From: an uncultured Clostridia bacterium
Lineage (GTDB): Bacteria > Bacillota > Clostridia > Christensenellales > UBA3700
DNA: 64,000 nt
Assembly: GCA_947038565.1 (NCBI GenBank)
Contig: CAMQWP010000002.1
Coordinates: 1 to 64,000, forward strand
Reading direction: 5' to 3'
In this document: positions 1-64,000 of the stretch, piece by piece
How positions within the stretch are numbered: position 1 is the first letter of the stretch
Layout of the letters: each line of letters starts with the position of its first letter
Notes under the pieces: model-generated
Seen by the model: the letters and a program-made list of their open reading frames with translations, nothing else
Database searches by the model: none
Told to the model about the DNA's origin: nothing
Translations under genes and position numbers: made by a program

Positions 1-47
1 CCCCATGGTCCCAAACCACGTGCGCTACCAAACTGCGCTACACCCCG
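1..47 (-). tRNA. tRNA-Pro (anticodon TGG), 3' part outside the window
   Basis: Read on the minus strand, the first 47 bases give the 5' portion of a tRNA: an acceptor strand beginning CGGGGTG, a D-arm with AGCGCAGTTTGGTAGCGC, and an anticodon stem CGTGG/CCATG enclosing the loop TTTGGGA. The anticodon is therefore TGG, proline. The variable region, T-arm and acceptor 3' strand lie beyond position 1. A consensus promoter lies just upstream. Confidence 0.93.
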
Positions 48-81
48 TCAACCATTAATTGTTTTGTCATTCGACTTACTA

Positions 82-110
82 ATAATACTACAATTTAACT
101 TATTTGTCAA
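82..110 (-). promoter_or_regulatory. SigA-type promoter of the tRNA-Pro gene
   Basis: On the minus strand TTGACA (110-105) is followed after exactly 17 bases by TATTAT (87-82). Transcription would start near 75, about 28 bases before the mature tRNA 5' end, which suits RNase P processing of a short leader. Confidence 0.75.
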
Positions 111-313
111 GAGTTTTTTAGAAGTTTTTAAAAGTTTTTTTAAATACTTTTTTCAGTATAATTATCTTGAAATTTAGGTATAATTTGATGTATCATTTCA
201 GTCATGAAAGGCTCTTTCGACAAGAACGTATGTATTCTATCATATTAACTTAAAAATAGCAAGCGTTTTAAGGTTATAATATAAACATATTTATAGAATT
301 TTTAGGAGGGTAT

Positions 314-622
314 ATGGAGGTTATTACAAAACAGATATATGATAATCTAATAGTAACACTTATGGGTGAGCTTGATGAATGCACCGCTGACGGGACTAGA
401 CTTGTAATAGACAATGCTATTGCAAAGGGTGGTATCAATTGCGTTACATTTGACATGTCTGGTCTGACATTTATGGACAGTACCGGTATTGGCGTGCTAT
501 TAGGTAGATATAAGATTATCAAGAAGAATGGTGGAGTAGTGCAAATCAGAGGTTGTAACAGTCATGTAGACAGAGTATTGTCAATGAGTGGAATATATAG
601 AATTATGAAGAAGATATCTTAA
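314..622 (+). CDS. spoIIAA: Anti-sigma F factor antagonist SpoIIAA
   Basis: A STAS-domain protein of 102 residues. In the forespore its unphosphorylated form displaces SigF from the anti-sigma factor SpoIIAB; SpoIIAB inactivates it by phosphorylating one serine. The expected site is visible as FMDSTGIGVLLGRYK, with the serine at residue 56 (Ser58 in B. subtilis). The ATG at 314 follows the ribosome site AGGAGGG at 303-309. It is the first gene of the classic spoIIAA-spoIIAB-sigF operon, 11 bases ahead of spoIIAB. No convincing SigH promoter was found upstream. Length and context match the family, so the call is firm. Confidence 0.96.
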   Translation: MEVITKQIYDNLIVTLMGELDECTADGTRLVIDNAIAKGGINCVTFDMSGLTFMDSTGIGVLLGRYKIIKKNGGVVQIRGCNSHVDRVLSMSGIYRIMKKIS

Positions 623-633
623 GGAGAGAAAAA

Positions 634-1074
634 TTGAATAATTATTTTGAAATCAAACTAAAAGCAATAAGTGAAAATGAAAGGTTCGCACGTAATGTGG
701 TTGCAGCATTCTCTGTCACTCTTAACCCGACACTTAACGAGATAAAAGACATAAAGACCGTAATATCTGAGGCTGTGACTAACTGTATCGTACACGCATA
801 CAATGGAGATGCCGATAAAGAAATACTTATAAAATGCAATATTGAAGATAACACATTAATCACAACTATTATTGATGATGGTGTAGGAATACCTGATATT
901 GAGCTTGCGCTTACAGCGTTCTATACTACTCGAGAAGAAGAAGAGCGTAGTGGTATGGGTTTCACTCTTATGCAGTCATTTACTGATGATTTGGAAGTAT
1001 TATCAAATGAGAACGGTGGTACTACCGTTATAATGAAGAAAAAAATCAAACGCAACGAGGCAATGGATGCTTAG
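634..1074 (+). CDS. spoIIAB: Anti-sigma F factor / serine kinase SpoIIAB
   Basis: A GHKL-type ATP-binding protein of 146 residues that binds and inhibits SigF and phosphorylates SpoIIAA. The N-box helix (VISEAVTNCIVHAY) and the G1 box (DDGVGIPD) are intact, followed by the RSGMGFTLMQSF lid region. The start is TTG at 634, preceded by AAGGAGAG at 621-628, and the N-terminus aligns with known SpoIIAB. The 3' end overlaps sigF by 8 bases, which suggests translational coupling and fixed stoichiometry between anti-sigma and sigma. Confidence 0.95.
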   Translation: MNNYFEIKLKAISENERFARNVVAAFSVTLNPTLNEIKDIKTVISEAVTNCIVHAYNGDADKEILIKCNIEDNTLITTIIDDGVGIPDIELALTAFYTTREEEERSGMGFTLMQSFTDDLEVLSNENGGTTVIMKKKIKRNEAMDA

Positions 1075-1789
1075 CGTAGAGCGTACATTAGAATTAATTG
1101 CATTATCGCAAGCTGGAGATATGCAAGCAAAAGAAATACTAGTAGATAAAAATACACCTTTAGTAAAGAGTATAGTTTCGAGATATAGAGGGAAAAATGT
1201 AGAGTATGATGACCTTATGCAATTAGGGTTACTAGGGCTGGTCAAGGCTATAAACAACTTTAATGCTGACTATGGCGTAAGACTATCAACTTATGCTGTG
1301 CCAATGATCACTGGAGAGATAAAGAGATTTATCCGCGATGATGGAGCAATTAAAGTATCTAGGGCATTAAAAACAATGTCTTATAAAATAAGCAAGTTTA
1401 TAGAGGAGTTTCAGCAATTAAACTCAAAAGACCCTGAACTTAGTGATATAGCAACATACTTCAATATAGATGAGGAAGAAGTAGTATACACCCTTGACAG
1501 CTCAAAGATGCCTATCAGTATATATGATAAGAATGATGATGAGAATGGCAAAAGTTTATTTGATAAACTATGTGATGTTCCTGTAGAAGGGGAGCTAGTC
1601 GACAAGATTACACTTCAAGACTGTATAAAAAGTCTACCTGATCGCGAAAGAAAACTGATTATATTGCGTTATTACAAAGAGAAGACTCAAGTAGATATAG
1701 CCAGAATATTAGGTGTCTCGCAAGTCCAAGTATCAAGACTGGAAAGTAAAACTATCAAGATACTAAAACAAAAAATGCTAGGCTTATAG
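1067..1789 (+). CDS. sigF: RNA polymerase sporulation sigma factor SigF
   Basis: A 240-residue sigma-70 family factor, the first compartment-specific sigma of the forespore. Region 2 is recognisable (YDDLMQLGLLGLVKAINNF, then RLSTYAVPMITGEIKRFIRDD) with the SigF-type GEIKRFIRDDG sequence, followed by region 3 and a region 4 helix-turn-helix (TQVDIARILGVSQVQVSRLE). The chosen ATG at 1067 has CGAGG at 1056-1060 upstream and lies inside the end of spoIIAB. The spoVA genes follow after a 120-base gap, the standard order in Clostridia and Bacilli. Confidence 0.96.
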   Translation: MLSVERTLELIALSQAGDMQAKEILVDKNTPLVKSIVSRYRGKNVEYDDLMQLGLLGLVKAINNFNADYGVRLSTYAVPMITGEIKRFIRDDGAIKVSRALKTMSYKISKFIEEFQQLNSKDPELSDIATYFNIDEEEVVYTLDSSKMPISIYDKNDDENGKSLFDKLCDVPVEGELVDKITLQDCIKSLPDRERKLIILRYYKEKTQVDIARILGVSQVQVSRLESKTIKILKQKMLGL

Positions 1790-1839
1790 ATTTATAGCTA
1801 TAATATCAAACAAATTTAATAATTTTATTCAAATAGGTA

Positions 1840-1868
1840 TGAATGAACTAATTTCGATAATAATTATA
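1840..1868 (+). promoter_or_regulatory. Possible SigG-type promoter for the spoVA genes
   Basis: TGAATG at 1840-1845 and AATTATA at 1862-1868 resemble the -35 and -10 of forespore SigG promoters, with a 16-base gap. The position would start transcription near 1875, just ahead of the ribosome site at 1897. SigG control of spoVA is known in B. subtilis. The match is imperfect in this AT-rich gap, so this is only a candidate. Confidence 0.3.
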
Positions 1869-1906
1869 TCGATAGTTTATCCGTACTTATTTTTTTAGGA
1901 GGAATT

Positions 1907-2011
1907 ATGAAAGATATTAGAACAACTAACATAAGCGAGAATGAAGTATTATTTAAAGAATGTCCAGGCGAGAAGGAGAGAAAAAGATATGATGAACAAA
2001 GAGGAATATAA
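1907..2011 (+). CDS. 34-codon ORF overlapping the spoVAC start, unknown
   Basis: An ATG at 1907 sits behind the strongest ribosome site of the region (TTAGGAGGAATT, 1895-1906) and opens a 34-codon frame rich in charged residues (MKDIRTTNISENEVLF at its start, ending EKERKRYDEQRGI). It stops at 2009-2011, 20 bases after the preferred spoVAC ATG at 1989, in a different frame. No membrane segment or known motif is visible. It could be a small protein, or a leader whose translation exposes the spoVAC start. I cannot tell whether it is conserved. Confidence 0.45.
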   Translation: MKDIRTTNISENEVLFKECPGEKERKRYDEQRGI

Positions 2012-2438
2012 AAAACACGTTTCAAAAACTTGTCCTAAGACTAAAGAGTGGCGTACAATGCTACTTGCATTTATAGTAGGTGGTACGATCTGTATGATAG
2101 GTGAAGGGTTTCGCGATTTGTATACTGAAGTTATACCGAAATTCAATTCAACTCAAGTAACATCACTAGTAACTATTACTATGATTTTCTTCGGTTCATT
2201 ATTCACCGGACTTGGTCTTTATGACAAGCTGGGTAGGTATGCAGGTGCTGGATCGGTCATTCCTATTACAGGATTTGCCAACTCGGTGGTGTCTCCCGCG
2301 GTGGAATTTAATAGAGAAGGATTGTTTTATGGCGTTATGTCAAACATGTTTGTAGTAGCTGGACCTATTATTGTATCAGGAGTAGTCTGGTCTGTACTTG
2401 TAGGATTAATATATTTTATAGTAGGAGTAGCGGTATGA
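1989..2438 (+). CDS. spoVAC: Stage V sporulation protein AC (SpoVAC)
   Basis: A small membrane protein of the SpoVA channel, which moves calcium-dipicolinate into the forespore and releases it at germination; in B. subtilis SpoVAC behaves as a mechanosensitive channel. The protein has a charged N-terminus and hydrophobic segments (LLAFIVGGTICMIGEGF, the VTITMIFFGSLFTGLG segment, and a C-terminal hydrophobic stretch). The start is placed at ATG 1989 (MMNKEEYKKHVSK), which has AAGGAG at 1973-1978 and aligns with the family; an in-frame ATG at 1941 lacks a ribosome site. It overlaps spoVAD by four bases (ATGA). Confidence 0.93.
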   Translation: MMNKEEYKKHVSKTCPKTKEWRTMLLAFIVGGTICMIGEGFRDLYTEVIPKFNSTQVTSLVTITMIFFGSLFTGLGLYDKLGRYAGAGSVIPITGFANSVVSPAVEFNREGLFYGVMSNMFVVAGPIIVSGVVWSVLVGLIYFIVGVAV

Positions 2439-3442
2439 GTAAAAAACGAGGTAAGCAAACTTATGTGATAGATACAGACGTATTTATTAAGAATACTGCT
2501 ACAATTGCAGGCCCTTTAGAGGGTAAGGGTAATTTTGCAGAGTATTATGATGAAGTTTTGGAAAATGATAGCTGGGGCTGTAAGTCTTATGAGAAAACTG
2601 AAATTAAAATGCGAAAGAATGTAATAGATAATTTAATCCGTAAAGAAGGCATTACTGAATATGATCTTGACTGTATTATGGGCGGTGATTTACTTAATCA
2701 AATAGTACCTACAGCTTTTAGTGCAAGGGAATTCGAAGTGCCTTATCTAGGAATGTATGAGGCTTGTTCTACATTTGGCGAATGCTTAGCAGTAGGAGCT
2801 ATGCTTGTAGACGGTGGGTTTATGACAAATTTACTTTGTTCTACCAGCTCGCATAATGGCACCGCAGAGAGGCAATATAGATTACCACTTGAGTTAGGCT
2901 CTCAACCATCACCAGTATGCCAGTGGACTGTAACCGGCACTGGTGCAGTGCTACTTACTAATACTGGCGATAAGCAACCTAAAATAAAGAGTGTTACTAT
3001 AGGCAAGATTGTAGATTTAGGGATTATAGATCCTTCTAACATGGGTGCAGCAATGGCACCTGCTGCAACCGATACCATTGTTACACATCTACGTGACATG
3101 GATAGAAAACCCGAATATTACGATATGATAGTCACTGGTGATCTTGGCAAGTATGGACGAGATCTATTACATTTCCTTGCTAAGGAAGAAGGCTATGAGC
3201 TTGCAAATGTATTAAATGATTGCGGTAGTATGATATATACTGATAAGCAAAGGGCTACTCAAGGTGGTAGCGGTGCGGGTTGCTCTAGCTTAGTATTCAG
3301 TAGTTATTTTTACAAAGAAATGCTCAAAGGTAATTTTAGAAAAATATTATTAGTTCCTACTGGAGCATTACTATCTAAAATATCAAGTTTGCAAGGCGAA
3401 AGTATACCAGGCGTTGCTCATGCTATTGATATAGAGTTATAG
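2435..3442 (+). CDS. spoVAD: Stage V sporulation protein AD (SpoVAD)
   Basis: A 335-residue soluble, thiolase-fold SpoVA component that binds dipicolinic acid and is needed to load it into the spore core. The sequence has the typical start (KKRGKQTYVIDTDVFIKNTA), the glycine-rich ASTFGECLAVGAML-like central region (here ACSTFGECLAVGAMLVDGG) and the late block GAGCSSLVFSSYF followed by ILLVPTGALLSKISSLQGE. Length matches the family. The ATGA overlap with spoVAC and the short gap to spoVAE indicate one transcript. Confidence 0.96.
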   Translation: MSKKRGKQTYVIDTDVFIKNTATIAGPLEGKGNFAEYYDEVLENDSWGCKSYEKTEIKMRKNVIDNLIRKEGITEYDLDCIMGGDLLNQIVPTAFSAREFEVPYLGMYEACSTFGECLAVGAMLVDGGFMTNLLCSTSSHNGTAERQYRLPLELGSQPSPVCQWTVTGTGAVLLTNTGDKQPKIKSVTIGKIVDLGIIDPSNMGAAMAPAATDTIVTHLRDMDRKPEYYDMIVTGDLGKYGRDLLHFLAKEEGYELANVLNDCGSMIYTDKQRATQGGSGAGCSSLVFSSYFYKEMLKGNFRKILLVPTGALLSKISSLQGESIPGVAHAIDIEL

Positions 3443-3460
3443 AGGAGGATATATAAAAAC

Positions 3461-3829
3461 ATGGAGATATTTCTATTATATTTGAGAGTTTTTGCCACTG
3501 GAGGTACATTTTGCCTCATCGGTCAAATACTAATCAATAAAACAAAAATGAATACAGCAAGGATACTTGTTTTATTCTTATCTATAGGTGTAATATTAGA
3601 AGCCACTGGACTATGGATGTATGTAGAGGGGTTCGGTGCTAGCGGTGCGACAATACCAATAGTAGGTTTTGGTGCGTCACTTGCAAGAGGTGCTATTAAT
3701 GGTGCTAAAATCGGCATTCTACCAGCATTGACAATGGGACTAGAAAGCGTAGCAGGTGGATTGACTGCCGTTATTGTTTTTGGATTATTCTTCGGTCTAG
3801 TGTCCAGATCCAGAACTAAAAAGATGTAG
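3461..3829 (+). CDS. spoVAE: Stage V sporulation protein AE (SpoVAE)
   Basis: A 122-residue integral membrane protein with about four hydrophobic segments, the third member of the SpoVAC-AD-AE core found in all spore formers. The region FATGGTFCLIGQILINKT and the glycine-rich IPIVGFGASLARGAINGA are characteristic. Translation starts at 3461 after GAGGAGGATAT. It is followed by about 100 bases without a clear terminator and then yunB, which probably has its own promoter. Confidence 0.94.
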   Translation: MEIFLLYLRVFATGGTFCLIGQILINKTKMNTARILVLFLSIGVILEATGLWMYVEGFGASGATIPIVGFGASLARGAINGAKIGILPALTMGLESVAGGLTAVIVFGLFFGLVSRSRTKKM

Positions 3830-3895
3830 CTATATATCTATCATTAATTAATTGTAAATTAATTCACTAATTTATAAAGATTATACAAGTATTTG

Positions 3896-3925
3896 TTATC
3901 ATACGCATTACATGTAGCATATAAT
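3896..3925 (+). promoter_or_regulatory. Candidate promoter for yunB (SigE-like), leaderless
   Basis: CATATAAT at 3918-3925 matches the SigE -10 consensus (CATACAHT) in seven of eight positions and also contains TATAAT; TTATCAT at 3896-3902 could serve as a poor -35 element. A start site about seven bases downstream would fall at or next to the ATG at 3931. yunB is in the SigE regulon of B. subtilis. A second CATACG at 3900-3905 is a weaker alternative. Confidence 0.4.
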
Positions 3926-3930
3926 GTTAT

Positions 3931-4608
3931 ATGAAGCGAGTTGGTAAAGTATTAAAAAAGAAAAATTATCTATTAATTAAATTGTTAGCATTCATCGTAC
4001 TGCTAACAATTTGTATTGTAGGAGTAATAAGCTATTTTAAAGGTAATGTACTACCTCTTATCGTAACTCTGTCAGAAGCTACAGTCAAAACACTTGCGAT
4101 CAATGCTATTAATAATGCAGCGCATATGGTACTAGACAGCGAAATGACTTATGAAGACTTCGTAACTATAACAAAAGACAAGGACGATAAAATACAAATG
4201 ATACAAGCAAATACTGTTAAGATAAATAGATTGACACGTGATCTTGCTAATTTGGGTCAATCAAACGTAGAAAAGATAGAAGCGAAATCAGTATCTTTAC
4301 CGCTCGGAGCGTTTACTGGTTCACTCATGTTATCTGATGTAGGTCCTGATGTAGAACTCCCACTATTACCAATCGGTACTGTTCTTTGTGATTTCTCGTC
4401 CATATTTGAAGAAGTAGGCATAAATCAAACAAGGCACAGTATATATATAAATATAAATACCACTATAGCGTTGGTTCTTCCGATATCTAGCGTACCAGTA
4501 AATATAACTACTGTTGTGCTTGTTTGTGACAATATAATCATTGGTGAAGTGCCTGAATTCTATTTAAATAGCGGTAACAATGGTGGAAATCTTGATCTTT
4601 TACCATAA
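3931..4608 (+). CDS. yunB: Sporulation protein YunB
   Basis: A 225-residue membrane-anchored sporulation protein whose loss impairs spore formation in B. subtilis; its biochemical role is unknown. A single N-terminal transmembrane helix (LIKLLAFIVLLTICIVGVISYF, about residues 14-35) is followed by the family block LSEATVKTLAINAINNAA and the PLGAFTGSLMLSDVGP and LPIGTVLCDFSS regions typical of YunB. There is no Shine-Dalgarno-like sequence in front of the ATG, and a candidate -10 ends only five bases before it, so the mRNA may be leaderless. It lies between spoVAE and the pheST T-box promoter. Confidence 0.9.
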   Translation: MKRVGKVLKKKNYLLIKLLAFIVLLTICIVGVISYFKGNVLPLIVTLSEATVKTLAINAINNAAHMVLDSEMTYEDFVTITKDKDDKIQMIQANTVKINRLTRDLANLGQSNVEKIEAKSVSLPLGAFTGSLMLSDVGPDVELPLLPIGTVLCDFSSIFEEVGINQTRHSIYININTTIALVLPISSVPVNITTVVLVCDNIIIGEVPEFYLNSGNNGGNLDLLP

Positions 4609-4675
4609 TTACTATCTAAAATAATATGTATAAGAATAAATACATTAGCTATCATCATTAACAATAAAAAATTAA

Positions 4676-4704
4676 TTGACTTATACGTAAAATAATGTTA
4701 TACT
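4676..4704 (+). promoter_or_regulatory. SigA promoter of the pheST operon
   Basis: TTGACT (4676-4681), a 17-base spacer, then TATACT (4699-4704). It lies directly ahead of the T-box leader, with the start expected near 4711. Confidence 0.85.
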
Positions 4705-4710
4705 ACTATA

Positions 4711-5003
4711 AAGATTATGACTGAGATAAGTAGTATAATATGATACGTTTAGAGAGAAATCCATTTGCTGAAAGGGTTTTACGAGGTAGTATAATACGAA
4801 TTCACTCACGAGTTGCCAATTCGAAAGGTATATATATAAAGTATTACTTATTAGCTTTGGACGGTACGCTCGTAATGGCGAAATAAGGTGCGATTATTAT
4901 TTAATGACTTTCAGTAGACTGTTGTTATTATATTTGCATAAAGTTAGGTGGTACAGCGATATTAATTATTCGCCCTAATACTATATAGTATTAGGGCTTT
5001 TTT
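4711..5003 (+). promoter_or_regulatory. T-box riboswitch (tRNA-Phe sensing)
   Basis: The leader of pheST carries the marks of a T-box: a long structured 5' part, a probable specifier codon TTC (phenylalanine) at 4801-4803 in the sequence ACGAATTCACTC, the T-box element TTAGGTGGTACAGCG at 4944-4958, and a factor-independent terminator at 4972-5003. Uncharged tRNA-Phe would pair its anticodon with TTC and its acceptor end with the TGGT of the T-box, stabilising an antiterminator. The T-box differs from the usual consensus (ACAGCG in place of ACCGCG). The codon and the downstream genes agree on phenylalanine. Confidence 0.93.
4972..5003 (+). terminator. T-box controlled intrinsic terminator
   Basis: GCCCTAATACTA (4972-4983) pairs perfectly with TAGTATTAGGGC (4986-4997) and is followed by six T residues. 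The 5' arm lies just downstream of the T-box bulge, as required for the alternative antiterminator fold. Confidence 0.93.
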
Positions 5004-5026
5004 ATGTTCAATAAAAGGAGAGTAGT

Positions 5027-6046
5027 ATGGAAAATAGGATTAAAACAATAACTTCTAGTGCACAATCACTTATTGCGTCTGCAAATAGTTTAGAATCTAT
5101 CAATGATGTAAGGGTTAAGTTTCTAGGTAAAAATGGTGAGCTTACAGCAGTATTAAAAAGCATGCGTGATGTGCCAGTAGAGCAAAAACCTATGATAGGT
5201 AAATTTGTCAATGAAGCTAGAGACAGCATAACTGCTATGATCGAAGAAAAAATTACATTTCTTACGGCTGATGCTATCAATACAAAACTTCAAAGTGAGA
5301 GTATTGATATCACTCTTAGTACTAAGAAGACTAAAAAGGGTGGCTTACATCCATGTTCATTAGTAGTAAATGAAATATTGAATATATTCACTAGTCTTGG
5401 TTTTCAAGTAAAGCAAGGCCCAGAAGTGGAGACTGATTTCTATAATTTCCAAGCATTGAATATACCTCTTGACCACCCAGCTAGAGAAATGCAAGATACT
5501 TTCTATATAAATGATGAGTTGCTTTTAAGAACTCATACTTCACCAGTTCAAGCAAGGACAATGATGAATACTCAGCCTCCTATACGTATTGTTAATCCTG
5601 GTAAAGTTTATCGTCCTGATGATGACGCTACTCACAGCCCTATGTTCCAACAAATAGAAGGTTTGGTAGTAGATAAAAATATCACAATGTGCGATCTTAA
5701 GGGTATTCTTGAGACTTTTGCTAAGACACTTTTTAATGAGAAGACTAAGACTAGACTTCGTCCATCATTCTTCCCTTTTACTGAACCATCAGTAGAGATT
5801 GATGTTACTTGTGCCGTTTGTGGCGGTAAAGGTTGTAGGATTTGTAAAGGCACTGGCTGGATAGAGATATTAGGCGCGGGCATTGTTAATCCTAAAGTTT
5901 TAGATAATTGCGGTATTGATAGTAGTATATACAGTGGTTTCGCTTTTGGTTGTGGTATCGAGCGTATCACTATGATCAAATACGGCGTACCTGATATGAG
6001 GATCTTGTTTGATAATGATGTTAGATTCTTAAAGCAGTTTAATTAG
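5027..6046 (+). CDS. pheS: Phenylalanine--tRNA ligase alpha subunit
   Basis: The catalytic alpha subunit (339 aa) of the heterotetrameric phenylalanyl-tRNA synthetase. An N-terminal coiled-coil tRNA-binding arm (about residues 1-90) precedes the class II core: motif 2-like RTHTSPVQARTM, the phenylalanine-pocket region HSPMFQQIEGLVVD, and motif 3 GFAFGCGIERITMIKYG near the C-terminus. Two CxxC pairs (CAVCGGKGCRICKGTGW) in the insertion before motif 3 are common in the family. ATG 5027 follows AAAGGAG. First gene after the T-box; pheT follows after nine bases. Confidence 0.98.
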   Translation: MENRIKTITSSAQSLIASANSLESINDVRVKFLGKNGELTAVLKSMRDVPVEQKPMIGKFVNEARDSITAMIEEKITFLTADAINTKLQSESIDITLSTKKTKKGGLHPCSLVVNEILNIFTSLGFQVKQGPEVETDFYNFQALNIPLDHPAREMQDTFYINDELLLRTHTSPVQARTMMNTQPPIRIVNPGKVYRPDDDATHSPMFQQIEGLVVDKNITMCDLKGILETFAKTLFNEKTKTRLRPSFFPFTEPSVEIDVTCAVCGGKGCRICKGTGWIEILGAGIVNPKVLDNCGIDSSIYSGFAFGCGIERITMIKYGVPDMRILFDNDVRFLKQFN

Positions 6047-6055
6047 GAGGCGGAT

Positions 6056-8446
6056 ATGTTAATTTCAATTGATTGGTTAAAAGATTATGTAGATATAGAT
6101 TGCACCATCGAGGTGTTATCAGATAAATTAGTTAGTGCAGGCTTTGAAGTAGAGGATGTTATCCGTCAAGCTGATAGTTGCAAAAAGGTAGTAGTTGGTA
6201 GAATTGATAACTTGGAGCCTCATCCTGACGCTGACAAGTTGCAGATTTGCACTATAAATATTGGAACTGAAAACGTTCAAATAGTAACTGGTGCAAATAA
6301 TATTTCTATAGGTGACTTAGTTCCTACTGCACTTGATGGCTCTGATTTACCATCAGGAATGCACATTAAAAAAGGCAAACTACGCGGTGTAGCTAGTCAT
6401 GGCATGTTATGTTCAGGTGGAGAGTTAAACCTTACTGAAGAGGACTTTAAGAATGCAGGCGTTGACGGTATTATGATCTTAGAGGGCGACTCCGCCCCTG
6501 GTACTGATATAAATATCGTTATAGGTAATGATGATGTCATACTAGATGTAGGCGTTACTGCAAATAGACCTGATTGCAATAGTGTTTTCGGTATTGCTAG
6601 AGAAGTAGCTACAGTCCTTAATAAGCCACTTATTATGCCTTCTTTTGACTATGATACTATTCCTTTTAATATTAATGATAATGTGAAAGTAAATGTAGAG
6701 AATGAACAGTTTTGCCCTAGATATATGGCGAGCATGGTCAAAAATATAGTGATAAAAGACTCTCCATTATACATTCAACGCAGACTTAAAGCAGTTGGAC
6801 TTAGACCTATTAATAACATAGTAGATATAACTAATTATGTTCTAATAGAGATTGGTCAACCAATGCATGCTTTTGATTACAAGCTAATAGGCGGTAATGA
6901 AATAAATGTAAGGTCTGCAAAAAATGGTGAGACTATAACTCTACTAGATAATAAAGAGTATACTTTAGACGATACTATGTGTGTTATATCTGATAGCGAT
7001 TCACCTTCAGCAATTGCTGGAGTTATGGGTGGTGCAGGTAGTAGCATATCAAGTAATACTACAGATATAGTATTTGAATCAGCGAGATTTGCTAGAGATA
7101 GCATACGTAGAACTAGTCGCAAGATAAATGTTCGTACTGATTCATCTACAAGATTTGAGCGTGGAATTGATTTCGCATCACAAGAATTAGGCATGAATCG
7201 TGCTCTTCAATTAATAGCGTCAACTGGTAGTGGTGATGTTTGTGAAGGTGTAATTGATGTTGTATCAGCAAGTTTAGAGCCTAAAGTAGTAGTAGTGCCT
7301 TACAAGAAGATAAATGACATTTTAGGCATTATAGTTCCTACTGATGATATGGTGCGTATATTAAACTCATTGCAAATCATGACGGTTGTTGACGGTGAAA
7401 ACCTTGTGTGTACATCACCCCTATATCGAGAAGATATAGAGAATGCAAATGATCTAGCAGAAGAAATAATAAGACTTTATGGATATGATTATATCACTTG
7501 TGCACTTATTGATAACGGCAAGCAAACTATTGGTGGAAAAAGCGTTGGTCTTATGAATATTGACAATGTTAAAGCACTTCTAGTAGGTGAAGGCATGAAT
7601 GAAACTTATTCGTATTCATTCATCAGCCCTAAAATGTTTGATATGTTACAATTACCATCAGATGATAAACTTCGTGATGTAGTAACATTGCTTAATCCTC
7701 TAGGTGAGGATATGTCAATAATGCGTACCACTCTTAGCCATAGCATGATAGAAATGTTAGCTAAAAATATTAATCGTGGTAATAGATCCGCTAGATTGTT
7801 TGAGTTCGCTAGTGTATACCAACCAAAGTCACTTCCGCTTACTGAACAGCCTATAGAAACACAAAAATTAACTTTAGGTATTATCGGCGAAGGCGAGGAT
7901 TTTTACTCAATAAAGGGTATAATAGAAAATATAATTGGCTATTATGGTGTAACAGCAACGTACTCAAGACCTAATACTTCATACCTTCATCCTGGTATAA
8001 GTGCTGATGTAGTAGTTGATGGTGATATCGTTGCTACTTTTGGCGAGGTTCGTCCTGATATTGCTAAAAACTATGATATTAAGACAAAAGTATTTATTGC
8101 TGAGTTAAATATTGACATGCTTAATGATAAGTATGACAATAGCTACACTTTCAAGGCTATTCCAAAATTCCCTACCGTGAGCCGTGATCTAGCGGTAGTA
8201 GTAGAAGAGAAAATATCTGCAGAACAGTTACTTTCAGTAGCAACTAAATACGCAGGCAAACTGCTTTCTAACATAGAAATATTCGATATTTATCGCGGAA
8301 AGGGTATTGAGAAAGGCTTTAAGTCAGTTGCGATCAGCCTAGAATTCACGTCCATAGATAAGACTTTGACGGACGATGAAATCAGCACTAAAACTAATAA
8401 AATCATCAAAATGCTTGATAAAGAACTACAAGCAAAACTTAGGTAA
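6056..8446 (+). CDS. pheT: Phenylalanine--tRNA ligase beta subunit
   Basis: The 796-residue beta subunit, which carries the editing site that hydrolyses Tyr-tRNA(Phe). Domains in order: an N-terminal EMAP-like tRNA-binding fold (about 40-150, HPDADKLQICTINIG), the B3/B4 editing domain (AFDYKLIGGNEINVRSA region), B5 (region around YKKINDILGIIVP), a catalytic-like core, and the C-terminal ferredoxin-fold anticodon-binding domain (FKAIPKFPTVSRDLAVVVEE). Full length. It ends one base before the U32 gene, so the two are probably co-translated. Confidence 0.98.
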   Translation: MLISIDWLKDYVDIDCTIEVLSDKLVSAGFEVEDVIRQADSCKKVVVGRIDNLEPHPDADKLQICTINIGTENVQIVTGANNISIGDLVPTALDGSDLPSGMHIKKGKLRGVASHGMLCSGGELNLTEEDFKNAGVDGIMILEGDSAPGTDINIVIGNDDVILDVGVTANRPDCNSVFGIAREVATVLNKPLIMPSFDYDTIPFNINDNVKVNVENEQFCPRYMASMVKNIVIKDSPLYIQRRLKAVGLRPINNIVDITNYVLIEIGQPMHAFDYKLIGGNEINVRSAKNGETITLLDNKEYTLDDTMCVISDSDSPSAIAGVMGGAGSSISSNTTDIVFESARFARDSIRRTSRKINVRTDSSTRFERGIDFASQELGMNRALQLIASTGSGDVCEGVIDVVSASLEPKVVVVPYKKINDILGIIVPTDDMVRILNSLQIMTVVDGENLVCTSPLYREDIENANDLAEEIIRLYGYDYITCALIDNGKQTIGGKSVGLMNIDNVKALLVGEGMNETYSYSFISPKMFDMLQLPSDDKLRDVVTLLNPLGEDMSIMRTTLSHSMIEMLAKNINRGNRSARLFEFASVYQPKSLPLTEQPIETQKLTLGIIGEGEDFYSIKGIIENIIGYYGVTATYSRPNTSYLHPGISADVVVDGDIVATFGEVRPDIAKNYDIKTKVFIAELNIDMLNDKYDNSYTFKAIPKFPTVSRDLAVVVEEKISAEQLLSVATKYAGKLLSNIEIFDIYRGKGIEKGFKSVAISLEFTSIDKTLTDDEISTKTNKIIKMLDKELQAKLR

Positions 8447-8447
8447 T

Positions 8448-10685
8448 ATGGTAGAAATATTAGCGCCATGTGGGAATATAGAGTCATTACGCTCCGCTGT
8501 AACAGGCGGGGCTAATGCCGTTTATTTAGGTTTATCAAACTTTAATGCAAGAATGAAAGCTGATAACTTTACTAATGATAACATCAGTGAATGGACTAAT
8601 TATTGTCACATTCACAATGTTAAAGTATATGTTACTTTAAATACTAGTATTAAACAAAACGAGTTAAGTCAGCTTGACGATATAGTCATCGCTTGTGAAA
8701 ATGCTGGTGTTGACGCTTTTATAATAACTGATCTTGCAATACTTCCTATAGCGAAAAAACTAGCACCACACATACAGTTACATGCAAGTACTCAAATGGG
8801 TATTCATAATCTTTATGGTGCAAAATTTATAGAAAGACTTGGATTTACTAGAGTTGTGCTATCTAGGGAATGTGGACTAGAGGAAATCAAGCAAATAAAA
8901 CAGAATACTAATCTAGAAATAGAATATTTTGTACATGGTGCGATATGTGTATCGTTCTCTGGTGGTTGTTTATTCTCTAGTGTTACTACTGGTAATAGTG
9001 GTAATCGAGGCGGATGTCTACAGCCTTGTAGAAAAGAATATACTGAGTCACTAACTGGTACAAAAGGATACATGTTATCACCTAAAGATCAGTGCTTGAC
9101 GAATGATATTCATCAACTAGTTAGTAGTGGCGTAGATAGTTTGAAGATAGAAGGCAGAATGAAATCTCCAGAATATGTTGGGCTTACTTGCTCAAAATAT
9201 GCTAAAATATTAAATGGTCAAAAATTAACAAAAGTTGATACTAGCGAGCTTAAGCGTGTTTATAATAGAGGCGGTTTTAGTAGTGGTTACGCATTTTCAG
9301 CAAAAAAAGATATAATGTACAAGTCCTTACAAGGTCATATGGGCGAGTTTGTTGGTAGCGTAATTTCTTGCAATGCATTCAAAGGCGATAGCTATAAGCT
9401 TAAAATATCAAGTAATCATGCATTTGTAAACGGTGATGGACTGAAAATATTCCGCAATGGCAAGGAAGTTGGAGGTTTAGAAGTAAGTATAATATCTTCC
9501 GAGAAAGATGAGTATTTAATTTACTCTAAAAGAAATTACATGAGCGGAGATACCATACATATTACAAACGATAAAACACTATCGTCAAAAATATTATCAA
9601 AATCCAATCCAAAAGTTCCTGTAAATATTACAGCATCATTTTGCATAGTTGACGGAATTAATATTACTGCAATCATATCAGGCAAAACAATAAATTACAC
9701 TGATAATACCTCTTTAACAATTGCCAAAAACTCACCAATGACAGCTGAAAATGTGAGAAGTGCACTATCAAAATTAGGCGATACAGACTTTGTATTAAAA
9801 GATATTAATATCAATATTAATGGTGACATATTCATGCCTAAAAGTGTACTTAATAACGCAAGACGGGCATTAGTCGAATTAATATATGATGAATTACACA
9901 AAGATAGTAGAAGTGAGATCTTATATAAAGATATAATCGGATACAATTTGTTATGTAAAAGTATATCGAATAATATTATCCAAAGCCCTACTATATCAGT
10001 AATAGACAGATTAATAGATACTAATGTAGATTATATTGTAGATCTTACCGAATACGACAAATTAAGCAATAAGTTATCAAATATTGATAGAAATGTATAT
10101 ATTAAACTTCCTAAGATGGCTATGAGCAACGATCTAAATATGATACTTGAAAGATTTTCTTCTATTCCTGACAATGTCGGGATATACGCAGAGAATATTT
10201 ACGCTCTTGAAGTGGCTTATCTTCAAAATAGAATTGTATTAGGCGGTATAGGTCTAAATATATTTAACAATGTACACGCGTCAGGATTAGGGCTTACGAG
10301 TTATATTCCTAGCGTTGAATTATCAGCACGTGAAGTTAATGATATGATTTCAATCAACAATAGTATTGCAGTATATTCTTACGGAAGACTACCAGTTATG
10401 ACCCTTGCTCATTGTCCTATTATAAATATAACAGGGTGCAATTGCAACAAATGTTTATACAAGCCTTTCAAATTAAAAGACATGTACGGCGAGTACCCAC
10501 TAGATAGAGATAAGACTGTAAATTGTTATTTTACTATGTACAACAGTGTTATAACTAACATTATTAGCGACAATAATTATAATAATTACAGTAAATTATA
10601 CAATCTTGCTAATATAGACAATGCAATTATAAATAAAATTTTGACGTTTAGTACTTGCAAAAAACATGACAATAGTGTAAAATAA
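8448..10685 (+). CDS. U32 family peptidase-like protein (RlhA/YhbU type)
   Basis: A 745-residue U32 family protein. Relatives in this family are now linked to RNA hydroxylation (E. coli RlhA on 23S rRNA, TrhP on tRNA wobble uridine) rather than proteolysis. The N-terminal TIM-barrel core begins MVEILAPCGNIESLRSAV, and the hallmark cysteine region lies near residues 165-190 (FVHGAICVSFSGGCLFSS, then GNRGGCLQPCRKEY). More cysteines occur late (CPIINITGCNCNKC). The ATG at 8448 is chosen because homology starts there, one base after the pheT stop; the upstream in-frame extension lies inside pheT. The length suggests a DUF3656-type C-terminal half. The actual RNA target is not determined by sequence. 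Confidence 0.88.
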   Translation: MVEILAPCGNIESLRSAVTGGANAVYLGLSNFNARMKADNFTNDNISEWTNYCHIHNVKVYVTLNTSIKQNELSQLDDIVIACENAGVDAFIITDLAILPIAKKLAPHIQLHASTQMGIHNLYGAKFIERLGFTRVVLSRECGLEEIKQIKQNTNLEIEYFVHGAICVSFSGGCLFSSVTTGNSGNRGGCLQPCRKEYTESLTGTKGYMLSPKDQCLTNDIHQLVSSGVDSLKIEGRMKSPEYVGLTCSKYAKILNGQKLTKVDTSELKRVYNRGGFSSGYAFSAKKDIMYKSLQGHMGEFVGSVISCNAFKGDSYKLKISSNHAFVNGDGLKIFRNGKEVGGLEVSIISSEKDEYLIYSKRNYMSGDTIHITNDKTLSSKILSKSNPKVPVNITASFCIVDGINITAIISGKTINYTDNTSLTIAKNSPMTAENVRSALSKLGDTDFVLKDINININGDIFMPKSVLNNARRALVELIYDELHKDSRSEILYKDIIGYNLLCKSISNNIIQSPTISVIDRLIDTNVDYIVDLTEYDKLSNKLSNIDRNVYIKLPKMAMSNDLNMILERFSSIPDNVGIYAENIYALEVAYLQNRIVLGGIGLNIFNNVHASGLGLTSYIPSVELSAREVNDMISINNSIAVYSYGRLPVMTLAHCPIINITGCNCNKCLYKPFKLKDMYGEYPLDRDKTVNCYFTMYNSVITNIISDNNYNNYSKLYNLANIDNAIINKILTFSTCKKHDNSVK

Positions 10686-10716
10686 AGTTAATACAGATAT
10701 ATTATAGAGGTGTTAA

Positions 10717-13074
10717 ATGATTTCAAATAAAACGATATTATCGCTCGAGTTTGATAAGATTAGATTATTATTATCAAAACATGCAGTATCAGCTAGTGGT
10801 AAAAAGCGACTAACTGAGCTTTTGCCCGCTGAAAATATCAAGCAATCTATAATGTTACTAGATGAAACTTCAGAAGCGGATAAAATATTATACGAATATG
10901 CAGAGTCACCAGACTTTTCATTTGACGATATATCCGAAATATTAGAGATGGCAGATAAAACAATTATGCTGTCAATGGGTGATTTACTAAAAGTAGCTAG
11001 AGTCATGAAGATATCACGCAATGTATCGGAAAGTATATCCAATGTTGCGTCAGGAGAAATACCGCTTATCAAAGATTATGCAAATAAATTGTATTCTGAC
11101 CATATGCTAGAAGACGAGATTTATAAATGCATACTTAGTGAAAATGATGTTGCGGACAATGCGTCTATGGAATTAAGGCGAATTCGTTCAACCATTACAA
11201 GATGCAATATCAATATCAAAAACAAACTTACTATGTACACTACTAGTTCTGCCTATAACAAGTTTTTACAAGATGCTATTGTTACCATTCGTAACAATAG
11301 ATATGTTATACCTGTTAGGAGCGAATATAAAAATAATATCCCAGGACTTATACATGATCAATCGGCAAGTGGTGCTACAGTATTTATAGAACCTTTTCAG
11401 ATCGTACAACTAAACAATGAAATTGCTTCACTTAAAATTAGTGAAAGTTACGAAATTGAAAAGATTTTAAAAGCATTTACTATTAGAGTTGGCTCCGATG
11501 CGGACAATATAAAGAACAATTTCGAAGTATTGACATTACTTGATACAATATTTGCAAAGGCTTTATATGCGCATAAAATGGGTGCAGAGCGTCCTATATT
11601 GAATACAGACGGTATTATTGATATTATTAAAGGCAAACATCCGTTGATTGACCCTAAAAAAGTTGTGCCAGTTACTGTTAGGATAGATGAGGGCAAGAAA
11701 GTACTGATGATAACAGGCCCTAATACTGGTGGTAAGACAGTTACACTTAAGATAGTAGGATTGTTCTCTATTATGAGTATGTGCGGAATGTTCCCACCTT
11801 GCGAATATGGTAGTAAGATAGCTTATTTCTCAAGTATATTTTGTGATATAGGCGATGAGCAGAGTATTGAGAATAGTTTGTCTACATTCAGTTCACATAT
11901 GGTAAATATAATTAATATAACTGAAAACTGCGATCATAATTCTTTAGTTTTATTAGATGAGCTAGGAGCGGGAACTGATCCTATAGAAGGTGCTAGCCTC
12001 GCAATTGCCGCTACTGAAGAATTTATTGAACGTGGTGCGACAAGTATTATTACTACCCACTATCAGCAAATGAAAGAATTTGCATTAACTCACGACATGA
12101 CATCAACTTCTTCTATGGATTTTGATCCTATTACTTTTGAGCCTACTTACAAACTTCTTTTAGGGTCAACCGGTAGCTCCAATGCTATAGAGATTGCAAG
12201 TAGACTAGGATTAAAGTCTACTATTATAAATAAAGCTAAATCATTACTTAGTGATGATAAAATAGAATTTGACGCAATAGTGTTATCCGCAGAGAAAGCA
12301 CGCCGTGAAGCGGAAGCAACTCTTGCAGAAGTTGAAAGCATGAAAATAGAGATTCTTCGAGAGTTGAATGTTGCAAAATTAGATAGAGAACATATTTCAA
12401 AAGAGCGTTCAAAACTAAACGAAACAATGCGAAAAGAAGCGTCTAGAATATTAGAAGACTATCTAGATGAAGCAGATGAAGCTATAGAAAAGATTAAGGC
12501 AATAACTAATGCACCAACTGAAGAAGGATTGTTTGAGGCTAGAAAACTTAAAAGCAAGTTAAATAATATCAATTACACTGATGAAAACAATGAAAAAATA
12601 ATGGAGTATGATACATCAGCTATAAAAGTCGGCGATATGGTATATGTAAAGTCATTAGACAAAACCGCATTGATAATATCTGACGATACAAGAAAATGTG
12701 AATACATTATTAAAATGGGTTTGATAACTACAAACGTAAAATATTCTAGGGTTAATAAGATCGTAAATAAATCTACTCCTATCAAAAAGAAAACTAATGT
12801 AACGCTAAGTCGACCTATTAGCAATGAAACGGTATTAGTCGAGTGTAATGTCTTAGGTAAAAGAGTAGATGAAGCACTAGACATCATAGATAAATATCTA
12901 GATACTGCTATGCTAGCCGGACTGAAGGAAGTAAGAATTGTCCACGGAAAAGGTACAGGTGCACTTAGAATTGCAGTTCAAAACCACTTTAAAAAACACC
13001 CAAGGGTACAAACTTACAGGCTTGGAAAGCATGGTGAGGGTGAATGGGGCGTTACTATAGTTGTGGTTAAATAA
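10717..13074 (+). CDS. mutS2: Endonuclease MutS2 / ribosome rescue factor
   Basis: A 785-residue MutS paralogue. It lacks the mismatch-reading FxE domain, keeps the core and ATPase (Walker A TGPNTGGKTV, Walker B LVLLDELGAGTDP), has a coiled stretch after it (about 520-600) and ends in an Smr nuclease domain with VRIVHGKGTGALR. MutS2 suppresses homologous recombination in some bacteria and splits collided ribosomes in B. subtilis (where it is also called RqcU). ATG 10717 follows GAGGTG. It is separated from the U32 gene by 31 bases and is probably on the pheST transcript. Confidence 0.96.
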   Translation: MISNKTILSLEFDKIRLLLSKHAVSASGKKRLTELLPAENIKQSIMLLDETSEADKILYEYAESPDFSFDDISEILEMADKTIMLSMGDLLKVARVMKISRNVSESISNVASGEIPLIKDYANKLYSDHMLEDEIYKCILSENDVADNASMELRRIRSTITRCNINIKNKLTMYTTSSAYNKFLQDAIVTIRNNRYVIPVRSEYKNNIPGLIHDQSASGATVFIEPFQIVQLNNEIASLKISESYEIEKILKAFTIRVGSDADNIKNNFEVLTLLDTIFAKALYAHKMGAERPILNTDGIIDIIKGKHPLIDPKKVVPVTVRIDEGKKVLMITGPNTGGKTVTLKIVGLFSIMSMCGMFPPCEYGSKIAYFSSIFCDIGDEQSIENSLSTFSSHMVNIINITENCDHNSLVLLDELGAGTDPIEGASLAIAATEEFIERGATSIITTHYQQMKEFALTHDMTSTSSMDFDPITFEPTYKLLLGSTGSSNAIEIASRLGLKSTIINKAKSLLSDDKIEFDAIVLSAEKARREAEATLAEVESMKIEILRELNVAKLDREHISKERSKLNETMRKEASRILEDYLDEADEAIEKIKAITNAPTEEGLFEARKLKSKLNNINYTDENNEKIMEYDTSAIKVGDMVYVKSLDKTALIISDDTRKCEYIIKMGLITTNVKYSRVNKIVNKSTPIKKKTNVTLSRPISNETVLVECNVLGKRVDEALDIIDKYLDTAMLAGLKEVRIVHGKGTGALRIAVQNHFKKHPRVQTYRLGKHGEGEWGVTIVVVK

Positions 13075-13133
13075 TGGTAATTAAGAGTTCAGTATAATCG
13101 AAACTTATTATTACAGATATTAAGGAGGAAATA

Positions 13134-13607
13134 ATGGGATATCGTTTAGTATATGATATATCAAAAACTTGGCAAACAGTGCTGAGAAATATTTTACTCC
13201 TTATAAGTGTGTTTTTAGATTTCGTTATGATATACAATTTAGTCAAAGCGATATTAATTAGCAATATATATTGGATCAATTTCTCTTTTGCTATAGTGAT
13301 CAGTATTTTCCTTAGAATTATAGCTATACATTTATGTAGTAAGATAGAGTATGAAATATATAATGATATTTTCACTATCAAAAGACATTATATTCTATAT
13401 ACTAAGAATGTTTTAAATTGCAATACAGGTGATATTACAAGTGTTCAATTGAGCAGTAGTAATTCATGTGAATTAACTCACAGCAAAAACTATATAAATA
13501 TATCTGATTCAACATCACCATTATATTATATTAAAACTAAAAATAAAGGTAACTTTATATGCAACATAGATGAATACATGAATGCAAGTATTATGAAAGG
13601 AGAATGA
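13134..13607 (+). CDS. Membrane protein with PH-like domain, unknown function
   Basis: A 157-residue protein I do not recognise as a named family. Two hydrophobic helices fill about residues 18-38 (LRNILLLISVFLDFVMIYNL) and 45-70 (IYWINFSFAIVISIFLRIIAI). The remainder is a beta-rich cytosolic part (IEYEIYNDIFTIKRHYILY, then GDITSVQL) with the look of bacterial PH domains, which often follow a pair of membrane helices. A good ribosome site (AAGGAGGAAATA) precedes the ATG. Its stop overlaps the start of the cysteine desulfurase gene (GAATGAATG), so it belongs to this operon. Confidence 0.75.
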   Translation: MGYRLVYDISKTWQTVLRNILLLISVFLDFVMIYNLVKAILISNIYWINFSFAIVISIFLRIIAIHLCSKIEYEIYNDIFTIKRHYILYTKNVLNCNTGDITSVQLSSSNSCELTHSKNYINISDSTSPLYYIKTKNKGNFICNIDEYMNASIMKGE

Positions 13608-14759
13608 ATGTTATATTTGGATAACTCGGCAACCACTCCGATGTATAGTGAAATATTAGATATCATACGAAAATACTCATGTGATAATTATTACAATCCA
13701 TCAGCATTACACGCTAAATCTGCTATTGTAAAACGCGATATGAATAATGCAAAAGAAAAAGTTATGCAATTATTAGGAGCAAAAAGCGGTAATTTAGTAA
13801 TGACTGGTAGCGGAACAGAATCTGACAATATCGCAATACTTGGAAGTAAAAAATTTAAAGGTGGAAAGATTTTAATATCGGCAGTAGAGCATAGTGCTGT
13901 TTATTATACTGCTAAAAAATTACAGTCTCAAGGTTATGAATTAGTTATAATACCAGTTGATAGCTTTGGTAAAATTATCATGAAAGAGTTTATAGGTATG
14001 CTAGACAAAAATGTTATGCTTGTATCAATAATGCATGTATGCAATGAGACAGGAGCAGTAAATGATTTAGCTACTATTTCTAAACATATTAAAGCAAATT
14101 CTCCGAGAGCAATTTTTCACTCTGATGGTGTACAAGCAGTAGGAAAACTACCTATAAATCTAGCTAAACTTGGAGTAGATTTATATAGCATAAGTGCACA
14201 TAAATTTCATGGTATGAAAGGTTCAGGAGCTTTATACATTAGATCTGGATTAAACCTATCGCCTATTATATTTGGTGGAGGTCAGGAAGGTGGAATACGA
14301 TCTGCAACAGAGAATTTATCAGCTATAATTAGCATGCCTTACGCGTTAGAGCGATGTCTTCAGGAGCTTGATATGCAGTCTAATAAGGATATTATATCAT
14401 ATATTAGAGAGCAATTACTCTCAATTAACCCTAATATCATTGTAAATACGCATGTTTCGGATAGTGCAACACATATTTTATCCTTTTCGCTACCAGATAG
14501 CCGAGGTGAGATATTATTACATATGATGGAAGATGATGGTGTAATAATCGGTACTGGTTCGGCTTGCTCAGCTAGCTCAAATAGTGGTAGAATACCTACA
14601 GCGCTAGGTCTTGATAGTAAGTATCATTCGGGTATGATGAGAGTAAGTATTAGTTCCACTTTTACTATGAAAAACGCTGAGGAATTTATAATAATTTTCA
14701 AAAAAAATTACACAAAATTATGTCTTAATATGAGTAAAAAAACTAACATAAATAACTAG
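13608..14759 (+). CDS. Cysteine desulfurase (NifS/IscS-like)
   Basis: A 383-residue class V aminotransferase-fold PLP enzyme converting cysteine to alanine and an enzyme-bound persulfide. Visible features: N-terminal YLDNSATTPM, the GSGTESDNIAI cofactor loop, the PLP lysine in SISAHKFHGMKGSGALYI, and the sulfur-carrying cysteine in GTGSACSASSN. Immediately upstream of thiI, which needs persulfide sulfur for 4-thiouridine, so the most likely role is sulfur donor to ThiI, as for NifZ beside thiI in B. subtilis. A broader role in Fe-S assembly cannot be excluded; no IscU gene is in the window. Confidence 0.93.
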   Translation: MLYLDNSATTPMYSEILDIIRKYSCDNYYNPSALHAKSAIVKRDMNNAKEKVMQLLGAKSGNLVMTGSGTESDNIAILGSKKFKGGKILISAVEHSAVYYTAKKLQSQGYELVIIPVDSFGKIIMKEFIGMLDKNVMLVSIMHVCNETGAVNDLATISKHIKANSPRAIFHSDGVQAVGKLPINLAKLGVDLYSISAHKFHGMKGSGALYIRSGLNLSPIIFGGGQEGGIRSATENLSAIISMPYALERCLQELDMQSNKDIISYIREQLLSINPNIIVNTHVSDSATHILSFSLPDSRGEILLHMMEDDGVIIGTGSACSASSNSGRIPTALGLDSKYHSGMMRVSISSTFTMKNAEEFIIIFKKNYTKLCLNMSKKTNINN

Positions 14760-14788
14760 TATAACTAATTAATTCTAGGAGAAAAAAA

Positions 14789-15973
14789 ATGGAAAAAGTA
14801 ATAATAATCAGATATGGTGAAATATTTTTAAAAGGAAAAAACAAAAAATATTTTGAAAATTTATTAGAAAAAAATATAGCTAATGCTATAAAAAAATATG
14901 ATTGTAGAATAGAAAAATCAAGAACACGACATTTCGTTGAGGGTTTTCGCGAGCAAGATTTGGATACAATACTAGATACTTTAACTAAAGTATTTGGCAT
15001 ACATTCTATGAGTGTTGCGTATAAAATGCCTACAGATATAACTAAAGTAGCAAGTCTAATTATCAATGATCTACCTGATGCGGATACTTTTAGGGTCACT
15101 GTTAAAAGAGCTGACAAAACTATACCACTTACAAGTACTGAGATCGCATGCGAAATAGGTGGAGATATACTAAAACTTAATAGCAACATGACTGTAGATC
15201 TTCATTCTCCAGAGTTAGTTATCAATGTTGATATAAGAGAAAATAAGATATCTTATATTTATTTTAATACTATAAAGGGGCTTGATGGCATGCCTGTAGG
15301 TAGTGCTGGAAAAGGCATGTTACTTATAAGCGGTGGTATAGATAGTCCAGTCGCAGGTTATCGTATGGCAAAGCGTGGCATGCAAATTTGTGGAATTCAT
15401 TTTCATAGCTATCCGTTTACTAGTCATTTAGCAAAGCAAAAAGTCGTTGATTTATCTACAATTATAAGTGAATATTGCGGTGACTTTAATCTTTTTGTTA
15501 TGCCTTTTACAAAAATACAACAGTCTATACATGATTTTTGTAGAGAAGATTTTATGATAACTGTTATGCGTATGATCATGATGGAAATCTCTGAAACATT
15601 AGCAAAACGTAAAAATTGCGGGGCATTACTTACTGGAGAAAGTCTTGGTCAAGTAGCATCTCAAACTTTAGAATCTATGACGGTTAGTAACAGTAGAATA
15701 AAGGATTTACCAGTCCTTAGACCACTTATTGATATGGATAAAACTGAAATAATAGAAATCTCTCAAAAAATCAAGACTTTTGAGACTAGTATATTACCAT
15801 ACGAGGATTGTTGTACGGTTTTCTTGCCTAAGAACCCAGTTATCAAACCTAAACTAGCTACTGCTGTAAGCGAATATAATAAAATACCTAACCTAGCTGA
15901 TATGATTGATGAGTGTTTGAATAATATCGAGATTATTAAGATAACTAATGCTAAACAAGACGTAATTATCTAA
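14789..15973 (+). CDS. thiI: tRNA 4-thiouridine synthetase ThiI
   Basis: A 394-residue protein that adenylates and thiolates U8 of tRNA. The order is an N-terminal ferredoxin-like domain (MEKVIIIRYGEIFLKGKNK), a THUMP domain (about 60-165), and a PP-loop ATPase with SGGIDSPVAGYRM. The C-terminal part has EDCCTVFLPKNPVIKP, including the cysteines used in sulfur transfer. The rhodanese domain of the E. coli enzyme is absent, the usual Gram-positive short form. It works with the adjacent cysteine desulfurase. Last gene of the pheST operon; a strong terminator follows at 16097. Confidence 0.97.
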   Translation: MEKVIIIRYGEIFLKGKNKKYFENLLEKNIANAIKKYDCRIEKSRTRHFVEGFREQDLDTILDTLTKVFGIHSMSVAYKMPTDITKVASLIINDLPDADTFRVTVKRADKTIPLTSTEIACEIGGDILKLNSNMTVDLHSPELVINVDIRENKISYIYFNTIKGLDGMPVGSAGKGMLLISGGIDSPVAGYRMAKRGMQICGIHFHSYPFTSHLAKQKVVDLSTIISEYCGDFNLFVMPFTKIQQSIHDFCREDFMITVMRMIMMEISETLAKRKNCGALLTGESLGQVASQTLESMTVSNSRIKDLPVLRPLIDMDKTEIIEISQKIKTFETSILPYEDCCTVFLPKNPVIKPKLATAVSEYNKIPNLADMIDECLNNIEIIKITNAKQDVII

Positions 15974-16096
15974 ATTACTTTGATTATTATTTGACAATAT
16001 CTTATCATTACAGTATATACTAATTTATTCTTAATAGGATACAACCACATATAGCGCAATTATTCATATTATATTTACAATTTGAATAATAATATA

Positions 16097-16136
16097 AAAT
16101 ACCCCCTTCATAATAATGAAGGGGGTATTTTTTCAT
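16097..16136. terminator. Bidirectional terminator between thiI and rnpB
   Basis: A perfect 15-base-pair stem (16097-16111 with 16116-16130; core ATACCCCCTTCAT) with loop AATA. T residues follow on the plus strand, and on the minus strand the stem is followed by TTTTATATT. It ends the pheST-thiI operon from the left and rnpB from the right. Confidence 0.93.
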
Positions 16137-16159
16137 CTAATATAGATGTAGCTTTCTAA

Positions 16160-16478
16160 GAGAGATTGACCTATAAGCCGAGTTCTGTATTGGATGATCA
16201 TCTGTCTAGGATTATTGTTGCCAATAACCTCAAGCGATTGTCTGACCGGCGGGCTACCGATATGTCATTGTCTCTTGCATCGGGTGGGGTTTACATAACC
16301 AGTCTAGTCACCTAGACCGTGGTGAGCTCTTACCTCGCCTTTCCATCCTTACACATCTCTGTGCGGTTTATTTCTGTTGCACTTTCCTTGAAGTCGCCTT
16401 CACTGGTAATTAGCCAGCACCTTGCCCTATGATGCTCGGACTTTCCTCATCTTGCGATGCGATCATCTGGTCAACTCT
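16160..16478 (-). ncRNA. rnpB: RNase P RNA (bacterial type A-like)
   Basis: On the minus strand the roughly 319-base region contains the conserved RNase P cores: GATGAGGAAAGTCCGAGC near the 5' end, ACAGAAATAAACCGC in the middle, and AGAACTCGGCTTATAGGTCA at the 3' end. The ends pair as helix P1 (AGAGTTGACC with GGTCAATCTCT, one bulge), which sets 5' near 16478 and 3' near 16160. The RNA matures tRNA 5' ends. It has its own consensus promoter and shares the terminator at 16097 with thiI. Confidence 0.95.
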
Positions 16479-16484
16479 ATGAAT

Positions 16485-16513
16485 ATTATACCATATTTAA
16501 TCGTAAATATCAA
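16485..16513 (-). promoter_or_regulatory. SigA promoter of rnpB
   Basis: On the minus strand TTGATA (16513-16508), a 17-base spacer, then TATAAT (16490-16485), placing the start at about 16478, exactly the predicted RNase P RNA 5' end. Confidence 0.88.
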
Positions 16514-16596
16514 TTATTATTACGTACATAATAAAATTTCTATGATAAAGTATATAAATAGCATATTTGATAATAATGGTATAGAGGTGAAATATT

Positions 16597-19500
16597 ATGA
16601 TATATGCAATTATTATATTAAGTTTATTACTGATAATTTTCGGTGTACTTGCGATACGACGCGAATATACTTTTCGAATTACAGCCAAACTGCAAACTAG
16701 TGAAATAGAATCAAACGTGGCAAATCTGGCTATTAGTCTACGCAGTCCAAATATGGACGGATCTGCTCCTAGAACCAGAAGTTTACTAGCAAATCTCAAG
16801 AGATCATATAGACATATCTGCAAAAAAGTTGCAAATGATGAAGATTTATACGAGTTTGAAAAATGGTTGTATGAGAATTATTATAAAGTAATAACAAATA
16901 TATCATCGACAAAATACAATTACTTTGCTTTATTACCGAGCGTAAAAGGTAAAGCTAGGGTATTGATAGTTGCCGACTTTTTACTTTCAAGTAATGATAA
17001 TCAACTTACATGTGAACATATTAGCGAAGTAATCGACAATTTCAACCTATATACACCACTAGACAAAGATGAAGTATTTGCATTGACTGATGCAATTGCT
17101 TATACTTGCATTCAGCGAATTACTAATATATGTACAAAATCTAAAAGCTATTCAAGGTCAAAACGTCTTGCATCAATAGAAAATTTTAATAAAAAAGAGC
17201 AGTCTTCTGATGCATATATGTACTGGCGTAGTAGGAATGGTTATTTAGCTGACGATCATAATAAAGCCACTATGTACGATGGCAACTTAGATAATATAGA
17301 ATTCTCATTTACTAAAACTCTAGTAGAAAACTGTAGAGTAATGTCAAAATGCATTAAATCGTTAATATATATCGAAGATAATATAAGTTTAGAATACAAA
17401 ATAGGTCTAAGCTATGCAAGTCAGCTTATGAAAAATGACGATATATATGCAACGATGGATATAGATAGTAGGCTCTCATACCTCAACAGTATTGAGATTA
17501 TTAGTCGCAAGTATAAAATCGAAGAGCAGTCAGTTGTTAAACATGCGATGCAGTTAGCTACCGATAATAATATACATTTTGGATATTATTTCTTTGAGGG
17601 AAGAAGACAACTAAAAACATATATTAAAGATGGAAATAGTGTACCACCAGATCACAAATCAACAAAATTTATACAAAATCTATTTATTACAATGGTATTT
17701 ATGGGGAATATAATTGCATCGGTAGCATTATCTATATTTGGAGCTAGTAGTTTATGGACGTTAATTACTTTCGGTATTGCACTGTTTTTTGCACTACTCC
17801 CACTTACAGAATTTATTATAATATACTTGTTTAGATTATTTTTGATAAATAAACCTACACCAAAACTAAATAATAATACTGTAAATGATGACGCAAAAAC
17901 GCTAGTAGTAATGCCTTGTTTCGTAGGTAGTGATAACGACGCTGAAACAGTAGCAAATGCAATACTAAGAGTACGCGAAAGTAACAATATGAACAACGTA
18001 AATTTTGCTTTACTAGTAGATTACCCAAGCAGTGAAAGTCCAAAACACAAATATTTTGATGACTTTACAGAAACAATTACACAAATTATTGACAAATATA
18101 ATGACATAAATCTATTCATTAGAAAACCTGTGAAATCAGGTAATAAATATATTGCCTTTGAGAAAAAACGTGGTGCATTAATGGATCTTACTGATAGTCT
18201 AATGCGTGATAATTATGATACATTTGAATACATTCATAGAACACATATTGCTTCACCAAAATTTATTGTCACACTTGATAGTGATAATGAATTGCAACCA
18301 GGTAGTATCTTGAGATCTATAAATACTATGCTACATCCTCTAAATAAAAAGTATGATTTAATGACTTTTAATGCAAAATACAACTTATACTCTATGAATA
18401 CGTTATTTTCTAAAAGGTATTATTTTGATAGTGGATATGATAGATATAGCAATACAGATAACTTTTATAACAATCTTATGACAAAAAGTTTATTCAATGG
18501 AAAGGGTATCTTTAGACTCTATGAGTTTTATACTAAGTTATATAATGTACTTCCTTCCGGAAAAATATTAAGTCATGACATATTAGAAGGTTCGTTATTA
18601 AACACAGGAATGCTAAGCGAAATCGTCTATGAGGACGCACCAAACAGTATATATTCAGAAACTTCACGCAAAAATCGATGGTTAAGAGGTGATTTACTAC
18701 TTGGTGGCTTTCTTGGCTCAAAAATAAAGAACGACAATAATGCAGTAACAATTATTAAAAAAGAGAAAGCATATAATCATATAATAGTATCTAATATATT
18801 AAAATCATTTTCACCTATTGCTATGTTATTACTACTAGTGATACCACTACTTTACAAATCATTTATGATGGCTATTCCGTTTATTATTGCATTTGGACTT
18901 GATTATATTATAAGAATATTTAATGCGCTGGCGGGTACAGTAAATGGAACACGAACTAGATACGTTGCAAGATGCATAATTAGTATATTGATAGAATCAT
19001 TTATTAATCTATTAATACTACCATTTTATGCAATAAATAATATTGTAATAATTAGTCAGCTTATATTCACTGCTATATTTACACCTGATAAAAAACTTGA
19101 TTGGAAGCCATTCTCAAGCTCGCAGCATGGAACTTCTCTTATAAATTATTTTATATTGATACTACCTTCAGTTATTTTCGCGACTATTATGTCAGCAGTT
19201 TTCTATGCAAACCCTTTTATGCTAGGCTACTTTGCTATATATGTTGCAGTGATCATATCCCTTTATATTACAGGAACTGAAATTGATAAAAAACAATTTA
19301 TCAAACTTTGCGACCAACAGTTTTTATTAGAAATTGCAAAAAAGACTTATAAATTTTTTGAAGAATGCAGTATTAATGATCTTGTTGTAGATAATTATCA
19401 AACCAAGCCATATAAAGGCAACGCGATATCTACTTCTCCTACTAATATTGGATTTTCATTACTTGCCGAAGTTTCAGCTTACGAATTAGGTATAATAAGC

Positions 19501-22500
19501 ATAGAAAGTGCAAACAGAAAAATTGCATCAAAGTTAATTGCCGTAAATAGGCTTCGAAAATATCGCGGTCATCTGTACAATTGGTATAATATAGAAACAA
19601 AACAGATACTGAGTCCAAACGTAATATCCTCAGTTGATAGTGGTAATTTCTTAGCATCGCTAATCACATTGAAACAGTTTATGTTAAGACATAAACTTGA
19701 CAATATTGATATTGTTGAGAATCTAATAGCAAACACTGACCTTGATTTTATGTACGATAATTATCAACAAAAGTTTTTCATATCATATAATACCGGGGAA
19801 AAATTATATAACGGACACTATGATATATTAGCAAGCGAATCAAGAATTTTGTATTATATTTATACCTCAATATCGCATAATACTGCGGCATGGCTAACTC
19901 TTAAAAGACAAACTAGCAACCTAAAAGGTAATACCTTGATGTCATGGTCAGGCACAATGTTTGAGTATTTAATGCCAAGGATATTTATGACACCACCTAA
20001 AAACTCACTTCTTGAAGATACCGAAAAAAATATTATCAGTATATCTAAAGGGCATAAATGCAAAGGGTTATTCGGTATATCAGAGTCAGGATATTATCAG
20101 TTTGACAACAATTTAAAATATCAATATCATGCATTTGGTCTAAACGAGATATCAATTAGGAATTCAAGAAATTCATGTGTAATATCGCCATATTCTTCTT
20201 TTCTATGCCTACAAATTAATGCTAATAAGGTAATAGAGAACATAAGAACTCTTAAAACTGAAGACATGGTAGGGGAATACGGTTATTATGAAGCAGTTGA
20301 TTTTACAACACAGAAAAATATAGTTTACTCTTATATGTCACATCATCAAGGAATGATAATAACTAGTATTGCTAATTCACTTAGAGATAATTGCATATCG
20401 AAGCACTTTGAGTGTGACAGTAAGATGCAAGGGGGTAGACTTTTACTTGGAGAGAGAAGAATTTTTACAAAATCTCACAAAATAGCAAAAACTGATTTTG
20501 CGTATAATAAAAATGATCATGAGGACCTTATAACTGATGATGCTTGCTCAACTGGTATTCTAACTAATGGAGCATACACTTATATATCAAAAAGCACAGG
20601 ACAAAATGTGAGTATTGTCAATGGGAATGCTATAGCAAAAATGCGTAATTATGATAAAAGATCTGGACTTATTAACTATGTTCAAAATAACGGGGCTAGT
20701 CTATCACATTCATATAGAAGGTGTGACAATAATACGGTATGTGAAAAATTTACACATTTGTTCAAGGATACAATGTTGGAGTACACAAATACTGGTGCAA
20801 ACATAAGTGAAGAAGTATATATTCCCAATTGTATAAAGGGCGAAGTTCACAAATTTACAATAAATAAAACTATAAACGATATGACAAATATAAATTGCGT
20901 TGGATACATGGATATAAGTATTAGTCCGTTTATGGACGAAATATCACATACTGCTTTTTCGGATATGTTTATTAGTAGCGAAAAAATAAATGAAAATACT
21001 GTATTATTTCACCGAAAGTCTCGAGATAATGGCGGGGACAAATTCGTAGGCATTAAAATAATTGGTTTGCAGAATATAGTATTTGAAACTAATAAGCAAC
21101 ACAGTATAGATATCAATAGCAAAGAAATAATATGGAATGATAACGAATTTGATGATTCATTTGGTGATGTTGTGACGCCGTGTTTTAGCTATAATAGCAA
21201 GTGTAGCAATGAAGAAATGTCTACTATGAACTATTATATAGTAATAGTATACAGTGAAAGCAAAAGTGAGATAATATCAGAGCTTAGTCTTATCGAAAGC
21301 ACAAACTCGATTGATTATCTAATAGAATCGGCAAAAGTAAAATCAATTTCTAAGGTTAATAAGCTATTTGATAAAAACGCAGATTATAAAATGGCATTGA
21401 AACTCGCTGACATAATAATATCAGCTAATTATACAGATTCAGCACTTATGGAAATGAATCAAATTGACTATAATAATCTTATGAATGAAGTTAATGCAGG
21501 ATCGGACTGTAAAATAATATACTATAGTTATCAATGCAACCCTAATTTATTAGTTTCGTTATCAAAAGCAATTGAATTTATAAAAGACATACCAATGTCA
21601 CATAAACTAATTATATATATTGATGATAGAAATAAAAATCATGATGTGATAAAGAATAAAGTATATAGTGCATTCGATGGTAATATTGGCCAATACCTGA
21701 TTATCAGTAATTACGAATTATCTAAGCGAATAGAGGCAATTTCTTTATATAACATCTCCAGTAAAGAATTATTCACGGCAAAATCCATTACCCAACCTGA
21801 AAATACAATTATTGACAGTTCGGACATGGTAGAAAAAAGTGATATATTGTTTAAAGTGAAAGATGGCGGTTTTACAAGTGACTCATATTTAATTGAAAAT
21901 CGGACAATCAAACCATATTCAAATGTAATTTGTGGCATGTTCGGCGGTACTGTAGTCACTACAAATGGTGGCGGTTTCACATATTTTGGGAATAGTCGTA
22001 ATGATAAAGTAAGTATGTGGAGCAATAATCAATTAGAAGATGAATGTAGTGAAAAGATAATGTTATCATTAGATAATATGTCTTGGCGATTAAATAAGCT
22101 ATATCAAAATGCGAGTTGCGAGCATAAAATAGGCTCTACGTCATTTGACTGTCAAAATCTAAATATTAAAAGTTCTGTAACAGAGTGCATGCTATATGAT
22201 GGAAAATGCAAACTATTTGAAGTATCACTAGAAAATACTTGTGCTGACAATCTAATATTTGAATTGTCTCTAGATATGACTTATGCGCTAGGCGTCAACT
22301 ATGAGAGTGCGGGTTTGCTAGCATCAAACAAGAATAACGAAACTATTACTGTCGCAAATGTATATACTAAACAATGCGTATATCAAAGATTTATCGGGTA
22401 TTCAAGTAAGTATAGAAGAAATAAAAAGGGTGTAGAGAACTATATTGAATTAACATTGCCTGCAATGCAAAAACTAAAGATAAATTGTATAATAAGTAAT

Positions 22501-24021
22501 GACTTATCCGCATTGATGAGCTTGAATCAAGGCAATATAATAAAAGAAAAAAACACAATGATAGAATATTTTAATGATTTAAACAAAATCAATGTGCATA
22601 CTGATGATAAATCATTTGATGTATTATTTAATAAATCACTTATGTATCAAACCGTATCAGCAAGATTAAATGGAAAATGTGGCTTTTACCAAGTTGGAGG
22701 AGCTATCGGCTTTAGAGATCAGTTGCAAGATTGTCTTGCTTTTATATATAGCGATCCTGATTATGTTCGAAATCACATTATTCAAAGTGCTAAGCGCCAA
22801 TTTGTAGATGGCGATGTGCTGCATTGGTGGCACAATCCTAATGTCGGTGTAAGGACTAGGATAAGTGATGATAAATTATTTTTACCTTATGTTGTATCAG
22901 AGTATATTAGAATAACTGGAGATAGAAGTATTTTAAAGGAAAATGCTAGTTATTTAACTGGACGACATTTAGAGCCTGGGGTCCATGATATGTATATGTC
23001 ATATAATGATGGTGAAGTAATAGAAGATATAAAATCACACTGCATTAGAGCGATAAATAACTCGCTAAAATATGGCGAACATGATATATTATTAATCGGA
23101 TCAGGGGACTGGAATGATGCACTGAATAATATTGGTGATGAAGAACGGGGTGAAAGTGTATGGTTATCAATGTTCTGCTTTCATGTTATTACAAAGTTCA
23201 GCAAGTATACTGATAATGACATAAACGAAAAGTTTAAGCAAGATAAAATAAGGCTTAAGAGAGGAATAAGACAAGCATATCAAAATGGTTGGTATGCTAG
23301 AGCATATACAAAAGATAACGAGTGGTTAGGAACAATTAATACTGAGGTATGTAATATTGACCTCATTTGCCAAAGTTTTGCTGTGATATCTGGTGCATGT
23401 CCAGAAAAAATGGCACATAAAGCAATGGAGAATGCGTCGCAGCTAATTGACACGCAAAAAGGCATTGTAAAACTACTATCGCCACCATTCAATCATAATA
23501 AAAATTATGGATATATATCTCATTATCCATCAGGAGTGCGAGAGAATGGCGGACAGTATACTCATGCTGTAGCTTGGTATATTAAAGCTCTAGCAATGAT
23601 TGATCGTGTTAAAGCCTATGATGTATTACAAATGGTAAATCCTATAAATAAAGCTATCAATAATCCAGAATATAACGTAGAACCGTATGTAATGAGTGCT
23701 GATGTATACACTTCTGGTGCAGGTGGATGGACATGGTATACGGGTAGTAGCTCATGGTTTTATAAAGTGATGATAGAAGATATTATCGGAATAAACTTTG
23801 ATGAAAATATATTAAGAATTAACCCTAAATATATACCAAAACTAGGAGATATAAAAGTCAATATCAAAAGAAATGACATGGAAATAAATATAACAATTAC
23901 AAAATCAAATGATACGAGTATGAGCGTTAATAATATTATAAATTCTCAAACTAATATTTATGAAATAATACTTGATAATGACAAAAAAGACTACGATATC
24001 AAAATAAACTATAAAAACTAA
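16597..24021 (+). CDS. Cyclic beta-1,2-glucan synthase (GT84 + GH94)
   Basis: A single 2474-residue membrane protein. After an N-terminal membrane helix and two hydrophobic segments (about 355-420), a GT84 glycosyltransferase core shows LVVMPCFVGSDNDAETV, the Asp motif PKFIVTLDSDNELQPGS (near 550), HDILEGSLLNTG and the NRWLRGDL signature (near 690). More membrane helices follow (about 720-890), then a glycoamylase-like domain (SPTNIGFSLLAEVSAYELG to about 1300), which does the cyclisation in characterised relatives, then a GH94 phosphorylase-like region with GFRDQLQDCLAF (near 2037) and the catalytic Asp in GSGDWNDALNN (near 2168). Proteobacterial ChvB/NdvB are about 2800 residues; a relative exists in Thermoanaerobacter. 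GAGGTG precedes the ATG. Probable product: periplasmic or secreted cyclic beta-1,2-glucan. Cyclic versus linear product is inferred. Confidence 0.88.
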   Translation: MIYAIIILSLLLIIFGVLAIRREYTFRITAKLQTSEIESNVANLAISLRSPNMDGSAPRTRSLLANLKRSYRHICKKVANDEDLYEFEKWLYENYYKVITNISSTKYNYFALLPSVKGKARVLIVADFLLSSNDNQLTCEHISEVIDNFNLYTPLDKDEVFALTDAIAYTCIQRITNICTKSKSYSRSKRLASIENFNKKEQSSDAYMYWRSRNGYLADDHNKATMYDGNLDNIEFSFTKTLVENCRVMSKCIKSLIYIEDNISLEYKIGLSYASQLMKNDDIYATMDIDSRLSYLNSIEIISRKYKIEEQSVVKHAMQLATDNNIHFGYYFFEGRRQLKTYIKDGNSVPPDHKSTKFIQNLFITMVFMGNIIASVALSIFGASSLWTLITFGIALFFALLPLTEFIIIYLFRLFLINKPTPKLNNNTVNDDAKTLVVMPCFVGSDNDAETVANAILRVRESNNMNNVNFALLVDYPSSESPKHKYFDDFTETITQIIDKYNDINLFIRKPVKSGNKYIAFEKKRGALMDLTDSLMRDNYDTFEYIHRTHIASPKFIVTLDSDNELQPGSILRSINTMLHPLNKKYDLMTFNAKYNLYSMNTLFSKRYYFDSGYDRYSNTDNFYNNLMTKSLFNGKGIFRLYEFYTKLYNVLPSGKILSHDILEGSLLNTGMLSEIVYEDAPNSIYSETSRKNRWLRGDLLLGGFLGSKIKNDNNAVTIIKKEKAYNHIIVSNILKSFSPIAMLLLLVIPLLYKSFMMAIPFIIAFGLDYIIRIFNALAGTVNGTRTRYVARCIISILIESFINLLILPFYAINNIVIISQLIFTAIFTPDKKLDWKPFSSSQHGTSLINYFILILPSVIFATIMSAVFYANPFMLGYFAIYVAVIISLYITGTEIDKKQFIKLCDQQFLLEIAKKTYKFFEECSINDLVVDNYQTKPYKGNAISTSPTNIGFSLLAEVSAYELGIISIESANRKIASKLIAVNRLRKYRGHLYNWYNIETKQILSPNVISSVDSGNFLASLITLKQFMLRHKLDNIDIVENLIANTDLDFMYDNYQQKFFISYNTGEKLYNGHYDILASESRILYYIYTSISHNTAAWLTLKRQTSNLKGNTLMSWSGTMFEYLMPRIFMTPPKNSLLEDTEKNIISISKGHKCKGLFGISESGYYQFDNNLKYQYHAFGLNEISIRNSRNSCVISPYSSFLCLQINANKVIENIRTLKTEDMVGEYGYYEAVDFTTQKNIVYSYMSHHQGMIITSIANSLRDNCISKHFECDSKMQGGRLLLGERRIFTKSHKIAKTDFAYNKNDHEDLITDDACSTGILTNGAYTYISKSTGQNVSIVNGNAIAKMRNYDKRSGLINYVQNNGASLSHSYRRCDNNTVCEKFTHLFKDTMLEYTNTGANISEEVYIPNCIKGEVHKFTINKTINDMTNINCVGYMDISISPFMDEISHTAFSDMFISSEKINENTVLFHRKSRDNGGDKFVGIKIIGLQNIVFETNKQHSIDINSKEIIWNDNEFDDSFGDVVTPCFSYNSKCSNEEMSTMNYYIVIVYSESKSEIISELSLIESTNSIDYLIESAKVKSISKVNKLFDKNADYKMALKLADIIISANYTDSALMEMNQIDYNNLMNEVNAGSDCKIIYYSYQCNPNLLVSLSKAIEFIKDIPMSHKLIIYIDDRNKNHDVIKNKVYSAFDGNIGQYLIISNYELSKRIEAISLYNISSKELFTAKSITQPENTIIDSSDMVEKSDILFKVKDGGFTSDSYLIENRTIKPYSNVICGMFGGTVVTTNGGGFTYFGNSRNDKVSMWSNNQLEDECSEKIMLSLDNMSWRLNKLYQNASCEHKIGSTSFDCQNLNIKSSVTECMLYDGKCKLFEVSLENTCADNLIFELSLDMTYALGVNYESAGLLASNKNNETITVANVYTKQCVYQRFIGYSSKYRRNKKGVENYIELTLPAMQKLKINCIISNDLSALMSLNQGNIIKEKNTMIEYFNDLNKINVHTDDKSFDVLFNKSLMYQTVSARLNGKCGFYQVGGAIGFRDQLQDCLAFIYSDPDYVRNHIIQSAKRQFVDGDVLHWWHNPNVGVRTRISDDKLFLPYVVSEYIRITGDRSILKENASYLTGRHLEPGVHDMYMSYNDGEVIEDIKSHCIRAINNSLKYGEHDILLIGSGDWNDALNNIGDEERGESVWLSMFCFHVITKFSKYTDNDINEKFKQDKIRLKRGIRQAYQNGWYARAYTKDNEWLGTINTEVCNIDLICQSFAVISGACPEKMAHKAMENASQLIDTQKGIVKLLSPPFNHNKNYGYISHYPSGVRENGGQYTHAVAWYIKALAMIDRVKAYDVLQMVNPINKAINNPEYNVEPYVMSADVYTSGAGGWTWYTGSSSWFYKVMIEDIIGINFDENILRINPKYIPKLGDIKVNIKRNDMEINITITKSNDTSMSVNNIINSQTNIYEIILDNDKKDYDIKINYKN

Positions 24022-24027
24022 TAAAAT

Positions 24028-24060
24028 AAAAGGGCAATAGGTAAAACTATTGCCCTTTTT
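24028..24060. terminator. Bidirectional terminator, glucan synthase / PBP
   Basis: AAAAGGGCAATAG (24028-24040) pairs with CTATTGCCCTTTT (24047-24059) around a GTAAAA loop, with T runs on both strands. It separates the convergent glucan synthase and penicillin-binding protein genes. Confidence 0.92.
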
Positions 24061-24138
24061 GGTTTATTAATTTGTATTTGGTAAAATAATGTAGATTACT
24101 ATAACATGACGTAAAGCCAATCCGAATATGAATAATTA

Positions 24139-26283
24139 TTAAATATCTATATCAGCCTTCATTACATGGTAGTTATCTGTTTTATATAGAATGCTATTAG
24201 CATCAACAATGCATATTTTATCGCCATTTGCTGTTATTCTGCGAACTAGCTTCACATTACCAAATAAGTCAGTCTTGTATACTTCATAAATACACCCAGA
24301 TTCACATAAAAACTCAATCTTATTATGTCGACCATTTTTTGATACGATAAAAGGAATAGAGATATCAGTATCGGAATAATACTCAGGTAAATTATCCTTA
24401 TAAAAATAACTCTTAACTATATCATCAATAGTGCCTTCATTTTGTCTCAATATAATATGATTATCTTCTAATTCTTTTTTATTAATATCACATATTATTA
24501 CTTCACTTGTCGGGGTGAAAGCGGGAGGATTATTATCAGTATAAATACAGTTAGCCATTTCTCTAACCATGATAGTAGGGTAATTACTTCCAGAATGTTT
24601 ATTGTCTAAAACTTCATTTTGCATTGCACCATGCCATGCTAGCATTGTATGCTCAGTTGTATAAGCTACACACCATCCGTCAGAGTTAACACCTTTTCCT
24701 GCTGAAACCGTACCAGTCTTACTAGCAATATCATAATTCAAATTATTTAATTTACTACCAGTTCCATGTTTTGATGTCTTTAATAATATATCTGTCATCA
24801 TGAATGCGTCATTTTCATTAAAGGCTGTGCTATTTGTATTTTTTTCATTATATACAATGTTACCTTTGCTGTCAATTATGCTTGATACAAAATGTGATTT
24901 TTGGTATTTACCATAATTTGCAATAGATGCATACGCCCCAGCGATTTCAAGTGGATTAACACTATTCGAGCCTAGTGCAAGTGATAAGTTCTTTTCTTTT
25001 TCACTAATATTAATCCCGATTTTAGATAAAAACGCAGTAGAGTAATCTATTCCAACTCGCTCAAGTGTCTTGACCGCAGGTATATTGTATGAGTGAATTA
25101 TACTATCCGATATGCTTACATATCCATGATATACACCATTATAATTATTTGGTGAGTATCCATTTATATCTATTTTTTCATCTAATACTTGATAGAGAGG
25201 CGATATAATTCTCTTTTCAAATGCAGGTAAATAAGTGCTTAATGGCTTAATCGTTGATCCTGCTTGCCTTTTAATTTGATGATCTAAAAGTGGCACATTG
25301 GATACATAAGTTGATACTCCTAAATTAGTATTATTTAGAGTAGAATAAGTGTAATAATTGTCATTAATATCACTGTTATTTATAGCTTTATTATACATAA
25401 ACTCTTGTGTTTTACTATCAAAATATGTCTTAATAATATAACCATCACGTACCAAATCTGCTTCATTTATACCTAATAAATTACAGCTTTCATCAAGTGC
25501 ATTTTTAATGTAAGAATGACTGAAACTATTCTCTTTTAAGCCATTATTGATAACAATGTTATATAATTTAGCATTATTGAGAGTACTTTCGCTAATTTTA
25601 GCTTGATTTTCAAGTATTTTAAATACAACACTTTGTCTAGCTAATGCACCATCTAGGTTACTTATCGGAGAGTTTTTGTTTGGATTTTTTACTACACCTG
25701 CTATCATACATGCTTCACTTAGATTTATATCTATAGGTAGCTTATTAAAGTATGCAATACAGGCATCATGTATACCATATATTCCTGATCCAAAATACAC
25801 TACATTTAGATACATTTCGAGTATTTGATCCTTAGTATATTTTCTCTCTATTTCAAGTGCAAGTTTTATCTCACTTAGTTTTCTAGTGATAGTTTTTTCA
25901 CTAGAGAAATGTGTATTTTTTATAAGCTGTTGAGTTAGAGTAGATGCTCCCTCTTTAAAGCTCCAGCTAAATATATTTTTTACCGACGCTGATAGAATTC
26001 TTTTCGTATCAATACCGCTATGCTCATAAAATCTCTTATCTTCCACCGCGACAAATGTTTCTCTTATGTCATCGCTTATCATAGAAATAGGTGTGTATAT
26101 ATTATTCTTAATAGATATCGCACTACCTTTATCATCTAATAACTTTATGTTAGTTTGTCTGCTTTCCAATTTTGCAATATCAAGTTTTACATCTTTAGTA
26201 ATCATGTAGCACGTAAATATTCCTACTCCAGCAAGCAATATTATAACTAACAATACTATTAAAATTATCTTAAGTATTTTCAT
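24139..26283 (-). CDS. Class A penicillin-binding protein (PBP1A-like)
   Basis: A 714-residue bifunctional peptidoglycan synthase at the outer face of the membrane. An N-terminal helix (about 4-28) leads to a GT51 glycosyltransferase domain with the catalytic glutamate in VAVEDKRFYEHSGID (E81), then GASTLTQQLIKN and RKLSEIKLALEIER. The transpeptidase domain has the active-site serine in AGSTIKPL (about 343), an SYN motif and SKTGTVSAGKG (about 520). I moved the start from a GTG at 26292 to the ATG at 26283, because GAGAGGTG lies at the correct distance from the latter and overlaps the former. One of the few minus-strand genes in the left half; convergent with the glucan synthase, divergent from miaB. 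Confidence 0.94.
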   Translation of the reverse strand: MKILKIILIVLLVIILLAGVGIFTCYMITKDVKLDIAKLESRQTNIKLLDDKGSAISIKNNIYTPISMISDDIRETFVAVEDKRFYEHSGIDTKRILSASVKNIFSWSFKEGASTLTQQLIKNTHFSSEKTITRKLSEIKLALEIERKYTKDQILEMYLNVVYFGSGIYGIHDACIAYFNKLPIDINLSEACMIAGVVKNPNKNSPISNLDGALARQSVVFKILENQAKISESTLNNAKLYNIVINNGLKENSFSHSYIKNALDESCNLLGINEADLVRDGYIIKTYFDSKTQEFMYNKAINNSDINDNYYTYSTLNNTNLGVSTYVSNVPLLDHQIKRQAGSTIKPLSTYLPAFEKRIISPLYQVLDEKIDINGYSPNNYNGVYHGYVSISDSIIHSYNIPAVKTLERVGIDYSTAFLSKIGINISEKEKNLSLALGSNSVNPLEIAGAYASIANYGKYQKSHFVSSIIDSKGNIVYNEKNTNSTAFNENDAFMMTDILLKTSKHGTGSKLNNLNYDIASKTGTVSAGKGVNSDGWCVAYTTEHTMLAWHGAMQNEVLDNKHSGSNYPTIMVREMANCIYTDNNPPAFTPTSEVIICDINKKELEDNHIILRQNEGTIDDIVKSYFYKDNLPEYYSDTDISIPFIVSKNGRHNKIEFLCESGCIYEVYKTDLFGNVKLVRRITANGDKICIVDANSILYKTDNYHVMKADIDI

Positions 26284-26353
26284 AGAATTCACCTCTCATG
26301 TATCAATATTTTGTGCTAATATATGTAAAATATTATATATTAGCTTAATTTGC

Positions 26354-26382
26354 TTGATATTATTATATTTTAATATTATAAT
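26354..26382 (+). promoter_or_regulatory. SigA promoter of the miaB-mutS-mutL operon
   Basis: TTGATA (26354-26359), 17 bases, TATAAT (26377-26382), upstream of the miaB ribosome site AAAGAGG at 26401-26407. Confidence 0.85.
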
Positions 26383-26413
26383 AGTATATTATAGACTAAT
26401 AAAGAGGTTGAAG

Positions 26414-27733
26414 ATGAATTACAAAATAAACACTTATGGCTGCCAAATGAATGTACACGAATCGGAGAAAATCGCAAGTATTCTTCGTAGTCTTGGCTAT
26501 GCTGAATTTAATGAAAATATTCATGAAAATTATGACGTAATTATTTTTAATACTTGTTGTATCCGTGATACTGCTGAACAAAAAATATTTAGTCATATTG
26601 GCGAGCTTAAAATACAAAAAAAGAATAATCCAAACCTTATAATAGGTATTGTTGGTTGCATGAGTCAGCAAGAAGGCAAAATAGATATTATGAGGGCAAA
26701 ATATCCTCATATTGATATTATTCTAGGCACTAGCAATATTGATTTGCTTGCAGAGAGCATTGTCAACCTTAGAGAAAACAAGAAGCATACTTATATTATT
26801 GACGAATCTGAAAGACCTGAGATAGTCGAAGGAAAAGATTATTATAGAACATCAGGCACTAATGCTTGGGTAAATATCATGTACGGATGCGATAATTTTT
26901 GCACTTACTGTATCGTGCCATATGTTCGAGGTAGAGAGCGTAGTAGATCTATGCCGGATATCATAAATGAAGTAAAGGAATTAATAAATTGCGGATACAA
27001 AGAAATAACGCTTTTAGGTCAAAATGTTAATTCTTATGGCAGTGATAACCCTGACGGTCCTGATTTTTCTACATTACTAGAGGAGCTAGCAAAATTATCA
27101 GGCAATCATCGTATTAGATTCATGACATCACATCCAAAGGATTTGAACACAAAAGTAATAGAGATGATATCAAAATACGATACATTATGTAAAAGTATAC
27201 ATTTACCTATACAGTCAGGCAGTAACAATGTACTTGAGGCTATGAATAGGCGTTATACTAGAGAGTACTACCTTAATGTAATTAAAGAAATTAGAAGTAT
27301 CATTCCAGACTGCGGAATTACTACTGATATAATGGTAGGTTTTCCCGGAGAAACAGAGCAAGACTTTGAAGATACTCTAGATATTGTTAGGGAAGTTCAG
27401 TTTAATAGTGCATTTACATACATTTACTCTGTTAGAAAAGGTACTGTAGCAGCTTCAATGCCTCAGATACCTTACGCAGTGAAAAGCGAGAGAATTCAAA
27501 GACTTATTAAGATTCAAAATTCATTAACGAAAGAGTCAAGCAAGGACTGTGAAGGTAAAACTTTTAGAGTACTGGTAGAAGGCATTAAGAGTATAGGAAA
27601 GGTAAGCGGTAGAACTGATGCAGGCAGACTAGTAACATTTGAAGGTGGGGAAGATTTAATTGGCGAATTTCGCAATGTATTAATCACCAAAACTCAATCA
27701 GCAGCATTATTTGGCACTATAAAGGAGGATTAA
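26414..27733 (+). CDS. miaB: tRNA-2-methylthio-N6-dimethylallyladenosine synthase MiaB
   Basis: A 439-residue radical SAM methylthiotransferase acting on i6A37 of tRNAs. The UPF0004 domain holds three cysteines (NTYGCQMNVHESE, FNTCCIRDTAEQ, GIVGCMSQQEG), the radical SAM core has CxxxCxxC in YGCDNFCTYCIVPYVRGRE, and a TRAM domain closes the protein (SSKDCEGKTFRVLVEG onward). The ATG at 26414 is preferred over the more upstream frame because AAAGAGGTTGAAG precedes it and homology begins with MNYKINTYGC. It shares an operon with miaA, which makes the isopentenyl adenosine it modifies. Confidence 0.97.
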   Translation: MNYKINTYGCQMNVHESEKIASILRSLGYAEFNENIHENYDVIIFNTCCIRDTAEQKIFSHIGELKIQKKNNPNLIIGIVGCMSQQEGKIDIMRAKYPHIDIILGTSNIDLLAESIVNLRENKKHTYIIDESERPEIVEGKDYYRTSGTNAWVNIMYGCDNFCTYCIVPYVRGRERSRSMPDIINEVKELINCGYKEITLLGQNVNSYGSDNPDGPDFSTLLEELAKLSGNHRIRFMTSHPKDLNTKVIEMISKYDTLCKSIHLPIQSGSNNVLEAMNRRYTREYYLNVIKEIRSIIPDCGITTDIMVGFPGETEQDFEDTLDIVREVQFNSAFTYIYSVRKGTVAASMPQIPYAVKSERIQRLIKIQNSLTKESSKDCEGKTFRVLVEGIKSIGKVSGRTDAGRLVTFEGGEDLIGEFRNVLITKTQSAALFGTIKED

Positions 27734-27734
27734 T

Positions 27735-30380
27735 ATGAGCAAGAAACTATCTCCAATGATGACATTTTATTTGTCATTAAAAGAAGATTATAAAGATGCA
27801 ATAGTTTTATTTAGATTAGGCGACTTTTATGAAATGTTTTTTGATGACGCTGTCACAGCGTCTAATATTCTCGGTCTTACGCTAACAGGGCGTGACTGCG
27901 GTCTTGAAGAGCGTGCGCCAATGTGTGGAGTACCATTCCATGCAGTAGATGGATATATTGCCAAACTAATTAATGCAGGTAAAAAAGTAGCGATATGTGA
28001 GCAATTGACTGAAGCTACCCCTGGTAAAGGTATGGTTGAAAGAGGAGTTGTGCGTGTAATAACTCCTGGTACAGTCATAGAGGATAATATTTTAGACGAA
28101 CATAAAAACAATTATTTAGCATCAGTTTATATTAATAATAACAATACAGGTATTAGTTGGGTAGATATTTCTACTGGCGAATTTAATGCTATTGAATTGA
28201 ATTCTTCAAACACAAACTTAATTGAAGATATGCTAGTTACTATAATGCCATCGGAGATCATATGTGACAGCAAAACTTGCGACATACTTAATCTTATCCA
28301 ATCAGTGAAACTTAGAAAACTACCTAGACCCTACATGTATATTGATAGTGCATTCAGCTACAATAATGCGTATAAAAAACTTACAACATCTTTTAAAGTT
28401 ATTAGCATGCAAGTATTTGAGTGCGAAGGTAATAAGAGTATTATTTCTAGTGCTGGCGGACTTATGGAGTACTTAACTGATACTCAAAAACGTGCTTTAT
28501 CACATATTAATGGTATCAAAGTAATAAAAAACAATAATTTTATGTTTATTGACAGCTCAACTAGGCGAAATCTAGAGCTTACACAGAACAACCGAGACGT
28601 TAAAAAATTCGGATCATTACTATGGGTAATCGACAAAACTAAAACCAATATGGGTGCGAGAATGCTTAGAAAGTGGATAGATCAACCACTAATCAACAGC
28701 AAGAAAATTAACGCTAGACTTGACTCTGTAGAAGAGCTTATTAGCAACAATAGTATGCGAAGTTTAGCCATTGACGAGCTGGTAAAAATGCGTGATCTAG
28801 AACGACTTGCAGGCAAAATAGCATACGGATCAATCGGGCCTCGTGACATGCTAGCACTATGCGACTCTTTAATCGCACTACCTAAACTGAAAGAAATTAT
28901 TACTATAGCAAACACCGATCATATAAAAAAAATCAATAGTAATATAGATACAATGAGCGAAATTGCCAAACTTTTATACAATGCAATTGATTCGGAGTGT
29001 TCTAACCTTGCACGTGAGGGTGGCTTTATAAAATCAGGATTTAATGCTGATCTAGACGAGTTAACTAACGCAAAAGAAAATGGTGAAAATTGGAAGCACG
29101 AAATAGAAGAGCGCGAGCGAGAAGCAACTGGGATTAAGACTTTAAAGATAGGTTATAACAAGGTATTTGGATACTACATTGAAATAACTAATAGCTTTAA
29201 GGATAAAGTACCATTTAGGTATGTACGCAAGCAAACGCTTACTAACGCCGAGAGATATATAACAGATGAATTAAAGCAACTTGAAGATGTAGTATTGGGT
29301 GCATCAGATAAAGCATTAAAACTAGAGTTAACAATTTTTGATGAAATAAAAAAATGCTTGCTTGAAATAGTACCTAGCTTAAAAATTACTGCAAATGCGA
29401 TAGCGACACTTGACGCATTAGTATCTTTTTCCGAAGTAGCAAGAGAGCTTAATTTTGCTAAACCAATAATTAATAATGACATTAAAACTATCACTATCAC
29501 TAAAGGTAGACATCCTGTAGTAGAGAAAATTATCGGACAGAACCAATATATACCTAACGACACTATCATAAATGATGATGATAATAGAACGATGATAATC
29601 ACAGGTCCTAACATGTCTGGTAAAAGCACTTACATGCGAAGTGTAGCAATAATTACATTGCTTGCACACATTGGTTGTTTTGTACCTGCCGAAAGTGCGG
29701 AAATAAGTATAACTGATAGGATATTTACACGTATTGGAGCCAGCGACGACCTCGCATTCGGACAAAGTACTTTCATGGTAGAGATGATAGAAGTAGCAAC
29801 AATAATCAAAAATGCAACTAATAAATCATTGCTTATACTAGATGAGATCGGAAGAGGTACTTCTACTTGTGACGGACTATCTATAGCGTGGGCAGTAGTC
29901 GAGCATATCAACAAGACAATGCACACAAAAACTATGTTTAGTACCCACTATCATGAACTAAACGAGTTAGAAGGCTTACTAGATGGCGTTAAAAACTATA
30001 GAATACTTGTATCCGAGCTAGGCAATCAGATAGTATTCACGCACAAAATCGCTCGCGGTGGTGCGAATAAAAGTTTCGGTATCGAGGTAGCTAAACTAGC
30101 TGGTATACCTGATATTATTACTAATCGTGCTAACGAAATTTGCTTAAAACTAGAAGAAAATGATATTATTAAAGATACAAACAGTATTATGCTTAATAGT
30201 ATAGATAAATTCAGCAAAGATAATACTAAACAATTATCTTTTTTCAGTAATAGTATCAGCGATGAAATCACCGATAAATTAGGTGATATTGATATGGATA
30301 ACATTACACCAATGCAAGCATTTATGGAGTTATCGAACCTAAAAGAAATGTTAAGGAGGATTAAAAATGGCAAAAATTAA
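27735..30380 (+). CDS. mutS: DNA mismatch repair protein MutS
   Basis: An 881-residue mismatch sensor. The mismatch-reading FxE motif is in LGDFYEMFFDDA near the N-terminus; the connector, lever and clamp domains follow; the ATPase has Walker A TGPNMSGKSTYMRS, Walker B LLILDEIGRGTSTCDG and the switch sequence FSTHYHELNELEG. Starts one base after the miaB stop (AAGGAGGATTAATATG). Its end overlaps mutL by 14 bases, consistent with coupled production of the repair pair. Confidence 0.98.
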   Translation: MSKKLSPMMTFYLSLKEDYKDAIVLFRLGDFYEMFFDDAVTASNILGLTLTGRDCGLEERAPMCGVPFHAVDGYIAKLINAGKKVAICEQLTEATPGKGMVERGVVRVITPGTVIEDNILDEHKNNYLASVYINNNNTGISWVDISTGEFNAIELNSSNTNLIEDMLVTIMPSEIICDSKTCDILNLIQSVKLRKLPRPYMYIDSAFSYNNAYKKLTTSFKVISMQVFECEGNKSIISSAGGLMEYLTDTQKRALSHINGIKVIKNNNFMFIDSSTRRNLELTQNNRDVKKFGSLLWVIDKTKTNMGARMLRKWIDQPLINSKKINARLDSVEELISNNSMRSLAIDELVKMRDLERLAGKIAYGSIGPRDMLALCDSLIALPKLKEIITIANTDHIKKINSNIDTMSEIAKLLYNAIDSECSNLAREGGFIKSGFNADLDELTNAKENGENWKHEIEEREREATGIKTLKIGYNKVFGYYIEITNSFKDKVPFRYVRKQTLTNAERYITDELKQLEDVVLGASDKALKLELTIFDEIKKCLLEIVPSLKITANAIATLDALVSFSEVARELNFAKPIINNDIKTITITKGRHPVVEKIIGQNQYIPNDTIINDDDNRTMIITGPNMSGKSTYMRSVAIITLLAHIGCFVPAESAEISITDRIFTRIGASDDLAFGQSTFMVEMIEVATIIKNATNKSLLILDEIGRGTSTCDGLSIAWAVVEHINKTMHTKTMFSTHYHELNELEGLLDGVKNYRILVSELGNQIVFTHKIARGGANKSFGIEVAKLAGIPDIITNRANEICLKLEENDIIKDTNSIMLNSIDKFSKDNTKQLSFFSNSISDEITDKLGDIDMDNITPMQAFMELSNLKEMLRRIKNGKN

Positions 30381-32424
30381 TGTCCTTACAAGTGATGTTT
30401 ATAATAGAATATCAGCTGGAGAAGTAGTCGAAAGACCAAAAAGTGTAGTCAAAGAATTAGTAGAAAACAGTATTGATGCTGGTGCTAATATGATACAGAT
30501 AGAAATCGAAGACGGTGGTATTACAAGTATCAGTATTACGGATAATGGCTGTGGTATTGATCAAGATTGTGTAACTACGGCATTTTTGCCTCATGCAACA
30601 TCAAAAGTTTCAAGCTATGAAGACTTAGAGGATATGTCAACACTTGGATTTAGGGGTGAAGCACTTGCGTCTATATCATCCGTTTCAAATGTAGAGTTAT
30701 CTACCAAAACCGATCACGAAAGCACGGGTACTTTTATAGAATTACGTGGCGGGGTGAAGATAAAGCACGACAAAATAGACAGAAATACTGGCACAAATAT
30801 AGTTATAAGAAATTTATTCTTCAATACACCAGCAAGGCAAAAGTTTCTAAAAAGAGCAAAAAGTGAAGAATCGGATATTACTGGTATAATCATAGGATTG
30901 ATACTATCTAATTCCGATGTATCATTCAAGTATTTTGCGGATAATAAATTGATATATAGCTCCGATGGAAAAGGTTTAGAGAGTGCTATTTACTCAGTTT
31001 ATCCTACTCCAATAACAAAAGGACTTATTAACTTTGAGCATAATGCTCATGGATTGAATATAAAAGGTTATATAAGTAATCCAGAGGTTACAAGATCAAA
31101 TAGAAACTTCCAAACAACTATAATTAATGGTAGATTAATCGAGAATATTACTATAACTACTGCCGTAGCAAAAGCATACGGCAACAGACTTATGAAGCGT
31201 AATTTTCCTATATTTATTCTTGATATAGTTATGCCTTTTGACGCTTTAGATGTTAATGTCACGCCTAGCAAGACGGACGTAAGATTCTATGAAAGCAAAG
31301 CTGTATTTTCCGCAGTATTAAGAGGTGTAGAATACGCACTTAATACTTGCAATAAGATATTTGACATGTCTGATAACATGAAGTATACTCAAGACAAAAC
31401 ACCGCTAGTTACGAATAAATTAAATTATATTGCCGATTCAAATAATATATCGCAAACAAACTTAATTGCTAGTGATACTCTAATTAAAAGTAATAATATC
31501 ACTGAAAACACAAGCAAGTTTAATAGTTTTAATAGCATAATCAAAGAAATAGGTAATATTAATACAAATATTATAACAGAAGCTAGCACTCAAATTGTAG
31601 AAAACCACAGTGATGTTAATCATAATGAACCATATACTAAGCCAGTCAAACAAGATGATAATATTACTTGCAATATTAGTGACTCTATAGAAAAGATTAA
31701 AAATTTAAAGGCACAAAATACTATTACAAGTCCTATTATTCCTATATTAAATAATAGCGTGAGAGATAATTCATACGGTAGTAGCGTCATCAAAAAAGTA
31801 AACAACATACAATCAAGTATATTTGACGATATAGAAATTGATTTAAATACGGAAAAATACAATATTTTAGGTCAAGTCTTCAATACTTATTTATTAGTAG
31901 AAAAGGGTACTGGGTTGTATCTAATAGATCAGCATGCAGCACATGAAAGACTTCTTTACGACAACTTATTATACAAGATTAGCAATAGAGCAATAGGCTC
32001 CCAACACGTTATCGCTCCTCAAATCATTAATCTATCGGCTGTAGATGCAGATTACATATTGAGTATTTCTGATCAATTAGAAGCAATCGGTCTATTACTA
32101 GAGTCACATGGCACTAGTAACATTAAAATCACAGGTTTACCTACTATATTGCCAAATTTCAATGCTGTTAGCTTTATAGATTACCTTATAGAGGATAAAA
32201 ATTCTCTTCAAGATATTAGCATTACTAATTTACTAGAAGAGAGTATTGCAATGTCAGCATGCAAGGCAGCGATTAAAGCGGGTCAGGCATTAAATAGCAT
32301 TCAAATCGGTGCTTTAATTAAACAAATTGAAGACAATAATCCTTGCCAATGTCCTCATGGTCGTCCTACTATAATTAGGATCACTAGAAAGGATATTGAC
32401 AAGTTATTTAAACGTATTTTATAA
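30367..32424 (+). CDS. mutL: DNA mismatch repair protein MutL (endonuclease type)
   Basis: A 685-residue GHKL ATPase with a C-terminal nicking endonuclease domain. The ATP site shows VKELVENSIDAGA (E33), DNGCGID and FLPHATSKV with GFRGEALASI. A long, poorly conserved Asn/Ser-rich linker (about 340-490) precedes the dimerisation/endonuclease domain, with LIDQHAAHERLLYDN, ACKAAIKAGQ and CQCPHGRPT. The motif DQHA(X)2E(X)4E of the family ends in Asp here instead of Glu. The presence of a nuclease-type MutL agrees with absence of MutH in this phylum. AAGGAGG precedes the ATG inside the end of mutS. Confidence 0.97.
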   Translation: MAKINVLTSDVYNRISAGEVVERPKSVVKELVENSIDAGANMIQIEIEDGGITSISITDNGCGIDQDCVTTAFLPHATSKVSSYEDLEDMSTLGFRGEALASISSVSNVELSTKTDHESTGTFIELRGGVKIKHDKIDRNTGTNIVIRNLFFNTPARQKFLKRAKSEESDITGIIIGLILSNSDVSFKYFADNKLIYSSDGKGLESAIYSVYPTPITKGLINFEHNAHGLNIKGYISNPEVTRSNRNFQTTIINGRLIENITITTAVAKAYGNRLMKRNFPIFILDIVMPFDALDVNVTPSKTDVRFYESKAVFSAVLRGVEYALNTCNKIFDMSDNMKYTQDKTPLVTNKLNYIADSNNISQTNLIASDTLIKSNNITENTSKFNSFNSIIKEIGNINTNIITEASTQIVENHSDVNHNEPYTKPVKQDDNITCNISDSIEKIKNLKAQNTITSPIIPILNNSVRDNSYGSSVIKKVNNIQSSIFDDIEIDLNTEKYNILGQVFNTYLLVEKGTGLYLIDQHAAHERLLYDNLLYKISNRAIGSQHVIAPQIINLSAVDADYILSISDQLEAIGLLLESHGTSNIKITGLPTILPNFNAVSFIDYLIEDKNSLQDISITNLLEESIAMSACKAAIKAGQALNSIQIGALIKQIEDNNPCQCPHGRPTIIRITRKDIDKLFKRIL

Positions 32425-32472
32425 CATTAGATTACATTATGAAAAGTAAAATATCAATTATTAGAGGTGGAA

Positions 32473-33360
32473 ATGGAAAAAATAATTATAATTGCAGGGG
32501 CTACAGCATCAGGAAAAACTAGTACATCAGTTAGTATAGCAAAGCAATTAAATGCGGAGATCATATGTGCCGATTCTATGCAGATTTATAGCAAAATGGA
32601 TATAGGTACGGCAAAAGTAACAACCTCTGAAATGGACGGTATTATGCATCATATGGTAAGCATTATTGACCCTAGAGATAGTTATAGTGTTTCTGATTAT
32701 ATTTCTGCTACCAAGGATCTAATTACTGATATAATAACAAGAGGTAAATCAGTTATTATTGTTGGTGGTACAGGTTTATATGTCGAAAGTTTAATCTATC
32801 CATTTACTTTGGGCGGAGTTCAGTCAAATGATGTTTTGAGAGCTGAGTTAGAGCAAGAATTATTAGATAAGGGTGCCATTGCATTGCACGAGGAATTAAT
32901 AAAAATTGACCCAATTGACGCTGAAAAAATTCACCCTAACAATACTAGAAGACTGCTAAGAGCTTTAGAAATTTTTAGAATTACTGGCAAGACAAAATCC
33001 GAGAACGCAAAAGTAAAGCAGTTGCAATATGATGTAGATATGAATATATTAACTCTAGATCGAGAACAATTGTATGAGCGAATTGACTTTAGAGTAGATG
33101 AGATGATCGCAAATGGACTAGTAGATGAGATAAAAAAACTACTAAGTGATGGATACAACTTCAACATGCAAAGCATGCAAGCAATAGGTTACAAAGAGTT
33201 TTCAAGCTATTTTGATGGTGTAATGACTATTGTTGAAGTAGCTTCTATTATAAAGCAAAACTCTAGAAATTATGCAAAAAGACAAATAACATGGTTTAAA
33301 AGATACAAATTTGCTGACTTTTTGTCACCCGAGGAATGTATTTTAAAATATAGGAGATAA
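32473..33360 (+). CDS. miaA: tRNA dimethylallyltransferase MiaA
   Basis: A 295-residue enzyme transferring a dimethylallyl group to A37 of tRNAs that read U-starting codons. It has the P-loop AGATASGKTSTS, the substrate loops CADSMQIYSKMDIGTAK and GGTGLYVESLIY, and late QITWFKRYK. A GTG at 32467 is in frame, but it overlaps the ribosome site AGAGG; the ATG at 32473 is the natural start. Its product is the substrate of MiaB from the same operon. Confidence 0.96.
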   Translation: MEKIIIIAGATASGKTSTSVSIAKQLNAEIICADSMQIYSKMDIGTAKVTTSEMDGIMHHMVSIIDPRDSYSVSDYISATKDLITDIITRGKSVIIVGGTGLYVESLIYPFTLGGVQSNDVLRAELEQELLDKGAIALHEELIKIDPIDAEKIHPNNTRRLLRALEIFRITGKTKSENAKVKQLQYDVDMNILTLDREQLYERIDFRVDEMIANGLVDEIKKLLSDGYNFNMQSMQAIGYKEFSSYFDGVMTIVEVASIIKQNSRNYAKRQITWFKRYKFADFLSPEECILKYRR

Positions 33361-33361
33361 C

Positions 33362-34591
33362 ATGGATTTTAGTGAAAAAATATACGATATAGTTAATAAT
33401 GCTGAGATAAAACTTACTCAGCATTTCAAAAACTTAGATAAAATAGCGTTTTTAAACCAAAAAAAAGTACTAGAGGCGTTTCAAAGCAATAATGTAGCGT
33501 CTAGACACATGAGTCAAACATCAGGATATGGATACGATGATATAGGCAGAGATACACTTTGTAGTCTGTTTGCAGATATTTTCCATGCTGAAAAGGCTAT
33601 AGTGTCTCCACTTATCGCATCGGGAACGCACGCACTTACTGTTGCTTTATTTGGAGTATTACGTCCAAATGATAAGATGATATGTATAACTGGTGCACCG
33701 TACGATACGCTAAGGTCAGTGATTGGTGGTGATAATATAGGTTCACTTAAAGATTTTGGTGTAGGATATGATCAAATAGAGTTAAGCAATGAAAAAATCG
33801 ACTTAAATGCTATAAGTGACAAATTCTCTAAAGAAAAATACAAACTTGCTTTCATAGGCAGATCAAGAGGTTATGAGTGGAGAGATGCGCTAAGTGTAGA
33901 GCAAATAGGTGAGGCTATAAAACATATCAAGAGCATTGATAAAGATACTGTTATTATGGTAGATAATTGCTACGGGGAATTTATGGATACTATAGAGCCA
34001 ACTGACGTCGGTGCTGATCTAATGGTAGGATCTCTTATTAAAAATCCAGGTGGTGGCATAGCCCCAACTGGAGGATATATAGCTGGCAATACTGAGTGGG
34101 TAGACCAAGTAGCATATAGACTAATTGCTCCATCAATTGGTATGGAAGTAGGGTCATATGCAGCTGGTTACATGCAGTTTTATCAAGGTATATTCCTGGC
34201 TCCAACGACCGCAATTAATGCTGTCAAAGGCAGTGCACTAATGGGACAGGTCTTTGAGGATTTAGGTTATCAAGTTATGCCTTCTCCTACAGATAATTGC
34301 AATGATATCATTAGATCTATAAAATTCGATACAGCTGATCAATTAATAAGATTTATTCAATCAATACAAAAAGCATCTCCTGTAGATAGTAATGTTCTTC
34401 CTATACCTTGGTCAATGCCAGGCTACGATAATGAAGTTATCATGGCGGCTGGTACATTTGTGCAAGGTGCAAGCATTGAGTTATCTGCCGACTCTCCAAT
34501 ACGTGAGCCATATATCGCATATGTGCAAGGTGGGCTAACTTATGAACATGTAAAACTTGCTACAATGTACTGTTTAGCTGATCTTTTATAA
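33362..34591 (+). CDS. Methionine gamma-lyase family protein (YnbB-like)
   Basis: A 409-residue PLP-dependent fold type I protein of the family once labelled aluminium resistance protein. Visible: SRHMSQTSGYGYDDIGRDT, the cofactor region IASGTHALTVALFG, VDNCYGEFM with the aspartate that contacts PLP nitrogen, and the PLP lysine in GSLIKNPGGGIAPTGGYI. It commonly sits next to miaA and hfq in Firmicutes. The substrate is not established for the family; the name is inherited from similarity to cystathionine/methionine lyases. It starts one base after miaA ends and is last in the operon. Confidence 0.9.
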   Translation: MDFSEKIYDIVNNAEIKLTQHFKNLDKIAFLNQKKVLEAFQSNNVASRHMSQTSGYGYDDIGRDTLCSLFADIFHAEKAIVSPLIASGTHALTVALFGVLRPNDKMICITGAPYDTLRSVIGGDNIGSLKDFGVGYDQIELSNEKIDLNAISDKFSKEKYKLAFIGRSRGYEWRDALSVEQIGEAIKHIKSIDKDTVIMVDNCYGEFMDTIEPTDVGADLMVGSLIKNPGGGIAPTGGYIAGNTEWVDQVAYRLIAPSIGMEVGSYAAGYMQFYQGIFLAPTTAINAVKGSALMGQVFEDLGYQVMPSPTDNCNDIIRSIKFDTADQLIRFIQSIQKASPVDSNVLPIPWSMPGYDNEVIMAAGTFVQGASIELSADSPIREPYIAYVQGGLTYEHVKLATMYCLADLL

Positions 34592-34655
34592 AATATTATA
34601 CATTAGCAATAATCTAACTAAATCTCAATAATATATATAATAAATACAAAAAAAA

Positions 34656-34676
34656 CGCGACAAGTCGCGTTTTTTA
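34656..34676. terminator. Bidirectional terminator at the orientation switch
   Basis: CGCGA (34656-34660), loop CAAG, TCGCG (34665-34669), extended by an A run on the left and a T run on the right, so it works for both the miaB operon and the convergent recombinase gene. The rest of the 34592-34814 gap is AT-rich with nothing I can name. Confidence 0.88.
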
Positions 34677-34814
34677 TTTTATATTAAATTGATAAATCTT
34701 AAAATTTTCTAAAACATATAGATTTTGAATTTTGATAATCATTATATATTTTTATATATTATACAATACACATAAGTATAAATATTAATATGATTTAAAC
34801 ATCTACAACTAAGA

Positions 34815-35885
34815 TTATTCTTCATCTAGTACGATAGGATTGGCTCTTACAACTACTTTTTTAGATGCTTCTTTCTTTATATCCTCACCAATATCAGCGT
34901 AATGTTTTTTGGTCACATTGACATCCTTATGTCCCAATAACTCGGCGACAACGTATATATCTTTGGTTTCTCGATACAAATTAGTGCCAAATGTACTTCT
35001 TAGTTTGTGTGGAGAGATATTTTTAAGCGGTGAGATTAGTTTAGCGTATTTCTTAACAAGGTTTTCTACCGCACGAACAGAAATTCTTCTTTTTTGCAAG
35101 CTAAGGAAAAATGCATCCATATTGATACCTTCGGCATCAATTAAAACACGCAATTCAAAGTATTCAAGTAGAGCAATGGACACATCGTTATTAAAATAAA
35201 GTATGCTTTGATTTCCACCTTTTCTTGTGACCTTAAATGACATGGTATAAAAATCAACATCGTTTATATCTATACCAACTAGCTCACTTATTCTAATTCC
35301 AGTACCTAAAAATAGTAATATTATTGCAGTATCACGTACCTTTGTATTATCATGATAAGCCTTTTGTCTATTAGTAAAATCTTTTCCAGTTTCAGCTTCA
35401 TTAACAATATTAAAAACTTCATCGCCTTCAAGCCTGACGATATTTTTTTCATGCACCTTAGGCATAGAAACTTTAGTTGCGATATTACCATCAAGTTTAT
35501 TTTTATTATAGTAGTATTTAAACATGCTCCTAATAGTTGCAAGTTTTCTAGACTTTGTAGTAAGCGAATTTTTGTAATGCTTTCCATTATAATCATAACT
35601 GGTTAAGTAGCTGATAAACTTTTCTATATCGTAAGCCTCAACTAATCTTAACTTAGATATAGTAAACGTCTCAAAATCTAAACCTTGAAATTTTCTTATC
35701 TCTGTATATAAGAAATTAAAAAATATTCTCAAATCAGTAGCGTATCCAAGTCTAGTTAATGATGATGTAGTAGATTGTATTCCAATAAAAAACTCTTCCA
35801 CAAAATAAGGTAGATCTTGTAGAAATTCTTTTAGAACATATTCAGTTTTTTCAGTTCTCTCATCAAAAAAATTACTTTTACTCAT
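34815..35885 (-). CDS. Tyrosine recombinase, Xer-like
   Basis: A 356-residue tyrosine-type site-specific recombinase. The SAM-like core-binding domain covers about residues 24-125. The catalytic set is complete: R198 (GTGIRISELVG), K222 (RKGGNQ), H293 and R296 (SPHKLRSTFG), H319 (LLGHKDV) and nucleophile Y329 (KKHYADIG). No other phage or element genes lie nearby, and it sits at the point where gene orientation flips, which fits a chromosomal Xer protein better than an integron or phage integrase. Its mRNA appears leaderless: a consensus promoter ends six bases before the ATG and no ribosome site is present. Which Xer (XerC, XerD, or a single-recombinase type) cannot be told. Confidence 0.88.
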   Translation of the reverse strand: MSKSNFFDERTEKTEYVLKEFLQDLPYFVEEFFIGIQSTTSSLTRLGYATDLRIFFNFLYTEIRKFQGLDFETFTISKLRLVEAYDIEKFISYLTSYDYNGKHYKNSLTTKSRKLATIRSMFKYYYNKNKLDGNIATKVSMPKVHEKNIVRLEGDEVFNIVNEAETGKDFTNRQKAYHDNTKVRDTAIILLFLGTGIRISELVGIDINDVDFYTMSFKVTRKGGNQSILYFNNDVSIALLEYFELRVLIDAEGINMDAFFLSLQKRRISVRAVENLVKKYAKLISPLKNISPHKLRSTFGTNLYRETKDIYVVAELLGHKDVNVTKKHYADIGEDIKKEASKKVVVRANPIVLDEE

Positions 35886-35891
35886 AGATAC

Positions 35892-35920
35892 ATAATACCA
35901 TATATAATTTATTATTACAA
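35892..35920 (-). promoter_or_regulatory. SigA promoter of the recombinase gene
   Basis: On the minus strand TTGTAA (35920-35915), 17 bases, TATTAT (35897-35892). Transcription should start at or next to the ATG (35885), giving a leaderless mRNA. Confidence 0.65.
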
Positions 35921-36063
35921 TAGATTATATAAGATTTAATTAAATAATACTATTGCATTGTTTTATTTGTTAAAATATAAAGTATTATCAAATATACCAT
36001 AAAACATAATACTTGCAAGTTTTTAGTAAGATAATGATATAAAAATTGATTAAAATACCATAT

Positions 36064-36093
36064 CTATTCGCAAAACTATTCTTTTGCGAATAG
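36064..36093. repeat. 12-6-12 inverted repeat, candidate recombinase site
   Basis: CTATTCGCAAAA (36064-36075), a six-base centre CTATTC, and the perfect complement TTTTGCGAATAG (36082-36093). It lies in the 528-base gap between the recombinase and the PadR gene, 180 bases upstream of the recombinase start. The arm-centre-arm geometry is that of dif/Xer sites (about 11-6-11). There is no T run after the stem, so it is not a good terminator. An outer pair CCATAT/ATATGG (36057-36062 and 36108-36113) surrounds it. The remainder of 35886-36413 holds only promoters and AT-rich sequence. Confidence 0.6.
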
Positions 36094-36347
36094 TTATGAT
36101 AGATAAATATGGTTGTATTTATACGAATTTGCCATTACTCCGCGTTAAATTTTATATATTATGATAAAAAATCAATTATAATTAAGACTATTTGTTTATT
36201 TATAAGCACAGCTTCACGCTCTATACAATATACTATTATCCGTTGTTATACTATTTTAATCACCGTGTATTTGGTGCTCTATCGTGAAATACAGCTTACA
36301 TAATTATGAATTACACTCTTTTTTATAATAATCATACTCTAATAGTA

Positions 36348-36376
36348 TTGACTTATTATGATAAATATAGTAAAAT
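36348..36376 (+). promoter_or_regulatory. SigA promoter of the PadR gene
   Basis: TTGACT (36348-36353), 17 bases, TAAAAT (36371-36376), followed by AAAGGAGGT at 36397-36405. Confidence 0.75.
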
Positions 36377-36413
36377 AAAAATATACAAATAAATTAAAGG
36401 AGGTATATATACT

Positions 36414-38165
36414 TTGGAAAATTCTAATATCGAATTAATACGTGGACATATGGACACTATCATACTTAGAACATTACAGCAGGGCGACAAATATGGACTT
36501 GAAATGCTTAATGAAATCAAGAGCTTAAGTGATGAACTTTACTCGCTTAAACAACCTACATTATATAGTAGCTTAAAACGTTTGGAAAAGCAAGGATATA
36601 TATCGTCATATCCAGGATCAGAAACCAAAGGTGCTAATAGAACTTATTATAAACTCACCGATCAAGGGTGCAATATGCTAGAAACAGACCAAAAACAATG
36701 GGAGTTTTCTAGGACTATTATAGACAAATTATTATCAAATAAAGAATTTGATAAAGAAAGCATACCTCCGTTTAATACATCGGAGTTTAGGCCATCTACT
36801 AAACGTGAGAGAAAAGAAGTTGAACCTACTATTATCATTAAATATATAGAAGTAGAAAAGAAAGTATTTATTAAAGAGGACGCAACTGACTTAGTAGCTG
36901 AAGAATTCGAGCCAGAAACTATTACTATTATCAATGATAAAGCTAATGATGATACTTCTAATTCAGTATCAGACAATAACAATGAGGTTTATACTCAGTT
37001 TTATGAAAAGCCAAAATGCGAGGATACGTATGAGGAATACTCATGTGATCAAGAAATTGCAAGCGACGAAATTACTGATAATAATAGCACATTAGATAAC
37101 AATAGTTCATCTGATTACGATACTACAAGTGAATGCCCTCCTGACCTAGATGATGAAAATGATGTTAATACAGTTAATTCATTTAATGATACTATGATTG
37201 ATAATTATACCGATAGTGATTTCGATGAAATTATGGCTAAAGATCTAAACACTAATAACGAATATCAATTTTATAATGATATATCACAGCCATCTGATAA
37301 TAATTCTACTCAGGATAACTTGCATAATGAAACATACTCAGCAGAGTACGATTTCAAAGCTGAAAACTACTCTTCTACTCCAAATATTAATGCTGAATAT
37401 AAACAGTATGATTATGACGAAGTACAACCAGGCAAGTTAAATGACAATATATTCATGAAAGCGTCTAAAGAAGAAGAGTTATATATTGATGACTGCGTCG
37501 ACTACATGGATACATTCGGAGACATGTACTCTACTGATAAAATCATCGAAATAAATGAAGACACAGTTACTGCTCCTAAAAATGATTACAAGCAATATAA
37601 TTACGCGGAGAAAACTTATACTTCTGATAAAAACATGAGTGAAATGACTATGACCGACTTAAAATCAGTTTTAGCTTCTAAAAATATTAAGTTAAAACCT
37701 CACTATAGAAACAGCACAATTAACTTCTATAGCGGTAAGTTCTATTATAGCAATAGTGTTTTACGTGACTGGTCACTTATAATGTACGGTTTATTTATAT
37801 CATTTTTGCTTATCTCATATTTTTCAGCGTCAACAAAAGGTATTAATCTTTACTGGACATTAGGATTTATGGGCATTGGTTCAGTTTTACCTATATCATG
37901 TTTCTTATTATGGAAATATTCACCCGTAAGAAGAAAACGAACTTCATTTGTAGCTGGTAATACACTACTAGTATCGTGCATAATATTAATTGCATTAACG
38001 GTGGTTATCATATTAGTTGCATTCTTTATAATAAAAATTGACACTTCTAATCCTGTAGAGCTTATACCAACTATCATTATACCGTTAGTAAGTTTACTAT
38101 TAATGCCAATAGGTGTTGGTGTATATTCTATTTTATACAAATGCAAACGTTATCATGTAGGTTAA
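36414..38165 (+). CDS. PadR-family regulator fused to a membrane domain
   Basis: A 583-residue protein. Residues 1 to about 110 form a PadR winged helix (RGHMDTIILRTLQQGDKYGLEM, LKQPTLYSSLKRLEKQGYI, RTYYKLTDQG). A linker of about 330 residues, very rich in Asp, Glu, Asn, Ser and Tyr, follows with no recognisable fold. The C-terminus (about 460-580) has four hydrophobic helices (first LIMYGLFISFLLISYF, last LIPTIIIPLVSLLLMPIG) and a basic tail. Ordinary PadR proteins have 100-190 residues and are soluble. The start is TTG at 36414 after AAAGGAGGT; PadR homology begins there. Membrane tethering of the DNA-binding domain is inferred. One of two plus-strand genes in the right half. Confidence 0.85.
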   Translation: MENSNIELIRGHMDTIILRTLQQGDKYGLEMLNEIKSLSDELYSLKQPTLYSSLKRLEKQGYISSYPGSETKGANRTYYKLTDQGCNMLETDQKQWEFSRTIIDKLLSNKEFDKESIPPFNTSEFRPSTKRERKEVEPTIIIKYIEVEKKVFIKEDATDLVAEEFEPETITIINDKANDDTSNSVSDNNNEVYTQFYEKPKCEDTYEEYSCDQEIASDEITDNNSTLDNNSSSDYDTTSECPPDLDDENDVNTVNSFNDTMIDNYTDSDFDEIMAKDLNTNNEYQFYNDISQPSDNNSTQDNLHNETYSAEYDFKAENYSSTPNINAEYKQYDYDEVQPGKLNDNIFMKASKEEELYIDDCVDYMDTFGDMYSTDKIIEINEDTVTAPKNDYKQYNYAEKTYTSDKNMSEMTMTDLKSVLASKNIKLKPHYRNSTINFYSGKFYYSNSVLRDWSLIMYGLFISFLLISYFSASTKGINLYWTLGFMGIGSVLPISCFLLWKYSPVRRKRTSFVAGNTLLVSCIILIALTVVIILVAFFIIKIDTSNPVELIPTIIIPLVSLLLMPIGVGVYSILYKCKRYHVG

Positions 38166-38214
38166 CACATACATATCAATTATATTTTGATTACAAATAT
38201 AATGAATAATACTA

Positions 38215-38246
38215 AAAAGGCACTCATCATAAGATGAGTGCCTTTT
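38215..38246. terminator. Bidirectional terminator, PadR gene / rluB operon
   Basis: AAAAGGCACTCATC (38215-38228), loop ATAA, GATGAGTGCCTTTT (38233-38246); perfect stem with T-rich sequence on either strand. Confidence 0.92.
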
Positions 38247-38349
38247 AATTTATTATATATAGATTATCCTATACCTTTTGACATAATATAATATATTTAG
38301 TATTGATTTTATATAAATAACTTCTATGTCATGAAAATATAGATTTTGC

Positions 38350-39069
38350 TTATAGATTCTTTAGATAAGAAATTTCATAATCACTTAAATATCTATGACC
38401 ACCACGTGATAAACCACCTAGTTTTAAGTCACCTACAGCTACTCTCTTTAGAAATATAACTTCACGATCGATTACTTCGAACATTTTACGAACTTGTCTA
38501 TTTCTACCCTCTGAGATAGTAACTTGTAATCTTGAAATACCATCAACATACTCGATAAGTTTAACTTTACTTCTCTTAGTAGCTTGACCATCTATCTCAA
38601 CACCTTTTCTAAGCTGAGCTAATTTATGCTCAGGCATCTCACCTTCTACTTTAACCAAGTAAGTTTTAGATACCTCAGAACTAGGGTGCATAAGTTTATT
38701 AGATAAATCACCATTGTTAGTAAGAAGTAACAATCCCTCAGTCTCAAAATCTAACCTACCAACTGGAAACAGTCTAGGCGTATCAATTTTGACATAATCG
38801 AAAATGGTTTTGCGACCAAACTCATCGTTTGCAGAAGTAATACAACCTTTAGGCTTATTAAACATAACAACAACATCACGAGTTACAGCTTTCACAATAA
38901 CATCATCTACCATAACAGTATCATTAAAAGACTCTATTTTAGAACCTAATTCCTTTACTACTACACCATTTACTTTTACTCTACCATCAGCAATAATCTG
39001 ATCTGCACCACGACGTGATGCAACACCAGACTCTGCTAAATATTTATTTAATCTTGAAATTTTTGCCAT
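38350..39069 (-). CDS. rluB: 23S rRNA pseudouridine synthase (RluB/RsuA family)
   Basis: A 239-residue enzyme. An N-terminal S4 RNA-binding domain (RLNKYLAESGVASRRGADQ) precedes the catalytic domain, with the conserved aspartate at 107 in VGRLDFETEGLLLLTN and late EGRNRQVRKMFEVI. RluB makes pseudouridine near position 2605 of 23S rRNA; RsuA or RluF activity is possible, but the scpB-to-rluB gene order favours RluB. The ribosome site AGAGGAG is about 24 bases from the ATG with a hairpin between them (see the separate entry). Last gene of the lysA-to-rluB run. Confidence 0.93.
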   Translation of the reverse strand: MAKISRLNKYLAESGVASRRGADQIIADGRVKVNGVVVKELGSKIESFNDTVMVDDVIVKAVTRDVVVMFNKPKGCITSANDEFGRKTIFDYVKIDTPRLFPVGRLDFETEGLLLLTNNGDLSNKLMHPSSEVSKTYLVKVEGEMPEHKLAQLRKGVEIDGQATKRSKVKLIEYVDGISRLQVTISEGRNRQVRKMFEVIDREVIFLKRVAVGDLKLGGLSRGGHRYLSDYEISYLKNL

Positions 39070-39100
39070 ATCAATACCCGAAACAATTTCGGACTCCTCT
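39070..39100 (-). promoter_or_regulatory. Hairpin between ribosome site and rluB start codon
   Basis: On the minus strand AGAGGAG (39100-39094) is followed after one base by a perfect six-base-pair hairpin CCGAAA-TTG-TTTCGG (39092-39078), then eight bases to the ATG at 39069. Linear spacing is too long for initiation; folding of the hairpin leaves about nine bases, an ideal distance. Phage T4 genes 25 and 38 are known to use this arrangement. An ATT codon in frame directly after the ribosome site is the only alternative start. Confidence 0.55.
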
Positions 39101-39121
39101 AATATTTATTATTAAACTATC

Positions 39122-40282
39122 TTATATAATCATATTATAGATATTTCGCTCAAAAAGCAAGTGTTTACCGTCAAATATTAAAATTATTCCAATTTTTTCA
39201 TCATTTACTACTGATTTCTCTAAATCATCGTCATATTTAATAGAATAATTGATATTGTATGATTTATTTCTAAATATTATCAAGTTAATATCTTCATGAA
39301 GAACAGCATTTAATAACTGATCATTATGCGTTTTTACTGTCTCTATAACTTGACCTTTACTAGCGATATTAATATTACTACAACTATTTTGCGCTTGTTC
39401 TAAATAACATCTACTTTCCTGCCACATGTCTGGGCAATTTAGAACAACGCAAATAGCTCTTACACCATTTCTTTCACTTGCCGACACTAGACATCTACCA
39501 GCAGCCTTAGTATAACCTGTCTTAACGCCTATACAATCAGGATAAGCAGTTAGTAACTTGTTTTTATTTACAAATACTTTCACATCTCCATCACTATTTG
39601 CACATCTATGCGATTTAGTTACTGAAACCGTCCTAAAAACATCATTATCAAGTGCATTTTTAGTTATTATAGCAAGGTCACTAGCACTTGTATAATGGTT
39701 GTCATCATGTAATCCATGCGGATTTACAAAATTCGTATTTTCAAGTCCTAATTCTTTTACCTTATCATTCATCTTGCCTGCAAAATTTTCTACTGACCCT
39801 GCAAGAAAATGTGCAATAGTAACTGCACTATCATTGCCTGACCTAAGCATCAAACCATATACTAAGTCAATAAGTTTCAATTCTTCTCCAGCTTTAAGAT
39901 ATATACTTGATCCCTCAACCCTTGTAGCATATTCTGGCGTTGTCACGTACTCCTCAAGCCTACCTGAGGTGACCGCTAGATATGCAGTCATAATTTTAGT
40001 TGTAGACGCCATAGGGAGCCTTGTATCGATATTAACACCATCTATTACAGTTCCAGTACTACCTTCTATCACTATACTGCTAGATCTACTATTATTATTT
40101 ACTGCCGATACATTATTTATCATATTAGGATCCATATTCATTCCTTTATTTACATTTATAAAGCTATAATTAAATACTAATACCGAGATACTAGATAGTA
40201 TAATCACTAAACTTAATATAAATATTATCGCTTTTTTTTGTCTTTTACCATACGAATACTTGCTTCTATTAATTCCGTCCAT
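39122..40282 (-). CDS. D-alanyl-D-alanine carboxypeptidase (DacF/DacB type)
   Basis: A 386-residue low-molecular-weight PBP that trims the terminal D-alanine from peptidoglycan stem peptides. An N-terminal membrane helix (about 18-40) serves as anchor or signal. The active-site motifs are S93xxK96 (MASTTKIM), S148GN (LRSGND) and KTG (GVKTGYTKAAG). The position downstream of scpA-scpB-ytfJ is that of the sporulation carboxypeptidases in this phylum. The ATG at 40282 has a good ribosome site (GGAGAGGATAA) and overlaps ytfJ by 58 bases, so the long overlap is probably real. Confidence 0.92.
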   Translation of the reverse strand: MDGINRSKYSYGKRQKKAIIFILSLVIILSSISVLVFNYSFINVNKGMNMDPNMINNVSAVNNNSRSSSIVIEGSTGTVIDGVNIDTRLPMASTTKIMTAYLAVTSGRLEEYVTTPEYATRVEGSSIYLKAGEELKLIDLVYGLMLRSGNDSAVTIAHFLAGSVENFAGKMNDKVKELGLENTNFVNPHGLHDDNHYTSASDLAIITKNALDNDVFRTVSVTKSHRCANSDGDVKVFVNKNKLLTAYPDCIGVKTGYTKAAGRCLVSASERNGVRAICVVLNCPDMWQESRCYLEQAQNSCSNINIASKGQVIETVKTHNDQLLNAVLHEDINLIIFRNKSYNINYSIKYDDDLEKSVVNDEKIGIILIFDGKHLLFERNIYNMII

Positions 40283-40581
40283 TTATCCTCTCCATCGTTT
40301 TTTGATACCTTAATAAACTTGTAGTCATCATTCTCACACATTAAAAATCCTATAGGTACTATATTAACCCCACCTCCGCTTCCGCTAGCATAAGGCATCT
40401 CTTTCGCATCATTTTTTTCCATAGCGTACTCAGCACCACCAGTTACAAACCCAAAAGTTACTTTTGACACCGGAACTACTGTTTTGCCATTTATCTCTAT
40501 TGGTTTGCCAATAACATTACTTGTATTAATGACATTTTTTAAATTATCTATAGTATTATCAATTAAATTATCCAATTGCAT
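40225..40581 (-). CDS. ytfJ: GerW/YtfJ-family sporulation protein
   Basis: A 118-residue protein of the YtfJ (GerW) family, made during sporulation and required for normal dipicolinate germination in B. subtilis. The central segment is diagnostic: GKTVVPVSKVTFGFVTGGAE and the glycine-rich ASGSGGGVNIVPIGFLM. No signal peptide or membrane helix. It overlaps both neighbours (14 bases with the DUF2953 gene, 58 with the carboxypeptidase gene), so it is embedded in the operon. Confidence 0.93.
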   Translation of the reverse strand: MQLDNLIDNTIDNLKNVINTSNVIGKPIEINGKTVVPVSKVTFGFVTGGAEYAMEKNDAKEMPYASGSGGGVNIVPIGFLMCENDDYKFIKVSKNDGEDKWTELIEASIRMVKDKKKR

Positions 40582-41110
40582 GTTTAACCCTCCTTCTACT
40601 GTATATCTTCGATATTATTATGTTGTAAATCAGAGATAATATTCCAAATTTTATTTTTACAAATATATGGAATTTAACTGAATTATCATTAAATTTAGGT
40701 AATATACTTCGTGAATACGTTTTTATATCAAAATAATCATTATCTACTACATACAAGATATCTGATAAAATTGATACTATTGATATAACTCTAAGCGGAG
40801 CGATAGCATCATCATCATCTGAGTAAATCGCGATAACATTGAGTTTTTCTATAGTTATCTTCTTTTTTGTTATATATTGAAATTGCTTATTTTTTTCCGC
40901 TAATGATAATTTTCGATATGGTCTATTATTGATTTTCCAATAGATATTTGAGTTGTAAAGCATAAATCTAGAATAAACTACCCTTATTCTACCAAATATA
41001 TAGACGCTCAATATAGCAACCATATTTTTATCATCAAAATCAATTCGTATATCAACACCAAAAAGCAAAATGCACACTAATAATATCATAATCATACTAC
41101 TAGTGTGCAA
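40568..41110 (-). CDS. DUF2953-type membrane protein
   Basis: A 180-residue protein with an N-terminal hydrophobic helix (SMIMILLVCILLFGVDIRI) followed by a beta-rich part (ILSVYIFGRIRVVYSRFML) and a C-terminal amphipathic region (KIKFGILSLIYNIIISK). Size, hydrophobicity and the position between scpB and ytfJ match DUF2953 proteins of sporulating Clostridia, for which no function is established. Assignment rests on context and general sequence character rather than on strong motifs. Confidence 0.65.
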   Translation of the reverse strand: MHTSSMIMILLVCILLFGVDIRIDFDDKNMVAILSVYIFGRIRVVYSRFMLYNSNIYWKINNRPYRKLSLAEKNKQFQYITKKKITIEKLNVIAIYSDDDDAIAPLRVISIVSILSDILYVVDNDYFDIKTYSRSILPKFNDNSVKFHIFVKIKFGILSLIYNIIISKIYSRRRVKHAIG

Positions 41111-41165
41111 ATATTGTTAAATTTTATGCTATTAAGTTTTAATTAAAAAAAATATTATTTATGTA

Positions 41166-41915
41166 TTACTCAGTTACTTGTATATTTTCTTCACCTAATA
41201 AGAAATCAGGAAGTTCTTCTTCTTCGCTTAAAATTTCATCAATAATATTAGAATCAATAAAGTTTTTATTTATCATATCAAGTTTATTATCCCTTTCGGT
41301 TGAATCTTCATCAGGAACACCACCAGACCATTTAGTTTCATCAAATTCAACACTTCTATATAGCTCAACTTGAGATTTGTTAAATACTCCCATCTCTTCA
41401 AGCATAGTAATAACTGTCTGATAATCAGGTAATTCCTCAATATGTCTAAGTTGAAATTTTTTTAAAAATTCATCAGTAGTACCATATAATACCGGTCTAC
41501 CTACTGCATCTTTTCGTCCAACTACTTCTATAAGATTAACTTTAAGCAATATACCTATAGCATAATCAGCAGAAGTAGATTTGATTTTCTCTAGCTCCGT
41601 TCTTGTGATAGGTTGCTTATACGCGATTATAGATAACACTTCTAAAAGTGTCCTTGATAGTTCTTTTTCCTTAAGAGGTGTCAATACTTCAGCTAAAATT
41701 GTACCGTATTCAGTATTTGAAGACAGTTGAATTTTACCATTAAACTCAAGCAATTGGATACCCGACTCACCCGAGTATTTTTCTTGAAGTTTTATAATGC
41801 TCTTATCAAAGTCAGCTTTTTTTACTTCAGGAAGAAGTGCTAGTATATCAGACTTTTTCCTACTTGATCCCGATGCAAATAATATTGCTTCAAGTATTTC
41901 AGTCAAATTTTTCAT
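41166..41915 (-). CDS. scpB: Segregation and condensation protein B (ScpB)
   Basis: A 249-residue kleisin-interacting winged-helix protein that joins ScpA and SMC in the bacterial condensin complex. LTEILEAILFASGS opens the protein, and the block VLSIIAYKQPITRTELEKIKS is the family signature, followed by GRPVLYGTTDEFLKKFQL. The start is set at ATG 41915: AAGGAGG lies about nine bases upstream, and the longer frame reads back inside scpA. It overlaps scpA by 17 bases. Confidence 0.95.
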   Translation of the reverse strand: MKNLTEILEAILFASGSSRKKSDILALLPEVKKADFDKSIIKLQEKYSGESGIQLLEFNGKIQLSSNTEYGTILAEVLTPLKEKELSRTLLEVLSIIAYKQPITRTELEKIKSTSADYAIGILLKVNLIEVVGRKDAVGRPVLYGTTDEFLKKFQLRHIEELPDYQTVITMLEEMGVFNKSQVELYRSVEFDETKWSGGVPDEDSTERDNKLDMINKNFIDSNIIDEILSEEEELPDFLLGEENIQVTE

Positions 41916-42723
41916 CAAAACCATCCTCCTTATTTGCCGAAGCAAGAGTATTATAATCAAAAGTATTTACGTCACAATTATCACTCACACCGATAATAAT
42001 ATCACTTAACAACTCGACTTGCATTATTTTAGCAAACTGTCTATTTACCAATTGCAACAGTGCTAAAAATGTATTTATAATCTCGCCAACTGACACTGCC
42101 TCGTCAAAGATATCAAAGAAACTAACTTCCCTACGTGTTATCAATTCACTGATTAATTTATCCATTTGCTCTGCCACAGTGAATGGTTTTCGTTCGATTT
42201 GTTTTATATTAATCGCTTCATCTTCTTTGCTAAACTCGAAAAGCACCTTAGCATATGCTTGCATTAGTTTATCAAGGTTAAAACCCTTTATACTAAGCCT
42301 TGCATCTTTTTCATCATATGAAGGTTCTCGATAAAATCTATTAAGCGTCTCACTTTTTTTAATGATCTCTGCTTTTTCTTTAAATAGCTCATGCTCAATC
42401 ATAAGTCGCTTGATTTCATCCTCAGGATTAAGGTATTCTTCATCATCATCGACGATGACTTCATCAACAGGCAACATTGCAAGGGCTTTCATTTCAAGAA
42501 GAGTCGCTGCCATTACTAGAAAGTCGGTAGCACCGTCCAAATTAGTTTTATCCATGCTATCCACCATTTGCAAGTATTGATCAGTAATATCAGCAATTTT
42601 AAATGTATGTATGTCAAGACCATTAGCCTTAACCAAACTAATAAGAAGATCTATTGGTCCTTCAAATTCACTAGTTTTAAATACATATTCAGAACTTGCA
42701 TGATAGTCAAAAATATTATCCAT
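41899..42723 (-). CDS. scpA: Segregation and condensation protein A (ScpA kleisin)
   Basis: A 274-residue kleisin that bridges the SMC heads. The N-terminal domain shows FEGPIDLLISLVKANGLDIHTFKIADITDQYL, of which EGPIDLLISL is the standard start; then FLVMAATLLEMKALAMLP. An acidic middle and a C-terminal winged helix (EIINTFLALLQLVNRQ) follow. Operon with scpB. The partner smc is encoded about 6 kb to the right on the same strand. Confidence 0.95.
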   Translation of the reverse strand: MDNIFDYHASSEYVFKTSEFEGPIDLLISLVKANGLDIHTFKIADITDQYLQMVDSMDKTNLDGATDFLVMAATLLEMKALAMLPVDEVIVDDDEEYLNPEDEIKRLMIEHELFKEKAEIIKKSETLNRFYREPSYDEKDARLSIKGFNLDKLMQAYAKVLFEFSKEDEAINIKQIERKPFTVAEQMDKLISELITRREVSFFDIFDEAVSVGEIINTFLALLQLVNRQFAKIMQVELLSDIIIGVSDNCDVNTFDYNTLASANKEDGFDEKFD

Positions 42724-42787
42724 AATTACCCCTTAAATTAATAGAAATGAACAGCCGTTATAGTACATAAGCATAATGAATTATAAT

Positions 42788-43543
42788 TTAATGCAGTATT
42801 GCATTCGCAATAAGATCAAATAATGACATTACTGAGTCAGTAATCAAATTTATATATGATCCGATAATATCGAAATATCTAAGCACTGTACCTATGTTAC
42901 CACCTACTATATACGATACTTGGTTCATAACAGCACCAAAAACTATAAGACCAAGCAACAACATGTGACCATATCTACGCATAAATACACAGAATTTATT
43001 ATCATATCTAGTGAAAGCCTCTACCACATGAAAACCATCAAGAGGATAGATTGGCAATAAATTAAAGGCCATCAAAGTAAGGTTAATAACTATACCGTAC
43101 AAGAAGAAATACTCAAATAATTTAACTACTACAACAGCAACAACTGATTCAGTAGAAATCTTAGCTGCCCCGACTATTGCCGCTAGTATTATCATAAAAA
43201 TGAAATTCACTATAGCTAGAATAAGATTTGCAACAGCACCAGCAATAGAAACGGTGAAAATACCGCGTCTTTGTTTAGTAAAATTATTAGAATCCACTGG
43301 TACAGGCTTAGCCCATCCAAAGCCTACAAGAAGCAATGAAATAGTACCTATGAGATCTAAGTGTTTTATAGGATTAAGAGTAAGTCTACCTTGCATTTTA
43401 GCGGTAGCATCTCCGTTCCAGTAAGCAACCAGACCATGTGCATATTCATGAAAACCAAAAGCTATAATCATAGCAGCTAACATAGTAACAATAGATATAA
43501 ATATGTCCTGAATAGACATACCACTATTAATAATACCTAACAT
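42788..43543 (-). CDS. Site-2 protease family M50 metalloprotease
   Basis: A 251-residue membrane metalloprotease. The zinc motif HEYAH (residues 32-36, in FGFHEYAHGLVAYW) lies in the first hydrophobic segment, followed by MQGRLTLNPIKHLDLIGT and the second zinc-ligand motif NLLPIYPLDGFHV, both typical of the short YwhC-like S2P group. About five hydrophobic segments. The ATG at 43543 is preceded by GAGGTGATT; an upstream in-frame ATG at 43561 lacks a site. Substrate unknown; the family often neighbours scpA. Confidence 0.92.
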   Translation of the reverse strand: MLGIINSGMSIQDIFISIVTMLAAMIIAFGFHEYAHGLVAYWNGDATAKMQGRLTLNPIKHLDLIGTISLLLVGFGWAKPVPVDSNNFTKQRRGIFTVSIAGAVANLILAIVNFIFMIILAAIVGAAKISTESVVAVVVVKLFEYFFLYGIVINLTLMAFNLLPIYPLDGFHVVEAFTRYDNKFCVFMRRYGHMLLLGLIVFGAVMNQVSYIVGGNIGTVLRYFDIIGSYINLITDSVMSLFDLIANAILH

Positions 43544-43604
43544 AATCACCTCACAGACCACTAAACAAAATTATCTAGTGACTAAATAACAAATTTTGAA
43601 TTAA

Positions 43605-44930
43605 TTATTTTAAAAATTCTGGGATCTCATCTCTACTAGCGATATCGGCATAAGTTTGTGGCTTAACACAATAAGCACTTTTACCATTCTCTACCATAAC
43701 AACAGGAGGAACAGCGTTGCGGTTATAGTTACTGGCCATGCTGTAATTGTAAGCACCAGTAGTCATTACCGCGATTAAGTCACCACGTTTGCAGATAGGC
43801 ATATTGATTTTATCAATAATTATATCACCACTCTCGCAACATTTACCAGCGATAGCAACATTTTCAACAGCAGGAGCATTACAATTAGTAGCTAACACTG
43901 CCTCATAATCAGCTTGATAAAGTGCTGGACGAATATTATCGAACATACCGCCATCGATACAAACATATTTTTTAATACCTTTTATATCTCTAATATTACC
44001 AACAGTATATAGTGTTATACCCGCTTCGCCGACAATAGATCTACCTGGCTCTACCATAAGATGAGGTTTTTTAATACCCTTCGACTCTATTGCGTCATTA
44101 ATCGCTCCCGCAATAATACGAATATTATTACAATAATCCTCAACAGTATATTTTGGATCATCGTTAGTATAATGCACGCCAAATCCACCGCCCATATTAA
44201 GCTCATATATATCTATATTATGTTTAGATCTAATATCAAGCATGAAATCAGTCATGACATCAACTGCAAGCCTAAAAGCATTGCTATCGAATATTTGAGA
44301 TCCGATATGACAATTGACACCATTAAGTTTCAAGTTACTAGCAATTACTATATTATCTATAGCTTCGATTGCATCACCAGTAGAGATAGAAAAACCGAAT
44401 TTACTATCTATTTTCGCAGTTTGAATATAAGAATGAGTATGCGCCTCGACACCAGGATTAGTACGAATATTAACTCTTTGAACTATGCCTTTCGCAATGC
44501 AAATATCATTAAGGATAGTAATCTCTTCTAAGTTATCGATAACGACAACACCTATATTATTATCCGTAGCGTACTCTAGCTCATGGACAAGTTTGTTATT
44601 GCCATGAAAATAAGCGTTTGCAAGGTCAAAGCCAGCAGATAAAGCAGTGAATATTTCACCACCTGACACTACGTCAATGTTCATATCAAGGCTTTTCATG
44701 ATCGCATAAATTGCTTTTGAACTAAACGCTTTAGACGCGTATGCAACACCACCAAATCCGCCGTAAGCACTTACCATTGTATCTTTAAATGCTCTACAAA
44801 TAGCTTTGATATGCGCAACATCCATTACGTATAAAGGTGTGCTATACGTACTAACTAACTCACTAGCACTCACTCCACCTATGATTAATTCTCCATCATT
44901 ATTTGGTTTTAAAGTATCTCTATAATTCAT
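43605..44930 (-). CDS. lysA: Diaminopimelate decarboxylase
   Basis: A 441-residue fold type III PLP enzyme that makes L-lysine from meso-diaminopimelate. The PLP lysine lies in VAYASKAFSSKAI, the phosphate loop in NMGGGFGVHY, and the dimer-interface residues in EPGRSIVGEAG and GKCCESGDII. Length is normal. A consensus promoter lies 65 bases upstream. It leads the run lysA-M50-scpA-scpB-DUF2953-ytfJ-dac-rluB, all on the minus strand. Confidence 0.97.
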   Translation of the reverse strand: MNYRDTLKPNNDGELIIGGVSASELVSTYSTPLYVMDVAHIKAICRAFKDTMVSAYGGFGGVAYASKAFSSKAIYAIMKSLDMNIDVVSGGEIFTALSAGFDLANAYFHGNNKLVHELEYATDNNIGVVVIDNLEEITILNDICIAKGIVQRVNIRTNPGVEAHTHSYIQTAKIDSKFGFSISTGDAIEAIDNIVIASNLKLNGVNCHIGSQIFDSNAFRLAVDVMTDFMLDIRSKHNIDIYELNMGGGFGVHYTNDDPKYTVEDYCNNIRIIAGAINDAIESKGIKKPHLMVEPGRSIVGEAGITLYTVGNIRDIKGIKKYVCIDGGMFDNIRPALYQADYEAVLATNCNAPAVENVAIAGKCCESGDIIIDKINMPICKRGDLIAVMTTGAYNYSMASNYNRNAVPPVVMVENGKSAYCVKPQTYADIASRDEIPEFLK

Positions 44931-44994
44931 ATTACTCCGTTTTGTTATTATAATTATTATAACATTATAATATTTTAGTTTATTTTATCTCTAT

Positions 44995-45023
44995 ATTTTA
45001 CCATTAATACATACATTTGTCAA
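44995..45023 (-). promoter_or_regulatory. SigA promoter of lysA
   Basis: On the minus strand TTGACA (45023-45018), 17 bases, TAAAAT (45000-44995). The rest of the 44931-45268 gap contains this promoter, the permease terminator and AT-rich sequence without other visible signals. Confidence 0.82.
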
Positions 45024-45199
45024 GTATAAATTTACCTCATGAGGATATCAGCTTTATAGAAAATGCAATACTATATATTTTAAATAGTTTTAAGAATTAT
45101 ATTACATAAATTACATTATTGATATATTCAATCATTACGTAACTAATCGTCATAAGATAATATGTGCCAATATATATAAACAAAAAATATAAATGAATA

Positions 45200-45231
45200 A
45201 AAAAATGCGACCATAACGAATTATGGTCGCA
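45200..45231 (-). terminator. Terminator of the purine permease gene
   Basis: TGCGACCATAA (45206-45216), loop CGAA, TTATGGTCGCA (45221-45231); perfect stem with a T run on the minus strand (A run at 45200-45205). Confidence 0.9.
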
Positions 45232-45268
45232 TAAATTATTATATGATATTATTATAAAAACTTATTAA

Positions 45269-47026
45269 TCAATGAGATACTAATACAAAGTTCAATATAA
45301 ATAATACAGCAAGTACCATTGTAAGTATATCTGCCTTAAGCGCCTTACACTTGTCACCCTTCTTGAAGTATTCACCAGTAAATAGTCTGATAACACAGTG
45401 AGTGATAAGACCTAAACCGATACCAAAGCTGATATTGTAAGTAAATGCCATCATTGATATAGTTAAGAATGCTGGGACAGCGATAGAAACATCACTGAAA
45501 TCAATATCTTTAACTGAAGAAATCATTAGAACACCTACATATATAAGAGCTGCAGAAGTAGCAGATCCTGGGATTAAGTAAGCAAGAGGAGTAAGGAATA
45601 AAGCTACAAAGAACAATCCTGCAACTACTAGAGAAGTCATACCAGTACGACCACCCTCGGCAACACCAGCACTAGACTCAACGAATGTAGTAACAGTAGT
45701 AGTACCACAAATAGCACCAGTACAAGTAGCGATAGAGTCAGCTAAAAGAGCTTGCTTCATACGAGGAAGTTTACCATTCTCGTCAAGCATATCAGCCTTT
45801 TTAGCAGTACCAACAAGAGTACCGATAGTATCAAACATATCAACCATACAGAAAGCAAGAACGGCAGAGATGAATACACCAACTATAACAGCAGCATCAC
45901 CCTTAAATATAAATCCTTCAGTGAATACTTTACCAACAAGCTCAGTACCCCAAACAGCAAAACCAGTAATAGGATTAAGCATTTCAGCTGTGAAATTAGG
46001 AGCAAGTACGCCTGCATTATTTCCAATTAGGAAGTCTAAAAGCATTGTACTAGTAACTGCTGAACCATCAGCGATCTGTTGACCAACGCCTTGAAGAGAT
46101 GAAACAATTGCATCATTTCCGTAGAAAGCAACAGTACTAGCTAATTCGCCTGCATTGAAAGGATCGATAAACGCACCAGCATAACCCATTATATAATGTA
46201 GAGCTGTACCACCTAGGATACCCCAAAGGATAGCGCCCTTTATCTTTAACTTAGAGAATATTGCGATAAGCATGAATGCTACGAAAGTAGTGATCATTGG
46301 TGCAATTATTCCGAAAGGAACAGCTAAAAAGTTTAGGTCTGCCATGCTAACAAGTGTAGCAGGATTGCCAGTAATTATCTTAGAACCTTGAAGACCGATG
46401 AAAGCTATGAAAAGACCGATACCAGCAGGGATAGCGTCTTTTACGCCCTTAGGGATAGCGTCAACGATTTTCTCACGAACACCTACAAGAGTAAGAGTAA
46501 GGAATAGAATACCAGATATAAAAATGATTAATAATCCATTAGCTAGAGTTAAACCATTAGTACCGTTTACTACAGAGAATGCAAAGTAGGCATTTAGACC
46601 CATACCAGAAGCCTGAGCAAATGGAAGTTTTGCATGAAGAGACATTATAAGAGTACCGATAACAGCACTTAAACAAGTCGCAACATAAAAAGCACTTTTG
46701 ATACCCTCTGGCAGTTTACCACCGTTAGCACCAGATAAAATATTTGGGTTTACGATAAGGATATAAGCCATAGCCATAAACGTCGTAACACCGGCAATAA
46801 TCTCTGTTTTGAAGTTACTACCCGATTTTGTAACACCGAAGTAGTTATCAATAGCGGCAAGGAACTTATTATCAGGTCCTTTTTTGTTTGTTGCAACTGC
46901 TGTACAGTCACACTCAACGTCGATAGAATTATCTTCGCATTCACAAGTTTCATTAACGTCATTAATTTCGTTAAGTTCTGTTGCTTCTACGATTTCTTCC
47001 TCGACTAAGTTATTTTTCTCAGTCAT
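45269..47026 (-). CDS. NCS2 family purine permease (AzgA/PbuG-like)
   Basis: A 585-residue polytopic transporter for guanine/hypoxanthine or adenine. The first part of the core is characteristic: TEIIAGVTTFMAMAYILIVNP and FAQASGMGLNAYFAFSVV, later IATCTGAICGTTTVTTFVES with the conserved helix 10 motif, and AEGGRTGMTSLVV. About a dozen hydrophobic segments. Unusually, the core is preceded by a hydrophilic acidic N-terminal tail of roughly 55 residues with two Cys-x-Cys pairs (C28/C30, C39/C41). Monocistronic, with its own promoter and terminator. No purine riboswitch is visible in its short leader. Confidence 0.93.
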   Translation of the reverse strand: MTEKNNLVEEEIVEATELNEINDVNETCECEDNSIDVECDCTAVATNKKGPDNKFLAAIDNYFGVTKSGSNFKTEIIAGVTTFMAMAYILIVNPNILSGANGGKLPEGIKSAFYVATCLSAVIGTLIMSLHAKLPFAQASGMGLNAYFAFSVVNGTNGLTLANGLLIIFISGILFLTLTLVGVREKIVDAIPKGVKDAIPAGIGLFIAFIGLQGSKIITGNPATLVSMADLNFLAVPFGIIAPMITTFVAFMLIAIFSKLKIKGAILWGILGGTALHYIMGYAGAFIDPFNAGELASTVAFYGNDAIVSSLQGVGQQIADGSAVTSTMLLDFLIGNNAGVLAPNFTAEMLNPITGFAVWGTELVGKVFTEGFIFKGDAAVIVGVFISAVLAFCMVDMFDTIGTLVGTAKKADMLDENGKLPRMKQALLADSIATCTGAICGTTTVTTFVESSAGVAEGGRTGMTSLVVAGLFFVALFLTPLAYLIPGSATSAALIYVGVLMISSVKDIDFSDVSIAVPAFLTISMMAFTYNISFGIGLGLITHCVIRLFTGEYFKKGDKCKALKADILTMVLAVLFILNFVLVSH

Positions 47027-47057
47027 GTAATGCCTCCTAAGTATAATTTATATTTTT

Positions 47058-47086
47058 ACTATATCATAACATGGTTAGTTTTGCAA
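47058..47086 (-). promoter_or_regulatory. SigA promoter of the purine permease gene
   Basis: On the minus strand TTGCAA (47086-47081), 17 bases, TATAGT (47063-47058), then about 25 bases of leader with AGGAGG before the ATG. The 47027-47401 gap otherwise holds the ftsY terminator and AT-rich sequence. Confidence 0.7.
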
Positions 47087-47180
47087 ACCAAAAACCGCAT
47101 GTAAATTTAAACACTTAATTAGTATTCATTTACCCCCGTATAAGGAAAACTTATAACGCGTATATTTACTGTAAAATCAC

Positions 47181-47207
47181 AAAAAATGGAGTGAATTTCA
47201 CTCCATT
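47181..47207 (-). terminator. Terminator downstream of ftsY
   Basis: AAATGGAGTGAA (47184-47195) pairs with TTCACTCCATTT (47196-47207); the minus strand continues with a T run (A run at 47181-47186). Confidence 0.85.
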
Positions 47208-47401
47208 TCTTATATTTGCTCATTAAAATTTGTATTTTATATTATTTGTTAAATGTTAAAATTTACCAATCTTAAATCTATCTAACCATTGATAAACGTA
47301 TAAAATTATTTAAATAAATATATTTTACGACAAATTATTTGCGTGTGCGACAGTAAAATCACCCTTAATATTATATCAAAATACTAATTTAGTGCATTAT
47401 A

Positions 47402-48301
47402 TTAGCGAGGTATTAACTCGTCAATAAAGTCTTTAGCATCAAATTTCAATAAATCATCGATTTGTTCACCTACACCTATAAAACAAACTGGTATTTCTTG
47501 TTCGGCAGATATCGCGAATACAACACCACCTTTCGCAGTACCATCAAGTTTGTTAAGTATTATGCCATCTATGTCAAATATTTCGCCGAAAGTCTCTACT
47601 TGAGATACGGCATTTTGACCAGTAGTAGCGTCCAATACAATATACGATCTATAGTCACAGCCAGGGAATTCTCTGTCAACTACACCGTGTATTTTGCACA
47701 GCTCATTCATAAGGTTTTTCTTATTATGAAGTCGACCAGCAGTATCTATAAGTACTACATTCTCGCCTCGAGCTTTAGCACTACCTATAGCATCAAAAAC
47801 TACGGCAGCAGGATCACTACCCTCATTTTGTTTTACAATACGCACATCAGAACGCTCTGCCCATACAGTTAATTGATCAGAAGCGGCAGCTCTGAAAGTA
47901 TCAGCAGCGGCAAGCAATACGGATTTACCTTGACTCTTAAAGTAGTGTGCAAGTTTTCCAATTGCAGTAGTTTTACCAACTCCATTTACACCTGCAACAA
48001 GAATAACTAGCGGATAATCATACTCTGGAATATCATAATCAATCTCACCGACCATTATCTCACGAAGTAAATCCTTTGCATTGTCGCTTTTGGTTATCTT
48101 TGCAGAAAAACATGCATCGCGTAGTTGCTCGATAATATTTTCCGTGGCAGTAACGCCTACATCGGCACTAATAAGAGCATACTCAAGCTCCTCATAAAAC
48201 TCATCATCAAGTTCGCGACCTTTGAAAAGCTCATATATTTTCTTGTTAAAACTTTCTTTTGTCTTCTTTAATCCTGTTGTTATTTTTTTAAATAAGCCCA
48301 T
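47402..48301 (-). CDS. ftsY: Signal recognition particle receptor FtsY
   Basis: A 299-residue SRP GTPase of the NG type that docks ribosome-SRP complexes at the membrane. The short N-terminal segment (MGLFKKITTGLKKTKESF) is the membrane-targeting amphipathic helix; the N domain follows, and the G domain has VAGVNGVGKTTAIGKLA, AADTFRAAASDQL, VLIDTAGRLHNKKNLM and TKLDG-like NKLDGTAKGG. The acidic A domain of E. coli FtsY is absent, as usual in this phylum. Start at ATG 48301 after AAGGAGAATT; the longer frame has no support. Downstream of smc. Confidence 0.97.
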   Translation of the reverse strand: MGLFKKITTGLKKTKESFNKKIYELFKGRELDDEFYEELEYALISADVGVTATENIIEQLRDACFSAKITKSDNAKDLLREIMVGEIDYDIPEYDYPLVILVAGVNGVGKTTAIGKLAHYFKSQGKSVLLAAADTFRAAASDQLTVWAERSDVRIVKQNEGSDPAAVVFDAIGSAKARGENVVLIDTAGRLHNKKNLMNELCKIHGVVDREFPGCDYRSYIVLDATTGQNAVSQVETFGEIFDIDGIILNKLDGTAKGGVVFAISAEQEIPVCFIGVGEQIDDLLKFDAKDFIDELIPR

Positions 48302-48333
48302 AATTCTCCTTAAATAAATCCTGATATTATACA

Positions 48334-48399
48334 AATAGATACATACCTAATAGTAATCCTAACTCGATAGTCGTATTACTATATGATATTGTATCTATT
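48334..48399. repeat. Large interrupted stem-loop upstream of ftsY
   Basis: AATAGATACA (48334-48343) pairs with TGTATCTATT (48390-48399), and inside it ATAGTAAT (48350-48357) pairs with ATTACTAT (48375-48382), with a small ACT/AGT tip. On the minus strand it lies 33-98 bases before the ftsY ATG, between smc and ftsY. It lacks a T run, so a leader structure or processing site is more likely than a terminator. Chance in AT-rich DNA is possible. Confidence 0.4.
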
Positions 48400-48482
48400 A
48401 TATTATACATATTTATATCATTATTAATAAACGTTGTTTAATTTTAATTAGATTATATCTATAACGTGTTTAAAATATGACA

Positions 48483-51400
48483 TTAATCTTTCATAACATT
48501 GATAGCCTCACTCAACTGTACAGAAACTATTTTAGAAACACCTTTCTCTTCCATAGTAACACCATAAAGTCGATCAGCTTGCTCCATTGTAGGCTGTCTA
48601 TGAGTGATAACAATAAATTGAGTATTACCCACAAAACGCTTTAGATACCTAGCAAATAAAGATACATTACTATCATCTAATGCTGCCTCGATCTCATCTA
48701 GCACGCAAAACGGCATTGGACTTGTCTTCAATATCGAGAACAAAATTGCAATAGCAGTTAATGCCATCTCTCCACCACTGAATAGTGATATATTACCTGA
48801 CTTTTTGCCAGGAGGTGCAGCGATGATATCAATACCTGCATTAAGTGGATCTTCCGCGTCAGGATCGATAACCAATTTACCGCTACCACCACCAAAAATC
48901 TCTTTGAAAGTTATCTCGAAGTTTTTGCTTATCTTACCGAACTCGACATCAAATTGTTCTTGCATTTGTACGCTAAGATCTCTAACTACAGCCATCAAAT
49001 CGCCTTCAGCCTTCACGATATCATCACGCTCGATTGATAATTTTTCAAACCTTTCACTTTCTTCTTTATACTCTTCTACTGAAGATGGATTAATATTACC
49101 TAGTGCAGAAATAGAACGCTTCAATGTAGAAATTTGAGTCACTACACCCTCGTCTTTAAAGTCTGGTACACGATGTAATACCGCGCCAGAATAATCTAGA
49201 TCGTAATCTTCTTTAATTCTTTGCGTAAGCGTTTCAAATTTTGTTTGCAAATTAGACTTAGCACTTAATTGTAAATTCTTTTTAGATTCAGCGCTGATTA
49301 AATCATTTGCATTAACGTCTTTTAGGTCAATAAGTTGATTAATACGATCTTGTGATACAAGTTTTGTATTTTCTAACTCACTTATCTTATTTTCTAAAAT
49401 GTCACGCTTAGCTTGATCTGCGGTAGATAACTGTGCACCATTGATTTGAGCTTCAGTACGCTTAATATTAGAAAGCGTCGACACTAGCTGGCTTTTATCA
49501 TCAAGTACAAGTGTTTTTCTTTGCTTAATCTCGACTAATAATTTCTCTTTATCTTCTTTCAGCTTAGATACTTCACTCTCACAAGTGACTTTACCTACTC
49601 TTATCCTAGTCAAAGAATCTTTTATTTTATCTTTTTCGACATTTTTATCACCTAACATCTCTCTAGACTTAGATTTTGCAGTACTCATATCAAGTCTACT
49701 TGTGCTAAAGTCACTCTTTAGCTTGTCCGTTCCTGATAATCGTAGTGATATTTCATCTATTCTATCACAAATTTTGGTATATTTGACCTCTAACGCATAT
49801 AGCGTATCAAGGTTACTATCCACCTTGTCCGATATAAGATTTGTTTCATTTGTTTTAGTATTATAAGCTATTTCTTTAAAAGTTAGCTCGTCATTTGCAG
49901 TCTTAAAATTATCAAATGCAGTAGCGTGTAACTTATCTATTTCATCAAGTCTTGATTTGTTTTTAGCAAGATTTGCTCTACACTCTTCAAGTGCCGCAAC
50001 TACTTGTGAAATATCACGATCTTGACTAAGTAAACCAATAGTATCACGTCTTCTACTGCCACCCGTGATAGATCCTTGAGTATTGAATACATCTCCCTCA
50101 AGCGTTACAATTCTAAATTCTTTGTTGTACTTTTTATTAATCCTGATTGCATTTTCATATGTATCACAAATAACTGTAGTACCTAACAAATTTGACATTA
50201 CATTGTTATATTCAGGTTTAAAAGCAATTATTTCGCTTGCAATACCCTCGCAACCTACTTCTCTCAAGACCGACCTTAGATCTGGTCGAAGATTTCTAGG
50301 ACGCATATTATTTACTGGGTAGAATGTTATTACACCCATTCTATTTTTATTTAATACTTCTATACAATACTTTACATCGTCAGTAGTAGGAGTTACGATA
50401 TTTTGAAGTGCACCACCTAGTGCCACTTCGATAGCCACATCATATTTAGTTGGCACTTTGATTAGTTCAGCTACTACGCCAATTATTTTACAATCAAGTA
50501 CTGGATCGATTTTCGTTTGTTGCATAAGTCTTTTTACAGGCAAATGAAAACTTTCGTATTGATTTTTAACATCAATCATAACCTTACGCTTTTGATCATA
50601 TCCAGCTATTGATCCTGTTAGTTTGTCAATATTGCGTACAGTCATATCACGCTCAAGTTTAAGCTCGTTAGTAGTGCTTTTAAACTTAGATAAATCCTTA
50701 TATATTTCATCACGCTGAAGACCTAGATCGATCATTATTTTCTCAGACGCTACCTTGGCACTTTCATCAGTCTCTATTTCGATTTTAATTGCAGCAATAT
50801 CGTCTTCTGTCTCCGACTTCTTCTCTATCATAAGCTCACACTGAGCCTTTAGAGTAGATATATCAGTATTAACATTATTCAGCTTATCAATAGCTTCAAA
50901 CATTGCAGACTCAGAGTTTGCAAATTCTTTCTCTTTATTAGATATTTCGTCCACTAATAAAAAGAACTTTTCCTCTTCGATACCATATTCTTCTTCGATC
51001 AACTTGTATTGTAATTTAAGTTTATCTAAGTTTTCATTTAGTATTTCAAGGCTAGCAGTAGCATCGTCCACAATGATCGTATTTCGTTCTATATTACCTT
51101 CTAAACGTTCAACATTGCTAGAAAAAGCCTGTAATCTCTCTACTAATACCTTTCCACTGCCTAACTTCTCTTGATTTGCGACAAGTAACTGCGTACGCTC
51201 TTCACGTACCAATACTAGATCCTCTTCAGCACGTCTACGCGAATACTCCGTTTCTTGGTATTCAGTATTGACTGATTGAGTTTTGCCTAAAATACTAGTA
51301 ATCTCCTCATCAATACCATTAATAATATCATTTATCTTGCCTAGAACTGAGTCATTATTATCATGAGCAAATAAATAGTGATTTACCTCAAGACCTTTAA

Positions 51401-52070
51401 GTGACTCAAATAATTCGTTGTATATCCTAGTATTCTCAGATTGTTTCGCAAGCGGAACTAAACGACGCTCGATTTCTCTTATGATATCATCTAATCTACT
51501 CATATGATCACGAGTAAGCTCTAGTTTTTTCTCTGCAGCGGATTTTTTCTTTTTAAAATTGCTAATACCAGCAGCCTCTTCAAAAATAGCTCTCCTATCA
51601 ATAGGTTTTGAATTTACGATCTGAGCTACTCTGCCTTGTCCAATAATACTATAACCTTCTTTACCAAGTCCAGTATCGCGAATTATCTCGTCTATATCAG
51701 AAAGCCTACACGGTACACCATTGATATAATACTCACTGTTATTTGAACGGAAAAGTTTTCTAGTAACTTTAACTTCATCAAAATCCAGTTTCTTAAAAAT
51801 GCTGTGATTTGTATTATCAAACACTAAAGTAACTTCGCAAAAACTCACAGACTTACGCGATTGCGTACCAGCGAATATAAAGTCACTCATACTCTTACCT
51901 CTAAGATCGGATGGAGACCTCGCACCCAGAACCCACTTAACCGCATCGGCAAAATTACTCTTACCACTACCATTCGGTCCTACGATACCGGTAATACCAT
52001 CATTAAATTCAATAACAGTCTTATCGGCAAAGGATTTAAAACCTTGAAGTTCTAATCTTTTAAAATTCAT
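48483..52070 (-). CDS. smc: Chromosome segregation ATPase SMC
   Basis: A 1195-residue SMC protein, the core of condensin with ScpA and ScpB. Head half one: LQGFKSFADKTVIEF and Walker A GPNGSGKSNFADAVKW. Two coiled-coil arms (about 170-500 and 670-1020) flank a hinge (about 510-660, region VVAELIKVPTKYDVAIEVALGG onwards, quoted in part). Head half two: signature LFSGGEMALTAIAILFS and Walker B FCVLDEIEAALDD, then D-loop and ITHRQPTMEQAD. Full length. Its own promoter lies just upstream. Confidence 0.97.
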   Translation of the reverse strand: MNFKRLELQGFKSFADKTVIEFNDGITGIVGPNGSGKSNFADAVKWVLGARSPSDLRGKSMSDFIFAGTQSRKSVSFCEVTLVFDNTNHSIFKKLDFDEVKVTRKLFRSNNSEYYINGVPCRLSDIDEIIRDTGLGKEGYSIIGQGRVAQIVNSKPIDRRAIFEEAAGISNFKKKKSAAEKKLELTRDHMSRLDDIIREIERRLVPLAKQSENTRIYNELFESLKGLEVNHYLFAHDNNDSVLGKINDIINGIDEEITSILGKTQSVNTEYQETEYSRRRAEEDLVLVREERTQLLVANQEKLGSGKVLVERLQAFSSNVERLEGNIERNTIIVDDATASLEILNENLDKLKLQYKLIEEEYGIEEEKFFLLVDEISNKEKEFANSESAMFEAIDKLNNVNTDISTLKAQCELMIEKKSETEDDIAAIKIEIETDESAKVASEKIMIDLGLQRDEIYKDLSKFKSTTNELKLERDMTVRNIDKLTGSIAGYDQKRKVMIDVKNQYESFHLPVKRLMQQTKIDPVLDCKIIGVVAELIKVPTKYDVAIEVALGGALQNIVTPTTDDVKYCIEVLNKNRMGVITFYPVNNMRPRNLRPDLRSVLREVGCEGIASEIIAFKPEYNNVMSNLLGTTVICDTYENAIRINKKYNKEFRIVTLEGDVFNTQGSITGGSRRRDTIGLLSQDRDISQVVAALEECRANLAKNKSRLDEIDKLHATAFDNFKTANDELTFKEIAYNTKTNETNLISDKVDSNLDTLYALEVKYTKICDRIDEISLRLSGTDKLKSDFSTSRLDMSTAKSKSREMLGDKNVEKDKIKDSLTRIRVGKVTCESEVSKLKEDKEKLLVEIKQRKTLVLDDKSQLVSTLSNIKRTEAQINGAQLSTADQAKRDILENKISELENTKLVSQDRINQLIDLKDVNANDLISAESKKNLQLSAKSNLQTKFETLTQRIKEDYDLDYSGAVLHRVPDFKDEGVVTQISTLKRSISALGNINPSSVEEYKEESERFEKLSIERDDIVKAEGDLMAVVRDLSVQMQEQFDVEFGKISKNFEITFKEIFGGGSGKLVIDPDAEDPLNAGIDIIAAPPGKKSGNISLFSGGEMALTAIAILFSILKTSPMPFCVLDEIEAALDDSNVSLFARYLKRFVGNTQFIVITHRQPTMEQADRLYGVTMEEKGVSKIVSVQLSEAINVMKD

Positions 52071-52103
52071 AATAGCACCCCCTTTTAAAAATTCGTTAGG
52101 GAT

Positions 52104-52132
52104 ATTATACCATAAATCGTATTTAATGTAAA
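52104..52132 (-). promoter_or_regulatory. SigA promoter of smc
   Basis: On the minus strand TTTACA (52132-52127), 17 bases, TATAAT (52109-52104), about 34 bases before the smc ATG. Confidence 0.82.
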
Positions 52133-52526
52133 TAGTATTTTAAATAATTATTATAATATATATATAAGATTTATTTTGATTATATAATAAATCTATTAAA
52201 ACGTTACTTTTACTATTTAATATTTCTCATAATTTTACTTCTTATGAACAATTTTTATCACATTTTTCACATAATATTATGCTTTAAAATTGTCACATTA
52301 ATTATATAAAATAATCTTGATTTAAATTTGTAAAATACAAATAATTTACCCCTGATTAAAAAGGTAAATTATCTACATATTTATATCAATTTACATATTT
52401 TTTTATGAAGCAAATATGCCTATAATTATATGTATAATTCAAAATTTAAATATCTATAATAAATGGTTTATTATAATATTTGTGTCATTTGTTATGAAAT
52501 ACCGTCTATAATAGAGTACTATTACT
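52133..52526. other. AT-rich gap with no gene found
   Basis: About 390 bases between smc and the Asn-rich protein gene. It has stops in all frames, no tRNA-like or riboswitch-like sequence. One inverted repeat, ATAATTTACC (52341-52350) with GGTAAATTAT (52363-52372), has a 12-base loop and no T run. A second, AATAGAGTA/TACTCTATT (52510-52531), overlaps the stop of the neighbouring gene and may be its terminator, though without a clear T run on that strand. Confidence 0.5.
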
Positions 52527-52829
52527 CTATTTTATGCCATTAATTAGAGTTCTCAATCTATTGCTTTGCTCAACCGACATATTTTGCGACATTTGATCAT
52601 AAAAGTTTTCTAATAATTTCGGATTAATATCTCCATTATTTTTACTATTCATTACTTCTTTTTGCAGTTCATTCATAAGTTGATTTTGCGACATTTTATT
52701 ATATTTATCATAGTTTTGATTCACCTGCTTTTCTACATTTTTATCCACATTATTACCAGATTTTTGCTGATTAAATCCACCAATATTATGTCCGTTGTTA
52801 TTACTAAAGTTTTTTATACTTCTACCCAT
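52527..52829 (-). CDS. Asn/Gln-rich small protein, unknown; probable sporulation gene
   Basis: A 100-residue hydrophilic protein. Residues 1-45 are rich in Asn, Gln, Gly and Lys (GRSIKNFSNNNGHNIGGFN). Residues 46-100 look like a compact helical domain (MSQNQLMNELQKEVMNSK, NPKLLENFYDQMSQNMSVEQ, SNRLRTLINGIK). I do not recognise a named family. The ATG follows AGGAGGTAATT. It is divergent from the Met/Asn-rich gene across 67 bases that contain a shared dyad with a SigK-type promoter for each direction, so expression in the mother cell late in sporulation is the best inference. No cysteine, signal peptide or membrane segment. Confidence 0.7.
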   Translation of the reverse strand: MGRSIKNFSNNNGHNIGGFNQQKSGNNVDKNVEKQVNQNYDKYNKMSQNQLMNELQKEVMNSKNNGDINPKLLENFYDQMSQNMSVEQSNRLRTLINGIK

Positions 52830-52847
52830 AATTACCTCCTAATTATT

Positions 52848-52883
52848 CACATTATATTATATGCAGGCATATACTAAAATGTG
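52848..52883. promoter_or_regulatory. 36-bp dyad with two divergent SigK-type promoters
   Basis: CACATTATATTATATGC (52848-52864) and GCATATACTAAAATGTG (52867-52883) are complementary at 15 of 17 positions around AG. In the plus direction AC (52849-52850), 17 bases, CATATACTA (52868-52876); in the minus direction AC (52882-52881), 17 bases, CATATAATA (52863-52855). Both match the mother-cell SigK pattern AC-N16/17-CATANNNTA. Each -10 is followed about ten bases later by AGGAGG and then the start codon. Confidence 0.65.
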
Positions 52884-52896
52884 ATAGGAGGTATAT

Positions 52897-53682
52897 ATGT
52901 TTAATCCAAGTATGTTAATGAATATGATGAATGGTGGTGCTAGCGGAATGCCCAATATGGGAAATATGATGAATGGGGCTAACGGTGGCGCTACCCCAGA
53001 CATGTCAAGCATGATGAATATGTTTAGTGGCGGTGGCATGCCTGGTATGTCTGGAATGCAAAACAACCCTAATTTATCTAATATGACAAATAATTCCGGA
53101 ATGCCCGATATGTCAAGCATGATGAATATGTTTGGCGGTGGAGGCATGCCAAACATGCAAAACATGCCGAATAATTTCAATCAAAATGGAGCTATGCCAG
53201 ATCTATCAAACATGATGAACACTAACGGAGCGAGTTTTGGCAATAATAATATGGCAAATGTTGCTTCAAATGCAAATAATAATAGCAATTTAAATCAAAG
53301 CAACAATAATCAAAACACTAATTTATATAACACAAACTCAAGCAATACAAATAGTGATAATAATCAATATTACAAAAAAGGCTTAGATCAAAATACAGCA
53401 AATATGTATGCAAATTCCCACTATTACCAAGAGAATAATCCAATTCAAGACGAATATAATTCAAACAATAATCAATCTAATTCAAATACGATTCCGAACA
53501 TGTCCGATATAATGAAAAACATGTCTGGTCAAAATAATAGTATACCAAATTTCAATACCAATATGATGAACAACAATATACCTAATTCAAACAATACATC
53601 ATACATAAACCCAAATATAAACAACAATGATACGAATGCAAATATATACAATGCTATGAAAAATAAGAGCAAAATATATTGA
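52897..53682 (+). CDS. Met/Asn/Gly-rich repeat protein, candidate spore coat protein
   Basis: A 261-residue low-complexity protein. The first third is built from Met/Asn/Gly repeats: PDMSSMMNMF at residues 34-43 and again at 70-79, PDLSNMMN at 101-108 and IPNMSDIMKNMSG near 200. The rest is dominated by Asn, Ser and Gln with scattered Tyr (NNQYYKKGLDQN, NSHYYQEN). No signal peptide, cysteine or membrane segment. The ATG follows ATAGGAGGTATAT. Opposite the 100-residue Asn-rich gene and driven from the same dyad with SigK-like boxes. Composition plus promoter suggest a structural spore-surface protein; this is inference, as I recognise no family. Confidence 0.7.
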   Translation: MFNPSMLMNMMNGGASGMPNMGNMMNGANGGATPDMSSMMNMFSGGGMPGMSGMQNNPNLSNMTNNSGMPDMSSMMNMFGGGGMPNMQNMPNNFNQNGAMPDLSNMMNTNGASFGNNNMANVASNANNNSNLNQSNNNQNTNLYNTNSSNTNSDNNQYYKKGLDQNTANMYANSHYYQENNPIQDEYNSNNNQSNSNTIPNMSDIMKNMSGQNNSIPNFNTNMMNNNIPNSNNTSYINPNINNNDTNANIYNAMKNKSKIY

Positions 53683-53826
53683 TTACATACAATACTATTA
53701 TATTTAACTATTAAAATACATGATTATATTTATTCTGAACCCAGTCGTGTTATTATTTAATTTATATACTCATTTACATATATATATATAATTTCTAATA
53801 AGATATGACGATCAAATAAATTGCAC

Positions 53827-53859
53827 AAAATACACCTTCAACATATGAAGGTGTATTTT
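53827..53859. terminator. Bidirectional terminator
   Basis: AAAATACACCTTCA (53827-53840), loop ACATA, TGAAGGTGTATTTT (53846-53859). It serves the Met/Asn-rich gene (+) and the dgt-dnaG-rpoD-side run (-). Confidence 0.9.
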
Positions 53860-53890
53860 ATTATTTGTATTTAAAAATTATGATTAAAGA

Positions 53891-54595
53891 TTATATTTTA
53901 TAAATAATTCTACCACAGTTAGGACAATCAATCAACTTTCCAGCGACTAACTCACTACTTGCGCTACTTGGTAAATCCATACCACAACCATTACAAGACT
54001 TTTTGCTCTCATTAAATGCAACTAAAACAGGCATTTTATGATTTTTTCTGATTTCACTATATTTAACTAAGAACTCTGCAGGAAGAGTCTGCTTAAGTTC
54101 TGCTAAAGATTTCATAAGCACAACGACCTTGCTTTGCATTTCCTTTTTTAAATTTTCTATTTGACTCTTTGAAACTGCTATATCTTTATTACATTTGATT
54201 ACAGCATTTAAGCAACTTTTACCTTTAGAACTACACTCATTTAATTTATTAGACAATCTTGTCATTTCTCTTTCGATTGACTGCAATTCTTTCTTGTATT
54301 GCTCTATTTTTTTCTCAAACATGTCGATTTCTTTTGGCTCTTCAAAAGTGTCTAAAACATCAGCTATTCCTAAGATCTCACTAGCTATTTTATCATAATT
54401 CTGTCTATACCTATCTATAAGTACAGTTACTTCCTCAGCATCTCTTACGCATTTTTGTGCATCTTCAGTGTTTGATTTTCTAGAAATATTTGCATTTGCG
54501 TATGCTTTAGCAGCAGCAGAATTCTTTAGTTCATTCTCCAGCTTGTAGATTTGTAAATCTACCTTTTGATAATCAAGTATTTTCTGTAATTCCAT
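53891..54595 (-). CDS. Zinc ribbon / coiled-coil protein (zf-RING_7 type)
   Basis: A 234-residue protein. Residues 1 to about 180 form an antiparallel coiled coil (KKIEQYKKELQSIEREMTR and similar), and the C-terminus has a four-cysteine zinc ribbon, CNGCGMDLPSS then CPNCGRIIY. This is the C4-type zinc ribbon family that is commonly found next to nif3 in many phyla; it is implicated in nucleic acid or ribosome-related functions but not well defined. GGAGGTATTTTT precedes the ATG. Last gene before the terminator at 53827. Confidence 0.9.
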   Translation of the reverse strand: MELQKILDYQKVDLQIYKLENELKNSAAAKAYANANISRKSNTEDAQKCVRDAEEVTVLIDRYRQNYDKIASEILGIADVLDTFEEPKEIDMFEKKIEQYKKELQSIEREMTRLSNKLNECSSKGKSCLNAVIKCNKDIAVSKSQIENLKKEMQSKVVVLMKSLAELKQTLPAEFLVKYSEIRKNHKMPVLVAFNESKKSCNGCGMDLPSSASSELVAGKLIDCPNCGRIIYKI

Positions 54596-54627
54596 AAAAA
54601 TACCTCCTTAATTTATATATTTTACGA

Positions 54628-55377
54628 CTAAAGATAATATTTATATATACCTTTTTCCGTTATTTTTTCTTTTATTAATATGTCCCTTACTATTTCTATG
54701 AATATTTTCTCACACTCATAATGACTTACATCAATTACATTGACCCCCATATGTACAAGCTCTAGTATTATACTATACTTAAACTCTCCACTTATAAAAG
54801 TATCAATTTTATTTATTTTTAGATATTTGATAACATCTTCATCACGTCCACCAGCACCACTTATAATTGCTACATTACTAACTTTTTTATCTTGTCCGTA
54901 GCTTCTTATATTGTTATCACCAGTAATTATGGCAAGATCCGATATAAGAATATTAAAGTTTACACCTTTCAAAACTCCCTTTACGCCCGATCCATCTTCC
55001 ATAAGGTTACTTATCTCATCACAGCCAATCATTTTAGCAAGTGTATGATTTATCCCACAATCCGCGTTATCCATATTCGTATGCATAACGAGAACATTAA
55101 TATTGTTCTGTAATAGTTTAAGTAGCAACTGTCCGACATAAGTGCTTGAAGAAACGCTTTTAATAGGATTAAAGATAATAGGATGATGCACGATTAATAA
55201 ATTCACACTGTCCTTTATACATGATTCTATGCACTCCATTGTTACATCTAATGCAACTGCAATACCATTAATCGTATTCGTTTCACTCCCTACCAACAAA
55301 CCAACATTGTCAAAATCTAGTGCAATACTATCAGGAGCATAAGTCTGCATGATATCTACTATTTCCTTTACTATCAC
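54628..55377 (-). CDS. Nif3-like dinuclear metal centre protein
   Basis: A 249-residue protein of the NIF3/YbgI/YqfO family, which forms toroid hexamers with a two-metal site; YqfO is linked to GTP cyclohydrolase-type annotation but the reaction is unsettled. Metal ligands are visible in LLIVHHPIIFNP, VLVMHTNMDNADCGIN and, late, VIDVSHYECEKIF. The start is GTG at 55377 after TTGGAGGATTAAATT. It lacks the middle CutA-like insertion of longer homologues. Position between trmK and the zinc ribbon gene is the standard one in Firmicutes. Confidence 0.92.
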   Translation of the reverse strand: MIVKEIVDIMQTYAPDSIALDFDNVGLLVGSETNTINGIAVALDVTMECIESCIKDSVNLLIVHHPIIFNPIKSVSSSTYVGQLLLKLLQNNINVLVMHTNMDNADCGINHTLAKMIGCDEISNLMEDGSGVKGVLKGVNFNILISDLAIITGDNNIRSYGQDKKVSNVAIISGAGGRDEDVIKYLKINKIDTFISGEFKYSIILELVHMGVNVIDVSHYECEKIFIEIVRDILIKEKITEKGIYKYYL

Positions 55378-55458
55378 AATTTAATCCTCCAACAAATCAC
55401 TTATTACATTATACCATAGTGCTACCAACTAATCAATACCTATTCCAAAAAAAGATAC

Positions 55459-56103
55459 TTATTTTCGACTATTTACACGATTCTTTATCAGTTCAAGTCT
55501 ATTTTCAGCATTTTTCTTTTTATCACCTGTCGCAATATTGATTATATCACACAATCTAGTTGATTCGTAATCACAAAACGAAATAAAATCACTACCATTT
55601 GCATTACCATACATAAGCTCACTCTCACTTGGATTGTATTCGCCTGCTTCAGCTACTATAATATCATAATATCTACCATTGGACTTGACTTTATAATCCA
55701 TTATTGGGAGAATACTATTCTCACAAAGATATGCTCTTAATATTTCTTGATCACGCTGAGGGGATAAGATGTATTTATTATATACTCTACCATCATCACG
55801 CAATATATTAGCTATTAACGATCCACCCATTCCAGCGATAATTAGTATGTCACACTCATCATCAGCTAATACACTTGTACCATCGCCGACTCTTATATCA
55901 ACATTTTGAAAGTTTTCTTGAGCAATTAAAATTCGTGCTTTAGCAACACTTTTCTCACTAATATCACTGATAATTACCTTATCAGCAAGCCCTCTTTCTG
56001 CAATTGCAGCTGAAATATAACCATGATCTGCACCAATATCAGCTACTACACTGCACTTGTCGACATGGCTAATAATTTCATTCATTCTATTATCTAACTT
56101 CAT
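55459..56103 (-). CDS. trmK: tRNA (adenine(22)-N1)-methyltransferase TrmK
   Basis: A 214-residue SAM-dependent methyltransferase forming m1A22 in tRNA. The SAM motif I is [19 protein letters not shown], followed by [15 protein letters not shown], the acidic GDGTSVL loop and [13 protein letters not shown] with [14 protein letters not shown], all family features. It overlaps the rpoD stop by four bases (ATGA), so translation is probably coupled. The dnaG-rpoD-trmK-nif3 order is widely conserved in Firmicutes. Confidence 0.95.
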
Positions 56104-57197
56104 CTATTCAAATAATCTTTAAGTTTTTTAGTGCGGTTTGGATGACGTAATTTTCTAAGTGCCTTTGCCTCAATCTGTCTTATTCTCTCACGAGTTACAT
56201 TGAACTCACGACCAACTTCCTCAAGCGTTTTAGGCCTATTATCATCTAATCCATATCTTTTTCTTAACACTTCATTCTCACGCGGAGTCAATGTATTAAG
56301 CACCTGAATAAGCTGCTCTCTAAGCATTTTAGACTCAGCTGCATCACTAGGTGATGTTGCATTTGCGTCCTCGATAAAGTCGCCTAAGTGACTATCTTCC
56401 TCATCACCAATTGGCGTTTCTAGAGATACTGGATCTTGAGCGATTTTTTGAATTTCTGCTACTTTTTCTTCTGTCATACCCATTACTTCAGCGATTTCAG
56501 CAGTAGAAGGCTCACGACCAAATTCTTGTAATAATTGTCTAGCAACACGGCTTGTTTTATTGATAGTCTCTACCATATGCACTGGTATACGTATAGTTCT
56601 AGCTTGATCAGCAATAGCACGAGTGATTGACTGTCTAATCCACCATGTAGCGTAAGTTGAAAATTTGAAACCTTTTGTATAGTCAAACTTTTCAACCGCC
56701 TTAATTAGACCTAGATTACCTTCTTGGATTAGATCAAGGAACTGCATTCCACGACCAACGTATCTTTTTGCAATACTTACAACAAGACGTAAATTCGCTT
56801 CACTAAGTCTATTTCTTGCATAGTCACAGTCCTCTTGACTTTCACTGTTCATCATTTTTGCTAGCGCTACTTCTTCATCAGGAGTAAGTAACGGAACAGA
56901 ACCGATATCTTTAAGATACATCTTAACAGAATCATCAGTAGAACCTTCACCTATTATTTTATCTAGAGATACTTTTTCTTCAAGAGTAAGCTCTTGTACT
57001 GATACTTTTGCCTCACTTAATCTATTGTAGACATTTTCTAGCTCTTCAGCTGAAAGTGTTAATCTTTCGATCTTTGATAACACTTCATCTTCAGTCACCT
57101 TATTTTTTCTCTTATGTGCGTGCTCAATTAATGATGCAATTGCTATCTCTATTTTCTCTTGTTTAGTCTTACGAACTACAGGTTTTTTACCTTCCAT
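56100..57197 (-). CDS. rpoD: Primary sigma factor SigA (RpoD)
   Basis: A 365-residue vegetative sigma factor. A short region 1.1 is followed by region 1.2 ([17 protein letters not shown]), region 2 ([20 protein letters not shown], then [20 protein letters not shown]), region 3 ([16 protein letters not shown]) and region 4 ([18 protein letters not shown]). It directs recognition of the TTGACA/TATAAT promoters seen through the window. The ATG at 57197 is chosen because TGGAGGAAATT precedes it; earlier in-frame starts lie inside dnaG. It overlaps the end of dnaG by 11 bases. Confidence 0.98.
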
Positions 57198-59007
57198 AAT
57201 TTCCTCCATTTTTAATATCAGTGATTTTTGCAATACACTCTTTTATTAATATCAGTATATTGTTTTTCTCATCAATATTATCTTCATTTTCAAATTGTTT
57301 GTTAAAATCGTCTCTTTTCACTTCATAATACGATATTTTAAGCGATTTAAGACAGTCCGCGAACATTGTTGCACTCAAATCACCAGGTATTAGCTTAAAA
57401 TTACTGTTAAATATTTTTGCCGCTTCACTATTGCCATCTATATCTAATAGCATATCAGCATTCATATCTACGCCTGTAGAATTAATATTGCGGGCATAGT
57501 CATATATTTGTATATGTTCCTTATCATCGAAATAAGGTGTTAAATTATCATTAGTAAAATCCAATCCTTTACTTGCAAATAATTGATAAAGGAGATATCT
57601 TGACGCTTTATAATACTTCTTTACCGTAGGCGATAATCCAAACGAATTAATATCACGTGGGATTATATTACTAACTTCTTTAGTTTCACGATATCCCGTT
57701 GTACTATCCGACTGTTGATTTAATTCTTTTCGCAAACTATCCCTTGATAGCCTCGAAAGATCCGCAATCATAGGAAGATATGCCTCTCTCTCCACTATTG
57801 TAGAAAGCTCCGATAAAATTTGAAGAGAAGCAACAGCAAACTTTCCTTGTCCCTCAGGATTAGTTAAGTCATATTTTTTCGAAGTTGCTTTTATTTTATA
57901 TTCAGTAGGAGAAACAGCATTATCAATAAGTTCCCTAAACTTTGCTACGCCATAATTATTTATAACGTCATCTGGATCTAGTCCTTCCATTAGCGTAATT
58001 ACCTTAACATTTAAACCAACATCACGTAATACATCAATACCCTTATAGGTGGCATCTTGACCAGCTTTATCACCATCATAGCAGAGATATATATTATTAT
58101 TAAAAAATCTTAATTGCTTTGCTTGTTCAACTGTCAGAGCTGTACCCATAGACGCACAAACATTTTTGACGCCAGCCTGATACAATGCTATAACATCCAT
58201 ATAACCTTCTACTACTATTACACAGTTGAAATTCTCAGTTAATTTTGCTTTTTTTAATGTATTAACTCCAAATAACTCGAATCTTTTCTTAAAAATAGGC
58301 GTCTCTCCAGTGTTTTTATATTTCATAAAGTCGACTTTTACAAGACTTCTACCACCAAAAGCTATCACCTGACCAGTATTACTAAATATAGGAACTACTA
58401 ATCTATCAGCCTCAAAATCATAAAGCCTACCATTTTTTTCACCTGCGACACCACATTCTAAAATCTCTTGATCGGTAAATTCTTTTTCTCGAAGGTGGTC
58501 AATTAACGAATTATATCCAATCGAACAACCCATACCGAAAATATTAAGTGTACTAGAGTTAAAACCACGATTTGTCACATAATCCATTGCCTCACGACCA
58601 TTCGGAGACCTAAGATTTTTCCAATAATGCCTTGCTGTCTCAGTCATAACCATGTGCAAACGCTCTTTCTTTCGACGCTCTTCTTCTTTTTTCTGTTGAT
58701 TGCCATCATTTTTGTATGTAGGGACTTCCATACCAGCCTTGTCAGCAAGTATTTTAATTGCATCTTTAAAATTGCAATGCTCTACTTCTTGAATAAAAGA
58801 AAAAACATCCCCGCTAGCACCACAACCAAAGCAATGATAAGTGCCTCTATCTTCATCAAGTGTAAATGAAGGCGTCTTCTCATTATGTATTGGACATCTA
58901 GCCCAATACTTGTAACCTTTTTTATCAAGATCAATATAGCGCGCTGCTACTTCAATTATGTTAGATTTTTCTCTAAGCTCTTGTAAAAAATTTGTAGGAT
59001 TACTCAC
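57187..59007 (-). CDS. dnaG: DNA primase
   Basis: A 606-residue primase that makes RNA primers at the replication fork. The zinc-binding domain has [18 protein letters not shown] and [15 protein letters not shown]; the polymerase core shows FGGRSLV-type sequences and the TOPRIM glutamate and aspartates in [17 protein letters not shown] and [16 protein letters not shown]-terminal helicase-interaction domain follows. dgt, dnaG and rpoD form the conserved macromolecular-synthesis cluster here. Confidence 0.97.
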
Positions 59008-59092
59008 TATACCACCCCCTTATTATAAATCAGCTAATAACTGAATTGTTTATAAGTATTATATTGAATTATTTATATCTTATCTATTACAA

Positions 59093-60088
59093 TTATAAAT
59101 TCCAACTATTAGGTACAAACAATTCCTCGAAAGTTCTAACAGCGAATGGATCGGTCATGCTAGCAATATAATCAGTGACAGCATTATCAATACCCCAAGT
59201 TTTTATTAGGCTTTGATAAAACTGCGGCAATTTACAAATATTATTTTTATAATAATCATAAAGTAACTCAATCATCTTATTTGCTTTGCACTCTTCCGTT
59301 TTTGCACTAGGATTATGGTAAACATTTTCAAACATAAACGTCCTCAATGCCCCTGCTAGCAACTCAAACTCTGAAGATAATGAAACTAAGTTTTTATCAT
59401 AAGAATTCTTAACTAGATCAGTAACAAGTGAATTAATTCGTTCTGCTTTACTATGCCCAAGCACAAATGTAATATCGGTAGGAATATCACTCTCAAGTAA
59501 AATCCCACCTGCAATAGCGTCTTCAATATCATGATTCATATACGCAATTCTATCCGCATAAGAAACTATTTTTCCTTCTAGTGTCCTAGGTGTACCATTT
59601 TTTTTATGATGGAGTATTCCATCTCGAACTTCACTAGTTAGATTAAGCCCAATACCATCATTTTCTAAAAAGTCTACGACTCTTAAACTATGAACATTAT
59701 GACTAAATCCATCTGGATTAAGTTTATTTAGTACTGCTTCGCCACTATGTCCAAAGGGAGTATGTCCAAGGTCATGACCAAAAGCTATTGCTTCAGTCAA
59801 ATCTTCATTAAGACGAAGGCATCTTGCGGCAGTTCTAGCTACTTGCATAACTTCTAAAGTATGCGTAAGCCGAGTTCTGTAGTGATCCCCTTTAGGAGAT
59901 AAAAATACTTGAGTCTTATGTTTTAATCTTCTAAAAGCCTTGCTATGAATAATTCGATCTCTATCACGTTGATATTCTGTTCTTAAAAGTGAAGGCTCTG
60001 TATAACGTTGCCTTCCTAAAGAATCATTAGAAAAACAAGCAAACTCGCTAAAGTATCTATCTTCAAATTCGTAAATATAACCTAACAT
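59093..60088 (-). CDS. dgt: dGTP triphosphohydrolase-like HD protein
   Basis: A 331-residue HD-domain enzyme that cleaves dGTP (or dNTPs) to the nucleoside and triphosphate. The HD ligands are clear: RLTHTLEVMQVARTAARC, then AFGHDLGHTPFGHSGE, and later IAYMNHDIEDAI. The N-terminus SLGRQRYTEPSLLRTEYQRD is typical of the group next to dnaG. Start at ATG 60088 after GGAGGTTGT; the longer frame has no ribosome site. It leads the dnaG-rpoD block and has a candidate promoter at 60121-60149. Confidence 0.94.
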   Translation of the reverse strand: MLGYIYEFEDRYFSEFACFSNDSLGRQRYTEPSLLRTEYQRDRDRIIHSKAFRRLKHKTQVFLSPKGDHYRTRLTHTLEVMQVARTAARCLRLNEDLTEAIAFGHDLGHTPFGHSGEAVLNKLNPDGFSHNVHSLRVVDFLENDGIGLNLTSEVRDGILHHKKNGTPRTLEGKIVSYADRIAYMNHDIEDAIAGGILLESDIPTDITFVLGHSKAERINSLVTDLVKNSYDKNLVSLSSEFELLAGALRTFMFENVYHNPSAKTEECKANKMIELLYDYYKNNICKLPQFYQSLIKTWGIDNAVTDYIASMTDPFAVRTFEELFVPNSWNL

Positions 60089-60120
60089 ACAACCTCCATT
60101 CTTAAAAAATTGATAATAAA

Positions 60121-60149
60121 ATGATATAATAATCAAATTAATACATCAA
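60121..60149 (-). promoter_or_regulatory. Candidate SigA promoter for dgt-dnaG-rpoD
   Basis: On the minus strand TTGATG (60149-60144), 17 bases, TATCAT (60126-60121), about 33 bases before the dgt ATG. Each box has one or two mismatches. Confidence 0.5.
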
Positions 60150-60227
60150 ACCCTTACAATCATGAAATAAGTTAGATATCATAGAATTAAATCATACAAT
60201 ATCTAACATCAAATTTCATTATTAAAA

Positions 60228-63200
60228 TCAGCCTACATTATTTGACTTATTTTTTATCTTATCTAACCTAAACAATATTTTATCGAGTTCTTGAGTGGGA
60301 TTATCCCACCAAGTACTACACCAGATTCTATGCAATTTCCAACCGCGAAGTTTAAAATACTTCCATCTGTGAAAATCTCGTTCACGATTATTTACATTTG
60401 ATACATAAAGTGAGCTGTCAAACTCTATACCTAACTCATAATTACCATCAATTAAAACGCCAATATCAATAGTATAAGCACCAACACCTACATTTTCATC
60501 AACACTATAGCCATTCAATTCAAGACCTTCTTTAATCTTTGCAGCAAATTCAGTTTTACTAACGCTGCTAGCAATATTTTTCTCTGAAGGGACAAACGAT
60601 AACAATACTGAATTAGCAGCACTTTTATCATTAGAACTAACTGCATTTGCATAGATTAGATACTTTTTAAGTATCATTGGTCCGGCATTTTTGCAATTAT
60701 CCACGTCCAAATCTTCAGGATCAATACTAGTAACTATTATGATCTTGTTTTTTGCTCTAGATATAGCAACATTCAAACGATTCTCACCGCCACGCTGGCT
60801 TAGCCAACCAAAGTTTTTAACGACCTTACCATTTTCATTTTGAGCATAACCTATTGAGAAAATTATATTATCACGTTCATCACCTTGAACATTTTCTATA
60901 TTCTTAACAAATAAACCAACATCCTCACCATTTTCTTTTCTTGCAAATTCGTTTGTAATTGCCTTAGCAAACTTCTTATCCGTTTTAGAAAATTCATCAA
61001 TTATATCAAGAATTAAATCTCTTTGAGCACTATTAAAAGTAATAACACCAATTGTTTCATTATTCTTTCTGTTTTTCATAAATTTCTTTATATTTGCGAC
61101 AACTTCTAGTGCCTCAGCTCTATTACTACGCTTATCCCATAAGCCACCTGCTACTTTTACAACCTGAATAGGAGGCAAAGCTGGAGGTAATGGATTAGGT
61201 GAAACATTTAGTTTGCCACCATAAAAAGCATAATTACTGAATGCAATAAGCTCCGCATACCTAGATCTATAATGAAAATCAAGCATCATAGGTGGATATT
61301 TAAATCTTGCAACATCAAGCAAACTTTCTTCTTCTAATGCAGCGATACCACTATCAATTGATGTAATCTCGTCAAAATCATCATTATCATTCAAATCAAT
61401 TCTACCAGAGCCAAGATTTGACGGTCTAAGCTGTTTGCTATCACCAGCAATAATTACTGATTTTGCACGAAGTATAGCAGGGATACCCTTTTCCACATAC
61501 ATCTGAGACGCCTCATCGAATATAACTAAATCGAAAAGCTCAGGTTTAAGTGGAAGTATTTCGCTGACAACTTCTGGAGTTAAAAGCCATACTTTGATAG
61601 AAGTAAACAACTCTAAGAAGAATTTATCTGTAAACTTAGCTACTGAAAAACGTTTTTTACTTTCGATCATACGTCTAATTTCGCCGTAGCGCTTAGAATT
61701 AGTTATATTCTGTATGTTTGTCTTGAAGATATTTGACAAATTCTCTTTTGTTAAAGCGATTTTATTATCTAATAAGTCACTTAACTTATCTAAAACACCA
61801 CCGTAGTCATTAATTTTATTTAGAACTACTCTGTTTTCAGTCTCAAAATTGATCAAGTACTGATTGATTACATACTTATAAACTAAATCATTAGCATGTG
61901 AAATAGAAATATTTAATTCCTCAGCTACATCATATACACCATCAAAATAATCACTTGCGGTTTCAGATAATTCATCATATTCTTGTTTGTTTTTTACAAA
62001 AGCGTTGTATTTACTGCTCATTACAGTATAATTATGCGTATTTTGAATAAAATCGAACTTGTCACCATATTCATTTTTATGGAATGCCGACGCAAACCAT
62101 GCTTTCGCCAACTTACCAAGAGCCTTTTTGACGCAATGTTTATTACTAATATTTAGTTTTGTCAATAGTTTTTGCGCAGAAATAATTTGCTCACAATCAT
62201 TTGCCATACTAGCTAAATCAGACTGTGATATATCAGGTTTGAATTTAAACAGTTGAGGATATTTATTACCGTCAGACTTAAAATCAGTTAGCGAATCAGC
62301 AAGATCACTGTTTTTAAATGTTAAAAATGCCTTTTTAACATCTTGATATCTGCTTCGTTTTATGCTATCTTTTATAGATTTACTTATAATATTGTACTCA
62401 GACGCTTTATTTTTATTAGATAAATCCCACTTAGTAGTGATTTGATATAGCTTGTACACTTCAATACCAAAGGTATCTTTATTGCACAATTTTTTAGCTA
62501 TAGCATTCATTGAATTCATGCATTCATCAATATCAATATTAAGCTCATCTATATCGACTTCAGAATTGTCGCACTGATCTATCTTACACATGTCATCAAT
62601 TTGATTATAGAAAATATCTTTATTATTGACATCATCTAGCAACAGCACATATTGAGATAAATCGCCTAATCTTGAATAAACTACATCAAGGGCTGATTTT
62701 TTCTCGCTTACCATCAGTACTGTTTTATTTTTACTTACAGCGTTGGCTATTAGACTAGTAATTACTTGAGATTTACCAGTACCAGGAGGGCCTTGTACAA
62801 CCAATTCTTTGCAGTTATCTGATGCTAAGATAACATTTTCTTGAGTACTATTGATCGGATTAATATAACACAATTCACTTTCTTTAGCGGATTGTTTCAT
62901 ATCATAATTATCATCAGCACTATCCTCACTATAAAAATCATAGTCATCCATTCCTGATAATAAGTCCTCTAATAATGTATTTACAGTACCTGAATCAATA
63001 ATACTATTTAGATCACGCTGCATACTTGAAGAATAAGTACTAAATTTACCTAGGATCATAGTATTAACGACCGAAAGTTCACCCCTTCTATATATATGAT
63101 TACATTCTGAAGGTGGTACATATTGTTCTATATTCATTTCCTCTGAAACACTAATATCCACTCTTTCATTAGAATAAAAATCAATTATATTACTATAAAA

Positions 63201-63998
63201 ATCAACTTTAGAAAGATCGTATATAACATTATTTGGTAAAGGTTTATTTATTTTATTAAATTTATAATTAGCTAGTAATACGTTATTATTGTATACAACA
63301 TCACGACTAGAATCTATCTTTAAAGTAAAACAATTAACTTCTTTAATAAGTTTCATAGGGAATAATACAAGAGGTGCATTGATTTCAAAATCTTCACCCT
63401 GCATCCTGCCACGAACAAATGGGTAAGCAATAAATAAATCATACTGACCTTTTTCTCTAAATTCTCTATTAACCTCTCTTAATAACTGTACAAGTTTATT
63501 ATAATTTTGCTCATTTTTCCTATTTAGCTTGCTATCAGTAGTAGTTAAATCGCATATTTTGACTTCTTTTTTGCTTTTAGAAAAAAGCAAATCAAAAATA
63601 TCCTCTTTATTCAATAAAGAAAGTAAATCTACACCATGTTTATTAGCTAATTTATTACTATACAGCAATCTATTTCTCTTGTTAAGATTAACAAGCTTTT
63701 TCTCTAATTCTTTTAAAGTCCCTACAAGATTTGATACACTTCTCTTGCCTCTAGTACTGTTTTTCATAGTATAATTTACTATAACTTGCACAAACTCTCG
63801 ACCATAATTATTAACAAAATTATCATCAACTTGAGGAGTAACTGATAACTCGCCTAAATTTCTAGGTATAACTTTTGCTAAGGATGCCAATGCAGAATCT
63901 GAACAGACATTTGTAGTAATGCCTGTTCTCTGCTTCTCCTTAATACGAATCTGCTGTCTAAGTTCTTTTAGCTCAGCATATAAAGTCTTATTTCCCAT
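60228..63998 (-). CDS. DUF4011-type SF1 helicase with Vsr-like nuclease (reaches edge)
   Basis: A frame of 1256 residues ending at 60228; its first ATG is two bases from the window edge, so the true N-terminus may lie outside. A DUF4011-like segment contains VNLNKRNRLLYSNK (about 97-110). The SF1 helicase has Walker A VVQGPPGTGKSQVITS (about 400), a large mostly alpha-helical insertion, Walker B VIFDEASQMYVEKG (about 826), late motifs NVQGDERDNIIFSIGYA and NRLNVAISRAKNKIII. The last 110 residues form a Vsr/MTES_1575-type nuclease (NGYSVDENVGVGAYTIDIGV, ELGIEFDSSLY, RDFHRWKYFKLRGW). This architecture appears among antiphage candidates. No other defence gene is next to it. Confidence 0.85.
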   Translation of the reverse strand: MGNKTLYAELKELRQQIRIKEKQRTGITTNVCSDSALASLAKVIPRNLGELSVTPQVDDNFVNNYGREFVQVIVNYTMKNSTRGKRSVSNLVGTLKELEKKLVNLNKRNRLLYSNKLANKHGVDLLSLLNKEDIFDLLFSKSKKEVKICDLTTTDSKLNRKNEQNYNKLVQLLREVNREFREKGQYDLFIAYPFVRGRMQGEDFEINAPLVLFPMKLIKEVNCFTLKIDSSRDVVYNNNVLLANYKFNKINKPLPNNVIYDLSKVDFYSNIIDFYSNERVDISVSEEMNIEQYVPPSECNHIYRRGELSVVNTMILGKFSTYSSSMQRDLNSIIDSGTVNTLLEDLLSGMDDYDFYSEDSADDNYDMKQSAKESELCYINPINSTQENVILASDNCKELVVQGPPGTGKSQVITSLIANAVSKNKTVLMVSEKKSALDVVYSRLGDLSQYVLLLDDVNNKDIFYNQIDDMCKIDQCDNSEVDIDELNIDIDECMNSMNAIAKKLCNKDTFGIEVYKLYQITTKWDLSNKNKASEYNIISKSIKDSIKRSRYQDVKKAFLTFKNSDLADSLTDFKSDGNKYPQLFKFKPDISQSDLASMANDCEQIISAQKLLTKLNISNKHCVKKALGKLAKAWFASAFHKNEYGDKFDFIQNTHNYTVMSSKYNAFVKNKQEYDELSETASDYFDGVYDVAEELNISISHANDLVYKYVINQYLINFETENRVVLNKINDYGGVLDKLSDLLDNKIALTKENLSNIFKTNIQNITNSKRYGEIRRMIESKKRFSVAKFTDKFFLELFTSIKVWLLTPEVVSEILPLKPELFDLVIFDEASQMYVEKGIPAILRAKSVIIAGDSKQLRPSNLGSGRIDLNDNDDFDEITSIDSGIAALEEESLLDVARFKYPPMMLDFHYRSRYAELIAFSNYAFYGGKLNVSPNPLPPALPPIQVVKVAGGLWDKRSNRAEALEVVANIKKFMKNRKNNETIGVITFNSAQRDLILDIIDEFSKTDKKFAKAITNEFARKENGEDVGLFVKNIENVQGDERDNIIFSIGYAQNENGKVVKNFGWLSQRGGENRLNVAISRAKNKIIIVTSIDPEDLDVDNCKNAGPMILKKYLIYANAVSSNDKSAANSVLLSFVPSEKNIASSVSKTEFAAKIKEGLELNGYSVDENVGVGAYTIDIGVLIDGNYELGIEFDSSLYVSNVNNRERDFHRWKYFKLRGWKLHRIWCSTWWDNPTQELDKILFRLDKIKNKSNNVG

Positions 63999-64000
63999 AA

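Follow-up and report, generated by a model that had tools for sequence, protein, structure and literature searches.

The switch in gene orientation and GC skew at 34–36 kb of contig C2 can, with high confidence, be interpreted as the chromosome replication terminus of this bacterium carrying a Xer/dif module with a single recombinase, and the location of the terminus in this part of the contig is near certain. The lone Xer protein and a putative dif site upstream of its gene probably act together in separating fused (dimeric) chromosomes. The window, by which we mean the whole stretch of 64,000 nucleotides that was analyzed, corresponds to bases 1–64000 of C2 (250,116 bases), which is part of a draft genome of 2.09 Mb (35 contigs, 95.6% complete). 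In another contig of this genome (G000), viz. C34 of 2,905 bases, the stretch that was read contained no G or C letters and it seemingly consists of N. The features of the window that are discussed in this work are as follows.

33362–34591, plus strand: methionine gamma-lyase (PF06838) family protein, 409 aa (Pfam, 5e-169), the last plus-strand gene
34279–36092, no strand: GC-skew and gene-orientation switch (replication terminus region), from the cumulative skew maximum to the putative dif
34650–34675, no strand: bidirectional rho-independent terminator located between xer and the methionine-gamma-lyase-family gene that converges on it, with an 11-bp stem and a run of T on either strand
34815–35885, minus strand: xer, XerS-like tyrosine recombinase, 356 aa (PF00589, 2.7e-29; NCBIfam XerS as best model)
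36065–36092, no strand: putative dif, a perfect inverted repeat made up of TATTCGCAAAA (36065–36075), the centre CTATTC (36076–36081) and TTTTGCGAATA (36082–36092)
36414–38165, plus strand: PadR-type regulator, 583 aa (PF03551, 3e-16), a neighbour that probably does not belong to the Xer/dif module

A first-pass annotation of this DNA had described a flip in gene orientation in this gap, with G exceeding C on the plus strand to its left and C exceeding G to its right, and both of these observations are borne out. Based on a simple selection of open reading frames, 20 plus-strand and 2 minus-strand genes are present to the left of position 36,079 in the window as compared to 2 plus-strand and 18 minus-strand genes to the right of it (Fisher p = 1.5e-7), and when the right side is followed to the end of C2 it contains 23 plus-strand and 144 minus-strand genes. 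The GC skew in the window is mostly between +0.1 and +0.2 to the left of ~34 kb and between -0.1 and -0.3 to the right of ~38 kb. The same annotation had anticipated that, for a terminus, cumulative GC skew over the contig or genome should reach a global extremum near 35–36 kb. For C2 this holds, as the cumulative skew over all 250,116 bases shows one maximum only, at 34,279, which is 1.8 kb from the dif-like site, and to the right of it the skew is negative over the remaining 214 kb, with a steady cumulative fall; the plus side on C2 consists of 34 kb only, and the contig spans the flip ungapped (0 N). The opposite turn, from minus to plus, occurs on contig C1 at dnaA (C1:266209–267534), and among the stretches sampled there the cumulative skew is lowest at C1:268,040. 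For the rest of the genome this expectation was followed up in sampled stretches, and in those from the other contigs no second sustained flip from plus to minus was seen, the skew being of a single sign apart from small local deviations. The reading of the gap as a terminus is thus supported by the occurrence together, at 34–36 kb, of the switches in skew and orientation, which include the only sustained plus-to-minus flip in the sampled genome. It should be noted that the data place the skew switch and the putative dif, and that from skew and gene order we infer that the replication forks fuse at the C2 switch.

The bidirectional terminator and the Xer-like recombinase that had been reported at the switch are also both present. 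The PadR-like gene starting at 36414 on the plus strand opposes the majority strand of the right side. Its product is of unusual architecture, as it contains an acidic linker of low complexity and ~300 residues, and its translation shows hydrophobic segments at the C-terminus that probably form a membrane region. Elsewhere in the window, an open reading frame of 2474 codons is found on the plus strand at 16597–24021, and the skew is weak in the surrounding stretch at 16–20 kb.

The best NCBIfam model for the 356-aa Xer protein is XerS (NF003462; E 2.9e-53), with a score of 180.9 bits that lies under the curated cut-off of 267 for membership in this family. The catalytic residues R198, K222, H293, R296, H319 and Y329 are all invariant in an alignment of 16 sequences. 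Relatives of this protein, mostly of 45–67% identity and nearly always encoded in a single copy, were identified in 56 of 59 genomes of the order, a set in which 25 families were sampled and in which Xer relatives are found across most of these families. The other tyrosine recombinases of the genome comprise three full-length phage-type integrases and one fragment, with low scores against Xer models, and a XerC/XerD pair was not found in it. None of the 59 genomes contained a protein scoring above the cut-off of the XerD model, which is a strict cut-off reached by only 4 of 14 control genomes. Additional XerC/D-like proteins are encoded by the genomes G038, G041, G001 and G021, and the extra genes in a few relatives score 200–280 bits; judged by gene content, the presence of a single recombinase holds for the genome studied here and for most of its relatives, but not for all of them. 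In an unrooted tree with long branches, the XerS proteins of streptococci and their relatives form a clade of their own (100/99) and the Xer proteins of the order branch outside of it. We put the latter forward as a putative lineage separate from XerS; a sister relation to XerS is compatible with the tree, and an independent origin is not claimed.

The palindrome at 36065–36092, which lies in the gap and was absent from the first-pass annotation, is very likely the dif site used by this recombinase. It is 28 bp in length, shows the 11-6-11 layout seen in dif sites and is located 180 bp upstream of xer, and an outer C/G pair at 36064/36093 lengthens its arms to 12 bp. It was first detected as an inverted self-match, after which, in most relatives, the best palindrome found upstream of xer proved to be this one. 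In the window it is the sole match when up to 3 mismatches are allowed, where 0 are expected from shuffles. With up to 2 mismatches, the site was found in 38 of the 59 genomes, usually exactly once per genome, as against 0 for the reversed-pattern control, and in 33 of these 38 genomes it adjoins xer. For the sites upstream of xer in the relatives, a centre of 6 bp fits better than one of 5 or 7 bp. The site is intergenic, palindromic, unique and placed at the skew switch, which is how a site for a single recombinase (28–31 bp) is recognized. The Xer connection that the first-pass annotation had drawn is real and specific: the gene at the switch encodes the recombinase that has the housekeeping role in the order, and a dif-like site of its own lies alongside.

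Three other matches with two mismatches were considered as dif sites and rejected. The match at C6:28030 in the same genome falls within an open reading frame where the skew is constantly positive and is attributed to chance. The match on contig C104 of G053 is regarded as false, as a better palindrome adjoins the xer of that genome, and so is that on C13 of G007, as a variant site is present upstream of its xer (L084).

A scan of named genomes provided xer loci from 80 further species, most of which are labelled Clostridia, including Christensenellaceae, Ornithoclostridium (which falls in Christensenellales in the NCBI taxonomy) and some Lachnospiraceae names. The site was present 64–2200 bp upstream of xer in 56 of them. 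Among the loci with 4 kb or more on each flank, the skew flipped from plus to minus at this point in 37 of 44 loci with the site compared with 4 of 15 loci lacking it (Fisher p = 8.6e-5). Three of the four flipping loci that were counted as lacking a site (L091, L111 and L122) have one slightly further off or in variant form, and the true association of site and flip is therefore stronger than these counts indicate; in 7 of the 44 loci with a good site the flip was weak or absent. A locus with a Streptococcus-type xerS and an adjoining difSL (L212), serving as the positive control, behaved alike in the same analysis. In the 56 named loci with the site the half-sites covary, with T/T at position 4 in 42 cases, G/G in 11 and a mixed pair in 3; positions 3, 5, 9 and 10 never vary, and the 6-bp centre is fixed in length and varied in sequence. 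The genomes in which no site is found near xer are also informative, as in most of them a degenerate pattern finds a strong palindrome elsewhere. In 10 of these genomes (G060, G061, G062, G063, G066, G067, G071, G072, G074 and, for its first site, G073), the skew maximum lies no more than about 2 kb from the displaced site, as judged from at most 20 kb of surrounding sequence, with one short flank (about 0.5 kb) for G067 and G073. Elsewhere, a weak change was seen in G059 and none in G064 and G065, the site match in G065 being poor. In G036, where 54 kb separate the site from xer, the cumulative skew peaks at a distance of 14 kb from the former and 68 kb from the latter. Where the two are apart, the skew switch thus usually follows the site and not xer.

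These results bear on the interpretation of the flip itself. If the orientation and the skew flipped at the boundary of a large inversion or at an assembly join, then such a switch would be seen without any terminus, and the fragmentation of the draft into 35 contigs, with just 34 kb of the plus side on C2, leaves some room for this. However, a single contig crosses the flip with no N, and the same flip occurs at the same pair of Xer and dif-like site in the independent assemblies of dozens of other species. We regard an inversion boundary or join as very improbable, because the 214 kb to the right remain of one sign, the flip recurs in other species, and it usually goes with dif where xer is apart. 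A further suggestion is that the palindrome is not a recombination site but serves xer or the PadR-like gene as operator or terminator. Operators are often palindromic, and a perfectly palindromic site that precedes the xer start codon by 180 bp could be read in this manner. However, the distance between site and xer ranges from 64 to 2200 bp, the centre is constant in length at 6 bp and variable in sequence, and the site is also present on phage contigs that lack xer. Further, in a subset of genomes the site is found at a skew flip elsewhere on the chromosome, away from xer, and the switch usually tracks the site in these cases, as would be expected of dif. A role as operator or terminator is therefore very improbable.

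Accepting the palindrome as a putative dif, a refinement of the terminus reading, rather than an alternative to it, is that the point at which the skew switches depends on dif (through Xer/FtsK processing) and not necessarily on the commonest meeting point of the forks. The tracking of dif by the flip where xer is elsewhere is consistent with this, and the position of dif and the sites of termination have been reported to be separable (PMC3025954). However, this proposal is compatible with a terminus at the switch, as the forks from one origin must on average meet near here for the skew to build up, and we consider it possible but rather doubtful.

Diverged forms of the site were seen in some other genomes. 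In two relatives from the same class, these occur just upstream of xer, viz. TATCGGAAAAA-CAGATA-TTTATCCGATA in L221 (G307:C10, about 250128), where the skew change is clear, and TGTTCGCAAAA-CTCCAG-TTTTAAGAAAA in L220 (G284:C1:364413), where it is weak. In another family, f72 (L225, L233 and L237; G376:C1:1254228, G185:C10:69247 and G111:C21:67370), a XerD-like gene of ~310 aa is preceded at 60–150 bp by the palindrome TTCGCAAAA-N6-TTTTGCGAA (or its TTCGTTAAA form), together with a sharp GC-skew flip. The f72 loci possibly represent another single-Xer system.

The site is also present on viral sequences. In the IMG/VR contigs, the pattern TTCGCAAAA-N6-TTTTGCGAA occurs in 14 places compared with 2 for the reversed pattern, and a variant site gave 26 matches versus 0 for its reverse; the same variant adjoins xer in several isolate-derived records. 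The exact dif palindrome is carried by a phage-plasmid in IMG/VR (L242:9846–9875, L243:2367–2396 and L244:11889–11918), represented by contigs of 37–96 kb that are near-identical around the site, have a GC-skew flip of their own at it, and contain the centre CTATCC, one base off the CTATTC of the window. Genes for Rep3, ParA and ParB are present on L242, and no xer was found in the stretches read from these three contigs. In L311, the site (1277–1306) lies just upstream of terminase and portal genes. In L323 (1466–8504), a host xer is followed by two dif-like sites, of which the first is at 3570 and the second, at 8477, is the poorer one; they are 4.9 kb apart in direct orientation and the same record contains a rolling-circle replication gene, so that it looks like a Xer-integrated ssDNA phage. 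The site-bearing phage contigs fit with elements that would use the host Xer and they support, without proving it, the identity of the palindrome as a recombination site. The 26 viral contigs with the variant (L324–L349) carry it in the asymmetric form TATTCGYRAAA-N6-TTTAACGAATA, and two of these records (L328 and L339) start 4 bases before the variant site, as is expected of prophages inserted at dif.

In view of such elements, it can be asked whether xer is itself the integrase of a mobile element, with the palindrome as its attachment site and its position at the terminus reflecting an insertion preference. Tyrosine recombinases are often integrases, dif-like sites on phages exist, and relatives of the Xer protein occur in some fecal phage records. 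However, the gene is present in single copy in nearly all genomes of the order, its best family model is the housekeeping XerS, no element is evident around it in the window, and the site-bearing stretches of L242–L244 do not contain xer. The chance that this explanation is correct is accordingly very small.

If the gene and the palindrome constitute a Xer/dif module, then the following sequence of events is proposed. An odd number of crossovers would fuse the sister chromosomes into a dimer. One Xer protein would bind to both half-sites of each dif, and FtsK would pair the two copies of dif at the division septum and activate strand exchange through the 6-bp centre, resulting in two monomers. 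The symmetric arms would suit a lone recombinase and the asymmetric centre would fix the direction of the crossover. The phages and the phage-plasmid presumably carry mimics of the site for integration at dif or for their own multimer resolution by the host enzyme. An FtsK with a gamma domain is encoded at C3:163312, and FtsK-dependent recombination at the 28-bp site is a prediction of this scheme. A search for KOPS-like words that may guide FtsK, based on leading-strand-biased 7- and 8-mers, yielded only the codon-like words GATAATGG, TGGTGGTA and GATGAGAT, none of which was convincing.

For the order as a whole (which is probably Christensenellales; some genomes labelled Lachnospiraceae have related forms), it is likely that a separate single-recombinase Xer lineage exists with a symmetric dif of covarying half-sites, that dif and not xer tracks the skew switch, and that the site is put to use by a phage-plasmid as well as by several phages that are unrelated to each other. 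A site of this kind provides an exact and searchable marker of the terminus for a large group of uncultured bacteria, which helps in orienting fragmented genomes and in estimating growth rates from coverage. The covarying half-sites and the displaced xer genes make the co-evolution of enzyme and site testable, and the mimics on viral contigs indicate where little-known gut phages may integrate or resolve their multimers. The system is also a natural comparison to XerS, XerH, XerL and XerA for how direction and timing are achieved with one recombinase on identical half-sites.

The known systems with a single recombinase are XerS/difSL, XerH/difH, XerL and the archaeal XerA (PMC5357621, PMC2731167, PMC9765430), and by analogy the Xer/dif of this order would work like them. 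Among the papers searched, none reported Xer/dif in this order, which is not a proof of novelty. XerCD/dif of Bacillus and E. coli shares with the present system a 28-bp 11-6-11 site at the skew switch and the FtsK gamma domain. However, it employs two recombinases on two different half-sites, whereas one recombinase and identical half-sites are found here, and the system is therefore not of the XerCD type. An integrative mobile element exploiting Xer (IMEX) would be expected to have a dif copy at either end and to be integrated by the host enzyme. The phage contigs resemble IMEX in carrying a dif mimic while lacking, over the stretch read, a xer of their own, but the copy in L242–L244 resides in an apparently extrachromosomal phage-plasmid (Rep3/ParA/ParB), for which multimer resolution is as likely as integration. 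XerL/dif of Legionellales is similar in having a single recombinase, uninterrupted inverted-repeat arms and a mobile element with a dif mimic (PMC9765430). However, the taxa are unrelated, and its xer is located >400 kb from dif (PMC9765430), whereas in this order xer usually adjoins dif. In XerH/difH of Helicobacter and Campylobacter, a single recombinase of 354–362 aa is likewise encoded near a site with a 6-bp centre between conserved inverted repeats (PMC2731167), but the protein similarity is low (PDB XerH 5jjv, E 2e-4) and the phylum is different. XerS/difSL of streptococci and lactococci likewise has a single tyrosine recombinase of ~356 aa, with xer and the site forming one module at the terminus, FtsK is present, and the inner ends of the half-sites read AAAA...TTTT. 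However, difSL has unequal arms and an 11-bp centre (PMC5357621), while the site described here has identical 11-bp arms and a 6-bp centre. We have not filed this protein as XerS because, at 181 bits against the cut-off of 267, it falls short of the family model, branches outside the XerS clade, and is accompanied by a site lacking the unequal arms and long centre of difSL. The best reading of these comparisons is that the Xer/dif described here is akin to XerS/difSL but would represent a separate lineage with a symmetric dif.

Follow-up and report, generated by a model that had tools for sequence, protein, structure and literature searches.

A divergent gene pair with a CotL-type helical domain and an Asn/Met-rich partner as a candidate spore-coat module in Clostridia

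Two unannotated genes, P1 and P2, stand back to back in the genome of an uncultured gut bacterium of the Clostridia, 67 bp apart, and raise the question of what a small protein with an Asn-rich tail and a Met/Asn-rich repeat protein may be doing together. The DNA analyzed here is a stretch of 64,000 nucleotides (the window), for which a preliminary description had placed an Asn/Met-rich gene pair at 52527-53682 and had taken it for a new spore-surface module assembled in the mother cell. Both open reading frames are found there (Table 1). We consider it probable, at roughly 70%, that the two genes form a coat-assembly module of the mother cell, expressed late in sporulation, with P1 as a morphogenetic adaptor and P2 as a disordered, self-associating coat component.

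Table 1 Features of the P1/P2 locus, in window coordinates
Feature	Position	Strand	Basis
P1, 100 aa	52527..52829	-	ORF; Asn-rich N-terminal tail and CotL-type helical domain; homologues throughout family and order; profile homology to CotL domain
P1 CotL-type helical domain, residues 30-100	52530..52742	-	conserved block in alignments A2 and A4; four predicted helices
P1 ribosome-binding site AGGAGGT	52834..52840	-	sequence
SigK-type promoter of P1, CACA-N16-CATATAATA	52855..52883	-	exact consensus match; conserved in relatives; overlaps P2 promoter
SigK-type promoter of P2, CACA-N16-CATATACTA	52848..52876	+	exact consensus match; conserved in relatives
P2 ribosome-binding site AGGAGGT	52886..52892	+	sequence
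P2, 261 aa, Asn/Met/Ser/Gly-rich	52897..53682	+	ORF; both ends align with the congener's 95-aa partner
Degenerate GMPDMSSMMNMFGGGG-type repeats in P2	52941..53219	+	five copies, 33-nt unit

The two proteins and their promoters

A strong AGGAGGT-type ribosome-binding site precedes each of the two start codons. P1 is Asn-rich in its N-terminal half, where the structure model has low confidence; residues 30-99 are predicted, with modest confidence (pLDDT ~73), to form four helices (30-45, 48-65, 70-80 and 86-99); the helical domain, initially put at 55 residues, is on this model closer to 65-70 residues. P2 consists of 29.9% Asn, 13.8% Met, 10.7% Ser and 8.4% Gly, and its first 110 residues hold about five degenerate copies of a GMPDMSSMMNMFGGGG-like repeat, the remainder being Asn-rich. 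A 107-aa ORF antisense to P2 was dismissed as a shadow frame. Pfam and NCBIfam searches with P1, P2 and the domain alignment returned chance-level matches only, and no model covers the P1 domain. A PDB sequence search with both proteins and the domain alignment stayed at chance level as well (EF-hand-type matches with E 0.005 were disregarded), and a Foldseek search with the P1 model gave nothing significant in the PDB.

The 67-bp gap contains, on each strand, an exact match to [AC]AC[AC]-N16-CATANNNTA, the two matches overlapping back to back and facing outward. The pattern is the established consensus of SigK promoters. Strict matches with a spacer of 16-17 number three in the whole 64 kb, both strands included, and the expected number is 0.0034 per 68 bp per strand. 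A SigE-type promoter was discarded as a candidate, there being no SigE-type match in the gap of the window, while the SigK matches are exact. Boxes of this type are kept near the start codons in relatives: at 18 of 29 loci from the window's family, some of which come from closely related species and are not fully independent, a slightly looser SigK box lies within 70 nt of the start of P1 or P2, compared with none of 43 control genes, all of them longer genes from the same loci (p = 8e-10). In P2-P1 operons the box precedes P2, and in divergent pairs it often occurs on both strands. What had been described as SigK-like boxes are hence exact consensus matches, one per strand of the gap. The window's genome encodes SigE, SigG, SigK, SpoIIID, SpoIVA and Spo0A. 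Elsewhere in the window, the segment 314-4608 (+) carries a STAS/ATPase/sigma trio like spoIIAA-spoIIAB-sigF, SpoVAC/SpoVAE-like and SpoVAD genes, and a YunB-family gene.

P2 is unusually long for its position. At the loci read in the window's family, the small Met-rich neighbor of P1 comprises 62-95 aa; its core is hydrophobic, of the LLPxLMN type, and there is a short motif at the C-terminus. At both ends P2 can be aligned with a congener's 95-aa partner (score 62.5, against at most 37 for shuffled sequences), its extra length lying in the middle, and the alignment identifies the P2 of the window as a lineage-specific, low-complexity expansion of a partner usually 62-95 aa long. Elsewhere in the order, other families also have a Met/Asn/Gly-rich neighbor of P1, sometimes in expanded form (134-234 aa). 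The repetitive character of P2, and the variation in partner length across relatives (62 to 261 aa), would also be expected of a slippage-driven low-complexity frame of little function, in which case P1 alone would matter. We regard this as most improbable, since both ends of P2 are conserved with the congener, P2 possesses its own ribosome-binding site and a conserved SigK box, the partner stays beside P1 through changes of gene order and in other families of the order, and the 33-nt repeats are degenerate (the other copies are 64-79% identical to the reference copy at the DNA level) and form no fresh slippage array.

Gene neighborhood and co-occurrence with sporulation

P1 and P2 genes are adjacent in three arrangements, i.e., divergent, P2-P1 and P1-P2, and their association thus outlives rearrangement. 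The neighbors of P1 in the window and in the sequenced congener are an SMC gene and a zinc-ribbon gene. Across families, genes for a class-V aminotransferase and a Se/S-carrier-like protein (PF11823) recur near P1 (L126:2071-3243, L127:9534-9806 and many loci of the order). In several families of Clostridia P1 adjoins a gene for a subtilase-family S8 peptidase (PF00082; L126:4856-6109 (-), L127:6130-7365 (+), L051:1743-2885 (+)), and a link of P1 to germination-type proteases is possible on the strength of these neighbors. In some families, a gene adjoining that of the P1 partner (L129:7764-7946 (-), L131:5795-5977 (-), L124:1910-2080 (+)) codes for a strongly hydrophobic protein of 56-60 aa (..LLWDVxFEINHLLFFFIFLVL), one copy of which gave no match in a Pfam search. 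At a distance from the pair, window positions 16597-24021 (+) encode an ORF of 2474 aa that combines glycoside hydrolase 94 with glucoamylase-like domains and resembles cyclic glucan synthases.

The recurrence of the aminotransferase and carrier-like genes beside P1 in several families could mean that P1 is a sporulation protein of the mother-cell cytoplasm, for example a chaperone or adaptor that serves these neighboring enzymes, with P2 as its disordered substrate and neither protein at the spore surface. This appears quite unlikely, however, as the window and the sequenced congener have the SMC and zinc-ribbon genes in place of those enzymes, and the neighbor in C. difficile is CdeC, an exosporium morphogenetic protein.

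By single-sequence search, P1 is present in 37 of the 46 genomes of the window's family. Among the family genomes with SpoIVA that were checked by profile, one alone has no confident P1 match, and this assembly is 70% complete. Metagenome-assembled genomes of the family and its near relatives bear names such as 'uncultured Christensenellaceae bacterium' and 'Christensenella sp.'; the scan of named genomes used an alignment narrower than the full A2. At the level of the order, the domain profile A4 matches 233 of 297 genomes, and an earlier P1 profile reaches further families of the class. SpoIVA is found in 254 of the 297 genomes, 222 of which also have P1; 11 genomes have P1 only, 32 SpoIVA only and 32 neither. 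SpoIIID is present in nine of the 11 genomes with P1 but without SpoIVA, and the likeliest reading of these nine is that they are sporulators with incomplete assemblies; SpoIIID is missing from all ten genomes tested that lack both P1 and SpoIVA. When a sporulator is defined as a genome with SpoIVA or SpoIIID, P1 occurs in 231 of 263 sporulators and in 2 of 34 non-sporulators of the order, counts that are not phylogenetically independent. One of the two exceptions is a marginal match (E 0.02), and the other is an apparent non-sporulator with a strong match (G609). P1 co-occurs with spore genes, and its presence in non-sporulating relatives, named in the preliminary description as the observation that would speak against a spore-surface role, is confined to these two genomes.

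Loss of P1 together with sporulation recurs in separate lineages, namely in genus g6 of the window's family f1 and in families f3, f91 and f100. Within g6, Spo0A, SpoIVA and P1 are all missing from four genomes (three 81-86% complete, the fourth 98%) and all present in one. P1 is not universal among sporulators, because the SpoIVA-positive families f6 and f101, which account for 23 of the 32 sporulators without P1, have no detectable P1; either it was lost or replaced there, or it is too divergent for the profile.

Homology with the CotL domain and the proposed role

The order-level P1 profile (A2, built without CotL) aligns with the CotL-type profile (A8) in hhalign with a score of 45 and P 1.2e-7, compared with scores of at most 20 for 60 column-shuffled profiles and of 10 for the reversed profile. 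The same order-level profile matches that of other Clostridia with P 6e-16, and the latter matches CotL with P 1.2e-8. Profile comparison thus identifies the helical domain of P1 as homologous to the CotL domain. Among the distant members of the P1 family in the class is a Lys-tailed protein, and the divergent neighbor of its gene is followed by cdeC. The C. difficile genome was recognized by gene order and by a published CdeC peptide (PMC3738446) that two close sister genomes carry as well. Its gene between LacI and CD1066, next to CdeC, encodes 146 aa if read from the upstream ATG, and the published length of CD1065 is 146 aa (PMC6232153); CD1065 is CotL (PMC11460543).

In C. difficile, CotL is a morphogenetic protein of the coat that the mother cell produces under SigE and SigK control, and loss of CotL depletes coat and exosporium (PMC9542656, PMC8265636); spores without CotL also contain less CspB, CspC and SleC (PMC8265636). 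It has been described as specific to Peptostreptococcaceae (PMC9542656, PMC8265636, PMC9610443). The initial statement that neither protein matches a known family stands insofar as no significant Pfam or NCBIfam match exists, but P1 is no orphan, its domain being common to CotL and an unannotated family found throughout Clostridia. With this homology and a Clostridia-wide distribution of the module, the pair can no longer be called unknown in kind, nor the module new. The suggestion of a spore-surface role with assembly in the mother cell gains support from the exact, conserved SigK boxes, the co-loss with sporulation and the homology with the CotL domain.

As a coat-assembly module, the pair would be transcribed by SigK RNA polymerase from the overlapping, back-to-back promoters, and the shared SigK timing would let the mother cell make P1 and P2 at the same time after engulfment. 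The helical domain of P1 may then dock on earlier coat layers or hold later ones, and its Asn/Ser-rich tail would interact with P2. P2, which is presumably intrinsically disordered and is rich in Asn, Met and Gly, would self-associate, perhaps into a gel, and thereby help to make up the outer coat, the crust or the exosporium as a structural protein. The model predicts that SigK drives expression of both genes, that the two proteins reside in the spore and make contact with each other, and that P2 self-assembles.

Coat morphogenesis in Clostridia is poorly understood, and a 2022 review counts only seven morphogenetic proteins for C. difficile (PMC9542656, PMC8265636, PMC9610443). With a CotL-type domain in P1, the coat machinery looks far older and more widely spread than thought. 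The chances appear evenly balanced that a CotL-domain protein and a low-complexity partner constitute an ancient, Clostridia-wide coat-assembly unit absent from family databases, that the restriction of CotL to Peptostreptococcaceae is an artefact of sequence divergence, and that the partner in its disordered, Met/Asn-rich form is a coat material that self-associates and has arisen more than once by expansion. If the CotL domain spans many families of Clostridia and tracks sporulation across losses that occurred independently, it becomes a candidate for a general morphogenetic factor; the position-conserved partners would then be the obvious next proteins for study, and the domain could be used to mark the capacity for spore formation in uncultured gut bacteria.

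Comparison with GerG, CD1066 and CotL

GerG (CD0311) is a mother-cell spore protein under SigE control, reported only in C. difficile, that gels in vitro through Asn-rich repeats, and these repeats are dispensable for its function (PMC5241399). Its composition (28.2% Asn, 14.8% Met) is nearly equal to that of P2, and the two share repeats of the Met-Pro-Asn type. As a homologue of P2, however, GerG was rejected, the local score of 192 lying inside the range of shuffled GerG (median 170, maximum 213); furthermore, gerG is not beside a P1-type gene, and its control by SigE sets it apart. Judged by sequence, GerG is an analogue of P2 and not a relative. Because the gelling repeats of GerG are dispensable for function, a structural role of the low-complexity part of P2 is not assured.

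The likeness to GerG also bears on whether the pair, instead of building coat, acts in germination control and retains or localizes germination proteases and receptors in the spore. The composition of P2, the reduced amounts of CspB, CspC and SleC in CotL-less spores (PMC8265636) and the S8 peptidase genes adjoining P1 in many Clostridia would fit such a role, which we nevertheless consider unlikely: no S8 peptidase gene lies beside the pair at the examined loci of the window's family, homology between P2 and GerG is undetectable against the shuffled maximum, and what is reported for spores without CotL is primarily a defect in coat assembly.

The coat-assembly reading finds its closest known counterpart in CotL and its neighbor CD1066. 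CD1066 occupies the same position relative to the CotL-domain gene as P2 and the other partners, and resembles some order-level partners by eye in a hydrophobic N-terminus followed by an NGN motif. In contrast to P2, it has 296-305 aa and an acidic C-terminus and is not Met/Asn-rich; the likeness to P2 that can be stated is one of position.

P1 and CotL, finally, are both small proteins with a homologous helical domain, and the gene of each is divergent from an unannotated partner (CD1066 for CotL). CotL is controlled by SigE and SigK, and P1 has a putative promoter that matches the SigK consensus and is conserved in relatives. The genomic settings differ, with cotL beside CD1066 and cdeC and P1 between smc and the zinc-ribbon gene; neither cdeC nor CD1063-type small genes adjoin P1 at the window locus. 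The proteins differ in their tails, in that CotL has a lysine-rich C-terminal tail, whereas P1 ends with the domain (..LINGIK) and carries its Asn-rich tail at the N-terminus. We accordingly class P1 as a protein with a CotL domain rather than as CotL itself.
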